A DNA stretch of 64,000 nt from Chthoniobacter flavus. GTDB lineage: Bacteria > Verrucomicrobiota > Verrucomicrobiia > Chthoniobacterales > Chthoniobacteraceae. Position 1 is the stretch's first letter, and the number at the start of each line of letters is the position of its first letter. The DNA lies in the NCBI GenBank assembly GCA_945861435.1, contig CAMAUX010000007.1, positions 1-64,000 of the forward strand, given 5' to 3'. Shown here piece by piece: positions 1-64,000 of this stretch. Under the pieces are notes generated by a model. That model was not told the origin of the DNA, made no database searches, and saw only the letters and a program-made list of their open reading frames with translations. Position numbers and translations under genes: made by a program.

Positions 1-55
1 CGATAATCGCCCTCTTCCAGTCGCCCTACGGGCTCCTTCCAGAGGGCCATTATCG
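1..55. repeat. REP-like imperfect palindrome
   Basis: Bases 1-14 (CGATAATCGCCCTC) and 42-55 (GAGGGCCATTATCG) are inverted repeats with one mismatch. Inside the loop a second small palindrome, GCCC-TA-CGGGC, lies around 23-32. The nested-hairpin form resembles REP/RAYT-type repeated extragenic palindromes. No transposase lies beside it in the window, and copy number in the genome cannot be judged here. Confidence 0.5.
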
Positions 56-74
56 CTCCAAACCCCAGCCCCCT

Positions 75-146
75 CCGGTGTCACGAGTTATGAGGCAACG
101 TATCGTCATTTTCTGCCTCCCCGGTGTCATTTTGACTTGAGGCAAC
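75..146. repeat. imperfect direct repeat upstream of the truncated dehydrogenase gene
   Basis: Two units, 75-99 and 121-146, both begin CCGGTGTCA and end TGAGGCAAC, with a different 7-8 base core. They are offset by 46-47 bases. The second unit ends just inside the open frame of the next gene, right after its upstream in-frame stop (138-140). This could be the edge of a mobile or repeated element that replaced the 5' end of the gene, but that is inference. Confidence 0.4.
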
Positions 147-257
147 ACGGGCGGCAGGCTGCCTCCCAAGGCCTCCGACAAGCCACTGCGCGTCCAACCC
201 AACGCAGGCAACCCCAAGGAGATCATTCCCGTCCCGGAACAGTTCCGAAAACCTGCC

Positions 258-2690
258 TTGGTCTATTCCCCGGATTTAGCTCTGAAAACCTTCACCGTGC
301 CCGAGGGTTTTCATGTGGAGCTGGTCGCAGCCGAGCCCATGGTGCAGTCCCCAGTAGCCATCAACTTCGATGCAAACGGACACCTCTTCGTGGTGGAAAT
401 GCAGGGCTACATGCAAGACCTCGGGGGGAACGGAGAGGATTTGCCCGTCGGCCGAATCAAACGGCTCGAGAGTTCCAGAAAGGACGGTGTTTATGACAAG
501 GCCGCGGTGTTTGTAGATCAGCTCGTGATGCCCCGGGCGGTCATGCCTTTTGGAAATGGCGTGCTCGCCGTCGTCCCGCCCAATCTCATCTATTATCGGG
601 ACACCAATGGCGATGGCGTCGCCGACGAAAATACGGTGATCGATGAGAAGGTGGGACAGCTCGGGGGGCAGCCGGAGCACATGCCCAATACCCCAGTGTG
701 GGCCTTGGACAACTGGATTTACCTCTCCCAACACGGAACGCGTTACCGGTTTTCTGATGGTAAATGGATCAAGGACAGCGTTGCGTCTCGCGGGCAGTGG
801 GGGCAGTCCATGGATGATGACGGACGCCTGTTCGGGAATTTGAATGGCAGTCCCCTCAATGTGAATTACTTCCCGCCGTCGCACTATGCGCGAAACCCGC
901 GTTTCGAGTCACCTGAGGGGTTGTTCGTGCCGATTATGACGGACCATACGGTATGGCCGACAGCCTCCTCGCGCGGCTTCCAGACTGGATTCAGGGAGTC
1001 CCAGGTGCGCAAAGAGAATAGCACACTCATCAGCGTCACTGCGGCGTGCGGGCCCTGCATTTACCGCGGAGACCTCTTCCCGTCCGATTTCCGCGGCAAC
1101 GCCTTTGCCTGCGAGCCTGCGGGCAATCTAGTGAAGCGCATGATCTTGAGCGAAGAGAACGGCCTTCTCTCCGCGGCCAATGCCTACAAACAACGCGACT
1201 TCTTTACTTCCACTGATGAACGCTTTCGTCCGGTGAATCTGAATGTGGGTCCCGAAGGCGCACTTTACGTCACTGACATGTATCGCGGCATCATCCAGCA
1301 CGCTTATTTCATGACGCCGTTTCTGGCGGACTATATCCGCACCCGGCAGTTGGAGCAGCCCATCAATCATGGCCGGATATGGCGCATTGTGCCCAACGCA
1401 ACCAACCCGCACCACGTGGTCCTGCCCACCCAGCCGGCAAAGCTTGTGCCTTATCTTTCCCATTCTAACGGATGGGTTCGGGACAACGCCCAGCGCATGC
1501 TGGTTTGTGCGGGAGATCAGAGCGTCAAAGCTGCCCTGCGCGAGCTGTTATCGAAAAACGAGCAACCCCTCGCCCGCCTCCACGCCTTTTGGACCTTGGA
1601 AGGACTGGGGGAATTCAAGATCGCGAAGAATCCTGATGCGTCCGAGGCGCTCCGGGCTTTCTTCACAGATACCGACCCGCGTCTGCGCGCTGCCGCGGTC
1701 AGACTCAGCGATGCGAGCGTGGCCCCCGAATTGCTCAAACTGGCAACAGATCCAGACCCGAAGGTGCGCGGCGAACTGGCCTTCCGATTCTCCTCGTTGC
1801 CTGACGAAGCCATCCAACGCGCCTTAGTGAGTCTGGCGATCATGAAGCCGCACGCCTTCGTTTCTGATGCGCTGATCTGCGGCTACGGCGGTCGGGAAAG
1901 CGACATCATCGCCGCCTTGCTTGCCCATCCTCAGCTGCCGGGAAATGAGGTGAAGATCGAGACACTGATCAAGAATCTCGCTCGCTGCGTGATGGCACGG
2001 AAACGTCCTGGTCAGGTGGCGCTCCTGCTCGACCTGGCTGCAAAGCAGAAGTTTCGCACCCCTTTGTCGAAGGCGATTCTTTCGGGAATCGCACCCGATT
2101 TGGCTCGTCTGCGTCGCGAACCTCCCCAGCGATTCATTCTCTTGAATGAGGAGCCTGTCTTGCTCGGGCGATTGGATGCGGATCCGAATAAGGCCTTAAA
2201 GGAAACTTCGGAGGGCCTCCGCTTGATGTTAGCCTGGCCTGGGAAACGAGGATTCACACCTCCCCCTCCAGTGCCCGCCCTGAACCCCAAGGAACAGGAG
2301 CTCTTCGCCAAGGGAAAACAACTCTACACCACCGTCTGCATGGGATGCCACCAACCCTCTGGTTTCGGAGCCGAGGGAGTCGCTCCGCCGCTTGTGGACA
2401 GCGAGTGGGTTCTGGGTGCCCCGGACCGTATCGTTCGTATCCTGCTGCATGGCGTGACTGGCCCGATCCGGGTCAACAACCGAACGTTTGCGCTTGAAAT
2501 GCCTCCTCTGGGTGCAGCGCTGGACGATCAGTCTGTGGCGGCCACACTCACCTACATACGGCGCGAATGGGGACACACCGCCTCGCCGGTCTCCCCCTCA
2601 CAAGTCGCCTCCATCCGCTCCAGCATCAGCAACCGAACCGCGCCGTGGACCGAAGGCGAGTTACTGGCACCCTTCACGGTCAAAAAATAA
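258..2690 (+). CDS. PVC-type dehydrogenase with HEAT repeats and C-terminal cytochrome c; 5' end apparently lost
   Basis: Residues about 10-380 match the PVC-specific sorbosone-dehydrogenase-like beta-propeller (PEGFHVELVAAEP start, blades with NGDGVADE and GPEGALYVTDMYRG). HEAT-like helices follow at about 400-580, then a mono-haem cytochrome c domain with C694-M-G-C697-H698 and a possible axial Met in EMPPL. Such proteins are normally exported oxidoreductases passing electrons to periplasmic cytochromes. Here no signal peptide is visible. TTG at 258 is only the first usual start codon: coding-like sequence in the same frame (ending ...IIPVPEQFRKPA) runs upstream to a TGA at 138-140 without ATG or GTG. 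The gene therefore looks truncated at its 5' end, or begins at an unusual codon such as CTG 159. It may be a pseudogene that kept its frame. Confidence 0.8.
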   Translation: MVYSPDLALKTFTVPEGFHVELVAAEPMVQSPVAINFDANGHLFVVEMQGYMQDLGGNGEDLPVGRIKRLESSRKDGVYDKAAVFVDQLVMPRAVMPFGNGVLAVVPPNLIYYRDTNGDGVADENTVIDEKVGQLGGQPEHMPNTPVWALDNWIYLSQHGTRYRFSDGKWIKDSVASRGQWGQSMDDDGRLFGNLNGSPLNVNYFPPSHYARNPRFESPEGLFVPIMTDHTVWPTASSRGFQTGFRESQVRKENSTLISVTAACGPCIYRGDLFPSDFRGNAFACEPAGNLVKRMILSEENGLLSAANAYKQRDFFTSTDERFRPVNLNVGPEGALYVTDMYRGIIQHAYFMTPFLADYIRTRQLEQPINHGRIWRIVPNATNPHHVVLPTQPAKLVPYLSHSNGWVRDNAQRMLVCAGDQSVKAALRELLSKNEQPLARLHAFWTLEGLGEFKIAKNPDASEALRAFFTDTDPRLRAAAVRLSDASVAPELLKLATDPDPKVRGELAFRFSSLPDEAIQRALVSLAIMKPHAFVSDALICGYGGRESDIIAALLAHPQLPGNEVKIETLIKNLARCVMARKRPGQVALLLDLAAKQKFRTPLSKAILSGIAPDLARLRREPPQRFILLNEEPVLLGRLDADPNKALKETSEGLRLMLAWPGKRGFTPPPPVPALNPKEQELFAKGKQLYTTVCMGCHQPSGFGAEGVAPPLVDSEWVLGAPDRIVRILLHGVTGPIRVNNRTFALEMPPLGAALDDQSVAATLTYIRREWGHTASPVSPSQVASIRSSISNRTAPWTEGELLAPFTVKK

Positions 2691-2965
2691 CCACCCACGA
2701 AATCACTGCACACGACGCCGCTCGATCAGCCCCAGTCCACTCTCCCACGGCTCCAGGTGCACCGGCTGAAAAAGCAAATTCCTGCAGTGGAACCGCCCGG
2801 TGACACAGGCACCGTCTGCCCGGGACGCTCTCGCTGGGTTGAAAAAGACCATGTCCCTTGGGCTCTGAGAGCCCTCCAGTGCCAACCAACAGCCGACGGG
2901 TGAGCAAAGTGGGCCTTTCTGGGGTCCTTTGGCACTTCATCGAGACTAGCCCAAGTCTGGTCTAA

Positions 2966-3220
2966 ATGATACGCTTGTGCATCATTTCGGTGAACCTCTA
3001 CGCGGCCAAGACGCAGCTTTCCAGATTGGTCGCCGCCGTGGAAACCCGCGGAGAACGCGTCGTCCTTTGCAGGAACGGCACGCCGATTGCAGATATCGTA
3101 CCTCATGAGGCTGCGCGGGGGGCAACGCTCCAGCCTGATCCGGCACTCCTCGGCGCGAGGTTTATCGGAAACCCGATGGCTGGTGTCCCCCCAGAGGACT
3201 GGCCGGAGGAGCTCAGGTGA
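2966..3220 (+). CDS. Phd/YefM-type antitoxin
   Basis: An 84-residue protein with the Phd-family N-terminal pattern: VNLYAAKTQLSRLV, then a glycine turn, then GERVVLCRNGTPIADIVP. The C-terminal acidic, proline-rich tail (MAGVPPEDWPEELR) is the usual toxin-binding segment. The family binds DNA as dimers at its own promoter and neutralises the partner toxin. GTG at 2990 would give a start closer to the family consensus (MNLYAAK), so the ATG at 2966 is not certain. Its stop overlaps the toxin start by four bases (GTGA), which implies translational coupling. Confidence 0.85.
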   Translation: MIRLCIISVNLYAAKTQLSRLVAAVETRGERVVLCRNGTPIADIVPHEAARGATLQPDPALLGARFIGNPMAGVPPEDWPEELR

Positions 3221-3603
3221 TTTTGCTGGATACTCACGCGTTCATTTGGATGGCTTCAGATCCCGAAAAGCTTTCAAGCCGCGCGATGGATGCCATCCAG
3301 CGCCACCGCGACGGATTGCTGGTTTCGATGGCGACCTCTTGGGAAGTGGCGTTGCTGTACAAACGGGGCAGGCTTTCTCTTCCGATGCCTCCCGATCAAT
3401 TTTTGGAGAAGGCAATCGTGCGTCATGGCGTGCATGAAATACCGTTTACAAGGGCCGTGACTCTGGATTCGGTCGCGCTTCCAGAAATCCATCGTGACCC
3501 GCTCGACCGCGTGCTGGTTGCCGAGGCACTGCTTCGAAAGTGCCCGCTTGTCACTGGGGACGCAGCGATCGCGACTTACCCGGGTATTTCTGCGATTTGG
3601 TGA
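3217..3603 (+). CDS. vapC: VapC-family PIN-domain toxin
   Basis: This 128-residue PIN domain begins MILLDTHAFIWM, with the first metal-binding Asp at residue 5. It carries the WEVALLYKRGRLSL segment, HRDPLDRVLVAEAL and a late GDAAIATYPGI segment, which is the acidic set expected for a Mg-dependent RNase of the Sll0205-like PIN subgroup. Start is GTG 3217 inside GTGA, overlapping the antitoxin stop. The pair forms a complete type II toxin-antitoxin operon. The target RNA cannot be predicted from sequence. Confidence 0.88.
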   Translation: MILLDTHAFIWMASDPEKLSSRAMDAIQRHRDGLLVSMATSWEVALLYKRGRLSLPMPPDQFLEKAIVRHGVHEIPFTRAVTLDSVALPEIHRDPLDRVLVAEALLRKCPLVTGDAAIATYPGISAIW

Positions 3604-3851
3604 GGTGGGACTGGGCGTTTCGCATTCGTCTACCGGCCTCCAAGGCCATCGACCCGGAACAGCGCAAGGGCGCTGAACCTCGTGAGTATCTCCTCGCGCA
3701 TCCGTCTGTCCGCTCGCGTCGTCCCCAAATATCATGGCAAAGCCCCTTATCGGCCGGCCCATTCACGCCAGTCCCTCCAAGATCCGCAGATCAGCCACGG
3801 CGGCACCCATGGCTGTGAAGCTTGAGCGCGCGCGGCTCCGTGCATTCGCCG

Positions 3852-6800
3852 TCAGCTCAGCGGCGGCGGTGTTGCAGCGGGCTTGCGCCGCCACAGGTCG
3901 CCCCGGCTGAAACTCTCCCATCCCTGACGCAGCCACCGGATCAAGGCCAGCGCGAGCCACAGCGCCCAAGCCAGCATCGCCACCCGGTACCACCACACCG
4001 ACACCGAAACCCAGCCAGGCTGGGGCAGCGCACTCTCCACTCGCGCCACCGTCCACTTCAGCAACTCCGCTGTGGATCCGTTGCCCTCAATGAACATCTG
4101 GGGCGACCCCAGCAACCCCTCGCCCACAGCCACCACAAGAATCACCAGCATCGCCACCGTCGCCCCAATGAGTCCCAACTGCGTGAGATTGTAGCGCCAG
4201 CGACCCAGCTTCTGGAACCCCTCCCCCCCGCGCCACGACAGCAGAAAAAACCACCCCACCACAAACAACGCAGCAAGCAACGGCACCTGCGTGAGCCCCA
4301 CCGCCAGCAGCATCCACTCCCCCACACGCAGGGGCGACGCCTGCAACCGCCCCAACACAGCACCCGCCAGCAGCGCCCCAATCAACACCCCCCAGAAACG
4401 CACCGCCGGCCCACGCTGCGGCCCCCGCGCCCACAGCACCCACCGCTTGGCGGGCATCTGCACGAGCGTCTCCACATTGGCCGCCTCCACGGGGAATTCC
4501 ACACGGTCCGTGCGCCCGAATGCCGCCAGCTCCGTCTTGGTGCGCCAGCTCACCGACACGTTCTGTGCGCCGGGCCGCAGCGGCACCACCAGCTTCTCCC
4601 GGTCCCTGCGCGCAGGAATCGACCTGCCGTCATGCAGCAATTCCGTGATCTCCGCATCCTCGGGCAGCTTCAGAACAAAATCCTCCCCGAGACTGCAACG
4701 CAGCGCAAAATCCAGCTTCGCCACCCGCTGCCGCTCTCCCAGACGCACCTCATGCTGAGCACGGTCCACGGTCACCGTCGCACCCGGCACCGCCTCAGGC
4801 CGGTTCATCGCCAGTTCCACCGTCTCGCCGGGCCATGGCTGCCACACTGGCAACAGCTCCTGCTGCCCCGCCTCAAACGTCGGCGCGAGTCCCGAAAACA
4901 ACACATTCCAAACAGGCGACACCACCGCCTCCCAACGCTCCACCCATGCATCGTCCTTGCGCGAAACGAGCGCCAGCTTCGGCCCCTCGGGCAGGCTGCT
5001 CTCCCACTGATACGCGCCCTCCTGCGCTCCGAGACGCACCTCCACAAATCCATTCTTCACCACCACGTTGCTCGTCAGCACGCTCTCGCCCGTCAGCAGT
5101 GGCACCCGCAGCGACAACGCCTTTCCCGGCGGCGAAAGCCGGCGCACCGTCGTTCGCACCTGCCACACCAACCCCAGCTCCACGCGCCGCTCCACCCGCG
5201 CCACCGCCTGCAACTCCTGCCGGTCGTAACCGCCCTGCGCACCGCCGTTCTTCTCCTTCCGAACAAAGAACACCTGCGCCTCGGGCTCCCCCCCAGAACG
5301 CACCCCGCTCACCATCCATTCCGGCGCCGTGATCCGCACCCGGCGCGGCTTGAGCGCAAAGGACCACTGCCACTCGTCCCCCTGCGCAAGCTGCGCATCC
5401 ACCCGCACATGATGCACTCCCGCAGAAAGCACCACCCACAGCGACCCATCCTCACGCCGCAGACTGGCCTCCGGCTTCCCATCCACGGTCACGGAGAGCG
5501 GCGACCACACCGGAAGCCGCCCGGGCAACGGCACCGCCACAAGCGCCCCCGCGTGAACCTCCACATCCATCTTCATCCGCCGCCCCTCGATGTTCAGATC
5601 CACCATCGGAACATCAGCCGCGTGCGGAAACAACGGTGCCTGTTCAAGCAGCCGTTGACGCAACATCTCCAGAGTCTTCTCGTCGGGCACCTCCGCCTGT
5701 GCCTGTCCCGCTCCACCCATCAAAACACACAGGACCAGCACCACCGATGAAGCCCCGCGGAAAAGCCCCGCACGCATCCCCCGCACATTGAGGAGCACCG
5801 CCGCCAAACCCAGCAACAGCGCCACACGCGCCACCGTCAACAACCGCTCCACGCCCACCGAGATCAACACCGGCTGCACACGCTGGCCCGCGTCCACCGG
5901 CCCGTTCCAACCATAACCCACCTTGCGCCAGCTCCAATCCGGCATCGCGTTGCCTGTCTGGATCTTCGCCTTCTTATCGTACGCAAGGTTGCTGTTGCTG
6001 CGCTGATCCGCCTGCGCCTTCGCTGCACTCTGGCTCCGAAACTGGGACTCCAAGCGGTCCGCCCGCCCCTCCTCCTTGTCCGCCATCTTGCGCAGGGATC
6101 CGTCCCGAGCGCCTGGCGCAGCTGCCAATGCCTTAGCCTCCCGCTTAAGACCTGACGCATCCTCCGCCAGCATCTCCCCCGCCGGTGCCGCCGGAGCCGC
6201 CATGCCGACAGATCCGCCAGCTCCCGCCATCCGCCCGCCACCCACCCGCTCGAGCTGCGGATAAAGCGCCTGCTGCACCTGCTGTCCGAGAAAGGGCACC
6301 AGCACACACGCCAGCACCAGCACGCAACTCCACTTGAACACCCCCACAAACACACGGCCCCGCCCAGCGGGAAGCACGCGCTCAACGATCAGCGGCGCCA
6401 GCAACACCAGCCACGCATACCGCGGCGCACCAGGCTCGTGATACGAAAGCCCATACCCAAGAAACGCCAGCACCGCCGGCCAGAAACCCCACATCTTGAA
6501 CACCGCAAGACTCAGCAGCAGCAGCAGGAAAACATCCAACAACGTCCACGAAGTCAGCCAGTCCCCACTCACCCAGTCCGCCCCAAACAGCGCAAACAAC
6601 CGCCATCCCGGTGGCAGGTTCAACTCCACCCTCACCGACTCCGCATCCGTCTCCCACCCGCTCGCCGAAAGATCCCCACCGCGCCCATCGCGCCCACTGC
6701 GCCCCGTCGCCTCCAACTGAAACCCGCGCGCCCTCACCTCCACCCCCGCCGCTCCCGAGCGCGGATTGCGCGTGATCAACTGCCCCTCCCCCTTGCTCCT

Positions 6801-8036
6801 CACAGACCCCAATTGCTGCCCCTGCGCCGCATCCAACCTCCACGTCTGCTGGCGATCCCCGCTGATCCGATCCCGAAACGCATACCCGCCCCCGTCCTCC
6901 TCCAACCACAACTGCCGCACGATCGACACCCCTGCGAGCTTCTGATCCCCCATCCCACGCATCCGCTCTTCAATGCGCAACACCGCCCCCGTCTCCCAAC
7001 GGTACACCGGCAGCTCCCGCCACCGTTGAGGAAACGTGGTCTGCGAAACATCCACCGATGGCGCCCCCACCAGCTCCAGGGTCCGCAGCTCCGGATGCGA
7101 CCGGAACGCGATCAACTCCTCCCCCGCAGCCGGCTTCGCCTGTGCCGCAAAGCGCAACTCGCCCGCCGCATCGAGCCGGAACGCCGACAGCTTCAGCGTC
7201 CACTTTCCCGCCCGCACCTGAACCTTCGCACGCCCCTGCTCGTCCACGGCCATGGGCACCGGACTCTCCACCGATGCGAGGCTCCAACCCTCCGGCAGCA
7301 GATGCCCCAGCTCCTCCTCCCTGCTCTTCCCCGCCACCGTCAGTTCCACCTCTGTCTGCAGCCACATCGGGATCCCGTCTTCCAAGGCTCCGTACAGTTT
7401 CAAGGAAAGGAAGTTCCGATCCGCCTCCTCGCTGGAAGCGTTGCGCTTGAGCCACAGGAACCCATTCGCATCCCACGTCGGGGACTCCACTTCCTTCCCC
7501 TCGATGCTCAGCGACAGAAGCCCGATCTGCGCCGGCAGCGACAGCCCCTGAGGCAGCTCGCCCCATTGGTAAAGGCCCGCAATCCGATGCTCACCCGCCT
7601 CCATCCACAACGCTGGCTTGCCCCCCTCCTCCAACACTGCCACCACAGCGCCCCCCACCGTCACGCCCACGGGCCAGTGCCGCGCATCTCCGGGTAAACG
7701 CACCCACCCTTCGCTGAAAAGCGTCACCCCAAAATCGAACTCCCCGCCCGTCGCCCCCACACGCAACTGCAGACGCGTCGGCCACAGGCTCAGCCGCTTC
7801 TTGCCATCGGAATAAAGGGCGGGAGCATTCCTGTCCCGGTCCTCCCATGTGGCCCAATCCCGCCACGCCTCCAGTTCCGCGGGAATGCGCCTCGCACTCC
7901 CCGTCGCTCCGCCTCCACCCGCGGCCTTCGCCATCGGCGGCGCCGGCGCCCCTGCCCCAGCCTTCTCTTGAGCACTCACATTGCGCCCGGCCAAAGCCAG
8001 AACACAGAACACAAAAACGGGAATCAGCTTTTTCAT
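3852..8036 (-). CDS. large membrane protein of unknown function with internally duplicated beta-sandwich modules
   Basis: A 1394-residue protein. ATG 8036 is chosen because it gives a clean signal peptide (MKKLIPVFVFCVLALAGRNV); the frame is open to 8159 but upstream residues look non-coding. A beta-rich region at residues about 90-165 is followed by a long ectodomain. Membrane segments cluster near residues 515-610, a second hydrophobic pair lies near 740-790 and ends AGQAQAE like a second signal peptide, a second ectodomain follows, and several membrane helices fill the last about 230 residues. The module near 821-900 resembles 91-165 (LPG..W..V.V.G, then a L-W-x-x-AG-x-H motif), so the protein looks like a fused tandem duplication. 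I do not recognise a named family. An envelope role is the most that can be said. Confidence 0.75.
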   Translation of the reverse strand: MKKLIPVFVFCVLALAGRNVSAQEKAGAGAPAPPMAKAAGGGGATGSARRIPAELEAWRDWATWEDRDRNAPALYSDGKKRLSLWPTRLQLRVGATGGEFDFGVTLFSEGWVRLPGDARHWPVGVTVGGAVVAVLEEGGKPALWMEAGEHRIAGLYQWGELPQGLSLPAQIGLLSLSIEGKEVESPTWDANGFLWLKRNASSEEADRNFLSLKLYGALEDGIPMWLQTEVELTVAGKSREEELGHLLPEGWSLASVESPVPMAVDEQGRAKVQVRAGKWTLKLSAFRLDAAGELRFAAQAKPAAGEELIAFRSHPELRTLELVGAPSVDVSQTTFPQRWRELPVYRWETGAVLRIEERMRGMGDQKLAGVSIVRQLWLEEDGGGYAFRDRISGDRQQTWRLDAAQGQQLGSVRSKGEGQLITRNPRSGAAGVEVRARGFQLEATGRSGRDGRGGDLSASGWETDAESVRVELNLPPGWRLFALFGADWVSGDWLTSWTLLDVFLLLLLSLAVFKMWGFWPAVLAFLGYGLSYHEPGAPRYAWLVLLAPLIVERVLPAGRGRVFVGVFKWSCVLVLACVLVPFLGQQVQQALYPQLERVGGGRMAGAGGSVGMAAPAAPAGEMLAEDASGLKREAKALAAAPGARDGSLRKMADKEEGRADRLESQFRSQSAAKAQADQRSNSNLAYDKKAKIQTGNAMPDWSWRKVGYGWNGPVDAGQRVQPVLISVGVERLLTVARVALLLGLAAVLLNVRGMRAGLFRGASSVVLVLCVLMGGAGQAQAEVPDEKTLEMLRQRLLEQAPLFPHAADVPMVDLNIEGRRMKMDVEVHAGALVAVPLPGRLPVWSPLSVTVDGKPEASLRREDGSLWVVLSAGVHHVRVDAQLAQGDEWQWSFALKPRRVRITAPEWMVSGVRSGGEPEAQVFFVRKEKNGGAQGGYDRQELQAVARVERRVELGLVWQVRTTVRRLSPPGKALSLRVPLLTGESVLTSNVVVKNGFVEVRLGAQEGAYQWESSLPEGPKLALVSRKDDAWVERWEAVVSPVWNVLFSGLAPTFEAGQQELLPVWQPWPGETVELAMNRPEAVPGATVTVDRAQHEVRLGERQRVAKLDFALRCSLGEDFVLKLPEDAEITELLHDGRSIPARRDREKLVVPLRPGAQNVSVSWRTKTELAAFGRTDRVEFPVEAANVETLVQMPAKRWVLWARGPQRGPAVRFWGVLIGALLAGAVLGRLQASPLRVGEWMLLAVGLTQVPLLAALFVVGWFFLLSWRGGEGFQKLGRWRYNLTQLGLIGATVAMLVILVVAVGEGLLGSPQMFIEGNGSTAELLKWTVARVESALPQPGWVSVSVWWYRVAMLAWALWLALALIRWLRQGWESFSRGDLWRRKPAATPPPLS

Positions 8037-8348
8037 AGAAAACACAGGGGGAAACCAAACAAACGAGTGCGGCGCGTTGATCGCGGGGGTGGAATCCGCA
8101 ACCCGATAACACAATCGCAACCCACGGCCCATCAAAACCCCGCCGCCGTGCCAGCCCACACCCGCGGGGGCAATCCTCCCGGCAACGGCCCGCCGCAGCC
8201 GCAGTCCCCCGTGCGCGGCCCATCACTCCAGTCGCCCCCCAAGAGAAAGAATCCCGCCCCCACTCAACCCGCAATGAAATCCTTTCCAGCCCCCCGCAAT
8301 TGCGGTTGCCTCCGGCCCCGGAAGGTGATTGGGTTCGGGGCTCGTTTT
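8037..8348. other. intergenic stretch between the large membrane protein gene and tRNA-Gln
   Basis: About 310 bases, C-rich on the + strand. It should carry the promoter of the minus-strand gene ending at 8036 and that of the tRNA, but I see no convincing -35/-10 pair. No protein-like open frame is supported. Confidence 0.4.
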
Positions 8349-8422
8349 TACTCGGTGGTGTAAAGGTAGCACAGGGGTCTTTGAAGCCCTTAGTCAAGGT
8401 TCGAATCCTTGCCGGGTAACCA
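8349..8422 (+). tRNA. trnQ: tRNA-Gln (anticodon UUG), CCA encoded
   Basis: The cloverleaf folds by eye. The acceptor strand TACTCGG pairs with CCGGGTA (one G-U). The D arm is GTGT/GCAC. The anticodon stem GGGGT/GCCCT holds loop CTTTGAA with TTG at positions 34-36. The T stem CAAGG/CCTTG holds TTCGAAT. Discriminator A is followed by an encoded CCA. It stands alone, with no other tRNA nearby. Confidence 0.95.
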
Positions 8423-8732
8423 CTTCCACCCTGCAGGCATCTCCGCCTCCAGAAAGGGATCAATGGGGAAAATCACTCTTCCTCCCCACTCGCCACCATG
8501 ATCGGCAAAGGCTTCGCCTTAGCCCCACTGAGATGGGTGCCAGCACCTCTCCGTGAGAGCCCACCTCGTACACGTGGCCTACATCGCATCCCTCCTCGGA
8601 CACCATAACGTCACCCGCTTCTAATCGGACGGACGCCTACCATGGCAGCGCCCAACTCAAACAGTTTGGTGCTCACAACTCACTACTTTGCGCTAACATC
8701 CGCCCCCAACACCCCCTCGTCATCCGCCGCCC
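8423..8732. other. intergenic stretch downstream of tRNA-Gln
   Basis: About 310 bases between the tRNA and the TPR-protein gene. tRNA 3' ends are common integration sites, but I found no repeat of the tRNA tail, integrase or other mobile-element sign here. No strong promoter motif is visible, although the TPR/macroglobulin/PBP1C operon must start in or near it. Confidence 0.4.
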
Positions 8733-10028
8733 ATGCGCTCCTCCCGCCCTCTTCTTTGCTCCGCCTTCCTGCTCTTCGCCGCCCCTCTCCTCCAGCACAC
8801 ATACGCCGCCCCCGGGGACACCCCTCAACAAACCGCCCCCACAACCCCAGCCGCCCGCGCGGAACTCGCCGAACGCCGCATCCTCACCTCACCGAAAGAC
8901 GCCGCCGCATGGCAGGACCTCATCCGGGCGCGCCTCGAGATGAACGACAGCGTGCGCGCTCAAAACGCCTTCGAGCGCTGGTCTGCAACCGCCTCCGGCA
9001 AACGCAGCCGCACGCCCGAGATGCTCCTCCTCGAGGGCGAGATCGCTCTGGCGGCGGGCGATCCCGAGAAAGCCGTCGCCTGCTGGAAATCCTACCCCGC
9101 GTCCGGCCCGCAGAAGGCCCGTGCCTGGCGTCTCACCGCCAACGCGTTCGCCAGCCAGAAGAACTGGAAGGAAGCCGTCTCGGCCCTCACCGAGACCCTC
9201 GCACTTCAGAAACCCACGCCCAATACCGCTGTCGAAGACCTCGTCCAGCGCGCCCAATGGCTGATCCAGTTGCGTGACTGGCCCCGCGCAGCCGCCACCA
9301 TCGAAGCCGCCAACGCCCTCAACGCCACCCACGCGCAGGTCAAACTCCTCCTGCCCGTCTTCGAAAAACGCGCCGCATGGATGCCCCTCATGGAGGCCCT
9401 CGACCAAGCAGTCCGCGACGCCGAAAACGCCCAACGCAAAACCGACGCACTCATCAAACGCTCCCGGCTTTTCCTCGAACTTCCCCTCCCCGCCGCGGCT
9501 CTTGAGGACGCACTCGAGGCCCATGCCACCGCTCCCGAAATGCCGCGCACCCGCCTGTGGAAGGGCCTCTGCAAAGCAGCCAACGATCCGGAAGCCGACA
9601 CCGCCCCGGTGCGCAACCCCAACTCCAACTACCTCGCGTGGATCCTGCACCCAGAACAGCAGGCGAAACTCGATGCACTCGATTCCCTGAGCGATCCCGA
9701 ACAACAGGCCGAAGTCCTCCTCCAACTCCGCCAACCCGAGATGGCATGGCTGATCGTCCAAAACCTCGACGGCTCCATCGCCAAGGTGAAAGCCCTGCGC
9801 CAGATGGATGATGAATTCCGCACACGCCGTGCAGCGCAGCGCGCAGCACAACTCCATCCCCAGTCCGCGGAGGCCCTCCTGCTGCTCGCTGAGGTGGAAC
9901 TCGAAAACGGCAACCAAGCCGAATCCATCCACCTCGCCGAGAAGGTGCTCACCATGGCGGACCCCCGCGCACGCGACCGCGCCACCAACCTGCGCAACAA
10001 CGCCCTCGCCGTTAAAGGAACCCGATGA
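8733..10028 (+). CDS. exported TPR-like helical repeat protein
   Basis: A 431-residue protein with an N-terminal signal peptide (LLCSAFLLFAAPLLQHTYAA). The rest is alanine-rich paired helices typical of TPR/Sel1 solenoids, for example LLLEGEIALAAGDPEKAVACW and LLLLAEVELENGNQAESIHLAEK. No enzyme motif is seen. Its stop overlaps the start of the macroglobulin gene (ATGA at 10025), so the two are translationally coupled. An adaptor or scaffold role for the macroglobulin/PBP1C module is inference from context. Confidence 0.8.
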   Translation: MRSSRPLLCSAFLLFAAPLLQHTYAAPGDTPQQTAPTTPAARAELAERRILTSPKDAAAWQDLIRARLEMNDSVRAQNAFERWSATASGKRSRTPEMLLLEGEIALAAGDPEKAVACWKSYPASGPQKARAWRLTANAFASQKNWKEAVSALTETLALQKPTPNTAVEDLVQRAQWLIQLRDWPRAAATIEAANALNATHAQVKLLLPVFEKRAAWMPLMEALDQAVRDAENAQRKTDALIKRSRLFLELPLPAAALEDALEAHATAPEMPRTRLWKGLCKAANDPEADTAPVRNPNSNYLAWILHPEQQAKLDALDSLSDPEQQAEVLLQLRQPEMAWLIVQNLDGSIAKVKALRQMDDEFRTRRAAQRAAQLHPQSAEALLLLAEVELENGNQAESIHLAEKVLTMADPRARDRATNLRNNALAVKGTR

Positions 10029-13000
10029 ACACCCGCCCCCTGCAACGCCCGCGCCCGCGCCCGAGCAGAAACCTCCTGCTCCTCATCGCATCGCTGCTCA
10101 TTCTCCTCAGCGCCCAAAGCACGCCCACGTGGCATCTGCTGCGCGCGGCCGATCCCGAGCCCTCCGTCCGTATAGCATGGGAGCAGGGCTCAAACGTCAT
10201 AGCCGGAGCAGTCCTCACTGTCAGCTTTCCCGAGCCGATGATCGCCGCGGACGCCATCGAAACGCCGTCCACCACCAGTCCCCTAAGCTGGTCACCCGAA
10301 CTTACCGGCACATGGGTTTGGAAGAGCCAGACCGAAGGCCGCTTCAAGGTCGGCGCAAAGGTCCGGCCCGGAACCCGCTACGAACTCCACCTCGCAAAGA
10401 ACCTCCACTCGCTCACCGGCGCGCCTCTCAAAGCCGCCACCGACCTCGGCTCGCACGACTCCCCGCCCTTCGAAGTCTCCGCCCAGTTTGAGACCCAACC
10501 CCTCCTCGGAAAAAAGCCCCGCGTCGGCCTCTCACTCACGTACAAAACCCACGCTGCCCAAGTCCCCAACTGCGTCTTCTTTCAGGACCGCGACACCCGC
10601 CGCCGTTATGCGGTGGAAGCCGAAATCCCAGCCGAGATTCCAGCCGATGCCCCCGTCACCTCCCGCCTCTGGGTGACCCCGCGCGAGGATCTCCCACCAG
10701 CCGCCACCATCGACCTCTTGGTCGAAAATCTGCGCGAGGCGCAAACCAGCACGACTCTCCCAGCCCTCGCCGCGTTTCCCATCGGCACCACCGAAATCCT
10801 CCGTGTGCAAAAAGTCTGGGGCAGCAACACCGCCCTCCACAAACCCCGAATCCACATCTCCTTCAACGAACCCGTATCCGCCTCCGAAGGCAGCCGCCTT
10901 CTTTTTGAACCCCCGGTCACAAACCTCCTGTTCACCACCGAAGGCAGGGAACTCATCGCCGAAGGCCCCTTCGATCCCCACACCCGCTACCGCGTTCTCA
11001 TCCCCGCCACCATCGCAGGCCAACGCGGCTACTCCATGCAGCAGGACAGCCGCTGGTCCGCATCCTTTCCACCCAAGCCCGCAACCCTCCTCTTTCCCGA
11101 ACGCCAATTCGGCTTCCACTCAGCAATTCCCGCCACCCTCCACCGCCGCTCCGAAGCCGGCCTCCGCTTTCCGCTCCTGCAGGTCAACACCGGCGAACTC
11201 CACTGGCGCCTCGCTCCCGTGCCGCCGGAAAAACTCGCTGCGGTAACGCGCCGCCTTCTCGAGTTCACCAGCAACTCCACCGACCCCGCCACCGGCAGAA
11301 CGCTGCGCGACGAGCGCACCGGCACCCCCGTTCACATGCCCACCGAACTGCTCGTGGAATCCAGCCACCTCGACGTTCTCGCCGAAGGCACACTCCCAGC
11401 CTCCTTCGAGGACACCGCCGTCTCCCGCGAAATCGCATGGTCGCCCGCAGGCAGGCTACCCACGGGCCCCTGCCTCCTTGAAGTCTCCTCCACCGACTCC
11501 AAGGGCGCGCGCATCGGCAACCGCGCTCTCCTCTACTTCACCGACCTCGCGGTCCTCCAAAAAAACAGCGACTCCGCCCACCAACTCCGCATCACCAGCC
11601 TCAACGATGGCACCCCGCTCGCCGGTGTGCTCGTGCGCGCCGTCACTGGTGACAACCGCTGGATCACCGAGACACGCTCCGACAACGACGGCATCGTGCG
11701 CTTTGCCAGAACACTCCTCTTCCCTCCCTACCCAAAGCCGCAGGTAGAATCCTTCCTCGTCAACACGCCCCATGGCACGGCTTTCCACCCCGTGAGCCGC
11801 ATGTACGGCTCCCGACGCGGCCGCGACTTCGACGACGCCTTGGACTCCGGCCTCCTGCGCCTCAAGCTCGTCTCCGACCGTCCACTCTACCGACCCGCCC
11901 AAGACGTCCGCTTCAAGGGCTTCGCGCGCATTGCCGAAAACAACGGCAGCTCCCTCCAAATCCCCGCCCACACCCCCGTGCACTGGCAGATCGAAGACAT
12001 CAAGGACTCCGACACCCCGCTGCACTCCGCGGAAACCACCACCGACGCCTACGGCGGCTTCGAGGGCCAGTGGAGCATCCCCGACAGCATCCCCCTCGGC
12101 CGTTACCGCCTGCGCGCATCCCTCCCGCAGACTTCCAAACAAACCTTCTCCACCTTCATCAACGTCCAGGAATTCCGACCACCCCCATTCACCGTCGATC
12201 TCACCCCAGAGCCACGCGAGGGCGCCCTCTCCGCCCTTAAACTCCAATCCCGCCTTTTCCACGGCGCACCCAACGCCGAAGCCCGCGTGCGCTGGTCCTC
12301 CACATGGCGTGAAATCCGCCACGGCGCGGAAACCGAGTTCACGCCCAACGAGGAAGCGCAGGTCCGCGGCGAAGGCGTGCTCGCAGCCGACGGCACCCTG
12401 CTTTTGGAAGCAGCGAACCCCTTCACCGACCAACTCCTGCGCGGCTGGTTCAAGGTCTCATGGACCGTGGACGTCACCGGCGTCGACGGCCAGACCGTCA
12501 CCGAACCCGCCGAGACAAGGGTCCATCTCGTCCCTCTGCTCCTTTCCACACAGGCTCGCCCCGCCGAAAACAACAGCCTCCTCGTCCAAGTGGATGCGTG
12601 GACCCCGCAGAACAAGCCCGCGGAAGGCACAGCCGTCGAAGTCGAACTCACGCGCATCTTGGAAAAAACCGTGCGCGAACAGATCGCCCCGCACGTCTAC
12701 CGCGCCATTCACACCAGCGTGCGTGAAAGGCAGCCCCTGCTCACCGCCACCACACCGCTGCGACAGAAGTTCCCCGTGCCAGGACCAGGCCATTACGAAG
12801 TCGTGGCGCGCATCGCGGGCAACCCGTCCACCCCGCCCGCGACCGACGACACCTTCGTCACAGGCGACGCCCAAGACGCTCCCGCCGAATTCCGCCATAA
12901 CGACGACACCTCGCTCGCGATCAAAAGCGACAAGGACCGCTACCGCATCGGCGACACCGCCGTACTCGCGGTGGCTGCGCCCTTCGCGGGCCGCGCATGG

Positions 13001-15595
13001 GTCTCTCTCGAATGCAACGAGTCCATCCTGAGCGGCTTCGAGGTCGACCTCGCCAGCAACGCAGGCCGCATCGAGATCCCCATCAAGCCCGAGCATTTCC
13101 CCAACGTCTGGGCCTCCGTCCACCTCCTGCGCCCGGCTCCCAACGGAGGGCTTCCCTCCGAACGCATCGGCGAAATCGAACTCTCCGTGGAACGACAGGA
13201 ACTCGACCTCCAAGTCGCCACCACCCTCACTTCCCGCGACGTCGCACCCGGCGAGATGGCCGCGGGCACCCTCACCGTCACCGCCCTCGGCAAGCCCGTC
13301 GCCGATGCCGATATCACCCTCTACGCAGTCGACGACGCGCTCCTCGTCGCCGGCGCATGGCGCCAACCCGAACTCAAGACCGCCCTCTATCCCAGACGCT
13401 TCATGGCCGTCCAGTCCGCCATGTCCAAACTCGAACTCCTCGCCGAACTCATCGATCCAAAAAACCTCACCCAAAAAGGCTTCATCATCGGCGATGGCGA
13501 CGAGAATGGCACCGGCTCCCGCGCACGGAAATCCCCCCGCAAAAACTTTCTCCCCATCGCCCACTGGCAGACCGGCCTGCGCACCGATTCCGCGGGCCAT
13601 GCCGCGTTCTCATTCAAGGCCCCGGACAGCCTCACCCGCTACCGCATCGTCGCACTCGCACAAACCCTGCAGAGCCAGTTTGGCGTCGGCACCGATGCCA
13701 TCGAGGTCTCCAAGAAAATCCAGATCGAACCCGCCCTCCCTCGCTTCATTCGCAATGGCGACCAACTCCAACTGCGCGCCATCGTCCGCCAGAAACTCGC
13801 CGACTCCCTCAGCGTCACTCTCGAATGCAAGGGCTCCCCCAACCTCACCATCAGCCCCTCCCAGACACGCACCATCGCGCGCAACGAACCCGCCGTGTTC
13901 GTCTTCCCCGCAACCATCGGCGACGAAGACTCCGCCACCATCACCTTCTCCACCAACTCCGGCACCGGCGACTCCGTGGAGATGCAGCTTCCCGTCCACC
14001 CGCCCACCCTCCTGCGCCGCGAGGCAGTCTTCAGAACACTGGGCCCAGGCTCGTTCCAAGATGCCACTGCATCCCTCATCCCTGCACGCTGGGAACGCGC
14101 CACAGGCCGCGTGTCCGTAAGCCTCTCCACCTCCCCATGGCTGCCCAAACTCACCGCACTCCCCATGGTGCTCGAATATCCCCACGGCTGCTTTGAACAG
14201 ATCTCCAGCCGCATCCTCGCCTACACCGTCCTCGGCGACCTCATCGCCTACCTCCCGGACAACGGTGCACGCGACACCGCCTACCGCACCCGCGTCTCCG
14301 CAGGCCTCGAAAAAATGGCCTCCAGCCTCTCTCCCGACGGCCAGCTCCCCTACTGGCCGGGCTCCGCCCCTGCCCCCTTCGCATCCATCCTCGGTTGCTG
14401 GGCCGCAAAAAGCGCCGCCGCAAACGGATGGGACGTCCCTCCCCGCCTCACCAATGACCTCCCCAAACTCGTGCGCGACATCGCCCTCGGCCGTCGCTCC
14501 GACTCCACCCCCGGCACCGCGGCCTTCAACCGCTGCTTCGCCCTCATGGTGCTCAGCTCCGACAAGGAAGGCGCACGCGAACTCGAACCCTCCGCGCGCG
14601 ATCTCCACGCCCGCCGCGGTCCGTTCACAGACGAAGCCCGCGCCTTCCTCGCCGTCGCCATGCACCAGATCGGCGGCATGGAAACCCAGCGCGACCAACT
14701 CCTGCGCGAGATCGATCAGCCACTCAAAGAGATCGCCTTTGACCCGGACTCCTTCACCTCCACCACACGCGTCGATGCCATCCGCGCGTGGGCCTTCGCC
14801 ACAACCCATCCCGAAGCCAACACCGGCAAGGCGCGCAAGGCCATGCTGGAGCGCATCTCCGCTTCCCTTGAGGATTCCCGCTCCCTCTCCACCCAGGAAA
14901 ACTTCTGGCTTCTCATGGCCTTCCGCGTCCTGCACGAGGGCGCCCAAGCACCCGCTCGCAACATCGCCGACGCCACACCGCAGCCCGATGCGGTCTCCAA
15001 GAACGCCGCCACCGCAGCGTGGAACGACCGCTCGCTCGCACAACTCCGCTCCTTCAACCCCGTGCTCACAGGATCCTCCACCGAAGGCCTCAGCGTCCTC
15101 CTCGACGCTCAGTTCCGCATGCAATCGGTGGACGACGACCAGCGCCTCGACCGCGGCCTGCGCTTGGAACGCGTCGTCGTCAACCGCACCGAACCCGCAC
15201 GCACCGGCACCGCAGAGGCGCCTTACAAGCTCGGAGACGAACTGCTCATCACCTTCCGCCTCCTCTCCCCAAAACTGCATCACTACGTGGCCATCGAAGG
15301 CGAACTTCCCGCCTGCCTCGAAACCCTCAACCCCAACATCCCCTCCGTCGCGCGCAGCTTCCAAAAGCCCGTGGCCGCCGATGAACACCAGCTCGCGCTC
15401 TCCTTCTCCGAACTGCGCGACAAAACCACCTGCCTCTACTTCAACCGCGTCACACCCGGCACCGCCGTCTACTCCACACTCGCCCGCGTCACCAGCGCTG
15501 GCACCTTCACATGGCCTCCGGCACAAGCCGTCCCCATGTACGACAGCCGCTTCTCCGGCCTTTCCGGGCCAGCCACCTGCCACGTGACCCCCTAA
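10025..15595 (+). CDS. yfhM: bacterial alpha-2-macroglobulin family protein with thioester motif
   Basis: At 1856 residues this is in the size range of bacterial alpha-2-macroglobulins, which trap invading proteases in the periplasm and cross-link them through a reactive thioester. An N-terminal hydrophobic signal (NLLLLIASLLILL) is followed by many macroglobulin-like beta domains. LYAVDDALLVAG leads the central part, and the thioester domain has C1389-F-E-Q1392 in YPHGCFEQISSR (the usual form is CLEQ). The E. coli homologue is a lipoprotein; no lipobox Cys is seen here, so this protein is probably soluble or anchored by its signal segment. It sits directly before pbpC, the classic YfhM-PbpC pairing, which links protease defence to peptidoglycan repair. 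Confidence 0.93.
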   Translation: MNTRPLQRPRPRPSRNLLLLIASLLILLSAQSTPTWHLLRAADPEPSVRIAWEQGSNVIAGAVLTVSFPEPMIAADAIETPSTTSPLSWSPELTGTWVWKSQTEGRFKVGAKVRPGTRYELHLAKNLHSLTGAPLKAATDLGSHDSPPFEVSAQFETQPLLGKKPRVGLSLTYKTHAAQVPNCVFFQDRDTRRRYAVEAEIPAEIPADAPVTSRLWVTPREDLPPAATIDLLVENLREAQTSTTLPALAAFPIGTTEILRVQKVWGSNTALHKPRIHISFNEPVSASEGSRLLFEPPVTNLLFTTEGRELIAEGPFDPHTRYRVLIPATIAGQRGYSMQQDSRWSASFPPKPATLLFPERQFGFHSAIPATLHRRSEAGLRFPLLQVNTGELHWRLAPVPPEKLAAVTRRLLEFTSNSTDPATGRTLRDERTGTPVHMPTELLVESSHLDVLAEGTLPASFEDTAVSREIAWSPAGRLPTGPCLLEVSSTDSKGARIGNRALLYFTDLAVLQKNSDSAHQLRITSLNDGTPLAGVLVRAVTGDNRWITETRSDNDGIVRFARTLLFPPYPKPQVESFLVNTPHGTAFHPVSRMYGSRRGRDFDDALDSGLLRLKLVSDRPLYRPAQDVRFKGFARIAENNGSSLQIPAHTPVHWQIEDIKDSDTPLHSAETTTDAYGGFEGQWSIPDSIPLGRYRLRASLPQTSKQTFSTFINVQEFRPPPFTVDLTPEPREGALSALKLQSRLFHGAPNAEARVRWSSTWREIRHGAETEFTPNEEAQVRGEGVLAADGTLLLEAANPFTDQLLRGWFKVSWTVDVTGVDGQTVTEPAETRVHLVPLLLSTQARPAENNSLLVQVDAWTPQNKPAEGTAVEVELTRILEKTVREQIAPHVYRAIHTSVRERQPLLTATTPLRQKFPVPGPGHYEVVARIAGNPSTPPATDDTFVTGDAQDAPAEFRHNDDTSLAIKSDKDRYRIGDTAVLAVAAPFAGRAWVSLECNESILSGFEVDLASNAGRIEIPIKPEHFPNVWASVHLLRPAPNGGLPSERIGEIELSVERQELDLQVATTLTSRDVAPGEMAAGTLTVTALGKPVADADITLYAVDDALLVAGAWRQPELKTALYPRRFMAVQSAMSKLELLAELIDPKNLTQKGFIIGDGDENGTGSRARKSPRKNFLPIAHWQTGLRTDSAGHAAFSFKAPDSLTRYRIVALAQTLQSQFGVGTDAIEVSKKIQIEPALPRFIRNGDQLQLRAIVRQKLADSLSVTLECKGSPNLTISPSQTRTIARNEPAVFVFPATIGDEDSATITFSTNSGTGDSVEMQLPVHPPTLLRREAVFRTLGPGSFQDATASLIPARWERATGRVSVSLSTSPWLPKLTALPMVLEYPHGCFEQISSRILAYTVLGDLIAYLPDNGARDTAYRTRVSAGLEKMASSLSPDGQLPYWPGSAPAPFASILGCWAAKSAAANGWDVPPRLTNDLPKLVRDIALGRRSDSTPGTAAFNRCFALMVLSSDKEGARELEPSARDLHARRGPFTDEARAFLAVAMHQIGGMETQRDQLLREIDQPLKEIAFDPDSFTSTTRVDAIRAWAFATTHPEANTGKARKAMLERISASLEDSRSLSTQENFWLLMAFRVLHEGAQAPARNIADATPQPDAVSKNAATAAWNDRSLAQLRSFNPVLTGSSTEGLSVLLDAQFRMQSVDDDQRLDRGLRLERVVVNRTEPARTGTAEAPYKLGDELLITFRLLSPKLHHYVAIEGELPACLETLNPNIPSVARSFQKPVAADEHQLALSFSELRDKTTCLYFNRVTPGTAVYSTLARVTSAGTFTWPPAQAVPMYDSRFSGLSGPATCHVTP

Positions 15596-15653
15596 CCGAC
15601 CGCCCGCAGATCAAGCATCCAAGCCCACTCGCGGCGATCGCCCACGCATGAGC

Positions 15654-15658
15654 AGGAG
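15654..15658 (+). promoter_or_regulatory. Shine-Dalgarno that decides the pbpC start
   Basis: AGGAG lies seven bases before ATG 15666 and inside the frame that would start at ATG 15648, so it favours the downstream ATG. Confidence 0.6.
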
Positions 15659-15665
15659 TCCGATC

Positions 15666-17894
15666 ATGAGACGCGCCCCAGCGATGATCCTCGCCGCAGC
15701 CGCGTGCTGCCTCGCTGCACTGGCATGGCTCCAGTTCACACCACTCCCCGAACCCCTGCGCCACGCACACCTCCCCGCGCTCACCACCGTGCTCCTCGAC
15801 AAACACGGCACCCTCCTCTGTGAGCTGCCGGGACCCGACGCCCGCTCGCACCGCCCCATCCCGCTCCGCGACATGGGCCCATGGATGCCAGCACTCACCG
15901 TCGCGCGCGAGGACCACCGCTTCTTCTCCCACCACGGCATCGACATGCGCTCCACCGCGCGCGCAGCCCTGCGCGGCCGCGGCGGCGCATCCACCCTCTC
16001 CCAACAAGTCGTGAAGCTTGCCACAGGCCGCCAGCGCGCCTCCTACACCACCAAACTCCACGAAGCCCTCGTCGCCCTCCAACTCGAATGGCGCTGGGGC
16101 AAACCACGCATCCTCGAGGAATACCTCAACCGCGCCCCGTACGGAAACCGCCTCATCGGCATCGAAGCCGCCTCCCTCGCTTATTTCCAAAAACCCGCAC
16201 GCAACCTCACCAAGGACGAATCTCTCTACCTCGCGGGACTTCCCCAAGCTCCGAGCAGGCTCAATCCATGGACCCGCCCGGATGCAGCCCGCGCACAATT
16301 CGAACGCACCCTCCGCATCGTGCGCACACGAGGCGCCATCGACTCTGCGGAGGACGTGCGCCTTCCCCCTGTGGGCCGCAACCTGCCTCCACGCCTCGCC
16401 TCCCACTTCCTCCAAACCCTGACCGCCCGCAAACCTTTGCCAGCAAAGGATCCCGGAACCGCAGCATGGCCGCCGTCCACCCGGTGCACCCTCGACCTCC
16501 CGCTGCTCCAGCGCGCAGAGGCCATCGCACGCAGCCACCTCGAGACCATCGCCAGACGCGATATCCGCAACGCCGCATTCGTCCTCATCGACAACCAGTC
16601 CGCATCCGTCCTCGCTCTGGGCAGCGTCTCCACCGATGCGCAGGACTCCGCTTCCCTCAACGGCGCCCTCACCTTCCGCAACTGCGGCTCCACTCTGAAG
16701 CCATTCCTCTACCTCGCCGGCCTCGAACGCCGCGTCCTCACCGCCGCCACCATCCTGCCCGACACCGCCGATGCAGTGCGCGACGTCTATCCCGACTACG
16801 ACCCTCACAACTTCATCCACTCGCATGCTGGCCCCGTCCGGGTGCGCGAAGCACTCGGCAGTTCCCTCAACGTCCCGGCCGTCGTCGCCCTCGCACGCAT
16901 CGGCGCACGCAACGTCTTCGACTCCTGCCACGCATGGGGCCTGCGCTTCGACCAACCCCTCGCAGACACAGGCGCAGGCTTCATCCTCGGCACCGTCGGC
17001 GTCACCCTCCTCGACCTCACCAACGCCTACTCCGGCCTCGCCCGCAGCGGCATCGCCTCCCCACCGCGTCTTCTGGAAAACACCCCCACACTTTCCACCC
17101 GCGTCGCTGATACGCACGCGGTCGCGATCCTCAACGACATCCTCTGCGACAACCAAGCGCGCGCCCCCAGCTTCGGCTGGCACTCGCCTCTCGCCACTCC
17201 GGGCCGCGTCGCCGTCAAGACCGGCACCAGCGCCGGTTACAGGGACGCATGGACCGTCGGCTTCACCTCCCAACACACCATCGGCGTCTGGGTAGGCAAC
17301 TTCGACGGCCAGCCCATGACGCGCACCGCCTCCATCACCGCCGCCGCCCCTCTCTGGCGCGCATTGCTCGACGAACTCTTCCCAACCGACAACCCGCTCC
17401 CCGAACCCTCCCTCCCGCGCACCACCGTCTGCTCTCTGAGCGGCCTCCTCCCTGCACCCGCATCCCAACACACACTCCAGGAACTCTTCCTCCCGGACAC
17501 CGCACCCACGCAGTCTGCAGCCGACTGGTTCACCCCGGAAGGCACCCCGCTGCTCCCAGCGGAATTCGCCGCATGGTGCGCCTCCGCCGACAACCGCCGC
17601 GCGGCGCGCATTGCCGACAACCCCTCCGACCTCCGCATCCTCATCCCACGGAAAGACGCAGTCTACCTCCTCGACCCGCTGCTGCCTGCACGCCAGCAGC
17701 AGGTGGAATTCCGCGTCAACCAACCCGCCCGCACCACATGGAAGCTCAACGGCGCACCCCTCCCGCCCGACGCCGAAGGCCGCATCCTCTGGCAACTCGC
17801 CGAGGGTGACTGGACCCTCGAAGCCTCCAACGGCACGACCAGCCAGACCCGCACATTCCGCGTCACCAACACACAGAAAACGCCCGCACCTTAA
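15666..17894 (+). CDS. pbpC: penicillin-binding protein 1C (bifunctional peptidoglycan synthase)
   Basis: A 742-residue inner-membrane protein. It has an N-terminal anchor (MILAAAACCLAALAWL), a GT51 glycosyltransferase domain (REDHRFFSHHGID, then GGASTLSQQ, then LEEYLNRAPYG), a transpeptidase with S342-T-L-K, S400-L-N402 and K518-T-G, and a C-terminal beta domain of the BiPBP_C type at about 650-740. Together it polymerises and cross-links peptidoglycan. ATG 15666 is chosen because AGGAG lies at ideal spacing; ATG 15648 would add six residues. It is about 70 bases downstream of the macroglobulin gene, almost certainly in one operon. Confidence 0.95.
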   Translation: MRRAPAMILAAAACCLAALAWLQFTPLPEPLRHAHLPALTTVLLDKHGTLLCELPGPDARSHRPIPLRDMGPWMPALTVAREDHRFFSHHGIDMRSTARAALRGRGGASTLSQQVVKLATGRQRASYTTKLHEALVALQLEWRWGKPRILEEYLNRAPYGNRLIGIEAASLAYFQKPARNLTKDESLYLAGLPQAPSRLNPWTRPDAARAQFERTLRIVRTRGAIDSAEDVRLPPVGRNLPPRLASHFLQTLTARKPLPAKDPGTAAWPPSTRCTLDLPLLQRAEAIARSHLETIARRDIRNAAFVLIDNQSASVLALGSVSTDAQDSASLNGALTFRNCGSTLKPFLYLAGLERRVLTAATILPDTADAVRDVYPDYDPHNFIHSHAGPVRVREALGSSLNVPAVVALARIGARNVFDSCHAWGLRFDQPLADTGAGFILGTVGVTLLDLTNAYSGLARSGIASPPRLLENTPTLSTRVADTHAVAILNDILCDNQARAPSFGWHSPLATPGRVAVKTGTSAGYRDAWTVGFTSQHTIGVWVGNFDGQPMTRTASITAAAPLWRALLDELFPTDNPLPEPSLPRTTVCSLSGLLPAPASQHTLQELFLPDTAPTQSAADWFTPEGTPLLPAEFAAWCASADNRRAARIADNPSDLRILIPRKDAVYLLDPLLPARQQQVEFRVNQPARTTWKLNGAPLPPDAEGRILWQLAEGDWTLEASNGTTSQTRTFRVTNTQKTPAP

Positions 17895-17949
17895 TCTGCA
17901 CCTACCGGGCGCGAACTCCCCACCACCTCGGAACCCTCCGCCCCCCCAC

Positions 17950-19230
17950 TCACATCTCGCGCGCCCACGACGGCCGCTGCCGCAGATGGTAAAGCAGTTC
18001 GCCCGCCTTCGGAACGTACAACACACCCTCCTCCTCGCGATCCGCATAATCCGCGGGATTGATCGTCGCCGGATCCCGGTACCCGAGGTTGATCTCCTTG
18101 CAAATCTCCGGGCTGATTCCCGTGGCCAGCGTCACCTGCACGCGGCAGCGCTCCACTCCATCCTCATACGTGCCGATCCCGCGCACATGGGTGGAATGCG
18201 CAATCGTCCCCCATGGCATGTCCTTGAATTTGTCCCACTGCTTGAGGAAGTAGTCGCGGCAATGGTAGCCCACCTGCCGGATCAGCGCACCATGCGTGAG
18301 CGAGATCTCATGAATGTGCGGCGCGTAGATGATCAACTCCCCGCCATCCGCCACCACAGGCTCCAGCTTGTACATGCATTTGCCGCCCACCCACAGCTCG
18401 TCATACATCTTCGGCGCACACGAAAGGACCGTGTGAAACGGCTTGTCCTTGTACGCAATGTGCAGCCGCCTCGAAAGCTCACTCGCCTCGTCCCACGCCC
18501 CTTCCGGCGTCCCAACAAAAAGCCCCGCGAAGTCGGTCTTCTCCACCACCAGCGCAAAGCACAGCTTGGGCACGTCCACCATCGCCGCCGCGCAGTCCAC
18601 CACCTTGCGCACCGGCGTCCACTTGTTGCCGATGATCATCGGGTTGGTCACCACGGCCCCAAGCCAGTGAAAGAAGTTCAGGATCTCCGGCCCGCTCACC
18701 CCGGGAAACAGGTACTTGTTCCCACCCGAGAACCCCACCACCTCGTGCGGGAAAACAGGCCCGATGATGAAGAGCTGGTCGTAGTCAAACACCCGCGCAT
18801 TCACCTGCACCGGCACATCCATCGCAAACAACCCCCCGCTCAACTCCCGGATCTCCTCCGCTGCAATCACCCCCAGATGCCGCAGCGCATTCGGATTGTC
18901 CCACTCGTGGTTGAAGAAACGCACCTTCGCATACGCGCCCCTGCGCTCCTCCAGCGTGATCTCCAACCGCTCGCACACCGCCTCCTCGCTCATCGGTTGG
19001 TGCGTCCCCAGCGCAATCATGATGTCGAGCACCGCCACCGCTCCACCAATCTGGGCGAAGATCTCCTTGAACATCAGCCCCACAGGCGCAGTCCGCGTCC
19101 CGTCCGGAATGATCAGCAGCACCTTGCGCCCGTGGTAATCCGCCGCAGGACATGCCTGCGCCACCAACGTCCGCACCCGCTCCGCATTCAAGGATGCACC
19201 AGCCTCGCCGATCACTGAGAGTGTGTTCAT
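17950..19230 (-). CDS. LarA-type (lactate racemase domain) protein
   Basis: A 426-residue protein of the nickel-pincer lactate racemase superfamily. The signature is visible: IPDGTRTAP at 41-49, ALGTHQPMSEEA at 73-84, FNHEWDNP, and GFSGGNKYLFPGVSGPE. The family racemises or epimerises alpha-hydroxy acids using the NPN cofactor made by LarBCE; no larB, larC or larE lies in the window. ATG 19230 is preferred to GTG 19251. The upstream gene in the same direction is an SDR reductase of the mannonate-oxidoreductase-like type, suggesting the substrate is a sugar acid rather than lactate (inference). Confidence 0.8.
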   Translation of the reverse strand: MNTLSVIGEAGASLNAERVRTLVAQACPAADYHGRKVLLIIPDGTRTAPVGLMFKEIFAQIGGAVAVLDIMIALGTHQPMSEEAVCERLEITLEERRGAYAKVRFFNHEWDNPNALRHLGVIAAEEIRELSGGLFAMDVPVQVNARVFDYDQLFIIGPVFPHEVVGFSGGNKYLFPGVSGPEILNFFHWLGAVVTNPMIIGNKWTPVRKVVDCAAAMVDVPKLCFALVVEKTDFAGLFVGTPEGAWDEASELSRRLHIAYKDKPFHTVLSCAPKMYDELWVGGKCMYKLEPVVADGGELIIYAPHIHEISLTHGALIRQVGYHCRDYFLKQWDKFKDMPWGTIAHSTHVRGIGTYEDGVERCRVQVTLATGISPEICKEINLGYRDPATINPADYADREEEGVLYVPKAGELLYHLRQRPSWAREM

Positions 19231-19253
19231 GAGTCTTGGGGGGGATGGCACGC

Positions 19254-20063
19254 TCAGATCGTCTGACTCAAAAACCCACCGTCCACTCGCAGGTCAACAC
19301 CCGTCACAAAACTCGCCGCCCTCGCACTCGCAAGGAACACCGCCGCACCAATCAACTCCTCCGACTTCCCAAAGCGCCCCATCGGCGTGTGCCCCCAGAT
19401 CGCCACCGTGCGCGCCGTCGGCGACCCGTCCTCGTTGAAGAGCAGCTTGCGGTTCTGCTCCGCAGGAAAGAACCCAGGCGTCAACGAATTCACCCGCACA
19501 CCCTTCGTCGCCCATTCCCGCGCAAGGAACTGCGTGAGGCTCAGCACCGCAGCCTTCGACGCCGAATAACTCACCACCCGCGAAAGCGGCAGATGCGCGG
19601 AAACACTCGCGATATTGATGATGCTCCCCCGCCCGCGCGCACACATCCCGGGCCCGAACTCCTGACACGGCAGCAGCGCACCACCCACCAAGTTCATGTC
19701 GAAATTCGCCCGCCAATCCTCCGCCGCAATGCTTTCAAAACTGCGCTCCGCGGTCACCGTCACCTTCGGATCATTCCCCCCCGCCGCATTCACCAGCACC
19801 GTCGGCGCCCCGAGCGCCGCAGTCACCGCCTCATGCGCACCGTGGAGACTCGCGCGATCCATCGCATCGGCCGGGAAGAACTGCGCCCGCCCGCCAGCCG
19901 CCACGATGGCCTTCACACGCTCCTCACCGCGCTCGCGGTTGCGCCCCAGCACCGCAATCTTCGCCCCCGCCTGCGCCAACCCCTCGGCCAGCGCTCCGCC
20001 CAAAACGCCAGTCGCACCAATCACCACCGCCACTTCTTCGGAGAGATCGAAAAGATTGCTCAT
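19254..20063 (-). CDS. SDR-family oxidoreductase, D-mannonate/sugar-acid oxidoreductase-like
   Basis: A 269-residue classical short-chain dehydrogenase. It has a Rossmann glycine motif (GATGVLGGALA, residues 16-26), NAAGG at 92-96, and the catalytic Ser153, Tyr166 and Lys170 (YSASK), then a PGF turn and a C-terminal DGG motif. The overall look, including ATGVLGG and GGNDP, resembles SDR fructuronate/mannonate oxidoreductases. It is the first gene of a two-gene minus-strand operon with the LarA-type protein 23 bases downstream. The exact substrate is unknown. Confidence 0.85.
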   Translation of the reverse strand: MSNLFDLSEEVAVVIGATGVLGGALAEGLAQAGAKIAVLGRNRERGEERVKAIVAAGGRAQFFPADAMDRASLHGAHEAVTAALGAPTVLVNAAGGNDPKVTVTAERSFESIAAEDWRANFDMNLVGGALLPCQEFGPGMCARGRGSIINIASVSAHLPLSRVVSYSASKAAVLSLTQFLAREWATKGVRVNSLTPGFFPAEQNRKLLFNEDGSPTARTVAIWGHTPMGRFGKSEELIGAAVFLASARAASFVTGVDLRVDGGFLSQTI

Positions 20064-20183
20064 AGATTAGATAACCTCACCTCAGCGCACCCGCCTACAA
20101 TTGGCAAGTGCGCGAACCGCACACACCTCCCCATCCCCAGAAAGTGCTTGTGAGCGCACTCCCCGCGCCCATTGAGTGCAGCC

Positions 20184-20687
20184 ATGCAAGAACACCCCGA
20201 ACTCCTCCGTCTTGTATTAGAAAGAGACGGTTTTCTGTTGGAGCTTCACCCCACCAAGGTGCTCGATAACCACCTCGTCCAAAGAGTCGCCTCCGCCACT
20301 GCAACACAGCTCGGAGCAAGCGCGGCACGTTCCGACACCGCCCACCTCGAACTCGTTCGCGGCGGCCTGCTCTACGCACTCGACGCTCTCGAAACAGCGC
20401 ACTCCATTTTCCAGGAAAACCCCTCCCACCTCGGCTCCTACTGGCACGGCATGCTCCACCGCCGCGAAGGCGACTTCGACAACGCCCGCTACTGGTTCCG
20501 CCGCGCGGGCACACCCCCGTGCTTCCACGAAGAGTCCCCAATGGGAAAGCGATGGGACCCGTCGCAACTCACCCACCTCTTTGAAGAACGCCCCACCGGC
20601 AAGGCCCTCGAGGACGCCCGCCAACTCCAGCGCGCGGAGTTCGAAGCGCTGCTGACGCACTGCCTCCAAATGACCCGCAACTCCTGA
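20184..20687 (+). CDS. conserved helical protein of unknown function
   Basis: 167 residues, no signal peptide and no catalytic motif. ATG 20184 is chosen over an upstream in-frame TTG at 20172. It is mostly helical, with a distinctive segment (SHLGSYWHGMLHRREGDFDNARYWFRRAG) that reads like one TPR-type helical pair rich in aromatic residues. It lies 48 bases upstream of cinA in the same direction, so co-transcription is likely. I do not recognise a named family. Confidence 0.7.
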   Translation: MQEHPELLRLVLERDGFLLELHPTKVLDNHLVQRVASATATQLGASAARSDTAHLELVRGGLLYALDALETAHSIFQENPSHLGSYWHGMLHRREGDFDNARYWFRRAGTPPCFHEESPMGKRWDPSQLTHLFEERPTGKALEDARQLQRAEFEALLTHCLQMTRNS

Positions 20688-20735
20688 CGCCCCCCCCTTC
20701 CAAAGCCTCCGCAAACTCCCAGCTTCCCAAGCCCC

Positions 20736-21986
20736 ATGAGCCTGCCCCTTGAAGTCCTTAACACCGGCACCGAACTGCTTCTCGGCGCTGTCCTCAACAC
20801 CCACCTGCGCTTTTTCGCCGAAGCCCTCTTCCCACTCGGCCTCCGAATCCAACGCCAGCTCACCGTCCCAGACGGCCCAGCCATCGCCGACAACCTGCGC
20901 GACTGCTTCCCCCGCTGCCGCGTGCTGCTCATCACCGGAGGCCTCGGCCCCACCACCGACGACATCACCCGCGAGGCAGTCGCAGAATTACTCGGCCTGC
21001 GCCTCGTGCACGACGAGACGATCATGGAAGCCATCCGCGCCCGGTTCGCCCGGCGCAACCTGCCCCTGAGCGCACGAGTGGAACTCCAAGCGCTGCGCCC
21101 CCCGGAGGCCACCGTGCTCACCAACGAGCACGGCACCGCTCCCGGCCTCTACCTGCCCCCGCTCCCGGTCCCCGGCAGCCAGATCCTCTCACCACACCTG
21201 TTCCTCCTCCCGGGCCCCCCTCGCGAACTCAAGCCGATGTTTGAGCAATCGGTAATTCCCATCCTGCGTTCGCTCCTTCCCTCCGATCCCGTGTGCGAAA
21301 AGCTCACCCTCAAGGTCCTCGGACTCGGCGAGTCGATGGTGGAGGAAAAAGTGGGCGCCGACCTCCTCGCCCTCGGCGTCGAACTCGGATACTGCGCCCG
21401 CCCCGGAGAGGTCGATGTGCGCGTCATCGGCACCCCGGCCCAGATCCAGCAAGCCGAGGAACTCATCCGCTCCCGAATCGGCGCCCATGTCGTCTGCGCC
21501 GACGAGCGCTCCATCGAAAAAATCCTCGTCGACCTGCTCACCGAACGCTCCCTCACTCTCGCCACCGCAGAGTCCTGCACAGGCGGCTCCATCGCCCACC
21601 ACATCACCAACGTCCCCGGCTCCTCCGCCGTGTTCCGCTGCGGGTGGGTCACCTACGCCAACGATGCCAAGACCCGCGATCTGGGCGTCCCGGAAGAACT
21701 CCTCCAAAAACATGGCGCAGTCAGCGAACCCGTCGCCACGGCAATGGCTAGCGGAGCCTTGGCACGCTCCGGCGCCGACTTCGCAGCCGCCACCACAGGC
21801 ATCGCAGGCCCCGGCGGTGGCAGCCCCGAAAAACCCGTCGGCACGATCTTCATCGCCCTGGCACGCAAGGATGGGCCAGTCCGCTGCCACCGCTTCCAGT
21901 TCCGCACCGAGCGCGAAAGCTTCAAGGCCCTCGCCACCCAGACCACACTCAACCTGCTCCGGGAAGCCATTCTCGCCTCCGATTGA
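20736..21986 (+). CDS. cinA: CinA-like protein, NMN deamidase
   Basis: A 416-residue two-domain protein of the usual length. The N-terminal MoCF-like domain has TGTELLLG, then TGGLGPTTDDITREA at about 70-85 and LPGPPRELKPMFE. The C-terminal PncC domain has AESCTGGSIAHHIT, the segment VTYANDAKT...LGV, GAVSEPVATAMA, and TGIAGPGGGSPEKPVGT. The family hydrolyses nicotinamide mononucleotide to nicotinate mononucleotide and related pyrophosphates, in pyridine-nucleotide recycling. All recognisable motifs are intact. Confidence 0.95.
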   Translation: MSLPLEVLNTGTELLLGAVLNTHLRFFAEALFPLGLRIQRQLTVPDGPAIADNLRDCFPRCRVLLITGGLGPTTDDITREAVAELLGLRLVHDETIMEAIRARFARRNLPLSARVELQALRPPEATVLTNEHGTAPGLYLPPLPVPGSQILSPHLFLLPGPPRELKPMFEQSVIPILRSLLPSDPVCEKLTLKVLGLGESMVEEKVGADLLALGVELGYCARPGEVDVRVIGTPAQIQQAEELIRSRIGAHVVCADERSIEKILVDLLTERSLTLATAESCTGGSIAHHITNVPGSSAVFRCGWVTYANDAKTRDLGVPEELLQKHGAVSEPVATAMASGALARSGADFAAATTGIAGPGGGSPEKPVGTIFIALARKDGPVRCHRFQFRTERESFKALATQTTLNLLREAILASD

Positions 21987-22047
21987 AAAGCCTGCGCGAT
22001 CACCCGAAGACGCCAACCACACGCACCCAGCGAGGACGCCCCCAGCT

Positions 22048-22641
22048 TCAGGGCTCGATGGTGACCACCGTCCCCACCTTCACTCGCTGGTAAATCAACT
22101 CGGCAATCTCAGCGGGCAACCGCACACACCCGTGCGATGCAGGATACCCCGGCAGCACCCCCACATGCAGCCCCACCCCATCCTGGGTCAGCCGCAGGAA
22201 CCACTTCATCGGCGCCCCACGAAACCGGGTGCCGCTCGGCGCAGCATCCACCCGCAGACTCACCCCGTCGCGCACCGTCCGCCCCTTTTCATCCACAAAA
22301 GCCCCATATCGGTTCGAGCGATGGTTGGGATCCTTCTCCAAAACCTTGAACTCGCCCGCAGGCGTCATACCAGCCCTCTTGCCCGTGGAGACTGGGCTGT
22401 CGATGTACAACTGCCCGTCCCCCAGCATCCGCAGACGCTGCTCTCCAAGAGAAATAACGATGGATGCGTTGTCCGGAGTCACCATCTCCTCCACCTCCTT
22501 CACCACCTTGGCCGGTTCCTGCTTCCGGATTAACTCCCCAGCCTTCCGCATCGGGGCGCGCACATCCTCGGCAACGACGAGAGGCTCGAGCCTAAAAACA
22601 ACCGCCAGCATCAGCCAGCCAACCATGCGGGAGATGATCAT
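22048..22641 (-). CDS. L,D-transpeptidase (YkuD domain)
   Basis: 197 residues from ATG 22641, which gives an N-terminal hydrophobic segment (MVGWLMLAVVF). The YkuD domain begins at about residue 60 (IVISLGEQRL) and ends with the catalytic core: H159, then SHGCVRLP with H170 and nucleophile C172. The enzyme forms 3-3 cross-links in peptidoglycan or attaches proteins to it. The frame is open further upstream to 22740, but that part has no protein-like features. It is divergent from the nuo operon. Confidence 0.9.
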   Translation of the reverse strand: MIISRMVGWLMLAVVFRLEPLVVAEDVRAPMRKAGELIRKQEPAKVVKEVEEMVTPDNASIVISLGEQRLRMLGDGQLYIDSPVSTGKRAGMTPAGEFKVLEKDPNHRSNRYGAFVDEKGRTVRDGVSLRVDAAPSGTRFRGAPMKWFLRLTQDGVGLHVGVLPGYPASHGCVRLPAEIAELIYQRVKVGTVVTIEP

Positions 22642-22981
22642 GCCGGGTGGATGCGAACCCATAAGCGACCCCGCATCCGGCCCGCAACCTATTTCCACCC
22701 CATCCCCTCCATTGCCCCATGCGTTTTTGAGGAGATTCACCCCAGCTCAATAGGGTGGGTACCGGATTCCCGCCGTGGACATCCGGTTGACGTCACCTTG
22801 CAAACCCAATGGGAGAGCCTCGCGCAAACGACCGCATCGAAGCGCCGCCCCATCCAAGCCGCACCTGACCGCCCGCCTTCCGGTGAATCAACCCCTCAGG
22901 TCGGCGTCTGGCTCTGGAGGTGCACTGGAGATTTTGGCGGCTGCGAACGGACGGGCCACCACCCATGGCGGGGGCATCCGC

Positions 22982-22999
22982 TTGTGAATTTTTTCACAA
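22982..22999. promoter_or_regulatory. Crp/Fnr-family operator candidate at the nuo promoter
   Basis: TTGTGAATTTTTTCACAA is a perfect inverted repeat. It also contains TGTGA-N6-TCACA, the exact core of the E. coli Crp consensus. It sits just upstream of the proposed -35 of the nuo operon, where a class I/II activator would bind. Confidence 0.6.
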
Positions 23000-23033
23000 A
23001 TTACGCTTGCCCCGTTTCTTCCACGCTACCTAA
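22996..23033 (+). promoter_or_regulatory. probable nuo operon promoter
   Basis: An ACAAATT stretch is followed ten bases from its start by CTTGCC (-35-like, 23006-23011) and by TACCTAA (-10-like, 23027-23033), leaving about 30 bases to nuoD ATG 23064. Nearly the same arrangement occurs at 36667-36703, which supports it being a real promoter type of this organism. Confidence 0.5.
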
Positions 23034-23063
23034 CGTCCACTACCCGGGCCTCCGGGCTCCACC

Positions 23064-24320
23064 ATGGCCTTCTCCACCAAAGAGTTCTCCGCCCCAGACA
23101 CCATCGCCAAGTCCCACGGCGCGTTGGAAAAAGCCTCCCAAACACAAGATCTCCTCGGCGAAAAGCTCATCCTCAACATGGGCCCCTCACACCCCGCCAC
23201 ACACGGGGTTCTCCGCCTCATCCTCGAGATGGACGGCGAGGTCGTCACCAAAGCCATCCCGGACATCGGCTACCTGCATCGCGGCGACGAGAAAATCGCC
23301 GAGAACATGCACTACAATCAGTTCGTCCCCTACACGGACCGACTCGATTACCTTGCTCCTTTGGCCAACAACGTCGCCTACGCCTTGGCCGTCGAAAAAT
23401 TGATGGGCTGGACCCTGCCCCCGCGCGGACAAGCCATCCGCGTGATTTGTTGCGAGCTGGCTCGCATCTCCTCCCACCTTCTCGGCGTCGGTTGCATGGC
23501 CATGGACATCGGCGCCATGACCGTCTTCCTCCACACCTTCACCGAGCGTGAGAAGGTCTACAACCTCTGCGAAATGCTCAGCGGTGCGCGCTTCACCACG
23601 AGCTACACCCGCGTCGGAGGCCAGACCCGCGACGTCCCCCCGGGCTTCCTCGCCGCAGTGCGCAAGTTCATCGACGAGGTGCTCCCCGTCGTCGACGACG
23701 TCGACAGCCTCCTCACTCGCAACCGCATCTTCGTAGACCGCTGCCGCGACGTCGGCGTCATCACCAAAGAGCAGGCCATCGCCTACGCACTCTCCGGTCC
23801 CAACCTGCGCGCCAGCGGCGTCGACCACGACCTGCGCAAACGCCAACCCTACCTCGGCTACGAAACCTACGACTTCGAGGTGCCCATCGGCAGCATCGGC
23901 GACTGCTACGACCGCTACCTCTGCCGTATGGAGGAAATGCGCCAGTCCGTCGGCATCCTCCGCCAAGTCCTCGATCGATTCCCGGACGGCCCCATCAACG
24001 TCGAAGACGCCAAAAACTTCGCTCCTCCAAAAACCACCGTCCTCACAAAGATGGAGGAACTCATCCACCACTTCATCGTCCACACCGAGGGACCCGACGT
24101 CCCCGCTGGCGAGGTCTATTTCGGGGCGGAAAACCCCAAAGGCGAACTCGGCTTCTACATCAACTCCAAGGGCGGCGGCACCCCCCACCGCATGAAGATC
24201 CGCTCCCCCTCCTTCGTCAACCTCAGCGTGCTCTCGGAAATCCTCCCCGGCAGCATGATGAGCGATGTCGTCGCAATCCTCGGCTCGCTCGACTTCGTCA
24301 TGGGAGAATGCGACCGATGA
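23064..24320 (+). CDS. nuoD: NADH-quinone oxidoreductase subunit D
   Basis: The 418-residue 49-kDa subunit of complex I, part of the quinone-binding Q module in the peripheral arm. Diagnostic segments are NMGPSHPATHGVLRLIL, GYLHRGDEKIAENM, YTDRLDYL, CELARISSHLLG and the C-terminal SVLSEILPGSMMSDVVAILGSLDFVMGECDR. It is not fused to NuoC. It is the first gene of the locus; nuoA, nuoB and nuoC, normally upstream, are absent. The last codons overlap the following lipoprotein gene by ATGA. Confidence 0.97.
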   Translation: MAFSTKEFSAPDTIAKSHGALEKASQTQDLLGEKLILNMGPSHPATHGVLRLILEMDGEVVTKAIPDIGYLHRGDEKIAENMHYNQFVPYTDRLDYLAPLANNVAYALAVEKLMGWTLPPRGQAIRVICCELARISSHLLGVGCMAMDIGAMTVFLHTFTEREKVYNLCEMLSGARFTTSYTRVGGQTRDVPPGFLAAVRKFIDEVLPVVDDVDSLLTRNRIFVDRCRDVGVITKEQAIAYALSGPNLRASGVDHDLRKRQPYLGYETYDFEVPIGSIGDCYDRYLCRMEEMRQSVGILRQVLDRFPDGPINVEDAKNFAPPKTTVLTKMEELIHHFIVHTEGPDVPAGEVYFGAENPKGELGFYINSKGGGTPHRMKIRSPSFVNLSVLSEILPGSMMSDVVAILGSLDFVMGECDR

Positions 24321-24718
24321 CCTCCATCGCAGCCTTGGCACTCGCCGCCCTCTCCCTCGCAGCCTGCGAGGCCCGGATCACCGACGCCAATATCGCCGTG
24401 GTCAACCGCCAGTACGAAGCCGGCGAACAAGGCAAGGGCAGCGTCAGCCCCAAGGAAGTCGAATCCATCCTCGGCCCTCCAAAATCCTCCGCCTCGAGAA
24501 TCCTCTCCCTCGAAACCCAGAAGAAGGAGGTCGAGCTCGTGCGCTACTACTACGAACAGGACGGCCAGACCATCGAACTCCACTTCCTCGACAACAAGCT
24601 CATCTCCCCCATCCCCAAACTCCAGGCGTCCAAGTCCCAAGCTCCCGCATCCACCGTCCAGCCCAACCCGGCTCCAGCAGCGTCCAACGACCCATCGGCT
24701 CCCTCCAAAAACCCATGA
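24317..24718 (+). CDS. small BamE/SmpA-like lipoprotein embedded in the nuo operon
   Basis: A 133-residue predicted lipoprotein: MTSIAALALAALSLAAC with lipobox Cys17. A BamE/SmpA-like core follows, with VSPKEVESILGPPKS, then a beta segment VELVRYYYEQDGQTIELHF and DNKLIS, and a Pro/Ala/Ser-rich tail. It overlaps nuoD by ATGA at its start and nuoEF by ATGA at its end, so it is locked into the operon translationally. No complex I subunit is known to look like this. A role in assembly or in envelope coupling is only a guess. Confidence 0.8.
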   Translation: MTSIAALALAALSLAACEARITDANIAVVNRQYEAGEQGKGSVSPKEVESILGPPKSSASRILSLETQKKEVELVRYYYEQDGQTIELHFLDNKLISPIPKLQASKSQAPASTVQPNPAPAASNDPSAPSKNP

Positions 24719-26742
24719 AGATCCCTTCCGAGCTTCTGGCCAAAATCGACGAGGCAATCTCACATTACCCCGTCTCCCAACGGAGCGCATCGCTTCCCCT
24801 GCTCCATCTCTGGCAGGAACACTTCGGACATGTCTCCAATGAGGCGATCACTTGGATCGCTCAGAAGCTCGACCTCCAGCCCATCAATATTCTGGAACTG
24901 GTCACCTTCTATCCCATGTTCCGCCGCGAGCCCGCGGGCCGCACCCACATCCGCGTCTGCCGCACCCTCTCCTGCTCCATGGCAGGCAGCTACCAACTGC
25001 GCGACGAAATCGCCAAGGCCGCCGGCATCGACATCAAACAGTGGCAGGCCGACTTCTACGGCAATCCCCACGGCGATGCCGAAAAATCCCACTCCCCGGA
25101 AAAACTCACCGGCCACGCCGTCCACAACTCCGGCCACGGCAGCCCGGTCGCCGTCAGCGCCGACGGACAGTACTCCATCGAGTTCGTCGAATGCCTCGCC
25201 AGTTGCGGATCCGCTCCCGTGGTCATGGTCAATGACTGCTTCAAGGAAAACGTGAAAATCGCGGAGGCCGCCTCCCTCCTTTCCCTCCAGCGCTCCGACG
25301 CCACACTCCCAAAGGTCAAGACCCCGCACCCGCGCGAAAAGCGTGTCGTCTTCGCCAATATCGACCGCGAGGGTTGGACCAACGACATCGAGTGCTACCT
25401 CAAGGCCGGCGGTTATGCCGAACTGCGCAAGGCACTCGGCATGAAACCCGAGGAGATCGTCAACGAGGTCAAGACCAGTGGACTGCGCGGCCGCGGCGGC
25501 GCCGGCTTCCCCACGGGCGTCAAATGGGGCTTCATCAAGCATGGCGGCCCCAAGCCCACTTACCTCATCTGCAACGCGGACGAGTCCGAACCCGGCACCT
25601 TCAAAGACCGCTACATCATCCACCAGGATCCCCACCAACTCCTGGAGGGCATGATCATCTCCTGCTTCGCCGTCGGCGCCAAACTCGCCTACCTCTACAT
25701 CCGTGGCGAATTCCCCGAAGGCGCTCAGATCCTCGAACGCGCACTCGCCGAAGCCCGCAGCCGCGGCTTCCTTGGAAAAAACATCCTCGGCTCCGGGTTC
25801 GACTGCGAGATCTACGTGCACCGCGGCGCGGGCGCCTACATCTGCGGTGAAGAGACTGGCCTCATCGAATCCCTCGAAGGCAAGCGTGCCTACCCACGCA
25901 TCAAGCCACCTTACTTCCCGGCCGTCCTCGGCCTCTACCAGTGCCCCACCATCGTCAACAACGTCGAGACCCTCTGCGACGTGAAGCACATCCTGCGCAT
26001 GGGCGGTGCTGAGTACGCCAAAATCGGCCGCCCCAACAACACCGGCACCCGCATCCTCTGCGTGAGCGGTGATGTTCAAAAACCCGGCTACTACGAAGTC
26101 GAGGTCGGCAGCCTCACCATGGGCGAACTCATCCACGAAGTCTGCGGCGGCCTCAAGCCCGGCCGCTCCCTCAAAGCCGTCATCCCAGGCGGCTCCTCCG
26201 CAAAAGTCCTCCGCGCCGGCGAGAAGTTCAAACTCAAGGACCGCGAGATCACCCTCGAGGACATCCCCATGGACTTCGACACCCTTGCAGCCTGCGGCTC
26301 CATGGCCGGCTCCGGCGGCGTCATCGTCATGGACGACTCGCGCGACATGGTCGAGACCCTCAACAACATCAACGAATTCTACGCCCACGAATCCTGCGGC
26401 CAATGCACCCCCTGCCGCGAAGGCTCCCTCTGGATGAAGAAGATCACCGACCGCATGCTCGCCGGTGGCGGGGTCTCCAACGACCCCAAGGTGCTCAAGA
26501 ACGTCGCCGACAACATCGCAGGCAAAACCATCTGCGCCTTCGGTGAAGCCTGCTCCTGGCCCACTCAGAGCTTCCTCGCCAAGTTCGGCGATGAATTCTC
26601 CGCTCGTTCCACCAAGGACACCCCCCCTCCCATGCCCCCGGAATACACCTCCGAGGAACTCGCATCCAAGGACCACATCCCCGCCATTCCAGCTCCCCGC
26701 AACCCCGGCCGCGATACCATGGCCGAAGCCGCCACCCGCTAG
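24715..26742 (+). CDS. nuoEF: fused NADH-quinone oxidoreductase subunits E and F
   Basis: One uninterrupted 675-residue frame. Residues 1 to about 200 are NuoE (24-kDa thioredoxin-like): the [2Fe-2S] ligands are C82-x4-C87 and C160-x3-C164. Residues about 205-640 are NuoF (51-kDa), with RGRGGAGFPTG for NADH/FMN, then GEETGLIESLEGKRAYPR, and SCGQCTPCREG plus a later Cys for the N3 cluster. Between C87 and C160 there are about 37 more residues than in E. coli or Thermus NuoE, containing five His. NuoF oxidises NADH and passes electrons via FMN to the FeS chain; NuoE carries N1a. Start ATG 24715 overlaps the lipoprotein stop. Confidence 0.93.
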   Translation: MKIPSELLAKIDEAISHYPVSQRSASLPLLHLWQEHFGHVSNEAITWIAQKLDLQPINILELVTFYPMFRREPAGRTHIRVCRTLSCSMAGSYQLRDEIAKAAGIDIKQWQADFYGNPHGDAEKSHSPEKLTGHAVHNSGHGSPVAVSADGQYSIEFVECLASCGSAPVVMVNDCFKENVKIAEAASLLSLQRSDATLPKVKTPHPREKRVVFANIDREGWTNDIECYLKAGGYAELRKALGMKPEEIVNEVKTSGLRGRGGAGFPTGVKWGFIKHGGPKPTYLICNADESEPGTFKDRYIIHQDPHQLLEGMIISCFAVGAKLAYLYIRGEFPEGAQILERALAEARSRGFLGKNILGSGFDCEIYVHRGAGAYICGEETGLIESLEGKRAYPRIKPPYFPAVLGLYQCPTIVNNVETLCDVKHILRMGGAEYAKIGRPNNTGTRILCVSGDVQKPGYYEVEVGSLTMGELIHEVCGGLKPGRSLKAVIPGGSSAKVLRAGEKFKLKDREITLEDIPMDFDTLAACGSMAGSGGVIVMDDSRDMVETLNNINEFYAHESCGQCTPCREGSLWMKKITDRMLAGGGVSNDPKVLKNVADNIAGKTICAFGEACSWPTQSFLAKFGDEFSARSTKDTPPPMPPEYTSEELASKDHIPAIPAPRNPGRDTMAEAATR

Positions 26743-26747
26743 CCCCG

Positions 26748-28421
26748 ATGAGCACCGCACCCGCAGCTCCCGTCCCCATGGTCAACGTCCAGATCGATGG
26801 CGTCTGGCTCCAGTTCCCAAAGGGCACACGCCTCATCGACGCCTGCGGTCAGGCCCAGAAATTCATCCCCCGCTACTGCTACCATCCCAAGCTCAGCACA
26901 CCGGGCAACTGCCGCATGTGCCTCGTCGAAATGGGCATGCCCAAGATGGGCCCCGACCGCCAGCCCGTCCTCGGCGCAGACGGCCGCCCAGAAATAGCTT
27001 GGATCCCGCGCGCCCAAATCTCCTGCGCACAAGATGTCTCAGAGGGCATGGCCGTGCGCACCGACTCCCCCATGGTGCAGGAATGCCGCAAGGGCGTGAT
27101 GGAGTTCCTCCTCATCAACCACCCGCTCGACTGCCCCATCTGCGATCAAGCCGGCGAGTGCCGCCTCCAGGAGTTCTCCGTCGAGTACGGCAACTCCAGC
27201 TCCCGTTTCCTCGAACGCAAGGTCAAGAAACCCAAGAGCGTCGAACTCGGACCCCGCGTCACCCTCGATGCCGAACGCTGCGTGCTCTGCTCGCGCTGCA
27301 TCCGCTTCATGAAGGAAGTCGCCAAGGATGATGTCCTCGGCTTCGTCGACCGCGGAAGTTTTTCCACCATCGCCTGCCATCCCGAGCGCACCCTCGACAG
27401 CAATTACTCGCTCAACACCGTCGACATCTGCCCCGTCGGCGCTCTCACCTCCACCGACTTCCGCTTCAAGATGCGCGTCTGGTTCCTGAAGGAAACCAAG
27501 ACCATCGACATCAACGACGGCCTCGGCTCCAACATCACCGTCGGCACCCGCGAAAACAAAATCTACCGCATCACTCCGCGGGAGAACAACGACGTCAACG
27601 GCTGCTGGCTCCCAGACTCCCACCGCCTCAACTTCAAGTTCATCGCCGACCCCGCTCGCCTCACCACTCCGCAGGTGAAGGGACAACCCGTCGACTGGCG
27701 CAGCGCGCTCTCCATCACCGCCGAACTCCTCAAGGCCTACCCCAGCCAGGCCATCGCCATGATCGCCTCCGCGCGCATGACCAATGAGGAACTCTTCCTC
27801 TGCAGCCAGATCGCCAAAACGCTCCAACTCGGCGACCGCGTCGACATCCTCCCGCGCACCGGCGAACCCGATGGAATCCTCATCCCAGCCGACCGCAACC
27901 CCAACACCACCGGAGCTCGGCTCTTCCAAGTCGCCGCACCCCAACCGGGCGCCCGCCTCCCCTCCATCGCCGACCGCGTACGTTCCGGCTCCATCAAGGT
28001 GCTGATCTGCCTCGAGGACGCCACCAAGTGCGGCCTCACCCCGGAGGAACTCGCTGCCTCCAAGTGCACAGTCATCGCCATCGACATCCTTCCCAACGCA
28101 ACCACCCGCCTCGCCACCGTCCTGCTTCCGGGCAGCGGCTGGGTCGAAAAGCGCGGCTCCATGCTCAACCTCAACGACCGCCTCCAGCGCCTCAACCGCG
28201 CCCTCACCGCACCGGGTGAAGCCCGCGATGACTGGGAGATTCTCCGCGATCTCCTCCTCGCACTCGGAGGAACCCAGAACCCGGCCACCATCGAATCCCT
28301 CTTCCAATGGATGGCCTCCATCCATCCAGAGTTCTCCGGCATGAGCCTCAGCAAGATCGGCGACCTCGGTTCGCCCATTTCATCCATGGCCGCACTCCCC
28401 GCCAACGCCGCTCAATCCTGA
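26748..28421 (+). CDS. nuoG: NADH-quinone oxidoreductase subunit G
   Basis: 557 residues, short for NuoG (E. coli about 900, Thermus about 780) because the molybdopterin-oxidoreductase-like part is trimmed. The N-terminal ferredoxin domain has RYCYHP, PGNCRMCLVEM and a further Cys in QISCAQD. The His/Cys N5-type site is HPLDCPICDQAGEC. The 4Fe-4S pair is ERCVLCSRCIRF and DICPVGAL. A second domain from about residue 250 keeps the GSNITVGTRENKIYRITPRENNDVN start. It belongs to the electron-transfer chain of the peripheral arm. Five bases separate it from nuoEF. Confidence 0.95.
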   Translation: MSTAPAAPVPMVNVQIDGVWLQFPKGTRLIDACGQAQKFIPRYCYHPKLSTPGNCRMCLVEMGMPKMGPDRQPVLGADGRPEIAWIPRAQISCAQDVSEGMAVRTDSPMVQECRKGVMEFLLINHPLDCPICDQAGECRLQEFSVEYGNSSSRFLERKVKKPKSVELGPRVTLDAERCVLCSRCIRFMKEVAKDDVLGFVDRGSFSTIACHPERTLDSNYSLNTVDICPVGALTSTDFRFKMRVWFLKETKTIDINDGLGSNITVGTRENKIYRITPRENNDVNGCWLPDSHRLNFKFIADPARLTTPQVKGQPVDWRSALSITAELLKAYPSQAIAMIASARMTNEELFLCSQIAKTLQLGDRVDILPRTGEPDGILIPADRNPNTTGARLFQVAAPQPGARLPSIADRVRSGSIKVLICLEDATKCGLTPEELAASKCTVIAIDILPNATTRLATVLLPGSGWVEKRGSMLNLNDRLQRLNRALTAPGEARDDWEILRDLLLALGGTQNPATIESLFQWMASIHPEFSGMSLSKIGDLGSPISSMAALPANAAQS

Positions 28422-28425
28422 TCCC

Positions 28426-29550
28426 ATGGCACTCCTCGACTCCATCCCCTGGTTCCTGGTGTTCACCTCTCTGGGCAAGACCATCTTCTTGGTCTTCCTC
28501 GTGGTGCTCCCCATGGTCAGCTACACCGTCTACGCTGAGCGACGCGTCAGCGCCCTCATCCAAGACCGCCTCGGCCCCAACCGCACGGGGTTTCCTCTCA
28601 CTCTCCTCGGCTTCAAAAAAGACTTCTCCCCCTTCCTCGGAGGCCTCGGCCAGCCCATCGCCGACGCGGCAAAGTTCATCCTCAAGGAGGACCTTACCCC
28701 GGGCCACGTCAATAAGCCCTACTTCTGGCTCGCACCCGCGCTGGCCATGATGCCCGCACTCATCACCCTGAGCGCACTCCCCTTCGGCAGCGAGTTTATG
28801 GGGGTCAAGATGGTGGTCGCCGACATCAACGTCGGCCTCCTCTTCATGTTCGCCATCTCAAGCGTCGGCGTCTACGGCATCGTCCTCGCCGGCTGGGCAT
28901 CCAACTCCAAGTACCCCTTCCTCGGCGGCATCCGCAGCACCTCGCAGATGATCAGCTACGAGCTCTGCATGGGCCTGAGCGCCGTCCCCGTCCTTCTCGT
29001 CGCCGGCTCCACCAGCCTTTCCAAAATCATCGACTATCAGGTCCACGAAGGCTGGCTGCTGCTCCCCATCACCGACGGCAAGCTCAACCTGCGCGAACTC
29101 CTGCTGTTCCTCCCGATGGTGCTCGCCTTCATCACCTTCACCATCTCCATGTTCGCGGAGACCAACCGCCTCCCCTTCGACCTCCCGGAATCGGAGAGCG
29201 AACTCGTCGCCGGTTACCATACCGAGTACTCCTCGATGAAGTTCGCCCTGTTCTTCCTCGGCGAATACACCGCGATGATCGCAGGCTCCGCACTCACCGT
29301 CGTCCTCTTCCTCGGCGGCTGGCACCTCCCCTTCATCCCCGACGGTTCCCACGGCCCAATCTGGGGCGCCATCAACATCGCCAGCTTCTTCGGCAAAGTC
29401 GCCGTGCTCCTCTTCTTCTTCATCTGGGTGCGCTGGACCCTCCCCCGCTTCCGCTACGACCAGCTCATGAAACTCGGCTGGCTCTACCTCTTCGAGATCG
29501 CACTCGTGAACATCTTCCTCACCGCCGGCATCTTGGCATTCACCCACTAA
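28426..29550 (+). CDS. nuoH: NADH-quinone oxidoreductase subunit H
   Basis: A 374-residue membrane subunit with about eight helices, at the junction of the quinone chamber and the membrane arm. Family motifs are YAERRVSALIQDRLGPNR near the N-terminus and MFAETNRLPFDLPESESELVAGYHTEYSSM, the conserved acidic loop before the last helices. It is four bases downstream of nuoG. Confidence 0.97.
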   Translation: MALLDSIPWFLVFTSLGKTIFLVFLVVLPMVSYTVYAERRVSALIQDRLGPNRTGFPLTLLGFKKDFSPFLGGLGQPIADAAKFILKEDLTPGHVNKPYFWLAPALAMMPALITLSALPFGSEFMGVKMVVADINVGLLFMFAISSVGVYGIVLAGWASNSKYPFLGGIRSTSQMISYELCMGLSAVPVLLVAGSTSLSKIIDYQVHEGWLLLPITDGKLNLRELLLFLPMVLAFITFTISMFAETNRLPFDLPESESELVAGYHTEYSSMKFALFFLGEYTAMIAGSALTVVLFLGGWHLPFIPDGSHGPIWGAINIASFFGKVAVLLFFFIWVRWTLPRFRYDQLMKLGWLYLFEIALVNIFLTAGILAFTH

Positions 29551-29556
29551 ACAGCC

Positions 29557-30087
29557 ATGGCATACACCGTCCAACGTCCCAAGCTGACCTTCGCGGAAAA
29601 AATCTACCTGCCCAGCATCATCGCCGGACTCGCCATCACTTGGAAACACATCCGCAGGATGCTCAAGGGCGAGACCAAGGTCGTCATGCAGTATCCCGAG
29701 GAAAAATGGGACGCCCACATGCCCGAGCACTACCGCGGCGCTCCCACCCTCGTGAAGGACGACCATGACCGCGAACGCTGCGTCGCCTGCCAACTCTGCG
29801 AATTCATCTGCCCACCGCGCGCCATCCGGATCACCCCAGGCGAACTCCCCACGGAAAGCAAATTCTCCAAGGTCGAGAAATTCCCCCAAGCCTTCGAAAT
29901 CGACATGATCCGCTGCATCTACTGCGGCATGTGCGAAGAGGTCTGCCCCGAACAGGCCATCTTCCTCCGCAAAGACTACGCCATCACCGGCACCTCCCGC
30001 GCCGAAATGGTCCACGACAAGGCCAAACTCTACGAAATGGGCGGCGTCTTCGACGGCCTCGTCCACAAGTGGAACCCTGAGAAATAA
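29557..30087 (+). CDS. nuoI: NADH-quinone oxidoreductase subunit I
   Basis: A 176-residue double 4Fe-4S ferredoxin carrying clusters N6a and N6b. The motifs are CVACQLCEFICPPRAI and CIYCGMCEEVCPEQAI, with the final Cys of each followed by Pro as usual. An N-terminal amphipathic stretch docks it to the membrane arm. The gene follows nuoH by six bases. Confidence 0.96.
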   Translation: MAYTVQRPKLTFAEKIYLPSIIAGLAITWKHIRRMLKGETKVVMQYPEEKWDAHMPEHYRGAPTLVKDDHDRERCVACQLCEFICPPRAIRITPGELPTESKFSKVEKFPQAFEIDMIRCIYCGMCEEVCPEQAIFLRKDYAITGTSRAEMVHDKAKLYEMGGVFDGLVHKWNPEK

Positions 30088-30109
30088 CCGCCCCGCCGCG
30101 CACGCCCTC

Positions 30110-30607
30110 ATGTCTCCTCTGCTGTTCTGGATATTCGCCGCACTGATGCTGGTCTTCGGCATCGGCGTCATCATCAACCGCAACCCGGTCGCGAGCGCCC
30201 TCAGCCTCGTCGCCTCGTTCCTCTGCCTTGCCGCACTGTTCGTCGGCCTCAACGCCTACTTCATCGCCGTCATCCAGGTGCTCGTCTACGCGGGCGCCGT
30301 GATGGTCCTCTTCCTCTTCATCATCATGCTTCTCGATCTGCGCGAGGAGCAGCGCCGCCGCTTCAACCTCCTCGCCGTGGCCGGTGGCGCACTGGTGAGC
30401 CTCGGCTTCGTCGCCGAACTCGTCCTCGTCCTGCGCAAGTTCACCCTCGGACAGAAACCCTTCGCCCCCATCGCACAGGTCGACGACGTGCGCCAGATCG
30501 GCATGACCCTCTTCAGCACCCACAACCTCCCCCTCCAGGTCACCGGCGTGCTCATCCTCGTCGCCACCATCGGCGTCGTCGTCCTCTCCAAACGGGATCT
30601 GAAATAA
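30110..30607 (+). CDS. nuoJ: NADH-quinone oxidoreductase subunit J
   Basis: A 165-residue membrane subunit with about five helices. The signature is [25 protein letters not shown], including the pi-bulge helix typical of ND6/NuoJ. Its stop shares a base with the nuoK start (TAATG). Confidence 0.95.
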
Positions 30608-30930
30608 TGAGCGTCACCCTCAACCACTACCTGCTCGCGAGCGGCCTGCTCTTCGCCATCGGCTTCTCCGGCGTGCTCCTGCGCCGCAACATCCTCACCA
30701 TCTTCATGTGCCTTGAGCTCATGCTCAACGCCGCCAACCTCTCCCTCGTCGCCTTCTCCCGCTTCAACCTCGGACCCGACGGCCTCCCAAACTACAACGC
30801 GCAAATCCTCGTCTTCTTCATCATCACAGTCGCCGCCGCCGAGGTCGCCGTCGGCCTCGCCATCATCGTCGCACTCTACCGCGCACGCCAGACCACCCAC
30901 GTCGAGGACATCAACAGCCTCAAGTTCTAA
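30607..30930 (+). CDS. nuoK: NADH-quinone oxidoreductase subunit K
   Basis: 107 residues, three helices (ND4L). It carries the conserved intramembrane Glu in [20 protein letters not shown] and the second acidic residue in [18 protein letters not shown]. It takes part in proton transfer along the membrane arm. Confidence 0.96.
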
Positions 30931-30933
30931 TCC

Positions 30934-32754
30934 ATGGACCCTCACCTGCCCTGGTTCGTCCTCCTCAACCCGCTGCTCACCGCAGCGCTCATCCACCTCG
31001 CCCTGCGCAGGGCCCCGGCCGCCGCCACCGGCCTCTCCGTCCTCTCCGCCGTCCTCGGCCTCATCACAGCTATCGGAATCTGGTTCTCAGGCACCCCCTC
31101 GGCACCCATCGAAATCTCCTGGATCCAACTGGCCAGCCTCCGCATCCCCATCGGCCTCCTCGTCGATCCCCTCAGCAAGGTCATGCTCCTCGTCGTCACA
31201 GGCGTCGGAGCCCTCGTTCACATCTACTCCACGGTCTACATGGCCAAGGACGAGTCCAAGGGCCGCTTCTTCGGCAACCTCTCGCTGTTCATGTTCTCCA
31301 TGCTCGGCATCGTCCTCGCGAACAACTTCGCGATGATGTTCATCTTCTGGGAACTCGTCGGCGTCAGCTCCTACCTCCTCATCGGCCACTGGTTCACCCG
31401 CGACAGCGCCGCCGCAGCCGCCAACAAAGCCTTCCTCACCAACCGCATCGGCGACTTCGGCTTCATGCTCGGCATCCTCCTCCTCTGGAGCGCATCCGGC
31501 ACCGTCGTATTCCCAGAACTCGCCGCAAAGATCGGCTCCCTCAACCTCAGTGCCGGCTTCCTCACCGCCGCCGTCCTCCTTGTCTTCTGCGGCGCCGTCG
31601 GCAAGAGCGCCCAGCTGCCACTCCACGTCTGGCTTCCAGACGCCATGGAAGGCCCCACACCCGTCTCCGCACTCATCCATGCCGCCACCATGGTCGCAGC
31701 CGGCGTCTACATGCTGGCCCGCATCTCCTTCCTCATCACCCTCTCTCCGGCAGCTCAGAGCGTCATCGCATGGATCGGCATCCTTACCGCCGTCTTCGCC
31801 GCCCTGCTCGCCACCCAGCAGGATGACATCAAGCGCATCCTCGCCTACTCCACCCTCTCCCAGCTCGGTTACATGGTCTCAGCCATCGGCCTCGCCGCCC
31901 CAGGCGCCGCCATGTTCCATCTCTTCACCCACGCCTTCTTCAAAGCCCTCCTCTTCCTAGGCGCCGGCGCCATCATCCACGCTCTCCACCACGAGCAGAA
32001 CATCTGGAAAATGGGCGGCCTCGCCAAATCAATGCGGCTCACCTTCCTCACATTCGCCTTGGGCTACCTCGCCCTCATCGGCTGCCCGGGCCTCAGCGGC
32101 TTCTTCTCCAAGGACCTCATCCTCCTCGCCGCATGGCAGCAGAGCAAACCCGTCTTCGCCCTCGGTCTCTTCACCGCGCTGCTCACCGCCTTCTACATGA
32201 CCCGCCTCTTCGTGGTCGTCTTCCTCGGCCAGCCACGTTCCGCAGCCGCAGAGCATGGACACGACGGCCCCGTCGCAATGACCGCCCCGCTCACCCTTCT
32301 CGCCCTGCTCTCTGTAGTCGCGGGCTGGCCCTTCATCGGTCACACCCTCATGGGCCACGACCTCGCCGAAGGCCTCCACAAGATCCATGCGGGCGGCGGC
32401 GCAGAAACCGTGATGTCCCTCGCTACAGCCGCCTTCTTCGTCGGTGGCGCCATCGCACTCGCCCTCTACTCCAAAGCCAAGCGCGACCCCCTGCGCATCG
32501 CCCCGCTTCAAAACAAATTCTACATCGACGAGATCTACGCCGCGTTCATCAGCGCCACGCAGGACCTCCTTGCCTCCGTCTCCAACTGGATCGACCGCTG
32601 GATCCTCGACGGCATGCTTGTCCGCGGCCTCAGCGGCGCCACATGGGGCACAGGCTTCCTCCTCCGCTTTCTCCAGTTCGGAAACCTGCAGGCCTACGCC
32701 TTTCTCTTCGGCCTCGGCGTGGTCGTCCTCATCTACCTGATGGCCCTCCGATAA
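30934..32754 (+). CDS. nuoL: NADH-quinone oxidoreductase subunit L
   Basis: A 606-residue antiporter-like proton channel at the distal end of the membrane arm. Visible hallmarks are MFIFWELVGVSSYLLIGHW (helix 5 Glu), LPLHVWLPDAMEGPTPVSALIHAATMVAAGVYM, QDDIKRILAYSTLSQLGYM and HAFFKALLFLGAGAIIH. The long lateral helix follows at the C-terminus (FYIDEIYAAFI onward). Confidence 0.97.
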   Translation: MDPHLPWFVLLNPLLTAALIHLALRRAPAAATGLSVLSAVLGLITAIGIWFSGTPSAPIEISWIQLASLRIPIGLLVDPLSKVMLLVVTGVGALVHIYSTVYMAKDESKGRFFGNLSLFMFSMLGIVLANNFAMMFIFWELVGVSSYLLIGHWFTRDSAAAAANKAFLTNRIGDFGFMLGILLLWSASGTVVFPELAAKIGSLNLSAGFLTAAVLLVFCGAVGKSAQLPLHVWLPDAMEGPTPVSALIHAATMVAAGVYMLARISFLITLSPAAQSVIAWIGILTAVFAALLATQQDDIKRILAYSTLSQLGYMVSAIGLAAPGAAMFHLFTHAFFKALLFLGAGAIIHALHHEQNIWKMGGLAKSMRLTFLTFALGYLALIGCPGLSGFFSKDLILLAAWQQSKPVFALGLFTALLTAFYMTRLFVVVFLGQPRSAAAEHGHDGPVAMTAPLTLLALLSVVAGWPFIGHTLMGHDLAEGLHKIHAGGGAETVMSLATAAFFVGGAIALALYSKAKRDPLRIAPLQNKFYIDEIYAAFISATQDLLASVSNWIDRWILDGMLVRGLSGATWGTGFLLRFLQFGNLQAYAFLFGLGVVVLIYLMALR

Positions 32755-32773
32755 ACCGCGCATCCACCCAAGC

Positions 32774-32779
32774 AAGGAG
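32774..32779 (+). promoter_or_regulatory. Shine-Dalgarno supporting the GTG start of nuoM
   Basis: AAGGAG ends nine bases before GTG 32789. Most genes in this operon lack such a clear site, so it is useful evidence for the GTG start here. Confidence 0.6.
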
Positions 32780-32788
32780 TCCTTTCAC

Positions 32789-34261
32789 GTGCTCAACCTC
32801 ATCCTCTCCCTTCCGATCCTTGGCGCGATCGCCATCCTCCTCGGCGCACCCGCCCGCAAGACAGCCCTCGGCGTGTCCGCCGCAGGCCTCCTAGCCACGC
32901 TCATCGCCCTCATGGGCTATGACCGCGCCCAAGGTGGCTTCCAGATGGTGTACTCCTCCACCCTCGTCCAAGCCTGGGACCTCAAGTACTTGTTGGCCGC
33001 CGATGGCCTCTCCCTCGTGATGCTTCTGCTCACGAGCCTCGTCACCCTCGCCGCCGTCTGGCTCACTCCAACAATCGAACGCCGCGAAAACCTCTTCTAC
33101 GCCTGCGTGCTCCTCATCGCCGCCGGCGCCACCGGTGCCTTCGCTTCGCAGGATCTCTTCTTCTTCTACGCCTTCCACGAACTGGCACTCATCCCCACCT
33201 TCCTCCTCATCGGAATCTGGGGCAGCGGAGAGCGCCGTGCGGCCGCATGGAAGATCACCATCTACCTCGCCCTCGGAAGCTTCATCCTCCTCGTAGGCCT
33301 CGTCGACCTCTACAACGCACTCCCTGCAGAGGTTCGCACCTTCGACATGATGAAGCTTCAGAAGGCCGCATCAGCCACCCTCATCCCGGCCGCCGCACAA
33401 AGCCGCCCGTACCTCTTCCTCCTCGTCGGCTTCGGCATCCTCATCTCCCTCTTCCCCTTCCACTCCTGGGCCCCGGACGCCTACGCATCCGCTCCCACCC
33501 CCGCCGCCATGCTCCACGCCGGGGTGCTCAAAAAATTCGGCCTCTACGGCCTCATCCGTCTCGCAATCCCCCTGCTTCCCGCCGGCGCACAGCAGTGGGC
33601 ATGGCTGCTTCTCATCCTTTTGGTGGGTAACATCATTTACGTCGGCCTCGTCACCATCGCTCAACGCAGGATCGACCTCATGCTCGGCTACTCGAGCGTC
33701 ATGCACATGGGTTACATCTTCCTTGGCATCGCCTCAGCCAACGCCATCGGCCTCTCCGGCGCCGCGCTGCTCATGTTCGCCCACGGCCTCTCCATTGCCC
33801 TGCTCTTCGCAATGGCCGGCCTGCTGCGTCCACACCACGCCGGCCTCGCCTTCGACCGCTTCGGAGGCATCGGGAAAGTCGCCCCCTTCCTCGGGGCCGC
33901 CTTCGGCTGCGCAGCTTTCGCCTCCATCGGCCTCCCCGGCTTCGCCAACTTCGCCAGCGAGACCCTCGTCTTCTTCGGCGCCTTCAAACCCGCCGTGCCC
34001 GCAGAACTCACCGGAAAGTTCCAACTTGCCACCACCTTCGCTCTGTGGGGCGTCGTGATCTCCGCCGTCTACATGCTGCGCGCCTATCGCTCTGTCTTCC
34101 TCGGACCAGTCGGCAAGGGCGCCGAAGCGCTCACAGATCCAGCCGCCAACCTGCGCTGGCCCCTCATCCTCCTCCTCGCCTTCCTCCTCTACGCCGGCTT
34201 CTTCCCAGGCAACCTGCTCTCCTACCTGCAGCCCAGCATCGAAGCGCTCCTGCCCAAATAG
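32789..34261 (+). CDS. nuoM: NADH-quinone oxidoreductase subunit M
   Basis: A 490-residue antiporter-like proton channel. Hallmarks are FFYAFHELALIPTFLLIGIWG, FPFHSWAPDAYASAPTPAAMLHAGVLKKFGLYG, and IDLMLGYSSVMHMGYIFLG. Start is GTG 32789, backed by the AAGGAG site upstream. Confidence 0.96.
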   Translation: MLNLILSLPILGAIAILLGAPARKTALGVSAAGLLATLIALMGYDRAQGGFQMVYSSTLVQAWDLKYLLAADGLSLVMLLLTSLVTLAAVWLTPTIERRENLFYACVLLIAAGATGAFASQDLFFFYAFHELALIPTFLLIGIWGSGERRAAAWKITIYLALGSFILLVGLVDLYNALPAEVRTFDMMKLQKAASATLIPAAAQSRPYLFLLVGFGILISLFPFHSWAPDAYASAPTPAAMLHAGVLKKFGLYGLIRLAIPLLPAGAQQWAWLLLILLVGNIIYVGLVTIAQRRIDLMLGYSSVMHMGYIFLGIASANAIGLSGAALLMFAHGLSIALLFAMAGLLRPHHAGLAFDRFGGIGKVAPFLGAAFGCAAFASIGLPGFANFASETLVFFGAFKPAVPAELTGKFQLATTFALWGVVISAVYMLRAYRSVFLGPVGKGAEALTDPAANLRWPLILLLAFLLYAGFFPGNLLSYLQPSIEALLPK

Positions 34262-34281
34262 GCCCACTCCCTTCTCACCCC

Positions 34282-35811
34282 ATGCCTGCCCCGCTCGCTC
34301 CACTCACACTCGAAATCGTCGTCCTGCTCCTCGGGATTGTCCTCCTCGGGTTCGAGTCCTTCTCCAAAGGCGGTGACCGCGGCTGGATGGCCCGCTGGTC
34401 TGTCGCCATTCTCAGCGTCGTGTTCGCCTGGTCCTTCTTCACCACTGGCGACACCGGCGTGGATCCCTCACACGCCTTTTACTGCGCCGATCCGCTGGCC
34501 CTCTTCTTCAAGCGCATCGCTCTTCTCACCACCATCATCGTCATGGTGATCTCCCTCGAGTTCCGCCCCGTTCTCGAGAAGTTCATCCCCGGCATCCAAC
34601 CCGGCTCAGGCACCGGCGAATTCTTCGCCCTCCCAGTTTTCACCTGCGCGGGACTCATGTTCATGGCCTCGGCGGTCGACTTCCTCCTCATCTTCGTCGC
34701 CCTCGAACTGGTCACCATCAGCTTCTACGTTCTCGTCGCCTACATGCGCCGCCAGAACGCCTCCCTGGAAGCCGGCGTCAAGTACCTCATCCTCGGCGCC
34801 CTCTCCACTGGATTCCTCGTCTACGGCATCACTTGGATTTTCGGCCTCACCGGCGAGACCAACCTCGCCCGTATCACCCAAGTCCTCCCCTCTCTTCTCG
34901 CCGAAGGCGGACGACTCCACGGCAGCGAAAGCGCCCTCCTCTTCGCGCTGATGCTCCTGCTCATCGCCCTCGGATTCAAAGTCGCCGCAGCGCCCCTCCA
35001 GTTCTGGGTGCCCGACGTCTACCAAGGCGCGCCCACGCCGGTTACCGCATTCCTCTCCGTGGGTTCCAAAGCGGCAGGCTTCATCGTCCTCGCTCGCGTT
35101 CTCCAAACCGTTGTCTTCCTCCCCTCCATCGCCCCCAAAGTCCTCTCCGTACTGGGCCTGCTCGCCGTACTCACCCTCCTCTACGGCAACCTCGCCGCCC
35201 TCCCACAGGACAACCTCAAGCGCATGCTGGCCTACTCCAGCATCGGCCATGCAGGTTACCTGCTCGTCGCATTCGCGAGCATCGATCCGGCCGCAGGCAA
35301 CCTTTACAGGACGCAAACTGCTATCGGCTTCTACCTCTTCGGCTACCTCCTCATGACCCTCCTCAGCTTCCTGGTCATGACCGTCGTCTCCCGCCATTCC
35401 CGCGGCGATGACATCGTCCACTTCAACGGCCTTTCCAAGCGGTCCCCCTTCCTCGCCTTCGGCATGCTCATCGCCATGCTCTCACTTGCAGGCATCCCCT
35501 TCACCGCAGGCTTCTACGGCAAGCTCCTCGTCTTCTCCACCGCCATCGCCCGCCAAAACTTCCTCCTCGTCAGCGTCGGCATCATCACCGTCGCTGCCGG
35601 CTTTTACTTCTACCTCAAAGTCGTCAGCGCAATGTACTGGAAGGAACCCACCGAAGATCAACCCGTCACAGCCTCCGGCCTCACCAAATTCACCGTCGCC
35701 GCGCTTTGCACCGCCATCTTCTACTTCGGCATCTTCCCTCAGAGCCTCCTCTCGATGCTCCCCTCGGATAAAGCGGCCCCCGTCGCCGTCTCTCCCGCCC
35801 CGCACAAGTAG
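34282..35811 (+). CDS. nuoN: NADH-quinone oxidoreductase subunit N
   Basis: A 509-residue antiporter-like subunit next to NuoK. Hallmarks are FVALELVTISFYVLVAYMR, LQFWVPDVYQGAPTPVTAFLSVGSKAAGF, QDNLKRMLAYSSIGHAGYLL and a later GIPFTAGFYGKL. ATG 34282 is chosen, 20 bases after nuoM; the frame stays open further upstream through nuoM sequence. It is the last gene of the operon and is followed by a short GC hairpin. Confidence 0.96.
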   Translation: MPAPLAPLTLEIVVLLLGIVLLGFESFSKGGDRGWMARWSVAILSVVFAWSFFTTGDTGVDPSHAFYCADPLALFFKRIALLTTIIVMVISLEFRPVLEKFIPGIQPGSGTGEFFALPVFTCAGLMFMASAVDFLLIFVALELVTISFYVLVAYMRRQNASLEAGVKYLILGALSTGFLVYGITWIFGLTGETNLARITQVLPSLLAEGGRLHGSESALLFALMLLLIALGFKVAAAPLQFWVPDVYQGAPTPVTAFLSVGSKAAGFIVLARVLQTVVFLPSIAPKVLSVLGLLAVLTLLYGNLAALPQDNLKRMLAYSSIGHAGYLLVAFASIDPAAGNLYRTQTAIGFYLFGYLLMTLLSFLVMTVVSRHSRGDDIVHFNGLSKRSPFLAFGMLIAMLSLAGIPFTAGFYGKLLVFSTAIARQNFLLVSVGIITVAAGFYFYLKVVSAMYWKEPTEDQPVTASGLTKFTVAALCTAIFYFGIFPQSLLSMLPSDKAAPVAVSPAPHK

Positions 35812-35815
35812 CCCC

Positions 35816-35830
35816 GAGGGCACCGCCCTC
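35816..35830 (+). terminator. short GC hairpin after nuoN
   Basis: GAGGGC-ACC-GCCCTC starts four bases after the nuoN stop. There is no U tract, so it may be an RNA-end stabiliser or a weak terminator between the convergent nuoN and HNH genes. Confidence 0.35.
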
Positions 35831-35939
35831 ACCGCCGCTCACCGCGTCGTTGCGCGCCTTACTTGCGCTCAGGCGCCGGAGCCTCGCCGCATCCAGATTC
35901 GGATGCGCGCTCCTCCCCCAATCGGACCAGCGCCCTCGA

Positions 35940-36563
35940 TCACTCGCCGAGCTCCGCGTTCCAGTACGCCAGATCCACGAACTGGAGCCAGCTCTCATGC
36001 ACGCTTGCGTCGAAAGTGATGTGCAGAAACGGCCGCCACTTCGGCCTCACAGGCTTACGGATCAGCCGCATCCCCACCTCCTGCGGCGAACGGTTCGCCT
36101 TGCGCGTATTGCACGGAATGCAGGAGCACACGATGTTCTCCCAAGTCGTAGCCCCCCCCTTATCCCTCGGCACCACGTGATCCAGGTTCAGGTCCCGCCG
36201 CTCAAACACCTTCCCACAGTACTGGCAGGTGTTGTGGTCGCGCTGAAAGATGTTGTGCCTCGTAAACTTCACCTCCTTGCGCGGCACACGATCAAAAAAC
36301 ATCAGCACAATCACCCGGGGCACCCGAATCTTGAAGGAGACCGTCGGCACCATCTCCGCCTCCGGTTCCCGCTGCGACAAATCCCGCCAGCTCTCAAATG
36401 TGTGCGTCGAGTACTGGTTGTTCGCGTCGCTGTAAACCACCTGCGCATGCCCCGCAAAAAGCAGCCCGAACGCCCGCTGCGCAGAACACACATTCACCGC
36501 CTGCCAAAGACGGTTGAGCACTAGCACCTGCGTCTCCAGTAATCGGTAGCTGAGGGAATGCAT
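35940..36563 (-). CDS. HNH endonuclease family protein
   Basis: 207 residues from ATG 36563. The N-terminal LVLNRLWQAVNV...RAFGLLFAGHAQVVY segment is typical of a widespread bacterial HNH family. The HNH zinc fold is CQYCGKVFERRDLNLDHVVPRDKGG...WENIVCSCIPCNTRK, with two CxxC pairs and the catalytic His in LDHV. It is therefore a likely metal-dependent nuclease; the cellular role of this family is unclear. It is convergent with nuoN and divergent from the small-RNA region. Confidence 0.88.
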   Translation of the reverse strand: MHSLSYRLLETQVLVLNRLWQAVNVCSAQRAFGLLFAGHAQVVYSDANNQYSTHTFESWRDLSQREPEAEMVPTVSFKIRVPRVIVLMFFDRVPRKEVKFTRHNIFQRDHNTCQYCGKVFERRDLNLDHVVPRDKGGATTWENIVCSCIPCNTRKANRSPQEVGMRLIRKPVRPKWRPFLHITFDASVHESWLQFVDLAYWNAELGE

Positions 36564-36581
36564 GCCCAAGGCGTTTCCCCG

Positions 36582-36610
36582 ACCCTAGCAGCAGCCCGTG
36601 CAAGCGTCAA
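36582..36610 (-). promoter_or_regulatory. candidate promoter of the HNH gene
   Basis: On the minus strand TTGACG (complement of 36605-36610) and TAGGGT (complement of 36582-36587) are separated by exactly 17 bases, about 20 bases upstream of ATG 36563. The -35 lies inside one of two tandem 12-mers. Confidence 0.45.
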
Positions 36611-36630
36611 TTTACCCTGTCAATTTACCC
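36606..36630. repeat. tandem 12-mer, possible operator
   Basis: GTCAATTTACCC occurs at 36606-36617 and again at 36619-36630, a 13-base period. It lies between two divergent transcription units, and each unit contains a minus-strand TTGAC. It is a candidate regulator site or a duplicated -35. Confidence 0.5.
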
Positions 36631-36666
36631 CCACCCATCTTTGCACCTTCGTGCCACGAAATTTTT

Positions 36667-36703
36667 ACAAATTTCTCTTGTCTCAGACCCTTCCCACACC
36701 TAA
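36667..36703 (+). promoter_or_regulatory. candidate promoter of the small RNA/leader
   Basis: ACAAATTTCTCTTG matches 12 of 14 positions with the nuo promoter segment (22996-23009). It is followed at nearly the same distance by ACCTAA (36698-36703). An inverted repeat GAAATTT-N4-AAATTTC (36658-36675) overlaps its upstream edge, as the Crp-like palindrome does at nuo. Confidence 0.45.
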
Positions 36704-36719
36704 AACGGATCCCATAGGG

Positions 36720-36752
36720 ATGTACGACGAGTCACTCCAGCTTTCCCCCTAA
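36720..36752 (+). CDS. possible ten-codon leader peptide
   Basis: ATG 36720 opens MYDESLQLSP followed by TAA, with AGGG immediately upstream. It lies between the candidate promoter and the hairpin, where an attenuator leader peptide would be. The first C-run encodes its final Ser-Pro. Composition alone cannot show translation; it may be chance. Confidence 0.25.
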   Translation: MYDESLQLSP

Positions 36753-36809
36753 AATTTCCCCCGGAAACAAAGTTCCCCCTGAGATCTCCCCCAGATCCCC
36801 AGAAAACAG

Positions 36810-36850
36810 GTAAACGCCGACTGAAGAAATTCAGTCGGCGTTTACTCTTT
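36810..36850 (+). terminator. perfect 16-bp hairpin with GAAA tetraloop, terminator-like
   Basis: GTAAACGCCGACTGAA (36810-36825) and TTCAGTCGGCGTTTAC (36830-36845) are exact reverse complements around a GAAA (GNRA) loop. The tail TCTTTCT is only moderately U-rich. It is the most stable structure seen in any gap of the window and lies 50 bases before the NIPSNAP start. Confidence 0.65.
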
Positions 36851-36895
36851 CTAAGGAACTCCACCCTCACGGGCTTCTCCCCCTGAATCCACCCC

Positions 36896-37687
36896 ATGAA
36901 AACCCTGCTCCTCGCCCTGCTCCCTGCTCTCCTCGCCATCGTCACCTCGATCGCCACACCAGCACGTGCCGCCGAAAAAGACTCCCGCGTCTTCGAAATG
37001 CGCACCTACTACGCCCCAGAAGGCAAACTCGACGCGCTTAACGCAAGATTCCGCGACCACACACTCGCCCTCTTCCAAAAACACGGCATCACCAGCATCG
37101 GCTACTGGGTCCCCGTGGAGAACAAAGACAACAAGCTCGTCTACGTCCTCGCCTACCCCAGCCGCGAGGCGCGCGAGACTTCATGGAAAAACTTCTTCGC
37201 AGATCCTGCATGGAAACAGGCCCGCGAAGCCTCCGAACGCGATGGCAAACTCGTCGCCAAGGTCGAACAACGCTTCCTCACCACCACCGATTTCTCGCGC
37301 TTCTCAGAAACGTCCACCAAACCAGCCACCGCATCCTCCCCAAGGGTTTTTGAATTGCGCACCTACACCACCACCCCAGGCAACCTGCAGGCCCTCCACG
37401 CGCGCTTCCGCGACCACACCATGGACCTCTTCGCCAAGCACGGCATGACCAACCTCTTCTACTGGCAACTCATGCCCGACCAGCAGGGCGCAGAAAACAC
37501 CCTTGTCTACCTCCTCTCCCACGCAAGCGTCGATGCCGCCAAAGCCTCATTCGACGCCTTCCGCGCCGACCCCGCATGGACCGCTGCACGCAACGCTTCC
37601 GAGCAAAAGGCAGGCGGCTCCCTCACCGCCCCCAACGGCGTCGAATCCCTCTTCCTCCTGCCCACCGATTACTCCCCCCTGCGCTGA
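36896..37687 (+). CDS. secreted protein with two NIPSNAP domains
   Basis: 263 residues: signal peptide (LLLALLPALLAIVTSIATPARA), then two NIPSNAP dimeric alpha-beta-barrel domains at about 32-135 and 145-260. Both start RVFE(M/L)RTY and contain LxALxARFRDHTxxLFxKHG. PVC bacteria commonly carry exported NIPSNAP proteins of unknown function. The two domains align with each other, so this is an internal duplication. No known catalytic residues. Confidence 0.88.
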   Translation: MKTLLLALLPALLAIVTSIATPARAAEKDSRVFEMRTYYAPEGKLDALNARFRDHTLALFQKHGITSIGYWVPVENKDNKLVYVLAYPSREARETSWKNFFADPAWKQAREASERDGKLVAKVEQRFLTTTDFSRFSETSTKPATASSPRVFELRTYTTTPGNLQALHARFRDHTMDLFAKHGMTNLFYWQLMPDQQGAENTLVYLLSHASVDAAKASFDAFRADPAWTAARNASEQKAGGSLTAPNGVESLFLLPTDYSPLR

Positions 37688-37721
37688 TCCCCACCCGGCA
37701 CGCGTTGCCGCTGCCTGCAGC

Positions 37722-38234
37722 TCACAGCCCGCTCGGATGACGCACGGAAAAACCGCGCGTCGTCCGCGATTCCATGCTCCAGCGCGGCCCCTGCGTCTGC
37801 CAGCCCCACCCACTCTCAAAGCGCAGCCCCGCAATCACCATGAACACGTGCCCCCGGCGCGCGTACACGGTGATCCATTCCCCTCTCCCCCTCCTCCCGT
37901 AACTGCGAAACGCCCCGGAGGGCGCAGCGGACGGCGCCTGCCCAGCCGCCACCAGCACATGGGACACCGCCCCTGAACAATCATACCCAGCCGCCTCCCC
38001 GGATCCGTGCCCCCCGCCTCGCAGGTACGGCCTTCCGGCAATCTCATTGGCTGCCATCACCGCCTTTCGCACCGCCCATGGAGCACCGGGTGGCGCCTCC
38101 GCAACCACTCCTTCAAGCACCGCCGTCTTCCCCGGCACATACCGGTAAACATAGGGCGCCGGCCCCGCACAGCCCGCAAGCCATGCGGCCGCAATACACG
38201 CCATCACGGCAAGCCCTGCTCGCAGCATTTTCAT
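37722..38234 (-). CDS. NlpC/P60-like lipoprotein (predicted peptidoglycan peptidase)
   Basis: A 170-residue lipoprotein with lipobox LAGC (Cys22). The C40 peptidase-type core has GYDCSGAVSHVL with nucleophile Cys86 and RRGHVFMVIAG with His129. It would cut peptide stems in the cell wall. The fold is compact for the family. Start is one of two ATGs, 38234 or 38228. It is divergent from yheT with only 54 bases between. Confidence 0.78.
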   Translation of the reverse strand: MKMLRAGLAVMACIAAAWLAGCAGPAPYVYRYVPGKTAVLEGVVAEAPPGAPWAVRKAVMAANEIAGRPYLRGGGHGSGEAAGYDCSGAVSHVLVAAGQAPSAAPSGAFRSYGRRGRGEWITVYARRGHVFMVIAGLRFESGWGWQTQGPRWSMESRTTRGFSVRHPSGL

Positions 38235-38288
38235 TCCCCGCCTCTATGCCGGATTGCCTCTGCATTTGCATCCGTGAAATCTGCAGGC

Positions 38289-39236
38289 ATGCCGATCCTC
38301 GGCGCCCACTTCCATCCAACCCTCCCCCTGCGCAACCCCCATGTGCAGACGCTTCTCGCGTCCCTCCTTCCTCGAAGCGCCCCGAGAGACGCCACCCAAC
38401 ACACACTCGAACTGAGCGATGGCGACTTCCTCTCCCTCTGGAGCGTCTCCCGCGGCTTCCGCAGACTCGCCATCCTCTGCCACGGATTGGAAGGCAGCTT
38501 CCACTCGCCCTACATCCGCGGAATGGCCTCCACCCTCCTTCTCCGCGGATGGGACGTCCTCGCATGGAACTACCGCGGATGCGGCCCACAGCCCAACCGC
38601 CTCCTGCGCTTCTACCACAGTGGCGCCACCGAAGACCTCCGCGCCGTCCTCGCCCACGCCGCTGAAGGCTACCAATCCCTCGCCCTCGTAGGCTTCAGCC
38701 TCGGCGGCAACCTCGTCCTCAAATACCTCGGCGAACCCTCGCCCCACCCTGCAATCACCAGCGCCGCCGCACTCTCCGCGCCCATCGACCTCGCCAGCAG
38801 CGCCCACGCGCTCGACACCCGCCCCGCCAACCGCCTCTACCTCCACCGCTTCCTCTCCACCCTCCGCGCCAAGATCCGTGCCAAGGCCGCACGATTCCCT
38901 GACGCCATCTCGCTGGAGCCCCTCAAAACCGCCCGCTCATTCGCCACCTTCGACGACGCCTACACCGCACGCCTCCACGGCTTTCACAACGCGCAGGACT
39001 ACTGGACGCGCTGCAGCGCACTCCACTTCCTACCGCACCTCACAGTCCCCACCCTCCTCCTCAACGCGCTCGACGACCCCTTCCTCGCCACCCCCTCCTT
39101 TCCACACGACATCGCTCGCAATCATCCGGCGCTCTGGCTTGAGACCCCGGCCCACGGCGGCCACGTGGGCTTCCTCCAACACGATGGACACCTCCACCCA
39201 TGGTCCGAACTCCGCGTGGCCCAATTCCTATCCTGA
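38289..39236 (+). CDS. yheT: YheT-family alpha/beta hydrolase
   Basis: 315 residues. The family opening NPHVQTLLASLL is followed by CHGLEGSFHSPY (oxyanion region), nucleophile elbow GFSLGGN with Ser137, acid D262 or D263 in NALDDPF, and His292 in HGGHVGF. YheT proteins are predicted carboxylesterases of unknown physiological substrate. ATG 38289 is the first codon giving the family N-terminus. Confidence 0.93.
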   Translation: MPILGAHFHPTLPLRNPHVQTLLASLLPRSAPRDATQHTLELSDGDFLSLWSVSRGFRRLAILCHGLEGSFHSPYIRGMASTLLLRGWDVLAWNYRGCGPQPNRLLRFYHSGATEDLRAVLAHAAEGYQSLALVGFSLGGNLVLKYLGEPSPHPAITSAAALSAPIDLASSAHALDTRPANRLYLHRFLSTLRAKIRAKAARFPDAISLEPLKTARSFATFDDAYTARLHGFHNAQDYWTRCSALHFLPHLTVPTLLLNALDDPFLATPSFPHDIARNHPALWLETPAHGGHVGFLQHDGHLHPWSELRVAQFLS

Positions 39237-39480
39237 TCCACACGCCTTTTTTCTCCAAAAACCCGCATCACACCCACGGTGAATCAACTGAGCGTCCGCG
39301 CCCTCGTCCGTGAAAAGACACATCAAAGACCCCCACAGCGCATGTAACCTGGTCGGCAATGTTTTGGAGAGAATCCCACTGGGAAAACCCTTTGCCAATA
39401 GCTCCCCTCGAGGCGCCTCCGAAAATTTTCCAACTTAGTTTGTCCCCATTTCACGGATTCACCGGACGATTGCCGAACAC

Positions 39481-40035
39481 ATGTCCGTCGAATCCCATGC
39501 CATTCACAAAGCAGCCGCCGAGTTTATCCGCGACCGGCATTTGCTGGGCGCTTTCGTGAACGGTCTGCTGCGCGATGCTCATGCGGCGGAGGACATCCTG
39601 CAGGAGGTTTGGGCGCTCTTGTCTTTGGAAGTGGATAAGGGAGCAGAAATCTTAAATCAGGCGGCTTGGTGCCGGGGAGTGGCGCGGAATCTCATCCGCA
39701 GGCACTGGGAGAAAAAGCAGCAGACCACGATTCTAGCGGGTAGCGACGTCCTCGAAAACTTCCTCTGCCGCGTGGAGCAGAGCTTCGCCCGCGCGGATAC
39801 GCAGGAGCACTTTGCCTCAGCGCGGCTGGCTGCCCTTGATCAATGCGTCGCCTCACTCCCAGAGCGATCGCGAAAGCTGCTCTCACTCAAATACACCCAG
39901 CGCGCCACTCTGGGACAAATCGCCTGCGAAACAGGGCAGTCATTTGAAGCAGTGAAAAAGGCACTCATCCGACTCCGAGCCGCCCTCTTGGAGTGCGTGC
40001 GCCGCAGACTATCTCAGGAGGAATGGAACACATGA
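39481..40035 (+). CDS. ECF-like sigma factor of the Rhodopirellula/Verrucomicrobium type
   Basis: 184 residues. Region 2 has FVNGLLRDAHAAEDILQEVWALL and ARNLIRRHWEKK; region 4 has LPERSRKLLSLKYTQRATLGQIACETGQSFEAVKKALIRLRAAL. This fits the sigma-70 subfamily expanded in PVC bacteria. The next gene encodes a membrane protein whose start overlaps this stop (ATGA), the usual sigma/anti-sigma coupling. The transcripts controlled are probably those just downstream (inference). Confidence 0.92.
   Translation: MSVESHAIHKAAAEFIRDRHLLGAFVNGLLRDAHAAEDILQEVWALLSLEVDKGAEILNQAAWCRGVARNLIRRHWEKKQQTTILAGSDVLENFLCRVEQSFARADTQEHFASARLAALDQCVASLPERSRKLLSLKYTQRATLGQIACETGQSFEAVKKALIRLRAALLECVRRRLSQEEWNT
40016..40022 (+). 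promoter_or_regulatory. Shine-Dalgarno deciding the anti-sigma start
   Basis: AGGAGGA lies nine bases before ATG 40032 but directly abuts ATG 40023, so the second ATG is the likely start. Confidence 0.65.
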
Positions 40036-41024
40036 CGATCGACGAACTCTTACAGCGCTGGAGCGATGAAACGCTTACCTCTGATCAGCTTCAATCCCTG
40101 TCAGAGAGACTAACCGCCCCCGAAAATCAGGACGCCCTGCTCGAAAACTGGCTGATCGAAAGCAGCCTGACTGACTATCTCCCTGCTGCATCAGTGCCTG
40201 AGCCTCGCAACTCCGCACCGAACCACAACAGCCCACCACTCGCCCCCATTGAGGAAAAGCACAGAACGCAGTGGCTCTCCTTCCGCCCGCTCACTGCCGC
40301 CGCAGCAGGGATCGTGTTTGGAATGCTCAGCGCGGCACTCGTATTTGGATATTCAACACCACGCATCCTCCAACAGGTATTAACCCTGGCTAATCCCGGA
40401 TTTGAGGAGGCAATTACCCCGATGCCGGACGGCGTTCCCATGCAATTCGGAGTCTGGAGTGGCGACCATTCAGAAATCATCGCCGAACAGCAGGGCATCA
40501 CGCCACACGAAGGAAACCGGATGTTCCATTTCCTGCGCTCGGATTCGAGGGACGGTTTCCCGTCGCGCGCCTACCACGGCAACATGTACCAATTCATCGA
40601 CATCAGACCATGGCGCGACGCAATCGCAACCGGGTCTGCGGTGGTGGATTGGTCCGCGTGGTTCAACTGCATACGGGAACAACCAGGCACTCCGTCACAG
40701 TTTGAAGCAAGCATGTGGGCCTTTGCGGGCGAGCCCTCCTTTGTACGGAAGAACTGGGAAGAAAAACTCCACCAAGAACTCGGCTACAGCACGTGGCGCT
40801 TGGTGGCAGACGACGATCCGAAGACGTGGCAGCGCGTCACAGGCAGCCTCATTGTACCACCGGAAACCCATTTCTTGGTCGTGGAACTCAAAGCCATCGC
40901 CGGCAACGAAACCCCGGTGGACGGCGTCGTCACTTTTGCAGGCCACTATGCGGACGATGTGCAGATGGTGCTCCGCACGCACCCGCGAGACCAAGTGCAG
41001 AAGCTGCAGCGAGCCACCCCCTGA
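40032..41024 (+). CDS. membrane anti-sigma-like protein with large extracytoplasmic domain
   Basis: 330 residues. A short N-terminal cytoplasmic domain ([20 protein letters not shown]) resembles the FecR-type anti-sigma start, followed by a Pro-rich linker, one membrane helix at about 86-107, then a jelly-roll-like outer domain beginning [10 protein letters not shown] that looks like a carbohydrate-binding or lectin-type fold. Start ATG 40032 is set by the AGGAGGA site and overlaps the sigma stop. Likely it holds the sigma factor until an external ligand is sensed (inference from position and topology). Confidence 0.78.
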
Positions 41025-41079
41025 GGTTCCAACCGTCCAGAAAAAGACCGACTTCCACTCCCCTCCCCAAGCCACCCCC

Positions 41080-42774
41080 GTGAAAACGCCCCCCACAACC
41101 ATCAGCCACCACCTCGCTCAATCCGCCGGATCCCTGCTCCTGCACACAATCACCGCTACTTCTGCGCTCGTGAGCGCACTTTACGCCGATGCCCAACAGA
41201 GCGTGCCGCCCGGTGCCGGCACCAACGCGTCCCCGGGCTTCGAATACTCGCTTGAAACCATCCACGTCGATACCGGCGAGCGGACCGTGGTCTACCGCAC
41301 CCGCGATCACATTGAAGCCCCCAACTGGTCCCGAGATGGCAAATACCTAATCTATAACTTCAAGGGGGGCATTTACAAATTACCCGTCACCGCCAACGAC
41401 AAACCCGCCGTCCCCCCCGGAGCCAAGCCGCAGCTGCTCGAGACCGGAGCCGCCAACAAGTGCAACAACGACCACGGGATTTCTTTTGATGGAAAACAGC
41501 TCGCAGTGAGCTCCCGATTGGACGGCAAAAAGTCCCAGATCTATGTTCTGCCCATCGACGGCGGTGAAGCACGGCTGGTGACCCCGCTGTCCCCATCCTA
41601 CTGGCATGGATGGTCGCCCGATGACAAGACGCTGACCTACTGCGCGGAGCGCAATGGCAACTTCGATGTCTACACCATCCCCACCGCCGGCGGCGAAGAG
41701 AAGCGCCTGACCACAAACCCGGGTCTCGACGACGGCCCCGAGTATTCGCCGGACGGACGCTACATCTATTTCAACTCCGAGCGCGCCGGAACGATGCAGA
41801 TCTGGCGCATGAAGCCCGACGGCTCCGCGCAGGAACCCGTGGTCGCCGATGAATACCGCAACTGGTTTCCCCACCTCTCACCAGATGGACAATGGATGGT
41901 GTTCATTAGTTTCGGAAAAGACGTCATCCCAGACGAGCATCCCGAGAACCGCGATGTGATGCTTCGACTCATGCCCACCGGCGGTGGCAAAGTGCGCGAA
42001 CTAGCCAGACTCTTCGGCGGCCAGGGTACGCTCAATGTCCCCTCATGGTCCCCTGACAGCAAAAAGGTGGCCTTCGTCAGTGTCACCAAACCGATCCCCC
42101 CGGACTGGTCGCTGCCAAGCATGCCGAAGCCCAATCCCCACAAGCAGGTGCCACCCCCGGAGGGTTTTCACCGCCCCACCGTCACGATCAACAAACCGCT
42201 GGGGATCTTCGAAGGACAGGCAGATGTCGGAGGCCCCCTGCTTCCCGGCAACGCAAACTTCTCACCAACCACGGGCCAGTACAGGCTGACCTCCGCAGGC
42301 TATAACATCTGGTACCAACGCGACGAACTCCGCTACGCGTGGAAACAAATGTCCGGTGATGCCTCGCTCAGCGCCAGCATCACGTTCCCAGATCGCCAGG
42401 GCTATTACGACCGCAAGGCCGTCCTGATGTTCCGCCAGGATCTCAGCGACGACTCAAAGACCGTCATGGTCGCGCTGCACGGCGCCGGCTTGATCCATCT
42501 GGCAAAGCGCTCGGAAAAAGGCGCCAAAATTCTGGAAACCTGCCGCGTGCAAGCGGGCGAGCGCGCTTCCGACGCCCCTCCCATCCGCCTCAGCATCACG
42601 AAACGCTGCGACACCTTCACTCTGCTGGTCAGCCTCAATAGCGAACCCATGCGCGCGGTCGAAGGCACGGCAGACCTCCGTCTGGAGGGGCCTTATTACG
42701 TCGGCATCGGTTTCTGCTCACATCTGCCAGTCACCTCGGACACAGCCGTTCTGTCCGACGTGGAACTGAAATGA
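41080..42774 (+). CDS. exported TolB-like beta-propeller protein
   Basis: 564 residues from GTG 41080, giving a possible signal peptide ending ...LYADAQQ. Repeated PD40/TolB blades are visible: [60 protein letters not shown], and [14 protein letters not shown]. The last about 170 residues are a separate beta domain ([20 protein letters not shown]) of the DUF1349/concanavalin-like sort. No catalytic residues seen. It lies 55 bases after the anti-sigma-like gene, in an apparent operon. Confidence 0.82.
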
Positions 42775-42819
42775 ACCATTCAGGCCCAGCGCAGATTAAA
42801 AACAAAGCGGCACACCCCA

Positions 42820-44118
42820 ATGAAAACCCTCCGCTCAAACCTTCTTCATCTGGCCGGGATATTATTCGCTGCAAACACCGCTTTCACGGCAAACGACCCA
42901 ATGGAAGCGGGACCAAAGACAAAACTCACCATCACCGACGCCGTCTCCGAAACGCGCGCCTTGCTGCACGGACGAAAGATCTCGGACGTCCTCGGAGTCA
43001 CGCATGTCAACGGGCAGTACGCACTCACCGAAAAACCTTTCCTGATCGAGGGGGCGGAAGCCGTGCAGACGCTCGGGGCAAAGATTCTCAAAGTCTGGTT
43101 CTACTCGATTTATGAGAAGCAATATTCCTGGCACAGCACATGGCCGAGGGATGTGGCTGTCCCCGACCTCGAAGCCCTCGCCAAGACACCGTACTATGAG
43201 GCGGTGTTTGCCATGCAGTTTCACACCCTCGTGCTGGAGACCGCTGAGTTTGGAATGCACCAATACTTCTGGCAGCAGGGCCTTTCCGAAACCGACAGGC
43301 AGAAGGTTCACGATCAAATCTATCGACTCACCAAACATCTCCTGACCCGCTACCGCGGCACGGGAAAGACCTTCGTGCTTCAAAACTGGGAAGCCGACAA
43401 CGTGATGAAATTTGCGTTGAAGGACGCGAAGCCAGACACCTGGGACACCGCCTACCAAGGCATGTGCGAGTGGATCAACACCCGCCAGAAGGCAGTCGAG
43501 GCAGCACGCCGCGACTGCGGCACGGAGGGAGTCCAAGTCTTGCACGCGTTTGAAGTAAACTTCGTGCCTTCCTTGCAGGACCTCGAGGCAGGAATCCGCT
43601 ACGAAAAGGGCAAACCCCTCGTCGTCGATACCGTGGTTCCGAAGACAAAGTGCGATCTCTACAGCCTGTCTTCTTGGGAAACTTGGGCTCCCAGGAAAGA
43701 GGACAGCCTTTTCGGGCGTTTGAAATACCTCGCCAGCAAGGCTCCGCACGACGGGATTCTGGGCGAGGGTAACCTGATGCTTGGAGAGTTCGGCGCCCAA
43801 GAGCGCGATTTTGAAAAAATTCAAAAGAACTACCCTGTTTACGACGGCGACACGTCAGGAGCAGCTTTCTACGCCCTCCATCGCATGGTCGACGCGGCGT
43901 TGCGCGCTGGTGTGCGCTACATGATCCACTGGCAGATCTACGACAACGATCTTCGCATGGGCGGCAAATACGAGGGAAAGGGACTCCCCACCGGCGTCAT
44001 GGCGACCGCCGAGCAATGCGTCGGCAACTGGCTCATCCGTCCGGACGGCTCGCGAGTTCCGACCTATGATTACTTCCTCGCACTGTTTGATGCGGAAAAA
44101 GCGGATTCCCAGCGCTGA
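42820..44118 (+). CDS. predicted secreted glycoside-hydrolase-like TIM-barrel protein
   Basis: 432 residues with a signal peptide (LLHLAGILFAANTAFTA). The sequence reads as a (beta/alpha)8 hydrolase of the GH-A type: LQNWEADN puts Glu191 where the acid/base should be, and LGEFGAQE puts Glu323 where the nucleophile should be, 132 residues apart. VNFVPSL and MIHWQIYDND are further strand ends. I cannot assign a numbered family. It ends the sigma/anti-sigma/TolB-like operon, so a polysaccharide-related role is likely. Confidence 0.65.
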   Translation: MKTLRSNLLHLAGILFAANTAFTANDPMEAGPKTKLTITDAVSETRALLHGRKISDVLGVTHVNGQYALTEKPFLIEGAEAVQTLGAKILKVWFYSIYEKQYSWHSTWPRDVAVPDLEALAKTPYYEAVFAMQFHTLVLETAEFGMHQYFWQQGLSETDRQKVHDQIYRLTKHLLTRYRGTGKTFVLQNWEADNVMKFALKDAKPDTWDTAYQGMCEWINTRQKAVEAARRDCGTEGVQVLHAFEVNFVPSLQDLEAGIRYEKGKPLVVDTVVPKTKCDLYSLSSWETWAPRKEDSLFGRLKYLASKAPHDGILGEGNLMLGEFGAQERDFEKIQKNYPVYDGDTSGAAFYALHRMVDAALRAGVRYMIHWQIYDNDLRMGGKYEGKGLPTGVMATAEQCVGNWLIRPDGSRVPTYDYFLALFDAEKADSQR

Positions 44119-44522
44119 TGAGAGCGCACGCAACGCGATGGCGAGATTCTCGAAGCCACCCGACAAACGGATCGGAAGCCAATCCGGCCAAACCGAGGCC
44201 AATCAAATCATCAGGGTACGTCCCGGATTTATTCCCGTGGTCCTTATGGGCTTCCAGCGACCACCGAACCGCAGCGAATTGCTTTCGTGGATAGCGCAAT
44301 AGAATTTGGTGGAAAGCATCCACACATCCAACCGCCTCTACCGCGCAGACTCTGGATCGCGCAGGGTCGCTACGTGCAACGAAGACCCCTCCCGAAGCGT
44401 CGCCGCTATGCTGCGGAGATGAATGTCATCCAAGATCGTTACCATCAGCGTGGATCCCATCACCCACCGGCGCTCACTCGCCAAATTTGACACCGTACGC
44501 ACCTGCGGAAATAGTCGCCCCC
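44119..44522. other. intergenic stretch with no supported gene
   Basis: About 400 bases between the hydrolase-like gene and the DUF362 gene. Short open frames on both strands lack family features. The composition is unskewed like the preceding block, and the strongly C-rich composition resumes at the DUF362 gene, so this is the probable right boundary of that block. A promoter-like pair sits at its right end. Confidence 0.45.
44487..44515 (+). promoter_or_regulatory. sigma70-like promoter before the DUF362 gene
   Basis: TTGACA (44487-44492), a 17-base spacer and AATAGT (44510-44515). The expected transcription start falls at or just before GTG 44523, which would make the mRNA nearly leaderless if both calls are right. 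Confidence 0.5.
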
Positions 44523-45608
44523 GTGTGGAGGTCCCTCTGGGCTGCGCTGACAGCCGTTCTCATCACCCAAAGTCTTGCGGCCGAGGTGCCCGGGGGCACC
44601 GAACGCTCCACAGTCTATTGGATCCAGAACCCTGAGTGCCTCGCCGACAACCGTCCACAAGGCGCCGCTGTCAGCGCCATGGTCCATCAGATCGTCCAAG
44701 CCGCCACAGGCCAGGACACACCCAAGAAAGCCTGGACCTCCCTCGTCTCCCCAAAAGACCGCGTCGGCATCAAAGTCTCCACCATCGGCGGCCCGGGCTT
44801 CAGCACCCACACCGAAGTAGTCGATGCCATCGTCGACGGCCTCCGGATGGCAGGCGTGCCTCTCGATCAAATTCTCGTCTGGGACAGAAACGCCGACACC
44901 CTCTCCGCCGCCGGATACCAGCAGCGCCGCGGCGGCTACCAAGTCCGTTCCATCCCACCCGCCACAGGCTACGACCCAGCCGCAGCCATCGACACCTCCG
45001 TCATCGGCAAACTCATCTGGGGCGACCTCCTCTTCCCAAAATCGCTCACACGCAGACTCCCCTCGGGCACCGCACAGACCGACCCCCTCAGCCAGACCAG
45101 CCACGTCTCACGCGTCCTCAGCCAAGAGGTCACCAAGGTCATCAACGTGCCCGTCCTCTCGGACTCCGCGGGCTGCGCCATCGCCGGCGCCATCTACAAC
45201 CTCGCCATCCCCAACGTCGACAACTGGCGCCGCTTCGTCCACCCGGATGGCAGCGGCGCCGCCTCGCTCGCCGAACTGGCCGCTGAAAAAGCGATCCGCT
45301 CCAAAGTCGTCCTCCACCTCATGGACGCCCTCGTCGCCCAGTACGCAGGAGGCCCCTCCGCCTCCCCCAACTACGCCTACGCCCACTCCAGCCTCTACGC
45401 AGCCTTCGACCCGCTGGCCCTCGACCTCACCGCCCTCCATCAACTCGACCTCTGGCGCACCTCGGCAAAACTTCCGCCCCTCGCCCCCAAGGCTCGCTGG
45501 ATGCTCTTCGCCGAGGATCTCGGCGTCGGCATCGCCCACCCCAACCGCATCGACCTCGTCGCCATCCCTCTCAAAAAACCGCATCACGCCTCCACCAGCC
45601 TGCCATGA
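44523..45608 (+). CDS. DUF362-domain protein, exported
   Basis: 361 residues from GTG 44523 with signal peptide (WAALTAVLITQSLAAEV). DUF362 features are DRVGIKVSTIGGPGFSTH, ILVWDRNADTLSAAGY, KVINVPVLSDSAGCAIAGAIYNLAI and a PNRIDLV end. These proteins often occur near iron-sulfur or redox proteins, but their activity is not established; this copy has no ferredoxin motif. An in-frame TTG at 44487 lies inside the promoter and is unlikely. It overlaps the next gene by ATGA. Confidence 0.82.
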   Translation: MWRSLWAALTAVLITQSLAAEVPGGTERSTVYWIQNPECLADNRPQGAAVSAMVHQIVQAATGQDTPKKAWTSLVSPKDRVGIKVSTIGGPGFSTHTEVVDAIVDGLRMAGVPLDQILVWDRNADTLSAAGYQQRRGGYQVRSIPPATGYDPAAAIDTSVIGKLIWGDLLFPKSLTRRLPSGTAQTDPLSQTSHVSRVLSQEVTKVINVPVLSDSAGCAIAGAIYNLAIPNVDNWRRFVHPDGSGAASLAELAAEKAIRSKVVLHLMDALVAQYAGGPSASPNYAYAHSSLYAAFDPLALDLTALHQLDLWRTSAKLPPLAPKARWMLFAEDLGVGIAHPNRIDLVAIPLKKPHHASTSLP

Positions 45609-46597
45609 CCCACGACGCCCTCGGCAGCCACCTCCTCGCCTCCGTCTCTCGGTCCTTCTACCTCAGCATCCGCGTCCTTCCCCCCTCCATCCGCGCCCCC
45701 ATCAGCGTGGGCTACCTGCTTGCCCGCACCAGCGACACCATCGCCGACTCGGCCCAGTGCCCTCCCGCACTCCGGCAGGAATTCCTCCACTCCTTCGCCC
45801 TCATGCTCAGCGAAGGCCATCGCCGCGGCATCGATGCACTCCAGCGCCACATCCAGCCACCCGACCCCGCGGAAGCACGCCTCATCGCACAACTGCCCGC
45901 CTGCCTCGACTGGCTCGACACCCTCCCCAAGACCGACGCCGCCTGCGTGCGCTCCGTCATGGCCACCATCATCGAGGGCCAGCGCCTCGACCTCCACCGA
46001 TTCGCAGATCCGCTCCAAACCATCGCCCTCCCGGACGCCTCCGCACTCGAGCACTACACCTACCTGGTCGCCGGCTGTGTCGGAGAATTCTGGACCCAAA
46101 TCTGCCTCCTCCACTTCCCCTCTTACTCCGACATTCCAGCGCACAACCTCTCCCAACTCGGCCGCGACTACGGCTGCGCTCTACAGCTCGTCAACATCCT
46201 GCGCGACCTCCCTGCCGACCTGCGCTCCGGCCGCTGCTACCTCCCCGCAGACCAACTCCTCGCCGAAGGCATCGCCCCCTCCCAGCTCCTCCTCCAACCC
46301 CACGCCGCCGCCCCCCTCTTCAACCACTGGATGCACCGCGCCGCAGCGCTGCTCCAATCCGGCGCATCCTACATCCACGCCATCCGTCCGGCCCGCGTGC
46401 GCATCGCCTGCTTCCTCCCATGGCGCCTCGGCGTCAAGACCCTCCAAAAAATGAGGGAGACGCCGCCCCTTCTCACCCAGACCAAGGTGAAGGTTTCACG
46501 GGGGGAAGTCGGCCGAGCCCTGCTCCTCAGCGCACTCGTGGCACGCTCCAACTTCTGGCTCCAAAAACTCGCCACACCGCTTCACCAGCACCCATAA
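45605..46597 (+). CDS. squalene/phytoene synthase family protein
   Basis: 330 residues of the trans-isoprenoid head-to-head synthase fold. The first aspartate-rich motif is D44-T-I-A-D48 in LARTSDTIADS; the second is D201-L-P-A-D205 in VNILRDLPADLRSGRCYLP. SRSFYLSIRVLP opens the family. It condenses two C15 or C20 diphosphates, giving a squalene- or phytoene-type product for hopanoids or carotenoids. Both metal-binding motifs are intact. Co-translated with the DUF362 gene upstream (ATGA), an unusual pairing; no other isoprenoid gene is nearby. Confidence 0.9.
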   Translation: MTHDALGSHLLASVSRSFYLSIRVLPPSIRAPISVGYLLARTSDTIADSAQCPPALRQEFLHSFALMLSEGHRRGIDALQRHIQPPDPAEARLIAQLPACLDWLDTLPKTDAACVRSVMATIIEGQRLDLHRFADPLQTIALPDASALEHYTYLVAGCVGEFWTQICLLHFPSYSDIPAHNLSQLGRDYGCALQLVNILRDLPADLRSGRCYLPADQLLAEGIAPSQLLLQPHAAAPLFNHWMHRAAALLQSGASYIHAIRPARVRIACFLPWRLGVKTLQKMRETPPLLTQTKVKVSRGEVGRALLLSALVARSNFWLQKLATPLHQHP

Positions 46598-46700
46598 AAC
46601 AGCGCGCAATCCAACGGCGGACGCGCGCCCGCCTCCCATGTCACGCATGGGAACTTCTCCTTGGAAGCCCAGCCCCCACTGCGCCACACTTCGCCCGCGT

Positions 46701-47900
46701 ATGCACTCCCCCACCCCGCTCCGCCTCGCCTCCGCCACCCTCACCGCCACCCTGCTGACCCGCACCCTTCTCGGTGCACCACCAGAGCCCAGCTTCCGCA
46801 TTCAAGACATCGATACCGAAGTGCAGATCGGCTACGGCATCGCCATTGCCGACGTCGATGGCGACGGCAAACCCGACATCCTCCTCGCCGACCAGCACAC
46901 CATCCAGTGGTACCAGAACCCCACTTGGAAAAAACACGTCATCAGCGAGAACCTCACCGAACGCGACAACGTCTGCATCGCCGCCCGCGACCTGGACGGT
47001 GATGGCAAAGCCGAAATCGCCATCGGCGCCCAGTGGAATCCAGGCGAAACCTCCGACCCCGAAAAAAGCGGCGGCGTCTTCTACCTCATCCCTCCCGCCG
47101 ACCGCACCCAGCGCTGGGACGCCGTCAAACTCCACCACGAACCCACAGTCCACAGAATGCACTGGGTGCAGGACCCCGCTGGAAAATGGGACCTCATCGT
47201 CAAGCCACTCCATGGCCGCGGCAACCGCAACAACGCAGGCGAAGGCAGCCGCGTCTTCGCCTACCGCATGCCAGCCAATCCGCGCGACCCATGGACAACC
47301 TCCCTCGTCAGCGACTTCACCCACGCCAGTCACAACTTCCACCCCATCCAGTGGAACCCGGCCCAAGGCCACGAAATCCTCACCGCCGCCAAGGAGGGCA
47401 TCTTCCGCTTCACTCGCGCCGACTCCGGCCCATGGAAAAAGACCCAGCTCTCCGACTCTTGGACAGGTGAAGTCCGCGACGGCAGACTTCCCGGAGGCAA
47501 ACGTTTCCTCGGCACCATTGAGCCCATGCACGGAGACACCGTCGCCTCCTACACCCCCTCCGAAAATCCAGACGCCCCGTGGCGCCGCAATGTCCTCGAC
47601 GCCTCCCTCAAGGACGGACACGCAGTTGTCATCGCAGACTTCCTTGGCATCGGCAGCGACCAGATCGCCGCTGGCTGGCGCGCCATGAATCCCAAGGGCT
47701 CCCCAGGCGTGCGCCTCTTCACCCCGCTCGACTCCGAAGGCACCGCATGGCGCACCACGGAACTCTCCGGCGATGCCGTTGCCATCGAGGATATGAAGGC
47801 CGCCGACCTCAACGCAGACGGCAAACCAGACCTCGTCCTCGCAGGAAGACAGACTCACAACCTGCGCATCCTCTGGAACGAAGGCGGCAAGCCCCAATAA
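46701..47900 (+). CDS. exported FG-GAP/VCBS repeat protein
   Basis: 399 residues from ATG 46701, with a signal peptide (LASATLTATLLTRTLLGA). Calcium-loop FG-GAP motifs recur: DVDGDGKPDILLAD, DLDGDGKAEIAIG and DLNADGKPDLVLAG, forming a beta-propeller. The frame is open upstream to 46638, but those residues look non-coding. PVC genomes have many such secreted propellers of unknown function. Confidence 0.85.
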   Translation: MHSPTPLRLASATLTATLLTRTLLGAPPEPSFRIQDIDTEVQIGYGIAIADVDGDGKPDILLADQHTIQWYQNPTWKKHVISENLTERDNVCIAARDLDGDGKAEIAIGAQWNPGETSDPEKSGGVFYLIPPADRTQRWDAVKLHHEPTVHRMHWVQDPAGKWDLIVKPLHGRGNRNNAGEGSRVFAYRMPANPRDPWTTSLVSDFTHASHNFHPIQWNPAQGHEILTAAKEGIFRFTRADSGPWKKTQLSDSWTGEVRDGRLPGGKRFLGTIEPMHGDTVASYTPSENPDAPWRRNVLDASLKDGHAVVIADFLGIGSDQIAAGWRAMNPKGSPGVRLFTPLDSEGTAWRTTELSGDAVAIEDMKAADLNADGKPDLVLAGRQTHNLRILWNEGGKPQ

Positions 47901-47992
47901 GCCACGGCCCGGGCCGAACCACCGCGTATCCATTCCCCCCCCGCGCACCTTCAAACCAAGCCCCTCCGCCGCATACCGCCCCCCCACCAATC

Positions 47993-48460
47993 ATGAAAGC
48001 GAAGCTGCTCCTCGCCACTCTCGCCCTCCTCCCTTTACTGGCTCAATCCGCACCGAAGCCCGGCTCCGAAAACGACGACGCCCAACGGGCAAGAGCCGCC
48101 GCCGCAAAAGCACGCGAGGCCGATCAGAAACGGGAACAACAACAGCGCGAGGCCAACCAGCGCAGACGCCAGGCCGAACAGGCACGCCTCGAAGCCGAAC
48201 GCCGCCAGGAGGCCGAACTGAAACGGCGCGAAACCGCCGCCCTCAACGCAGCCACCAAGTTCGACACCGACAACAGCCGCTCCATCGATGGCGACGAGAT
48301 CGATGCGGTCAACGCAGCTCTCAAGGCCGCACCCAACGGCCCCCTCAGCTTCTTCGACCGCAACCACAACGGCCGCCTCGATAAGGCGGAGCTCGCCACA
48401 ATCAAGCTCCCACCCCACAAAACCGCCCCTGCAGAAAGCAGCCGTTCCAAAGGCAGCTAA
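47993..48460 (+). CDS. small exported EF-hand protein with charged coiled coil
   Basis: 155 residues. After a signal peptide (LLLATLALLPLLAQSA) comes a long Arg/Glu/Gln-rich helix at about 28-85, a likely coiled coil. Two EF-hand-like loops follow: DTDNSRSIDGDEI and DRNHNGRLDKAEL, each with Asp/Asn at the metal positions. It probably binds calcium outside the cytoplasm. It follows the FG-GAP gene by about 90 bases. Confidence 0.82.
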   Translation: MKAKLLLATLALLPLLAQSAPKPGSENDDAQRARAAAAKAREADQKREQQQREANQRRRQAEQARLEAERRQEAELKRRETAALNAATKFDTDNSRSIDGDEIDAVNAALKAAPNGPLSFFDRNHNGRLDKAELATIKLPPHKTAPAESSRSKGS

Positions 48461-48599
48461 CCTCCGTGCCAAAGCAGGCGCGACCCACATCCCCTGCACG
48501 GTTTTCCTCCCACGTCCGATCGCCCTCCACAGCCACTCGAAGGGCCACTCCGCGAAATCGCGCTTGAAAGCCGGCCCCGACTCCTGTTGTGAAGTCCCT

Positions 48600-49055
48600 G
48601 TGCGCCGCAGTTTCCTCAGCCATCTTCTGGCAGTTCTCCTGAGCCTCGCCGCCGTCTGCCTCGCCCAGACCTCCCAAATCCGCGCCGCATTCCTCTGCCT
48701 GTGTGGCAACCAGGCCATCCCCACAGAGGCTTCGCACTGCCACGGCCCCCACGGCGACCACTGCCACTCCGACCAACCCGACTCCGATCCGCTCCATCAC
48801 GAGGAAGACTCCGGCCCGCGTGAAGATCATCCACGCATCCATCCGGGCGACTGGTCGCTGCTGAGTTCAAAATCCCTCGAACTCATCCCCCCTCACGTCC
48901 TCCCCTCATTCTTCGCGCTCTGCCACTGGCACCCGCACGCCCGCTCCCACGCAGCCGCTCAGAGCGCCTCAGTCTTCGCTCCACGCGGTGCCCCCGCGCA
49001 AGATCCACCGCCCGTCGGCATCCAGATCGCACGCACGGTCATCCTCCAGATCTGA
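48600..49055 (+). CDS. His-rich periplasmic protein at the head of a metal-efflux operon
   Basis: 151 residues from GTG 48600 with a signal peptide (LLAVLLSLAAVCLAQ). A Cys pair (LCLCGNQ) is followed by a dense His/Cys/Asp/Glu stretch: SHCHGPHGDHCHSD, then PLHHEED, and later CHWHPHARSH. That is a typical soft or borderline metal-binding composition. Its position directly before a CzcCBA-type system suggests a periplasmic metal buffer or sensor. No named family recognised. The frame continues upstream, so the start is not certain. Confidence 0.65.
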   Translation: MRRSFLSHLLAVLLSLAAVCLAQTSQIRAAFLCLCGNQAIPTEASHCHGPHGDHCHSDQPDSDPLHHEEDSGPREDHPRIHPGDWSLLSSKSLELIPPHVLPSFFALCHWHPHARSHAAAQSASVFAPRGAPAQDPPPVGIQIARTVILQI

Positions 49056-49193
49056 GGCCTCCGCGGCCTCCGCCGCTGCCTGAGCATTCTGCCCTCCCAC
49101 CCACGGCCACCGCCTGCGCGGCCCGTCCACTCCGTCTCGGCAATCACACACGCCGGGCCCTCCAATCCTGCAACGTCGCAGCTTCACACGCCC

Positions 49194-50435
49194 ATGTCTC
49201 CCACACCACTCATCCTCCTTCTGCTCGTCTGCGCAGCCTCCGCACGCGCCGGCACCCTCTCTCTCAGCGTCGACGGTTCCGCTCAATACGCTCTCAAGCA
49301 CAACCCTGCCCTCACCGCCGCACGCCTGCGCATCGACGAAGCCTCCGGCCGCCTCCACCAAAGCGGACGACTCCCCAATCCGGAACTCGGCCTCGACCTC
49401 ACCCGCCACACCGCAGGCCCCGAACACTCCGCGGAAATCTCCTTCACCCAGCGATTCCCCATCACCGCCCGTCTGCGCCATGAAAGGACGGTTTCCCGCG
49501 CCGAACTCGCAGCAGCAGAAGCCGAGTTCCGCGACGCCCAGCGCAAGCTCGCCGCCGAAGTCCGCTCCGCCGCCGTGAAACTCCTCACCATCTCCGGCCA
49601 GCGCTCGCTGCGCACGCAGCAACTCGACAACAGCCGCAACCTCTCCGAATTCCTCATCAAGCGCGTCGCAACCGGCGAAGCCTCCGCCGTCGACGCCTCC
49701 CAGGTCGACCTCGAATCCCGCCAGATCCAGCTCGAGAAACTCATGCTCAACGCCGACGAGGCAGTCCTCCTTGGCGAACTGCGCCCACTGCTCGGCGTCT
49801 CAGCAAACGAACACATCAACATCACAGGCTCGCTCCCCAACCCCGCTCCCCCTCCACCACCAGCACGCTCCCTCCTGCGTCCCGACATCATCGCCGCACA
49901 ACACCGCGCCACCGCCGCAAACGCCTTCGTCCTCGAACAACAGGCGCGCCGCTGGGAGGACATCAGCGTCGGAGCCTCCTTCTCCCGCGACCGCACCGTC
50001 GACGAACCCATGGGCACAGAAACCGAACGCATCGTCGGCTTCCGTTTCTCCCTCCCCCTGCCCCTTTGGAACGACAACTCCGGGCGCATCCTCGAGGCAC
50101 GGGCCGCCGCCTCCCGCGCCGCCGCAGAACTCGATGCCACCAGACTCTCCGCCTCAGCGCAGAGCACCGCCGCACGCAGCGCAATGAACTCCTACGCAGC
50201 CCTCCTCGCCGAACTCGACAGCAAGGTCCTCCCCGCCGCTTCCCAGATCGAAGACCAACTCCGCAACTCCTACACCTCCGGCCAGACCCCGCTCACCGAA
50301 GTGCTCCGCGCACGCACCCGCCGACTCGATCTCCAGCGCCAGCGTCTCGACGCACTCCGCGACTACCACCTCGCGCGCATCCGCCACGACGCAGCCATCG
50401 GCAACACCGTCGCACCAACCGCCCACAAACAATGA
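49194..50435 (+). CDS. TolC-family outer-membrane efflux channel (CzcC/CusC type)
   Basis: 413 residues with a signal peptide (LILLLLVCAASARA). Two duplicated helical hairpin regions are recognisable, each with the family pattern of NPALTAARLRIDEA near the N-terminus and RPDIIAAQHRATAAN in the middle, then RIVGFRFSLPLPLWN. It forms the outer-membrane exit of the RND pump. The stop overlaps the next start by ATGA. Confidence 0.92.
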   Translation: MSPTPLILLLLVCAASARAGTLSLSVDGSAQYALKHNPALTAARLRIDEASGRLHQSGRLPNPELGLDLTRHTAGPEHSAEISFTQRFPITARLRHERTVSRAELAAAEAEFRDAQRKLAAEVRSAAVKLLTISGQRSLRTQQLDNSRNLSEFLIKRVATGEASAVDASQVDLESRQIQLEKLMLNADEAVLLGELRPLLGVSANEHINITGSLPNPAPPPPPARSLLRPDIIAAQHRATAANAFVLEQQARRWEDISVGASFSRDRTVDEPMGTETERIVGFRFSLPLPLWNDNSGRILEARAAASRAAAELDATRLSASAQSTAARSAMNSYAALLAELDSKVLPAASQIEDQLRNSYTSGQTPLTEVLRARTRRLDLQRQRLDALRDYHLARIRHDAAIGNTVAPTAHKQ

Positions 50436-51589
50436 ACCGCCTCTTCCTCCGCCCACTCCTCTGCACCCTCGCGATCAGCGCGGCCACTGTGAGCACCCCC
50501 GCCGCGGTCTCTCCCGAAAAAGCAGCCGCCACCGTCATCCTCGATGAGACGGGCGTGAACAATCTCAAGATCGCCACCGTGGAGGCGGAAGAAACAGTCT
50601 TCGAACAGACCGCCTTCGCCCTCGGCCGCATCCAGCCCATCCCCGAACACCGCGCCGTTGTCTCCAGCCGCATCCCGGGACGCATCATCGAGATCAAGTC
50701 CATCCTCGGAACCGTAGTCCAGGCGGGCACCGAAGTCCTCCGTCTCGAAAGCCGCCAGCCCGGCGACCCGCCACCCTCCATCTGGCTCAAGGCTCCGGCC
50801 GGTGGTCTCGTGACAAAAAGCGACACCCGCCTCGGCGAACCCGTCGATCCAGACAAGGTCCTCATGGAGATCACAGACCTCTCCCAAGTCCACGCCGTCG
50901 CACGCGTCCCGGAACACCTCGCAGGCCGCATTCAACCGGGTTGCACCGCACACATCCGCGTCTCCGCTCTCCCGAACGAATCCTTCGAGGGAACACTCCT
51001 CCGCTTCGCCACCTCGGCCGACAGAGCCACGGGCACCATCGACGCACTCTTCGCTCTCGCCAATCCCACCCTCTCCCTGCGCCCCGACATGCGCGCCGAA
51101 TTCTCCATCGTCCTCGGCCGCCGGGAAAACGTCATGAGCATCCCGCGCTCCGCGCTCCAAGGCGATGCCGCCAGCCGCTTCGTCTACGTGAAGGATTACG
51201 AACTCCCCTTCGCCTTCGTCAAAGTCCCCGTCCAGACAGGCGCCATCAACGACCGCTTCGTCGAGATCACCTCAGGCCTCCTCGCCGGCGACGAGGTCGT
51301 CACCACAGGCGCCTACTCCCTCGCCTTCGCAGGCCGCGGCAGCGTCTCACTCAAGGCCGCACTCGATGCCGCCCACGGCCACGAACACAACGAGGACGGC
51401 AGCGAAGTCACCGCGGGCCAGAAAACAGCGTCCACCGCCACCGCTCAATCCACCACCACCCCCTCCCTCCTCACCCTGCTTTCCCTCGCCTCCAACGCAT
51501 TGCTCCTCGCCCTCCTCATCGCCTCGAAACGCAGCGCCCAGCTCACTCCCACGCACACCCCTCACTTCTCCGAACCCGAGATCCGCTGA
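50432..51589 (+). CDS. RND efflux periplasmic adaptor (CzcB/CusB type)
   Basis: 385 residues. Signal peptide, then the split biotinyl-lipoyl region (VVSSRIPGRIIEIKSILGTVVQAG and WLKAPAGGLVTKSDTRLGEPV), a beta-barrel with LSQVHAVARVPEHLAGRIQPG, and a membrane-proximal domain (FVEITSGLLAGDEVVTTGAY). A HGHEHNEDG metal-binding segment and an unusual C-terminal hydrophobic helix (LLTLLSLASNALLLALLIA) follow, so it may be anchored at both ends. Confidence 0.9.
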   Translation: MNRLFLRPLLCTLAISAATVSTPAAVSPEKAAATVILDETGVNNLKIATVEAEETVFEQTAFALGRIQPIPEHRAVVSSRIPGRIIEIKSILGTVVQAGTEVLRLESRQPGDPPPSIWLKAPAGGLVTKSDTRLGEPVDPDKVLMEITDLSQVHAVARVPEHLAGRIQPGCTAHIRVSALPNESFEGTLLRFATSADRATGTIDALFALANPTLSLRPDMRAEFSIVLGRRENVMSIPRSALQGDAASRFVYVKDYELPFAFVKVPVQTGAINDRFVEITSGLLAGDEVVTTGAYSLAFAGRGSVSLKAALDAAHGHEHNEDGSEVTAGQKTASTATAQSTTTPSLLTLLSLASNALLLALLIASKRSAQLTPTHTPHFSEPEIR

Positions 51590-51593
51590 CCCC

Positions 51594-54500
51594 ATGCTCA
51601 ACCGGCTCATCTCCAGTTCGCTCGGCCACCGCGCCGTCGTCCTACTCATCGCGCTCGCGGTCCTCGCACTCGGCCTCCAGAGCGCCCTCCAACTCCCCGT
51701 CGAAGTCCTGCCAGACCTCACCAAACCCACCGCCATCATCCTCACCGAATCCCCGGGCCTCGCTCCCGAGGAAGTCGAAATCAACATCACCCAACCCATC
51801 GAACGCGCCCTCCTCGGTGTCGCCGGCCTCACCAGACTGCGCTCCAACTCCGACGTCTCCCTCTCGCTCGTCTACGCGGAATTCGGCTGGGGCACGGATA
51901 TCCACAAGGCACGCATCCTCGTTCAGGAACGCCTCGCCGCCGCACGCAGCGCACTGCCCGCGGGCGTCGAACCCTTCCTTACTCCCGCCGCCTCCCTCAT
52001 GGGCGAGATCCTCCTCATCGGCGTCAGCTCCCGCGACGACCTCACCCCGGCCCGCGACGTCCGCACCCTCGCCGACTGGACCATCCGCCCGCGCCTCCAG
52101 AGCATCCCCGGCATCGCGGAAGTCCTCAGCATGGGCGGCGGCATCCAGCAGGCACACGTCGAACCCGACCCCCATCGCATGGCCGCCAACGACATCACTC
52201 TCGAGGAAGTCCTCGCCGCCGCACGCCATGCCGCCTCCAACTCCACCGGCGGTTTCCTCACCAACGGCCCCACAGAAATCATGGTCCGCAATCTCGCCAT
52301 GACCACCCAGCTCGCCGACATCGCCAGCACCGTCGTGAAAAAAATCGGGGACCGCGCCATCACCCTCTCCGACGTGGCCACCGTGAAGTGGGGCGTCGAG
52401 CCCATGCGCGGAGACGCCAGCGTCAGCGGCAAACGAGGCGTCGTCATCAGCGTCACCAAGGCCCAGGGCTTCGACACCCTCGCCCTCACCACACAGATCG
52501 AAAAAGCGCTCGCCGAACTCCAACCCGCGCTCCCCAAAGGCGTCGAAGCCACCGTCCTCTTCCGCCAGGCCGACTTCATCGACCACGCCATCGGCAACCT
52601 CAAGGACGCCATCCGCGACGGCGCGATCATGGTCGCCGCCGTCCTCTTCCTCTTCCTCCTCAACGCCCGCACCACCCTCATCACCCTCACCGCAATCCCG
52701 CTCTCTTTCGCCATCACCCTCCTCTGCTTCCGCTGGCTCGGCGTCTCCGTCAACTCCATGACTCTCGGCGGCATCGCCGTCGCCATCGGCATGGTCGTCG
52801 ACGACGCCATCGTCGACGTCGAGAACGTCCTCCGACGCCTCCGGGAAAACGCCGCCCTCCCCCAACCTCGGCCCCCACTCGAAGTCATCGCGAGCGCCTC
52901 CGCAGAAGTCCGCAGCTCGATCCTTTACGCCACCCTCCTCGTCATCCTCGTCTTCCTTCCCCTCCTCGGCCTCAGCGGCGTCGAGGGCCGCCTCTTCTCC
53001 CCCATCGCCATCGCCACCATCCTCGCGATGGTCGCATCCTTCCTCGTCTCCCTCACCACCATCCCCGTCCTCTGCTCCCTCCTGCTCAAGCCCGCAGCCA
53101 ACACCACGCACCGCGACGGCGCACTCGTGCGTGCACTCAAGACCCTTCTGGAAAACACCCTCCTGCGCTTCGGCCTCAACCAACCCTTCCTCCTCCTCGC
53201 ACTCGCGGCCATCGCCGCCTCCGCCTCCCTCCTCCTCTATCTTCAGATGGGCAAGGACTTCCTCCCAGCCTTCCGCGAGGAAACCGCCCTCGTCTCCATG
53301 ACCGCAGCCCCGGGCACCTCCCTCGACGAAACCAACCGCATCGCCGATGTCCTCGAACAACAACTCCTCTCCATCCCCGAAGTCCACAAGGTCGGCCGCC
53401 GCCTCGGACGCGCAGAACGCGGCGACCACGTCGTCCCCGTCAGCACCGCTGAGTTCGACGTCGATTTCCGCCCCAACAACCACACGCAAGCCAACCTCTC
53501 CGCATCTCCCACAGAGGACTCCCAGCAACCCCAGCGTTCCCGCTCCGAGATCCTCGCCGATGTCCGTAAAAAGGTGCAGGCCGTCCCCGGCACCTTCTCC
53601 GTCGTCATGGGCCCCCTCGCCGACCGCATCGGCCACATGCTCAGCGGCGTCTCCGCCCCAGTCGCAGTAAAAATCTTCGGCCCCGACCTCGACACCCTCC
53701 GCCACATCGGCACCCAGATCGCCGACGTCGCCCGCACCATCCCCGGCCTCGAAGACTGCAAACTCGACCAACAATCCCTCATCCCCCAACTACGCATCGA
53801 GGTCGACCGCGACCGCGCCTCCGCCTACGGCATCGCCCCCGGCCGCCTCAACGCCAGCCTCTCCACCCTGCTCGGCGGTGAAACAGTCGCCACCCTCCGC
53901 GAGGGCCAGCGCGAGATCGACCTCACCGTCCGTCTTCCTCTGGAATGGCGCGAATCCCCGGACAAACTCGCCGAACTCCCCGTCGAAGTGCACGATAGCG
54001 ATGCCAACGTCCAACGCATCCCTCTCTCCCTCGTCGCCGACGTCCGCGAAGCCAAAGGCCCAAACGTCATCTTCCGCGAAAACGGCCAGCGCCGCTTCGT
54101 CCTCGCCATCAAACCCACCGCCCGCAACGTCGGCTCCCTCGTCGCCGAACTCCAGCGCCGCGTCGATCAAACCGTCCGCCCTCCCGAAGGCTACTTCCTC
54201 TCCTACGAAGGCGAGTTCCGCGCACAAGCCGATGCCTCCCGTCGCATCGCACTCCTCAGCCTCCTCGTGCTCGCACTCGTCGCCTTCCTCCTCCATGGCT
54301 ACTTCCGCTCCGCCTTCTTCGCAGCCCAAGTCCTCTGCGACATCCCACTCGCACTCGCAGGCGGGCTCGCCCTCACCGGCCTCCTGCTCAACAACGTCTC
54401 CATCGCCACACTCGTCGGCCTCATCTCCGTCGCAGGAATCGCCGCCCGCAATTCCATCATGCTCATCTCCCACTACCTCCACCTCATGCGGCACGAGGGC

Positions 54501-54776
54501 GAGTCCTTCACCAAATCCATGGTCATCCGCGGCACCAAGGAACGCCTCGTCCCCGTCCTCATGACCGCACTCTGCGCCGGCATCGGCCTCCTCCCCCTCG
54601 TCCTCGCCGGCGACCAACCCGGCAAGGAAATCCTCCACCCAGTCGCCGTCGTCATCGTCGGCGGCCTCCTGAGTTCCACCCTCCTCGGACTCGGCCTCAC
54701 ACCCGCCGTCTTCCTCACCTTCGGACGCAAGGCTGCGGCTCAGGCGCTCGCACGCGAAGCCCCCGCCGCCCAGTAA
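51594..54776 (+). CDS. heavy-metal RND transporter permease (CzcA/CusA family)
   Basis: 1060 residues, usual length. Twelve helices in the RND layout, with large periplasmic loops. The proton-relay helix reads GMVVDDAIVDVENVLRRLRE, the Asp/Asp/Glu pattern of HME-type pumps. QLPVEVLPDLTKPTAIILTESPGLAPEEVE and SNSDVSLSLVYAEFGWGTDI are subfamily-typical. The pump drives metal ions out of the periplasm with the proton gradient. The metal cannot be fixed: the neighbours' His- and Cys-rich sites fit copper, zinc, cadmium or cobalt. Confidence 0.94.
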   Translation: MLNRLISSSLGHRAVVLLIALAVLALGLQSALQLPVEVLPDLTKPTAIILTESPGLAPEEVEINITQPIERALLGVAGLTRLRSNSDVSLSLVYAEFGWGTDIHKARILVQERLAAARSALPAGVEPFLTPAASLMGEILLIGVSSRDDLTPARDVRTLADWTIRPRLQSIPGIAEVLSMGGGIQQAHVEPDPHRMAANDITLEEVLAAARHAASNSTGGFLTNGPTEIMVRNLAMTTQLADIASTVVKKIGDRAITLSDVATVKWGVEPMRGDASVSGKRGVVISVTKAQGFDTLALTTQIEKALAELQPALPKGVEATVLFRQADFIDHAIGNLKDAIRDGAIMVAAVLFLFLLNARTTLITLTAIPLSFAITLLCFRWLGVSVNSMTLGGIAVAIGMVVDDAIVDVENVLRRLRENAALPQPRPPLEVIASASAEVRSSILYATLLVILVFLPLLGLSGVEGRLFSPIAIATILAMVASFLVSLTTIPVLCSLLLKPAANTTHRDGALVRALKTLLENTLLRFGLNQPFLLLALAAIAASASLLLYLQMGKDFLPAFREETALVSMTAAPGTSLDETNRIADVLEQQLLSIPEVHKVGRRLGRAERGDHVVPVSTAEFDVDFRPNNHTQANLSASPTEDSQQPQRSRSEILADVRKKVQAVPGTFSVVMGPLADRIGHMLSGVSAPVAVKIFGPDLDTLRHIGTQIADVARTIPGLEDCKLDQQSLIPQLRIEVDRDRASAYGIAPGRLNASLSTLLGGETVATLREGQREIDLTVRLPLEWRESPDKLAELPVEVHDSDANVQRIPLSLVADVREAKGPNVIFRENGQRRFVLAIKPTARNVGSLVAELQRRVDQTVRPPEGYFLSYEGEFRAQADASRRIALLSLLVLALVAFLLHGYFRSAFFAAQVLCDIPLALAGGLALTGLLLNNVSIATLVGLISVAGIAARNSIMLISHYLHLMRHEGESFTKSMVIRGTKERLVPVLMTALCAGIGLLPLVLAGDQPGKEILHPVAVVIVGGLLSSTLLGLGLTPAVFLTFGRKAAAQALAREAPAAQ

Positions 54777-54847
54777 CCCTACAATCCCCACGATCCCGTC
54801 TTCTCAAAACAACAACCACCACCCACTCCATCAACCACCCACCACCC

Positions 54848-55297
54848 ATGAAAACCACAGCCCTCCTCCTCCTCGCCTCCCTCGGCATCCTCTCAAGCGC
54901 CTTCGCCCACGGCGAAGTCGAGATCGGACCCAACGGCGGCCGCATCCTCGAATTCTCCAAGGACGAAACCATGCACGGCGAAGTCACCGTCAAGGACGGC
55001 CGCTTCCTCATCGCCCTCCTCGACAAAAACATGAAACCCGTCGCCATCGAAACCCAGCAACTCACCGCCACCCTCGGCGACCGCTCGCGTCCCGAAAAAC
55101 TCACCGTCGAAGCCCAAGCCGGCAAGTTCGCCGTGCCACTCGTCAAAGCGGGTGAGTGGGTCATCTTCCAATTCCGCCCTGCAGCAAAAGCCAAGCCCGT
55201 CACCGCGCGTCTCCACTACGACACGGCCCCCTGCGGCACCTGCAAAAAGCCCGAGTGGCTCTGCATCTGTCACGAAGAACCAGCAGCCAAGAAGTGA
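54848..55297 (+). CDS. Cys-rich periplasmic accessory protein of the metal-efflux operon
   Basis: 149 residues with a signal peptide (LLLLASLGILSSAFAH). A beta domain begins HGEVEIGPNGGRILEF, a pattern I associate with periplasmic proteins next to RND metal pumps. The C-terminus is APCGTCKKPEWLCICHEE: two Cys pairs plus a His, a compact metal site. It closes the five-gene operon and is followed by a GC palindrome. Possibly a CusF-like chaperone by function, though not by fold (inference). Confidence 0.72.
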   Translation: MKTTALLLLASLGILSSAFAHGEVEIGPNGGRILEFSKDETMHGEVTVKDGRFLIALLDKNMKPVAIETQQLTATLGDRSRPEKLTVEAQAGKFAVPLVKAGEWVIFQFRPAAKAKPVTARLHYDTAPCGTCKKPEWLCICHEEPAAKK

Positions 55298-55311
55298 CCC
55301 GCCCGGGCGGG
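55298..55311 (+). terminator. GC palindrome after the efflux operon
   Basis: CCCGCCCGGGCGGG is a perfect 14-base palindrome starting two bases after the last stop codon. Without a loop or U tract it is weak as a terminator, but its position suits a transcript end. Confidence 0.3.
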
Positions 55312-55453
55312 CAACGCCCAGAACAGGCGCTGCATTCTGACGTAGCCTCCAACCTCCCCAGGCCTTGGCCGTCCACCTGCAACCACTCGCGCAGGCCATC
55401 CGACCGGCGTCATGGATTTGCAGATCTTTCACACATCGAACACACACAGACCT

Positions 55454-55489
55454 TTGTCATTGTGAAATAGCTAATTAATAACTAGTTAT
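55454..55489 (+). promoter_or_regulatory. AT-rich promoter with palindrome, before the giant repeat protein gene
   Basis: TTGTCA (55454-55459), a 16-base spacer and TAATAA (55476-55481) make a good sigma70-like pair. The palindrome ATAACTAGTTAT (55478-55489) overlaps the -10, the place for a repressor operator. The gene starts 66 bases further on. This is among the most AT-rich spots in the window. Confidence 0.55.
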
Positions 55490-55554
55490 CTTAATGAGTC
55501 TGCGCGCGCACCCTGCGCCGTTCATCTCCCCTGCAGTCCAACTCGCATCCCCCC

Positions 55555-58500
55555 ATGTCGTCCTTCCTCACCACCCGCCTGCTCCTCACTTGCCTCGCCG
55601 CCGCTGCAGCCCTCATGGCTCCAAGCGCATCCGCCCAGGTCGGCAACAACATCTCGGACGCCATCCAACTTGTCCCAGGATCCCGGGCAACCTTCGGCAC
55701 AGCTCTGGGCACCTATAACACCGAAACCAATGAACCCGCCGCAAATGGCGGAAGGACCATCTGGTTCCGCTGGAACACGGACGACGCGCCCCCCGCAGAG
55801 GTCATGTTCTCCACCTACGGCTCCGGTTACGACACGACCATCCAAGTCTACGAATACCCGGCGGGAGCACCTCCGTATTTCACACTCACCGCCCCAGCAA
55901 CGCCCACCCCCCTCGGAACCACGGCGGGCGGTTCCCCCTACGTCACCTATACGCAGGACGACATTTATCTCGGCACCACCACCGGCAACGCCACCCTCAC
56001 AAACCCAACGGCAAACACCGTCTACCTTTTCTGCGTCGGACAAAACGGCGGCGCCACTTCAGGCACCATCAACCTCCAAGTCCAGTTCGGCCCCCGGCCA
56101 GTCGCAAATGATGCGATGGCCAGCGCCATCGAGTTCCTTGCCAACCCAATCTCGCCGACAACCCAGACCCTCATTGGCACGCCCACCAACGGCACCACCA
56201 TCGGGTCGTCAAGCGAAGGAATCCTTCTCACAAACTGCGCCACCACCAAGACGTCCAACATCGTCACCTGCACAAGCACCACCGGCCTTATCATAGGCAT
56301 GCCGGTCACGGGCGGTGGCATCACGCCCACCAACCTCACAGTGGCCTCCATCACCAACGCCACCACCTTCACGCTCAGCGGCAACATCACCTCCAACAGC
56401 GCCACCGCCCTCACGCTCTTCGCCGGTAGCGAGAATGCCCCAACCGGCGACACCGACATCACCGCCGGCTCCGTCTGGTACCGCTACAGCGTCGCCGCCA
56501 CAGCCCACGTCTTCACCGTGGCCATCGACAACCTCCCCGCAGACGTCGCCTCGGCCTCGGGCGCAATCCTCCAAATCTGGAGCAACTCCAGCAACGCACT
56601 CACCAGCCCACACAGCCTCACCACGACAGCCTCAAGCACCTTCATCGCGCAAAGCACCAACAACGGCCTCAACGGCCAACCCCGTATCGTAGTCAACGGC
56701 ACCGCCGCCACCACCTACTACATCCGCGTCTCCAGCACCTCCGGCTACGCATTCCCGTTCTCCATCGTCCTCGACGCCGAACCCGCTCAAGTATCCCCCG
56801 CCAACGACACCGTCAACGCCTCCCTCGGCGGGACATACGCCCTGCCCTCAACCCTCCCAGCACCACGTGTTGCGGGTAGCATCTACAGCGCCACCAACAA
56901 CGAAATAGCTGGCACGACGGTAGGCACGAACAGAGACGGCGCCAATGTCTGGTACTCATGGAAGGCACCCGCATCCGGCATGGTCACCGTGCGCTCCCTC
57001 CTGCCCAATGGCGTCTATACCGCCCCAAACGGCACCTACCCGGAGGCCAGCACCTTCCGCTTCGACTGCGAAGTCTTCTTTGATCGCGCAGACCCTCGCA
57101 ACACCTTCACTCCCGCCGCGTGGAGCCAGAACGACCTCCAAACCGTCGCCAGCTTCAGCGACGCCACCACCTCCCAATCCACCTCGTGGTACGCCATCAA
57201 AGACGTCGTCTACCTCATCGAAATCGGCGGCGACAGCACCGCCGGCGCCAGCAATGCGGGCCGCGGCTACTTCTCCTTCACCATCGAAAACGGCTCGCTC
57301 ACCACACTCGCACGCTCCGGTGTCTCCTATGGCAGCGAGGGCGTTCTTAAAACCCTCTCCCGCCCAGTCCTCAACAGCACAGGCCGCGTGGCATTCCAAT
57401 CCAGCCTCGAACTCGGCGGACAGGTCACCACCTCCAAGGACACCGCGATCTTCTACTCCAATGGAACCTCCGGCGCCAACGTCGTCGCCCTCGAAGGCAA
57501 CAAGGAGTTCCTCTCCACAGGCAGCATCTTCTCCTCCTTCTCCAACGTCTTCATCAACGACGCCTCCTCCATCGACTTCACCGGAACACTGCTCATCACC
57601 ACCACAGACCCCTCCACCAGCAAAACCAACGGCAGCGCCCTCTACAACGTCAACAACACCGGCTCCTCCTTCACCCGCGAGGTCCGTCTCAACGACTACA
57701 CCGGCGCTTCCTACACCTGGAGCGAGGGGGGCGGTTACCTCTCCCAGTTCAACACACCGGCGCGCACCACGGACGATGGCGCAGCACTCTTCACCGGAAA
57801 AATGGCCGGCACTCCGGCCGACCGCGATACCGGCATCTTCGTCGCCTCCTCATCCCTCGCTGGCAAACTCGTCATCCTAGAGGAAGATCCCGCTCCGGGT
57901 GCTCCAGAGGGTGCAGAATTCGCAGACTGGACCGGCACTCCCTCAGTCAACGCAGCCAACTACCTCGCCGTTCTCGCCACACTCAGGGGCACGGGCGTTT
58001 CCCCCTCCAACGACACCGCCCTCTACAGCGTAAGCAACTACACCGCCAGCGCACCCTCTTGGAACCTCCGCCTCAGGAAAGGCCTCTCCGCCGGATCCAC
58101 CGCCGGAGGCGCAGCGCTCTCCACTCTCACAGCCCCGCGCGTCAACAGCACCGGCCAGATCGCCCTCATCGTCAACCTCCTGATGAACTCCGGCACCCCC
58201 GCCACCACCAAAGACAACGACACCGCCATCCTCTCCGACCTCGCACAGCGCCCCGGCCTCTTCACCGTCGTCGCCCGCGAGGGAGACGTCGCCCGAGATC
58301 AAAGAGGCATCCCCCCCGCCTCCGGTGCCAAGTTCGCCACCTTCAATTCCCCGGTGCTCATCACCAACAACGCGGTCGTCTTCAGCGCCAAACTCAGCGA
58401 CAACAGCACTGGCATCTGGATCTGGAACGGCCGGAGCCTCTTCAACACCGCACTCACAGGCAGTTTCGCCCCCACCACAGGCACCGACGCACCCTCCACG

Positions 58501-58854
58501 GGACCCAAGTTCCTCACCCTCGGCACCCCTCTCTGCAGCATCTACGGCCACATCGCCTTCACAGGCACCCTCACCGGAACCAACGTCACCACCGCCAACA
58601 ATGCCGGCCTCTGGGCCGTCGCAGAGGACGGCGTCACCCCGGTCCTCCGCCTCCGCAAGGGCGACACCTACAACTTCCACACCGAACAACTCCCCTTCCG
58701 CCGCACCATCACCTCCCTCGATATCACCTCCGGTTCCGGCGGCGACGACGGCTTCCAAAGAGGCATGGATATCAACGGCAACATGGGCGTCGTCGTCACC
58801 TTCTCCAAGAACGGCACCGAACAGGGAAGCGCCGTCATCAAGGTCACCCCGTGA
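55555..58854 (+). CDS. giant exported repeat protein (PPC-like and DUF7453-like repeats)
   Basis: 1099 residues with a signal peptide (LLTCLAAAAALMAPSASA). The first about 480 residues hold three PPC-type beta domains, each with an aromatic WFRW/WYRY/WYSW core (TIWFRWNT, SVWYRYSV, NVWYSWKA), and an inserted Thr-rich segment at about 220-290. From about 590 on there are five or six repeats of 70-90 residues of the form V-x-R-x-G, then a P-x-(V/L)-N strand, then D-(T/N)-(A/G)-(I/L). They look like propeller blades of the DUF7453 kind. No C-terminal sorting signal. Very rich in Thr/Ser/Asn. Function unknown, surface or secreted. Confidence 0.82.
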   Translation: MSSFLTTRLLLTCLAAAAALMAPSASAQVGNNISDAIQLVPGSRATFGTALGTYNTETNEPAANGGRTIWFRWNTDDAPPAEVMFSTYGSGYDTTIQVYEYPAGAPPYFTLTAPATPTPLGTTAGGSPYVTYTQDDIYLGTTTGNATLTNPTANTVYLFCVGQNGGATSGTINLQVQFGPRPVANDAMASAIEFLANPISPTTQTLIGTPTNGTTIGSSSEGILLTNCATTKTSNIVTCTSTTGLIIGMPVTGGGITPTNLTVASITNATTFTLSGNITSNSATALTLFAGSENAPTGDTDITAGSVWYRYSVAATAHVFTVAIDNLPADVASASGAILQIWSNSSNALTSPHSLTTTASSTFIAQSTNNGLNGQPRIVVNGTAATTYYIRVSSTSGYAFPFSIVLDAEPAQVSPANDTVNASLGGTYALPSTLPAPRVAGSIYSATNNEIAGTTVGTNRDGANVWYSWKAPASGMVTVRSLLPNGVYTAPNGTYPEASTFRFDCEVFFDRADPRNTFTPAAWSQNDLQTVASFSDATTSQSTSWYAIKDVVYLIEIGGDSTAGASNAGRGYFSFTIENGSLTTLARSGVSYGSEGVLKTLSRPVLNSTGRVAFQSSLELGGQVTTSKDTAIFYSNGTSGANVVALEGNKEFLSTGSIFSSFSNVFINDASSIDFTGTLLITTTDPSTSKTNGSALYNVNNTGSSFTREVRLNDYTGASYTWSEGGGYLSQFNTPARTTDDGAALFTGKMAGTPADRDTGIFVASSSLAGKLVILEEDPAPGAPEGAEFADWTGTPSVNAANYLAVLATLRGTGVSPSNDTALYSVSNYTASAPSWNLRLRKGLSAGSTAGGAALSTLTAPRVNSTGQIALIVNLLMNSGTPATTKDNDTAILSDLAQRPGLFTVVAREGDVARDQRGIPPASGAKFATFNSPVLITNNAVVFSAKLSDNSTGIWIWNGRSLFNTALTGSFAPTTGTDAPSTGPKFLTLGTPLCSIYGHIAFTGTLTGTNVTTANNAGLWAVAEDGVTPVLRLRKGDTYNFHTEQLPFRRTITSLDITSGSGGDDGFQRGMDINGNMGVVVTFSKNGTEQGSAVIKVTP

Positions 58855-59708
58855 CACCCCCAGGGCCACTCCAGCGCCCAACACCACACAACGGCTTGAG
58901 ACACCTCGCCCTCGCCGTTGCGGCTCTCTCCCTCACCGCCGCCTCCCTCCTCCTCTTCCGCACCCTCCAACCCGCCCGCACGCCAGAACCCCCATCATCC
59001 CCGCCCCCCAAGCCCTCATCGGCGGCGCCCAACCAGCAAGCCGCGGCAGACACCGCGTGGCCAGACTCCCTTCGCGACCCCGCCACCTACTGCGAACGCC
59101 GCCTGCGCGACGTCAAAGCCAACCCCTCGCACTGGCAGGATCCCGATGCATGGAGCGCGGAGTTCAAGGCCGCTCCCGATGACGACCTCCGCGCCGGAGT
59201 CGTAGCACTCGCCCGCTCCATCGATGGCCGCTTCTTCCTCGCCGTTCTCCCCGGCGCCCTCGAATCCGCCAAGCTCGAACACAGGCTCTCCGCCGCACGC
59301 GCCATCGCCCAACTCCCAGAACCCCTCCTCCCCCACGGCATCGGCTCCGGCGCCGCCGCACAAGACCCGGATACGCGCGCGGAAGTCCTCAACGTCGCCT
59401 CCAACGCCCCCGCAGAACTGCGCCCAGCCCTCCTCTCCGTCGCCCTCCTCCACTCCCCGTTCCCCGAAACCCGCATCCAAGCAGCCCGGCTTCTCATGGA
59501 ACGACCAGATCCCTCCTGCTTCGAAGCCCTGCTCCCCGCACTCGACGATCCCCATGCCGACGTGCGCTCATGCGTCGCCGCAACCGTGCTCGAAAAAACC
59601 GGCCAACGCCTCACCTCCGCCGCAGCCGCCACCGCATGGTGGGAGAAGAACCGCAAACGCTTCGACTCCATGCTGCTCGAAATCCCCGGCATACCTCCGG
59701 CGCCCTGA
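58851..59708 (+). CDS. HEAT-like repeat protein with N-terminal anchor
   Basis: 285 residues from GTG 58851 inside a GTGA overlap with the preceding stop; TTG 58896 is an alternative (270 residues). A hydrophobic anchor (LALAVAALSLTAASLLLF) is followed by a Pro-rich linker and helical repeats of the HEAT type: LEHRLSAARAIAQLP, ETRIQAARLLMERPD, DPHADVRSCVAATVLEKTGQ. No enzyme motif. Coupled to the giant repeat protein, so they may act together. Confidence 0.72.
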   Translation: MTPPGPLQRPTPHNGLRHLALAVAALSLTAASLLLFRTLQPARTPEPPSSPPPKPSSAAPNQQAAADTAWPDSLRDPATYCERRLRDVKANPSHWQDPDAWSAEFKAAPDDDLRAGVVALARSIDGRFFLAVLPGALESAKLEHRLSAARAIAQLPEPLLPHGIGSGAAAQDPDTRAEVLNVASNAPAELRPALLSVALLHSPFPETRIQAARLLMERPDPSCFEALLPALDDPHADVRSCVAATVLEKTGQRLTSAAAATAWWEKNRKRFDSMLLEIPGIPPAP

Positions 59709-59768
59709 ACTGCCAGGAATGTCCAGGGCATAGCGCATCAGCGCGTCCCTTCTCAAGAGGCACCCCAT

Positions 59769-60119
59769 TCAAAACAGCGCCACCGCGTGCACTGCAGCAA
59801 TGAACGCGTTGAGAACCAGACACCCCAGCGCCTGAATCCTCCCCGACCACGGATCCCCAATCCGAATGCGCACCCCAGTCGCCACCACCATCATCCCGCT
59901 CAAACCCAGCGCGGACAACATCCCAAGGGCCGGCCACCAGAAACCCGCCGCCAAACCCGCGCTCCCCGCCAGCTGCAGCACCCCCGTCAGCACACGCAAC
60001 CGGGGCAAACCATAACGCTCAAACTCCCGCCGCATCCCCGCAGACACCAGGCAGCCCATCCCATATCCGCCAAAACACAGCGCAGAAACCAGCTGCGCTG
60101 CATGAAGAAGAAACTCCAT
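59769..60119 (-). CDS. DoxX-like small membrane protein
   Basis: 116 residues, four predicted helices. MRREFERYGLPRLRVLTGVLQLAGSAGLAAGFWWP is the DoxX-like pattern of a short charged loop then a Gly-rich helix, with IRIGDPW before the last helix. The family is membrane-bound and poorly characterised. Divergent from a second copy of the same family 68 bases away. Confidence 0.78.
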   Translation of the reverse strand: MEFLLHAAQLVSALCFGGYGMGCLVSAGMRREFERYGLPRLRVLTGVLQLAGSAGLAAGFWWPALGMLSALGLSGMMVVATGVRIRIGDPWSGRIQALGCLVLNAFIAAVHAVALF

Positions 60120-60187
60120 TGGACTGTGAAAGCTCTGCTCGATGCCTACACTCTGGGCCCGTCCACCGCCCGCGCCAACACTCGACC

Positions 60188-60577
60188 ATGCAATCCTTCA
60201 TTTTAATCTCCCAGCTCATCGTCTCCCTCGGCCTCCTCAACGTCTGGCTCCTTCGCAGCCGAAAGCAGACCCCCTACCGCGGACGCGACGCCCGCTCGCT
60301 CGCCGAGGAGTTCGCCGCCTACGGCCTGCCAAACTGGTTCATGCTCCTCGTCGGCGCCATGAAGATCAGCGCCGCACTCCTCCTCATCGCAGGCATCTGG
60401 TTCCCCGCACTCGTCCTCCCAGCAGCCTCCACAGTCGCAGTCCTCATGGTCGGCGCTGTGCTCATGCACATCCGGGTCCGCGATCCCTGGTCCAAGTCCG
60501 TCCCCGCCACCATGGTCCTCGCCCTCTGCCTTGTGATCGTCCTCCTCCCTTCCCTCCCAGCCCCTCCGCTGCAATAA
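60188..60577 (+). CDS. DoxX-like small membrane protein, divergent partner
   Basis: 129 residues, four helices, with the same landmarks as its neighbour: EEFAAYGLPNWFMLLVGAMKISAALLLIAGIWFP and MHIRVRDPWSKSVPA. The two proteins align along their whole length, so they look like diverged paralogues transcribed away from each other. Confidence 0.8.
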   Translation: MQSFILISQLIVSLGLLNVWLLRSRKQTPYRGRDARSLAEEFAAYGLPNWFMLLVGAMKISAALLLIAGIWFPALVLPAASTVAVLMVGAVLMHIRVRDPWSKSVPATMVLALCLVIVLLPSLPAPPLQ

Positions 60578-60878
60578 CCCCAGCGCGTTCGCACACCTTA
60601 ATCCGACCACAGCGCAGCGCCCCCAGCGCAACCCGTGCGCTCCGTCGCCGACTTCCTCAAGAAGCCCTCGAAAGCCCCATAAATCCAAGATCCCCGAGGA
60701 TCGCCACCGAGAACCAAGTCCGCGCAGCTTCAGACTCTCAACGCTGACAGCACCCTCCGCACTGCGAACCATCCGCTTTTCGGAGAATAGCCTCGGCACC
60801 CGGGGCTCGATGAATCCCCATCCGCTCGCGATCCACCAGCGGCCGCGCTCAAAAAGGCACACGCAGCGTGTGGCCCAC
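60578..60878. other. intergenic stretch downstream of the DoxX-like and WD40 genes
   Basis: About 300 bases at the convergent ends of the DoxX-like (+) and cytochrome/WD40 (-) genes. On the minus strand 60665-60770 has an open, oddly protein-like stretch (SVESLKLRGLGSRW), possibly a gene remnant or repeated sequence. I cannot support a gene or terminator. Confidence 0.35.
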
Positions 60879-62258
60879 CTACTTCAGCGCCGCAGTCTTG
60901 GCGCTACACCCCGGTGAGGCGCAGAAACTCGTCACCACCTTGCCATCCGCAAGATTCCAAATCGTCACCGTTCCATCGTAAGAACCGGCGGCGACCCGTT
61001 GCGTGCCGGGATGAATAGCCATCGAATAAATCCAGTCGCGCGCACCTTCAAACGCCCGGGAAAGTTTCAGATCCGCCACCGCCGCCTGCACCAACTTGGC
61101 CCCGCTCCCGGCAAGGTACGTCTGCCCCCCGGAAACAAGGAGCTTCAGCACATCGCCCTGCCCGGCCAGTTCCCGCTGCTTCTTGCCGTCTGCGATACTC
61201 CACCCATGCACCGCCTTGTCCCGGCCGGCGCTCAATATCTGCGTGCCATCCGGACTAAATGCCACCGAGTAAAGCGGCGCCTGATGTTCGCGGTAAATGC
61301 CCGCCAGCTTTCCCGTCGCGACATCAAATACCTTCGCTCCACGATCAAGACTCACGGATGCAATCCGGGCACCATCGGGACTAAACGCAACCGCGGTCAC
61401 CGCATCCGAATGCACCGTCAGATGGTGGCGTCTGAGGCCGGATGCAGCTTCCACAATCGAAACGCTACGGTCGGCGCCTGCACACGCAATCAGCTCCCCG
61501 GAGGGACTGAACTCAACGTCCAAAACGGCATCCGCACTGCTGAGAGCCTGGGACTGCATCGCCCCGGATTTTGGATCGAACAGCCGCAACTCGCCATACT
61601 CCCCAGGCGCTCCCCCAGCGACCGCCAGCGTGCGACCGTCGGGAGCGAACACCAGATCAAAGGTGCGCGGCGCCACGTTGCCGATGCGCCGCAACAAAGC
61701 TCCCGTTGCAGCATCCCACACAGTCAGTTCCCGGAGGCCACCAGCGAACACCTCGGCGCCATCGGGACTGAACGTGAGTGCAGTAACCGGAAGCGGCTGC
61801 GCATAAACCTCGGGCGCCTTCGGATGGGTGCGTGCCGGCACCATTTCAATGAGTGAAGCCGTGGCATTTCCCCCGTCGAATGCCGCTCCCTCCGCGATCC
61901 ACCGCTTCACCAGTTCCGCCTGCGCCGCCGGAAGCGGAGGCGCCTTTTTCGGCATCCGCTCGTCGCGATCTGCCGTGACCAAACTTGTGTAGAGCCTGCT
62001 CTTCTCGGGCATTCCCGCGACAAGGACCGGATCCGAGAGATCTTCATTTCGCGAAAGAAACTCGAAGGTATCGAGACGGTACCCGCCTTTTTGTTCCGCC
62101 GCACCGTGGCACGTCTGGCATTGCTCCAAAAGAATCGGCGCGATCTGCGCGCGAAAGCTCACGGGGTCTGGCCCGGCTTTCACGTCCCCAACACACGCCA
62201 CGATCAAGCACAGCATGAGGACCGTGTTCCCTTTCAAGTTTGGCGCACTCAGCAGCAT
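60879..62258 (-). CDS. cytochrome c domain fused to WD40 propeller
   Basis: 459 residues from ATG 62258, with a signal peptide (VLMLCLIVACVGDVKAG). A PVC-type cytochrome c domain has C47-Q-T-C50-H51 in ILLEQCQTCHGAAEQKGGYRLD. From about residue 145 there are WD40 blades: VTALTFSPDGAEVFAGG, VTAVAFSPDGARIASVS, LYSVAFSPDGTQILSAG, IYSMAIHPGTQRVAAGS. Typical partner of the DUF1549/DUF1553 protein encoded 38 bases upstream; such pairs are thought to act in the periplasm in redox or polymer degradation, but function is unproven. Confidence 0.9.
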   Translation of the reverse strand: MLLSAPNLKGNTVLMLCLIVACVGDVKAGPDPVSFRAQIAPILLEQCQTCHGAAEQKGGYRLDTFEFLSRNEDLSDPVLVAGMPEKSRLYTSLVTADRDERMPKKAPPLPAAQAELVKRWIAEGAAFDGGNATASLIEMVPARTHPKAPEVYAQPLPVTALTFSPDGAEVFAGGLRELTVWDAATGALLRRIGNVAPRTFDLVFAPDGRTLAVAGGAPGEYGELRLFDPKSGAMQSQALSSADAVLDVEFSPSGELIACAGADRSVSIVEAASGLRRHHLTVHSDAVTAVAFSPDGARIASVSLDRGAKVFDVATGKLAGIYREHQAPLYSVAFSPDGTQILSAGRDKAVHGWSIADGKKQRELAGQGDVLKLLVSGGQTYLAGSGAKLVQAAVADLKLSRAFEGARDWIYSMAIHPGTQRVAAGSYDGTVTIWNLADGKVVTSFCASPGCSAKTAALK

Positions 62259-62296
62259 GGCTCGGATCGGTGATGTGATGGTCGGTGCGCCGGCCC

Positions 62297-64000
62297 TTAA
62301 TGACGAAACACAAACTCGCGAAGGTTCAGCACAGACCATGCAATGTCTTCGATGCCACTGTCGCGGTCCGCTCTGCCGGAAAGATACGCCTTGGCCTTGG
62401 CCAGCTCAACCTCACCCGGATACCGGCAAAGCGCCGCAAGATACAGGTGCGTGATGATCTCCTCATCGCTCTTATTCTGCGCAGCCATCTCCTTCAAAAA
62501 CTTGCCACCCCCGTTTTTGAGCCGGGACTCCACTGTCTGACTGTTCGAGAGCTGCAGAGCCTGCGTCAGACTCGGCTGGCCCTGGCGTTCGCAAGCGCAC
62601 GAACTCTGCCGCGTCGGCTGCCCAAAGGCGCTCAGAAACGTGTTGTTGGGCTGGGGCGCCGGCAACTGCGTTGCAGGCGTCCCAATGGGAAGATTCCCAA
62701 ACCGCTCGGGACTCCCCGTCACCCGGCAGACCGCGTCCAGCAACTGCTCCGCAGTCAGGATGGTCTGTTGCGCGTGAGAAAAGTTCTTCTCGTCCGATCG
62801 GTTGAAATCATTGGAACGTGAACTCGCCTGATAAGTGCGGCTGTTCAGAATCGTCCGCAAAATGTGCCGCCGATCAAATTGGTGCTCGGTAAAGTCAGCA
62901 GCCAAGGCATCAAGCAGCTCCGGATTGGTCGGCGGATTGGATTCACGAAAATCGTCGATCGGTTCCACAATTCCGCGTCCCAGCAACTGCCACCAAATCC
63001 GGTTCACCTCCACCCTCGCGAAGAATGGGTTCTGAGGGGCGGTAAGCCAGTCGGCAAAAGCAGCAAGACGGTCGGCGTCGGGAGGCAGGGCCATCTCACC
63101 AGCACCCGGAGCCCATGGCTTCATCGTGCGTCCGGTGCGGGGTTGGGTGATCTCACCGCGGCGCGCGAGGAAGACGAGCGTCTCATCAGCGCGAGCGCCC
63201 TTCCTGCGCTGCACCCGCTCGAAGAACGCGCCCAGCCCGTAGTAATTGTCCTGAGTCCAACGCTCGAACGGATGGTTGTGGCACTTCGCGCACTGCACAC
63301 GCGCACCCAGAAAAATCTGAGCCGTCATCTCCGTGGCCTCAGCCGTGTTAGCAGTGGTGCGGAAGAAGCCGGCCTGCGGCTTCTCCAAAGTGCTCCCCTG
63401 CGTGGTGAGCAATTCTCTGGCAAACCGGTCATAGGGAACGTTGTCCTCCCACGCCTTCACCAGCCATGCATGATACTTGTGCGTGCCCGGTTCCGAGACG
63501 GCAGCAGCGTTGAGCCGAAGCAGATCGCCCCACTTGAATGCCCAGAAGCGCGCAAAATCGGCTCCCGCCAGAAGCGAATCAATCAACGCCGCACGCTTGT
63601 CCGGCCGACCATCCGCAAGGAAAGCCTTGGTCACCTCAACGCTCGGAAGCAACCCGGCGACGTCCTGCGAAACACGCCGGATGAACTCCGTGTCCGTGCA
63701 CGTTGCAGACGGAAGATATTGGAGCAGCCGGAGTCTTTTGAAAACCAGCGTGTCCACGTAATTGGCCGGCGCAGGCGCCTTCCACTCGAAGCCCGGCACA
63801 TCCCGCACAAAGGTCAGATAACAGGTCTCCACATTCTCCAAGAAACGCACCGAAATCCCCACCTGCCCCCGGCCCGCACCGACAACAAGCCCGCTCGGGC
63901 CGACCGTGGCGACGGCCTCCTCGGAGCTCGAGTACATGGCCAGCCGGGTGATGTCCCTCTGCGAGCCGTCGCTGAAATCCGCCGTCACACGCAGTTGCTG
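62297..64000 (-). CDS. DUF1549/DUF1553 protein (5' end beyond the window)
   Basis: At least 567 residues; the frame is open to the window edge. The visible part begins in an Ig-like Big_2 domain (LRVTADFSDGSQRDIT). DUF1549 follows from about residue 80 (NYVDTLVFKRLRLLQYLPS), with a haem-type CAKCHNHPFERWTQDNYYGLGAFF, then DUF1553 (FFARVEVNRIWWQLLGRGIVEPIDDFRESNPPTNPELLDALA, then QALQLSNSQTVESRL). The missing N-terminus should hold a signal peptide and perhaps a cytochrome c domain. Characteristic of PVC bacteria, and paired with the WD40 gene downstream. Confidence 0.93.
   Translation of the reverse strand, partial: QQLRVTADFSDGSQRDITRLAMYSSSEEAVATVGPSGLVVGAGRGQVGISVRFLENVETCYLTFVRDVPGFEWKAPAPANYVDTLVFKRLRLLQYLPSATCTDTEFIRRVSQDVAGLLPSVEVTKAFLADGRPDKRAALIDSLLAGADFARFWAFKWGDLLRLNAAAVSEPGTHKYHAWLVKAWEDNVPYDRFARELLTTQGSTLEKPQAGFFRTTANTAEATEMTAQIFLGARVQCAKCHNHPFERWTQDNYYGLGAFFERVQRRKGARADETLVFLARRGEITQPRTGRTMKPWAPGAGEMALPPDADRLAAFADWLTAPQNPFFARVEVNRIWWQLLGRGIVEPIDDFRESNPPTNPELLDALAADFTEHQFDRRHILRTILNSRTYQASSRSNDFNRSDEKNFSHAQQTILTAEQLLDAVCRVTGSPERFGNLPIGTPATQLPAPQPNNTFLSAFGQPTRQSSCACERQGQPSLTQALQLSNSQTVESRLKNGGGKFLKEMAAQNKSDEEIITHLYLAALCRYPGEVELAKAKAYLSGRADRDSGIEDIAWSVLNLREFVFRH

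Follow-up and report, generated by a model that had tools for sequence, protein, structure and literature searches.

Anatomy of the locus

The window (the whole 64,000-nucleotide stretch of DNA that was analyzed) carries a C-rich element between divergent HNH and NIPSNAP genes (Table 1). Direct reading found the five C motifs, the sixth UCCCCC, the 16-bp hairpin with its GAAA loop and the tandem 12-mer where the original prediction had put them, and Pfam agrees with its naming of the two flanking genes. The hairpin is present once in the genome, which rules out a dispersed repeat or mobile element. A cluster of four TCCCCC motifs within 70 nt occurs only here in 460 kb of the genome (both strands), and the single other dense TCCCC cluster in those 460 kb is a simple 9-bp repeat. 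Folding of the 161-nt stretch gave z = -4.9, a value that 0 of 200 shuffles matched.

The predicted small RNA would start 7-8 nt past the -10 element, with its 3' end within the U-rich tail. The ten codons form the last part of a 64-codon ATG frame (36558-36752). A terminator scan scored the opposite strand only, because the U-tail is interrupted (UUUACUCUUUCU). The NIPSNAP gene lies outside the conserved unit, although read-through from the element could extend into it and contribute to its expression. Just upstream of the promoter (~36606-36630) stands a tandem GTCAATTTACCC pair, possibly an operator or a chance duplication, which was not seen in the sister genome G003.

Table 1. Features of the C-rich element and its surroundings, in window coordinates.
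Feature	Position	Strand	Basis or remark
Promoter: TTGTCT (36678-36683), 17 bp, TAAAAC (36701-36706)	36678..36706	+	conserved among members of the family
Predicted small RNA, ~144 nt	36714..36857	+	conserved unit, covariance models R1 and R2
Ten-codon frame MYDESLQLSP, ATG...TAA	36720-36752	+	direct reading
C-rich domain: four UCCCCC and one UCCCC, A-rich linkers	36744..36800	+	direct reading
TCCCCC motifs (four)	36744-36749, 36757-36762, 36774-36779, 36787-36792	+	direct reading
TCCCC, fifth C motif	36796-36800	+	direct reading
Possible mini-hairpin UUUCC[CCC]GGAAA	36755..36767	+	weakly better than shuffles in the window species alone, p ~0.06
Possible mini-hairpin GAUCU[CCCCC]AGAUC	36784..36798	+	built like GUCU[CCCC]AGAC of the second genus (g4)
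Terminator hairpin: perfect 16 bp, GAAA tetraloop, then U-rich UCUUUCU	36810..36845	+	
TCCCCC, sixth, before the NIPSNAP start	36878-36883	+	direct reading
NIPSNAP gene	36896..37687	+	Pfam PF07978; 50 nt past the hairpin

The element belongs to a family spanning three genera

The genera are labeled g1 (that of the window genome, G000), g4 (a second genus) and g9 (a third). A DNA search of 97 relatives returned one clear homolog, in G003, which is a Spartobacteria metagenome-assembled genome (Erken isolate) and belongs to g1. This copy also lies just before a NIPSNAP gene, but behind an rlmN-like gene where the window has the divergent HNH gene. Its hairpin arms are identical to those of the window over 14 bp, with one A-U pair changed to G-U and the GAAA loop replaced by UCCG. 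Both tetraloop types are very stable. G003 keeps the TTG-17-bp promoter and five C/U-rich motifs with A-rich linkers, the first two being UUUUCCUCC and UUUUCUCCC.

A covariance model built from these two sequences (R1) was run over 213 genomes of the order and returned full-length matches beyond its two sources in G024 and G006, both members of g4. The E-values that link g1 to g4 are modest (4e-4 and 1.5e-3 per genome, with 213 genomes searched). The G006 element, used as a blastn query, was present in 10 of 12 g4 genomes. A second model (R2) was built from g4 only, and its sole match in the 5.35-Mb window genome is the window locus (E = 5.1e-7); it also recovers G003 (E = 4.7e-5). This reverse match is not fully independent, since g4 was chosen for its likeness to g1. 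Promoter spacing, neighbor independence and compensatory changes were not contained in R1. In all five g9 genomes R2 detected a shortened version that has one or two C motifs. The element is thus known from 17 genomes, which fall into three genera of a single Verrucomicrobiota family.

Matches in g2, g5, f5, f6, f9 and f13 and across the phylum were, on reading, terminators of protein genes or chance. Two loci in family f8, one in G163 (L128) and one in G091 (L182), resemble the element in having several UCCCCC motifs and a terminator. They were left out because their E-values are weak and, for G163, because a search of its family for relatives of its whole element found none. The G163 locus (L128:1500-1610) consists of a C-rich element and a terminator and has GTCACTCCAGC and AAAATTTCCCCC in common with the window. 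The G091 locus (L182, ~1500-1650, reverse strand) has several UCCCCC motifs and then a long hairpin directly past a stop codon, and is possibly a 3'UTR-derived analog.

Promoter spacing, C-loops and terminator are conserved

A TTG, a spacer of exactly 17 bp and a -10-like hexamer were found at 15 of 17 homologous loci; among these 17, no promoter was found at G024 (near a contig end) or G014. The G003 promoter reads TTGCGG-17-TACAAA, and those of g4 are mostly TTGNNN-17-TGAANT with an A-tract upstream in most. The promoter-like module of the original prediction is kept across the family, although a strict sigma-70 consensus scan of the window locus gives no promoter. In nine g4 loci the first C-run lies exactly 7 nt past the -10 element in a fixed 5' ACCCCC, so the g4 RNA probably starts at or beside this sequence.

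The number of C-runs per locus varies from one to five or so. A run of four or more C was counted as a C-loop when at least 4 bp closed the 3-8-nt loop around it. By this measure 25 of 45 C-runs in g1 and g4 are in loops compared to 7% in shuffles (maximum 26% in 500), or ~8 times as often. The excess comes almost entirely from g4, and 17 different hairpins close the loops (for example GUCU[CCCC]AGAC, GCCU[CCCCCU]AGGC and GUAUC[CCCCCA]GAUAC). Two of the five C-runs in the window species are in loops (p ~0.06) and none qualifies in G003, and for this reason the C motifs of these two genomes may be largely single-stranded, with mini-hairpins that are weak or absent. The arrangement of CCCC motifs in predicted hairpin loops that typifies the 6C/sX13/LhrC class thus appears mainly in g4.

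The terminator stem is paired in 203 of 204 cells (99.5%) across the 17 sequences. Compensatory changes occur at 7 of 12 pairs, a number beyond all 500 shuffles (0/500) and all slid controls. Within g4 alone the stem is nearly invariant, and covariation there carries no information. The tail of the homologs is U-rich on the plus strand and interrupted, and a G+C-rich stem followed by a U-tract predicts an intrinsic terminator. CsrA-type GGA loops on the minus strand (GGGGA) were ruled out by the conserved promoter and the U-rich tail, both of which are on the plus strand.

The unit is independent of its neighbors

The NIPSNAP gene accompanies the element only in G000 and G003, 2 of the 17 loci. 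The g4 copies are never beside NIPSNAP, and in 20-odd relatives, G001 and G002 of the same genus among them, no NIPSNAP gene has the element in front of it. On one side the g4 loci have an aldolase-like gene facing away, and on the other a DUF1080-like gene facing the element (five genomes), a sugar-isomerase-like gene or a pdxH-like gene. In g9 the unit stands between other genes. The g4 and g9 neighbors are named by sequence resemblance. A unit whose downstream neighbor is convergent, as in the five g4 genomes, cannot be the leader of that gene, and the element would accordingly be a free-standing transcription unit with its own promoter and terminator.

The original prediction had staked a small RNA with several C motifs on the conservation of these motifs and the hairpin in related genomes. 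Both were looked for in the relatives and both are kept, together with the promoter, in a unit that stands free elsewhere.

Comparison with known RNAs

Rfam 15 contains no match above the gathering score for the element or its homologs, only sub-threshold hairpin matches, which upholds the earlier statement that it falls in no published family. No paper on this RNA was found in the literature. Known 6C RNAs carry a pair of hairpins, each with six or more C in its loop. The G000 element has C-runs of at most 5 nt and just two weak C-loop hairpins, and across the family the runs are mostly 4-5 nt in 1-5 modules. The 6C model (RF01066) gave nothing above its cut-off in 38 relatives, and the element has no match to it even at E up to 5.

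The likeness to 6C RNA of Actinobacteria and its mycobacterial form B11 lies in a short, free-standing RNA with C-rich hairpin loops. 6C RNA binds several mRNAs through C-rich loops without RNA chaperones, according to the title of Mai et al. (2019) as cited in PMC12395582 and PMC9569102, and B11 uses Hfq-independent C-rich motifs on G-rich targets (PMC12395582). The active loop of B11 is in its terminator, whereas the terminator loop of the element is mostly a GNRA or UNCG-type tetraloop. Also intergenic and with C-rich loops (CCCC) is sX13 of Xanthomonas, a 115-nt Hfq-independent sRNA whose host lacks a consensus ribosome-binding site (PMC3771888). It has three stable stems in contrast to the variable tandem mini-hairpins of the element family, has no known sequence relation to it, and the host of the element has no detectable Hfq. 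LhrC of Listeria binds G-rich sites through redundant UCCC motifs in loops and single strands (PMC4132741). LhrC and the Rsa/RNAIII-type UCCC sRNAs of Firmicutes share with the element several redundant C motifs, but their hosts use strong Shine-Dalgarno sites, which the host of the element hardly does, and no Rfam match connects them to it.

In CsrB/RsmZ-type titrating RNAs, many copies of a short motif stand in tandem hairpin loops, and the copy number varies between species. The element resembles them in its repeated short motif, variable copy number and tandem loops. It differs in that the motif on the transcribed strand is CCCC, not GGA, and the partner protein is putative. The element most likely represents an undescribed sRNA family with variable tandem C-loop modules, of a functional kind that is already known. 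Its closest functional parallels would be 6C, sX13 and LhrC, C-rich sRNAs that need no Hfq to pair with G-rich mRNA.

Start regions and candidate targets

Hfq was not found in 38 genomes, in which the positive control was detected, so any action of the putative sRNA would be Hfq-free. Shine-Dalgarno sites precede only 10% of genes in Spartobacteria (PMC10783764, Table 1). In the sampled genomes, neither GGAGG nor GGGG shows enrichment upstream of confident start codons, and the ~10% of sampled G000 genes with GGGG at -20 to -4 equals background. Predicted duplexes were weaker at start regions than at upstream control regions, and a search for targets by duplex energy gave no enrichment at start sites. 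The proposal of the original prediction that the C motifs block G-rich ribosome-binding sites has plausible analogies (PMC3771888, PMC4132741), but in a host with few Shine-Dalgarno sites and no enrichment of G-runs it is not supported as a general rule.

The C-tracts themselves are enriched before start codons. CCCCC is present at -20 to -4 in 28 of 471 confident starts compared to 28 of 1884 control windows in g1, g4 and g9 (OR 4.2, p = 3.6e-7), with starts assigned by simple ORF rules in genomes sampled as stretches. CCCC, CCCCC and TCCCC are all enriched 4-20 nt before starts in these genera (L204-L263, the window, and L099-L118). Two small samples, taken from G013 and G046, which lack the RNA, do not show the CCCCC enrichment. 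A C-tract before the start is a possible initiation signal in this Shine-Dalgarno-poor clade.

Tandem repeats of the UUCCCCC type end directly at an ATG in G001-G003 (L082:588-640, L083:610-645, L089, L092, L093 and L094); one example consists of repeated TCGTTCCCCC followed by CCAACATG. G002 has 20 pattern matches compared to 1 in the reversed control. These arrays were rejected as homologs of the element since they are repeats before ORFs. One AGTTCCCCC array in G002 (L087:630-690, reverse strand) lies inside an apparent coding region, as if its units were spreading or undergoing amplification.

Interpretation

We favor, at somewhat better than even confidence, a free-standing gene for a trans-acting sRNA of ~140 nt whose C motifs pair without Hfq with G-rich mRNA targets. 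The sRNA would be transcribed from its own TTG-17-bp promoter, and transcription would end at the strong intrinsic terminator with its stable tetraloop. The 5' domain would present several UCCCCC motifs, which in related species mostly occupy loops of tandem mini-hairpins and which would most likely act as redundant seeds for pairing with G-rich stretches of several mRNAs. Such pairing would alter the translation or stability of the targets, as it does for 6C, sX13 and LhrC, and it is this precedent that ranks pairing above capture of a protein.

Capture would make the small RNA a decoy whose C motifs take a putative C-tract-binding factor (for example a ribosomal S1-like, cold-shock or KH-type protein) away from the C-tracts that it would bind in mRNA leaders, immediately upstream of start codons, by the logic of CsrB/RsmZ, with C in place of GGA. 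We consider this unlikely, although it is the main rival and would explain why the sRNA repeats a motif of mRNA leaders. It draws on the preference for CCCCC over GGAGG and GGGG before starts in g1, g4 and g9, on the tandem UCCCCC arrays directly before ATG in the sister genomes, on the lack of CCCCC enrichment in the small samples of the RNA-less G013 and G046, and on the variable number (1-5) of identical loop motifs, which is typical of titrating RNAs. Against it, G001 and G002 also have C-tract leaders and in neither was the RNA found, the starts were assigned by simple ORF rules, the two samples that show no enrichment are small, and the well-studied C-rich RNAs act by base pairing. A rather unlikely elaboration is that C-tract leaders aid initiation through the putative factor and that the sRNA, with its 1-5 loop motifs, titrates this factor as a CsrB-type global regulator of translation.

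A cis-acting leader of NIPSNAP is improbable. Transcription would start at the promoter and usually stop at the hairpin, and read-through would depend on translation of the ten codons or on a factor that binds the C motifs; the hairpin does lie ~40-50 nt before the NIPSNAP start in G000 and G003, which leaves little room for a second promoter. The frame, put forward earlier as an alternative reading (leader peptide with an attenuator), stands where it was noted but is absent from G003, most homologs have no NIPSNAP gene nearby, the g4 and g9 units often lack any co-directional downstream gene, and NIPSNAP genes elsewhere do without the element. The composition of the 71-nt domain (29 C, 8 G) would suit a Rho-loading (rut) site that forms a transcription-stop or insulation module with the intrinsic terminator. 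This is very unlikely, given that rut sites are unstructured whereas the C-runs of g4 are in hairpin loops far above chance, that the dedicated promoter and the fixed 5' ACCCCC are left unexplained, and that no gene ends at the locus in G000. An ordinary terminator next to chance low-complexity C-tracts in a C-rich genome is very unlikely as well. Scattered triple-TCCCC matches in the window genome are indeed about as frequent as in the reversed control, but promoter, C motifs and hairpin are kept across genera, the stem covaries, and a model from another genus finds the locus in its own genome at E = 5e-7.

No paper on small RNAs in this bacterial group was found in the literature. A conserved C-loop RNA here would be a further independent case of the design used in mycobacteria, Xanthomonas and Firmicutes. 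Because the host hardly uses Shine-Dalgarno sites, the dependence of C-rich RNAs on a G-rich ribosome-binding site could be put to the test in it, and such an RNA would draw attention to the C-tracts that precede start codons as a candidate initiation signal.
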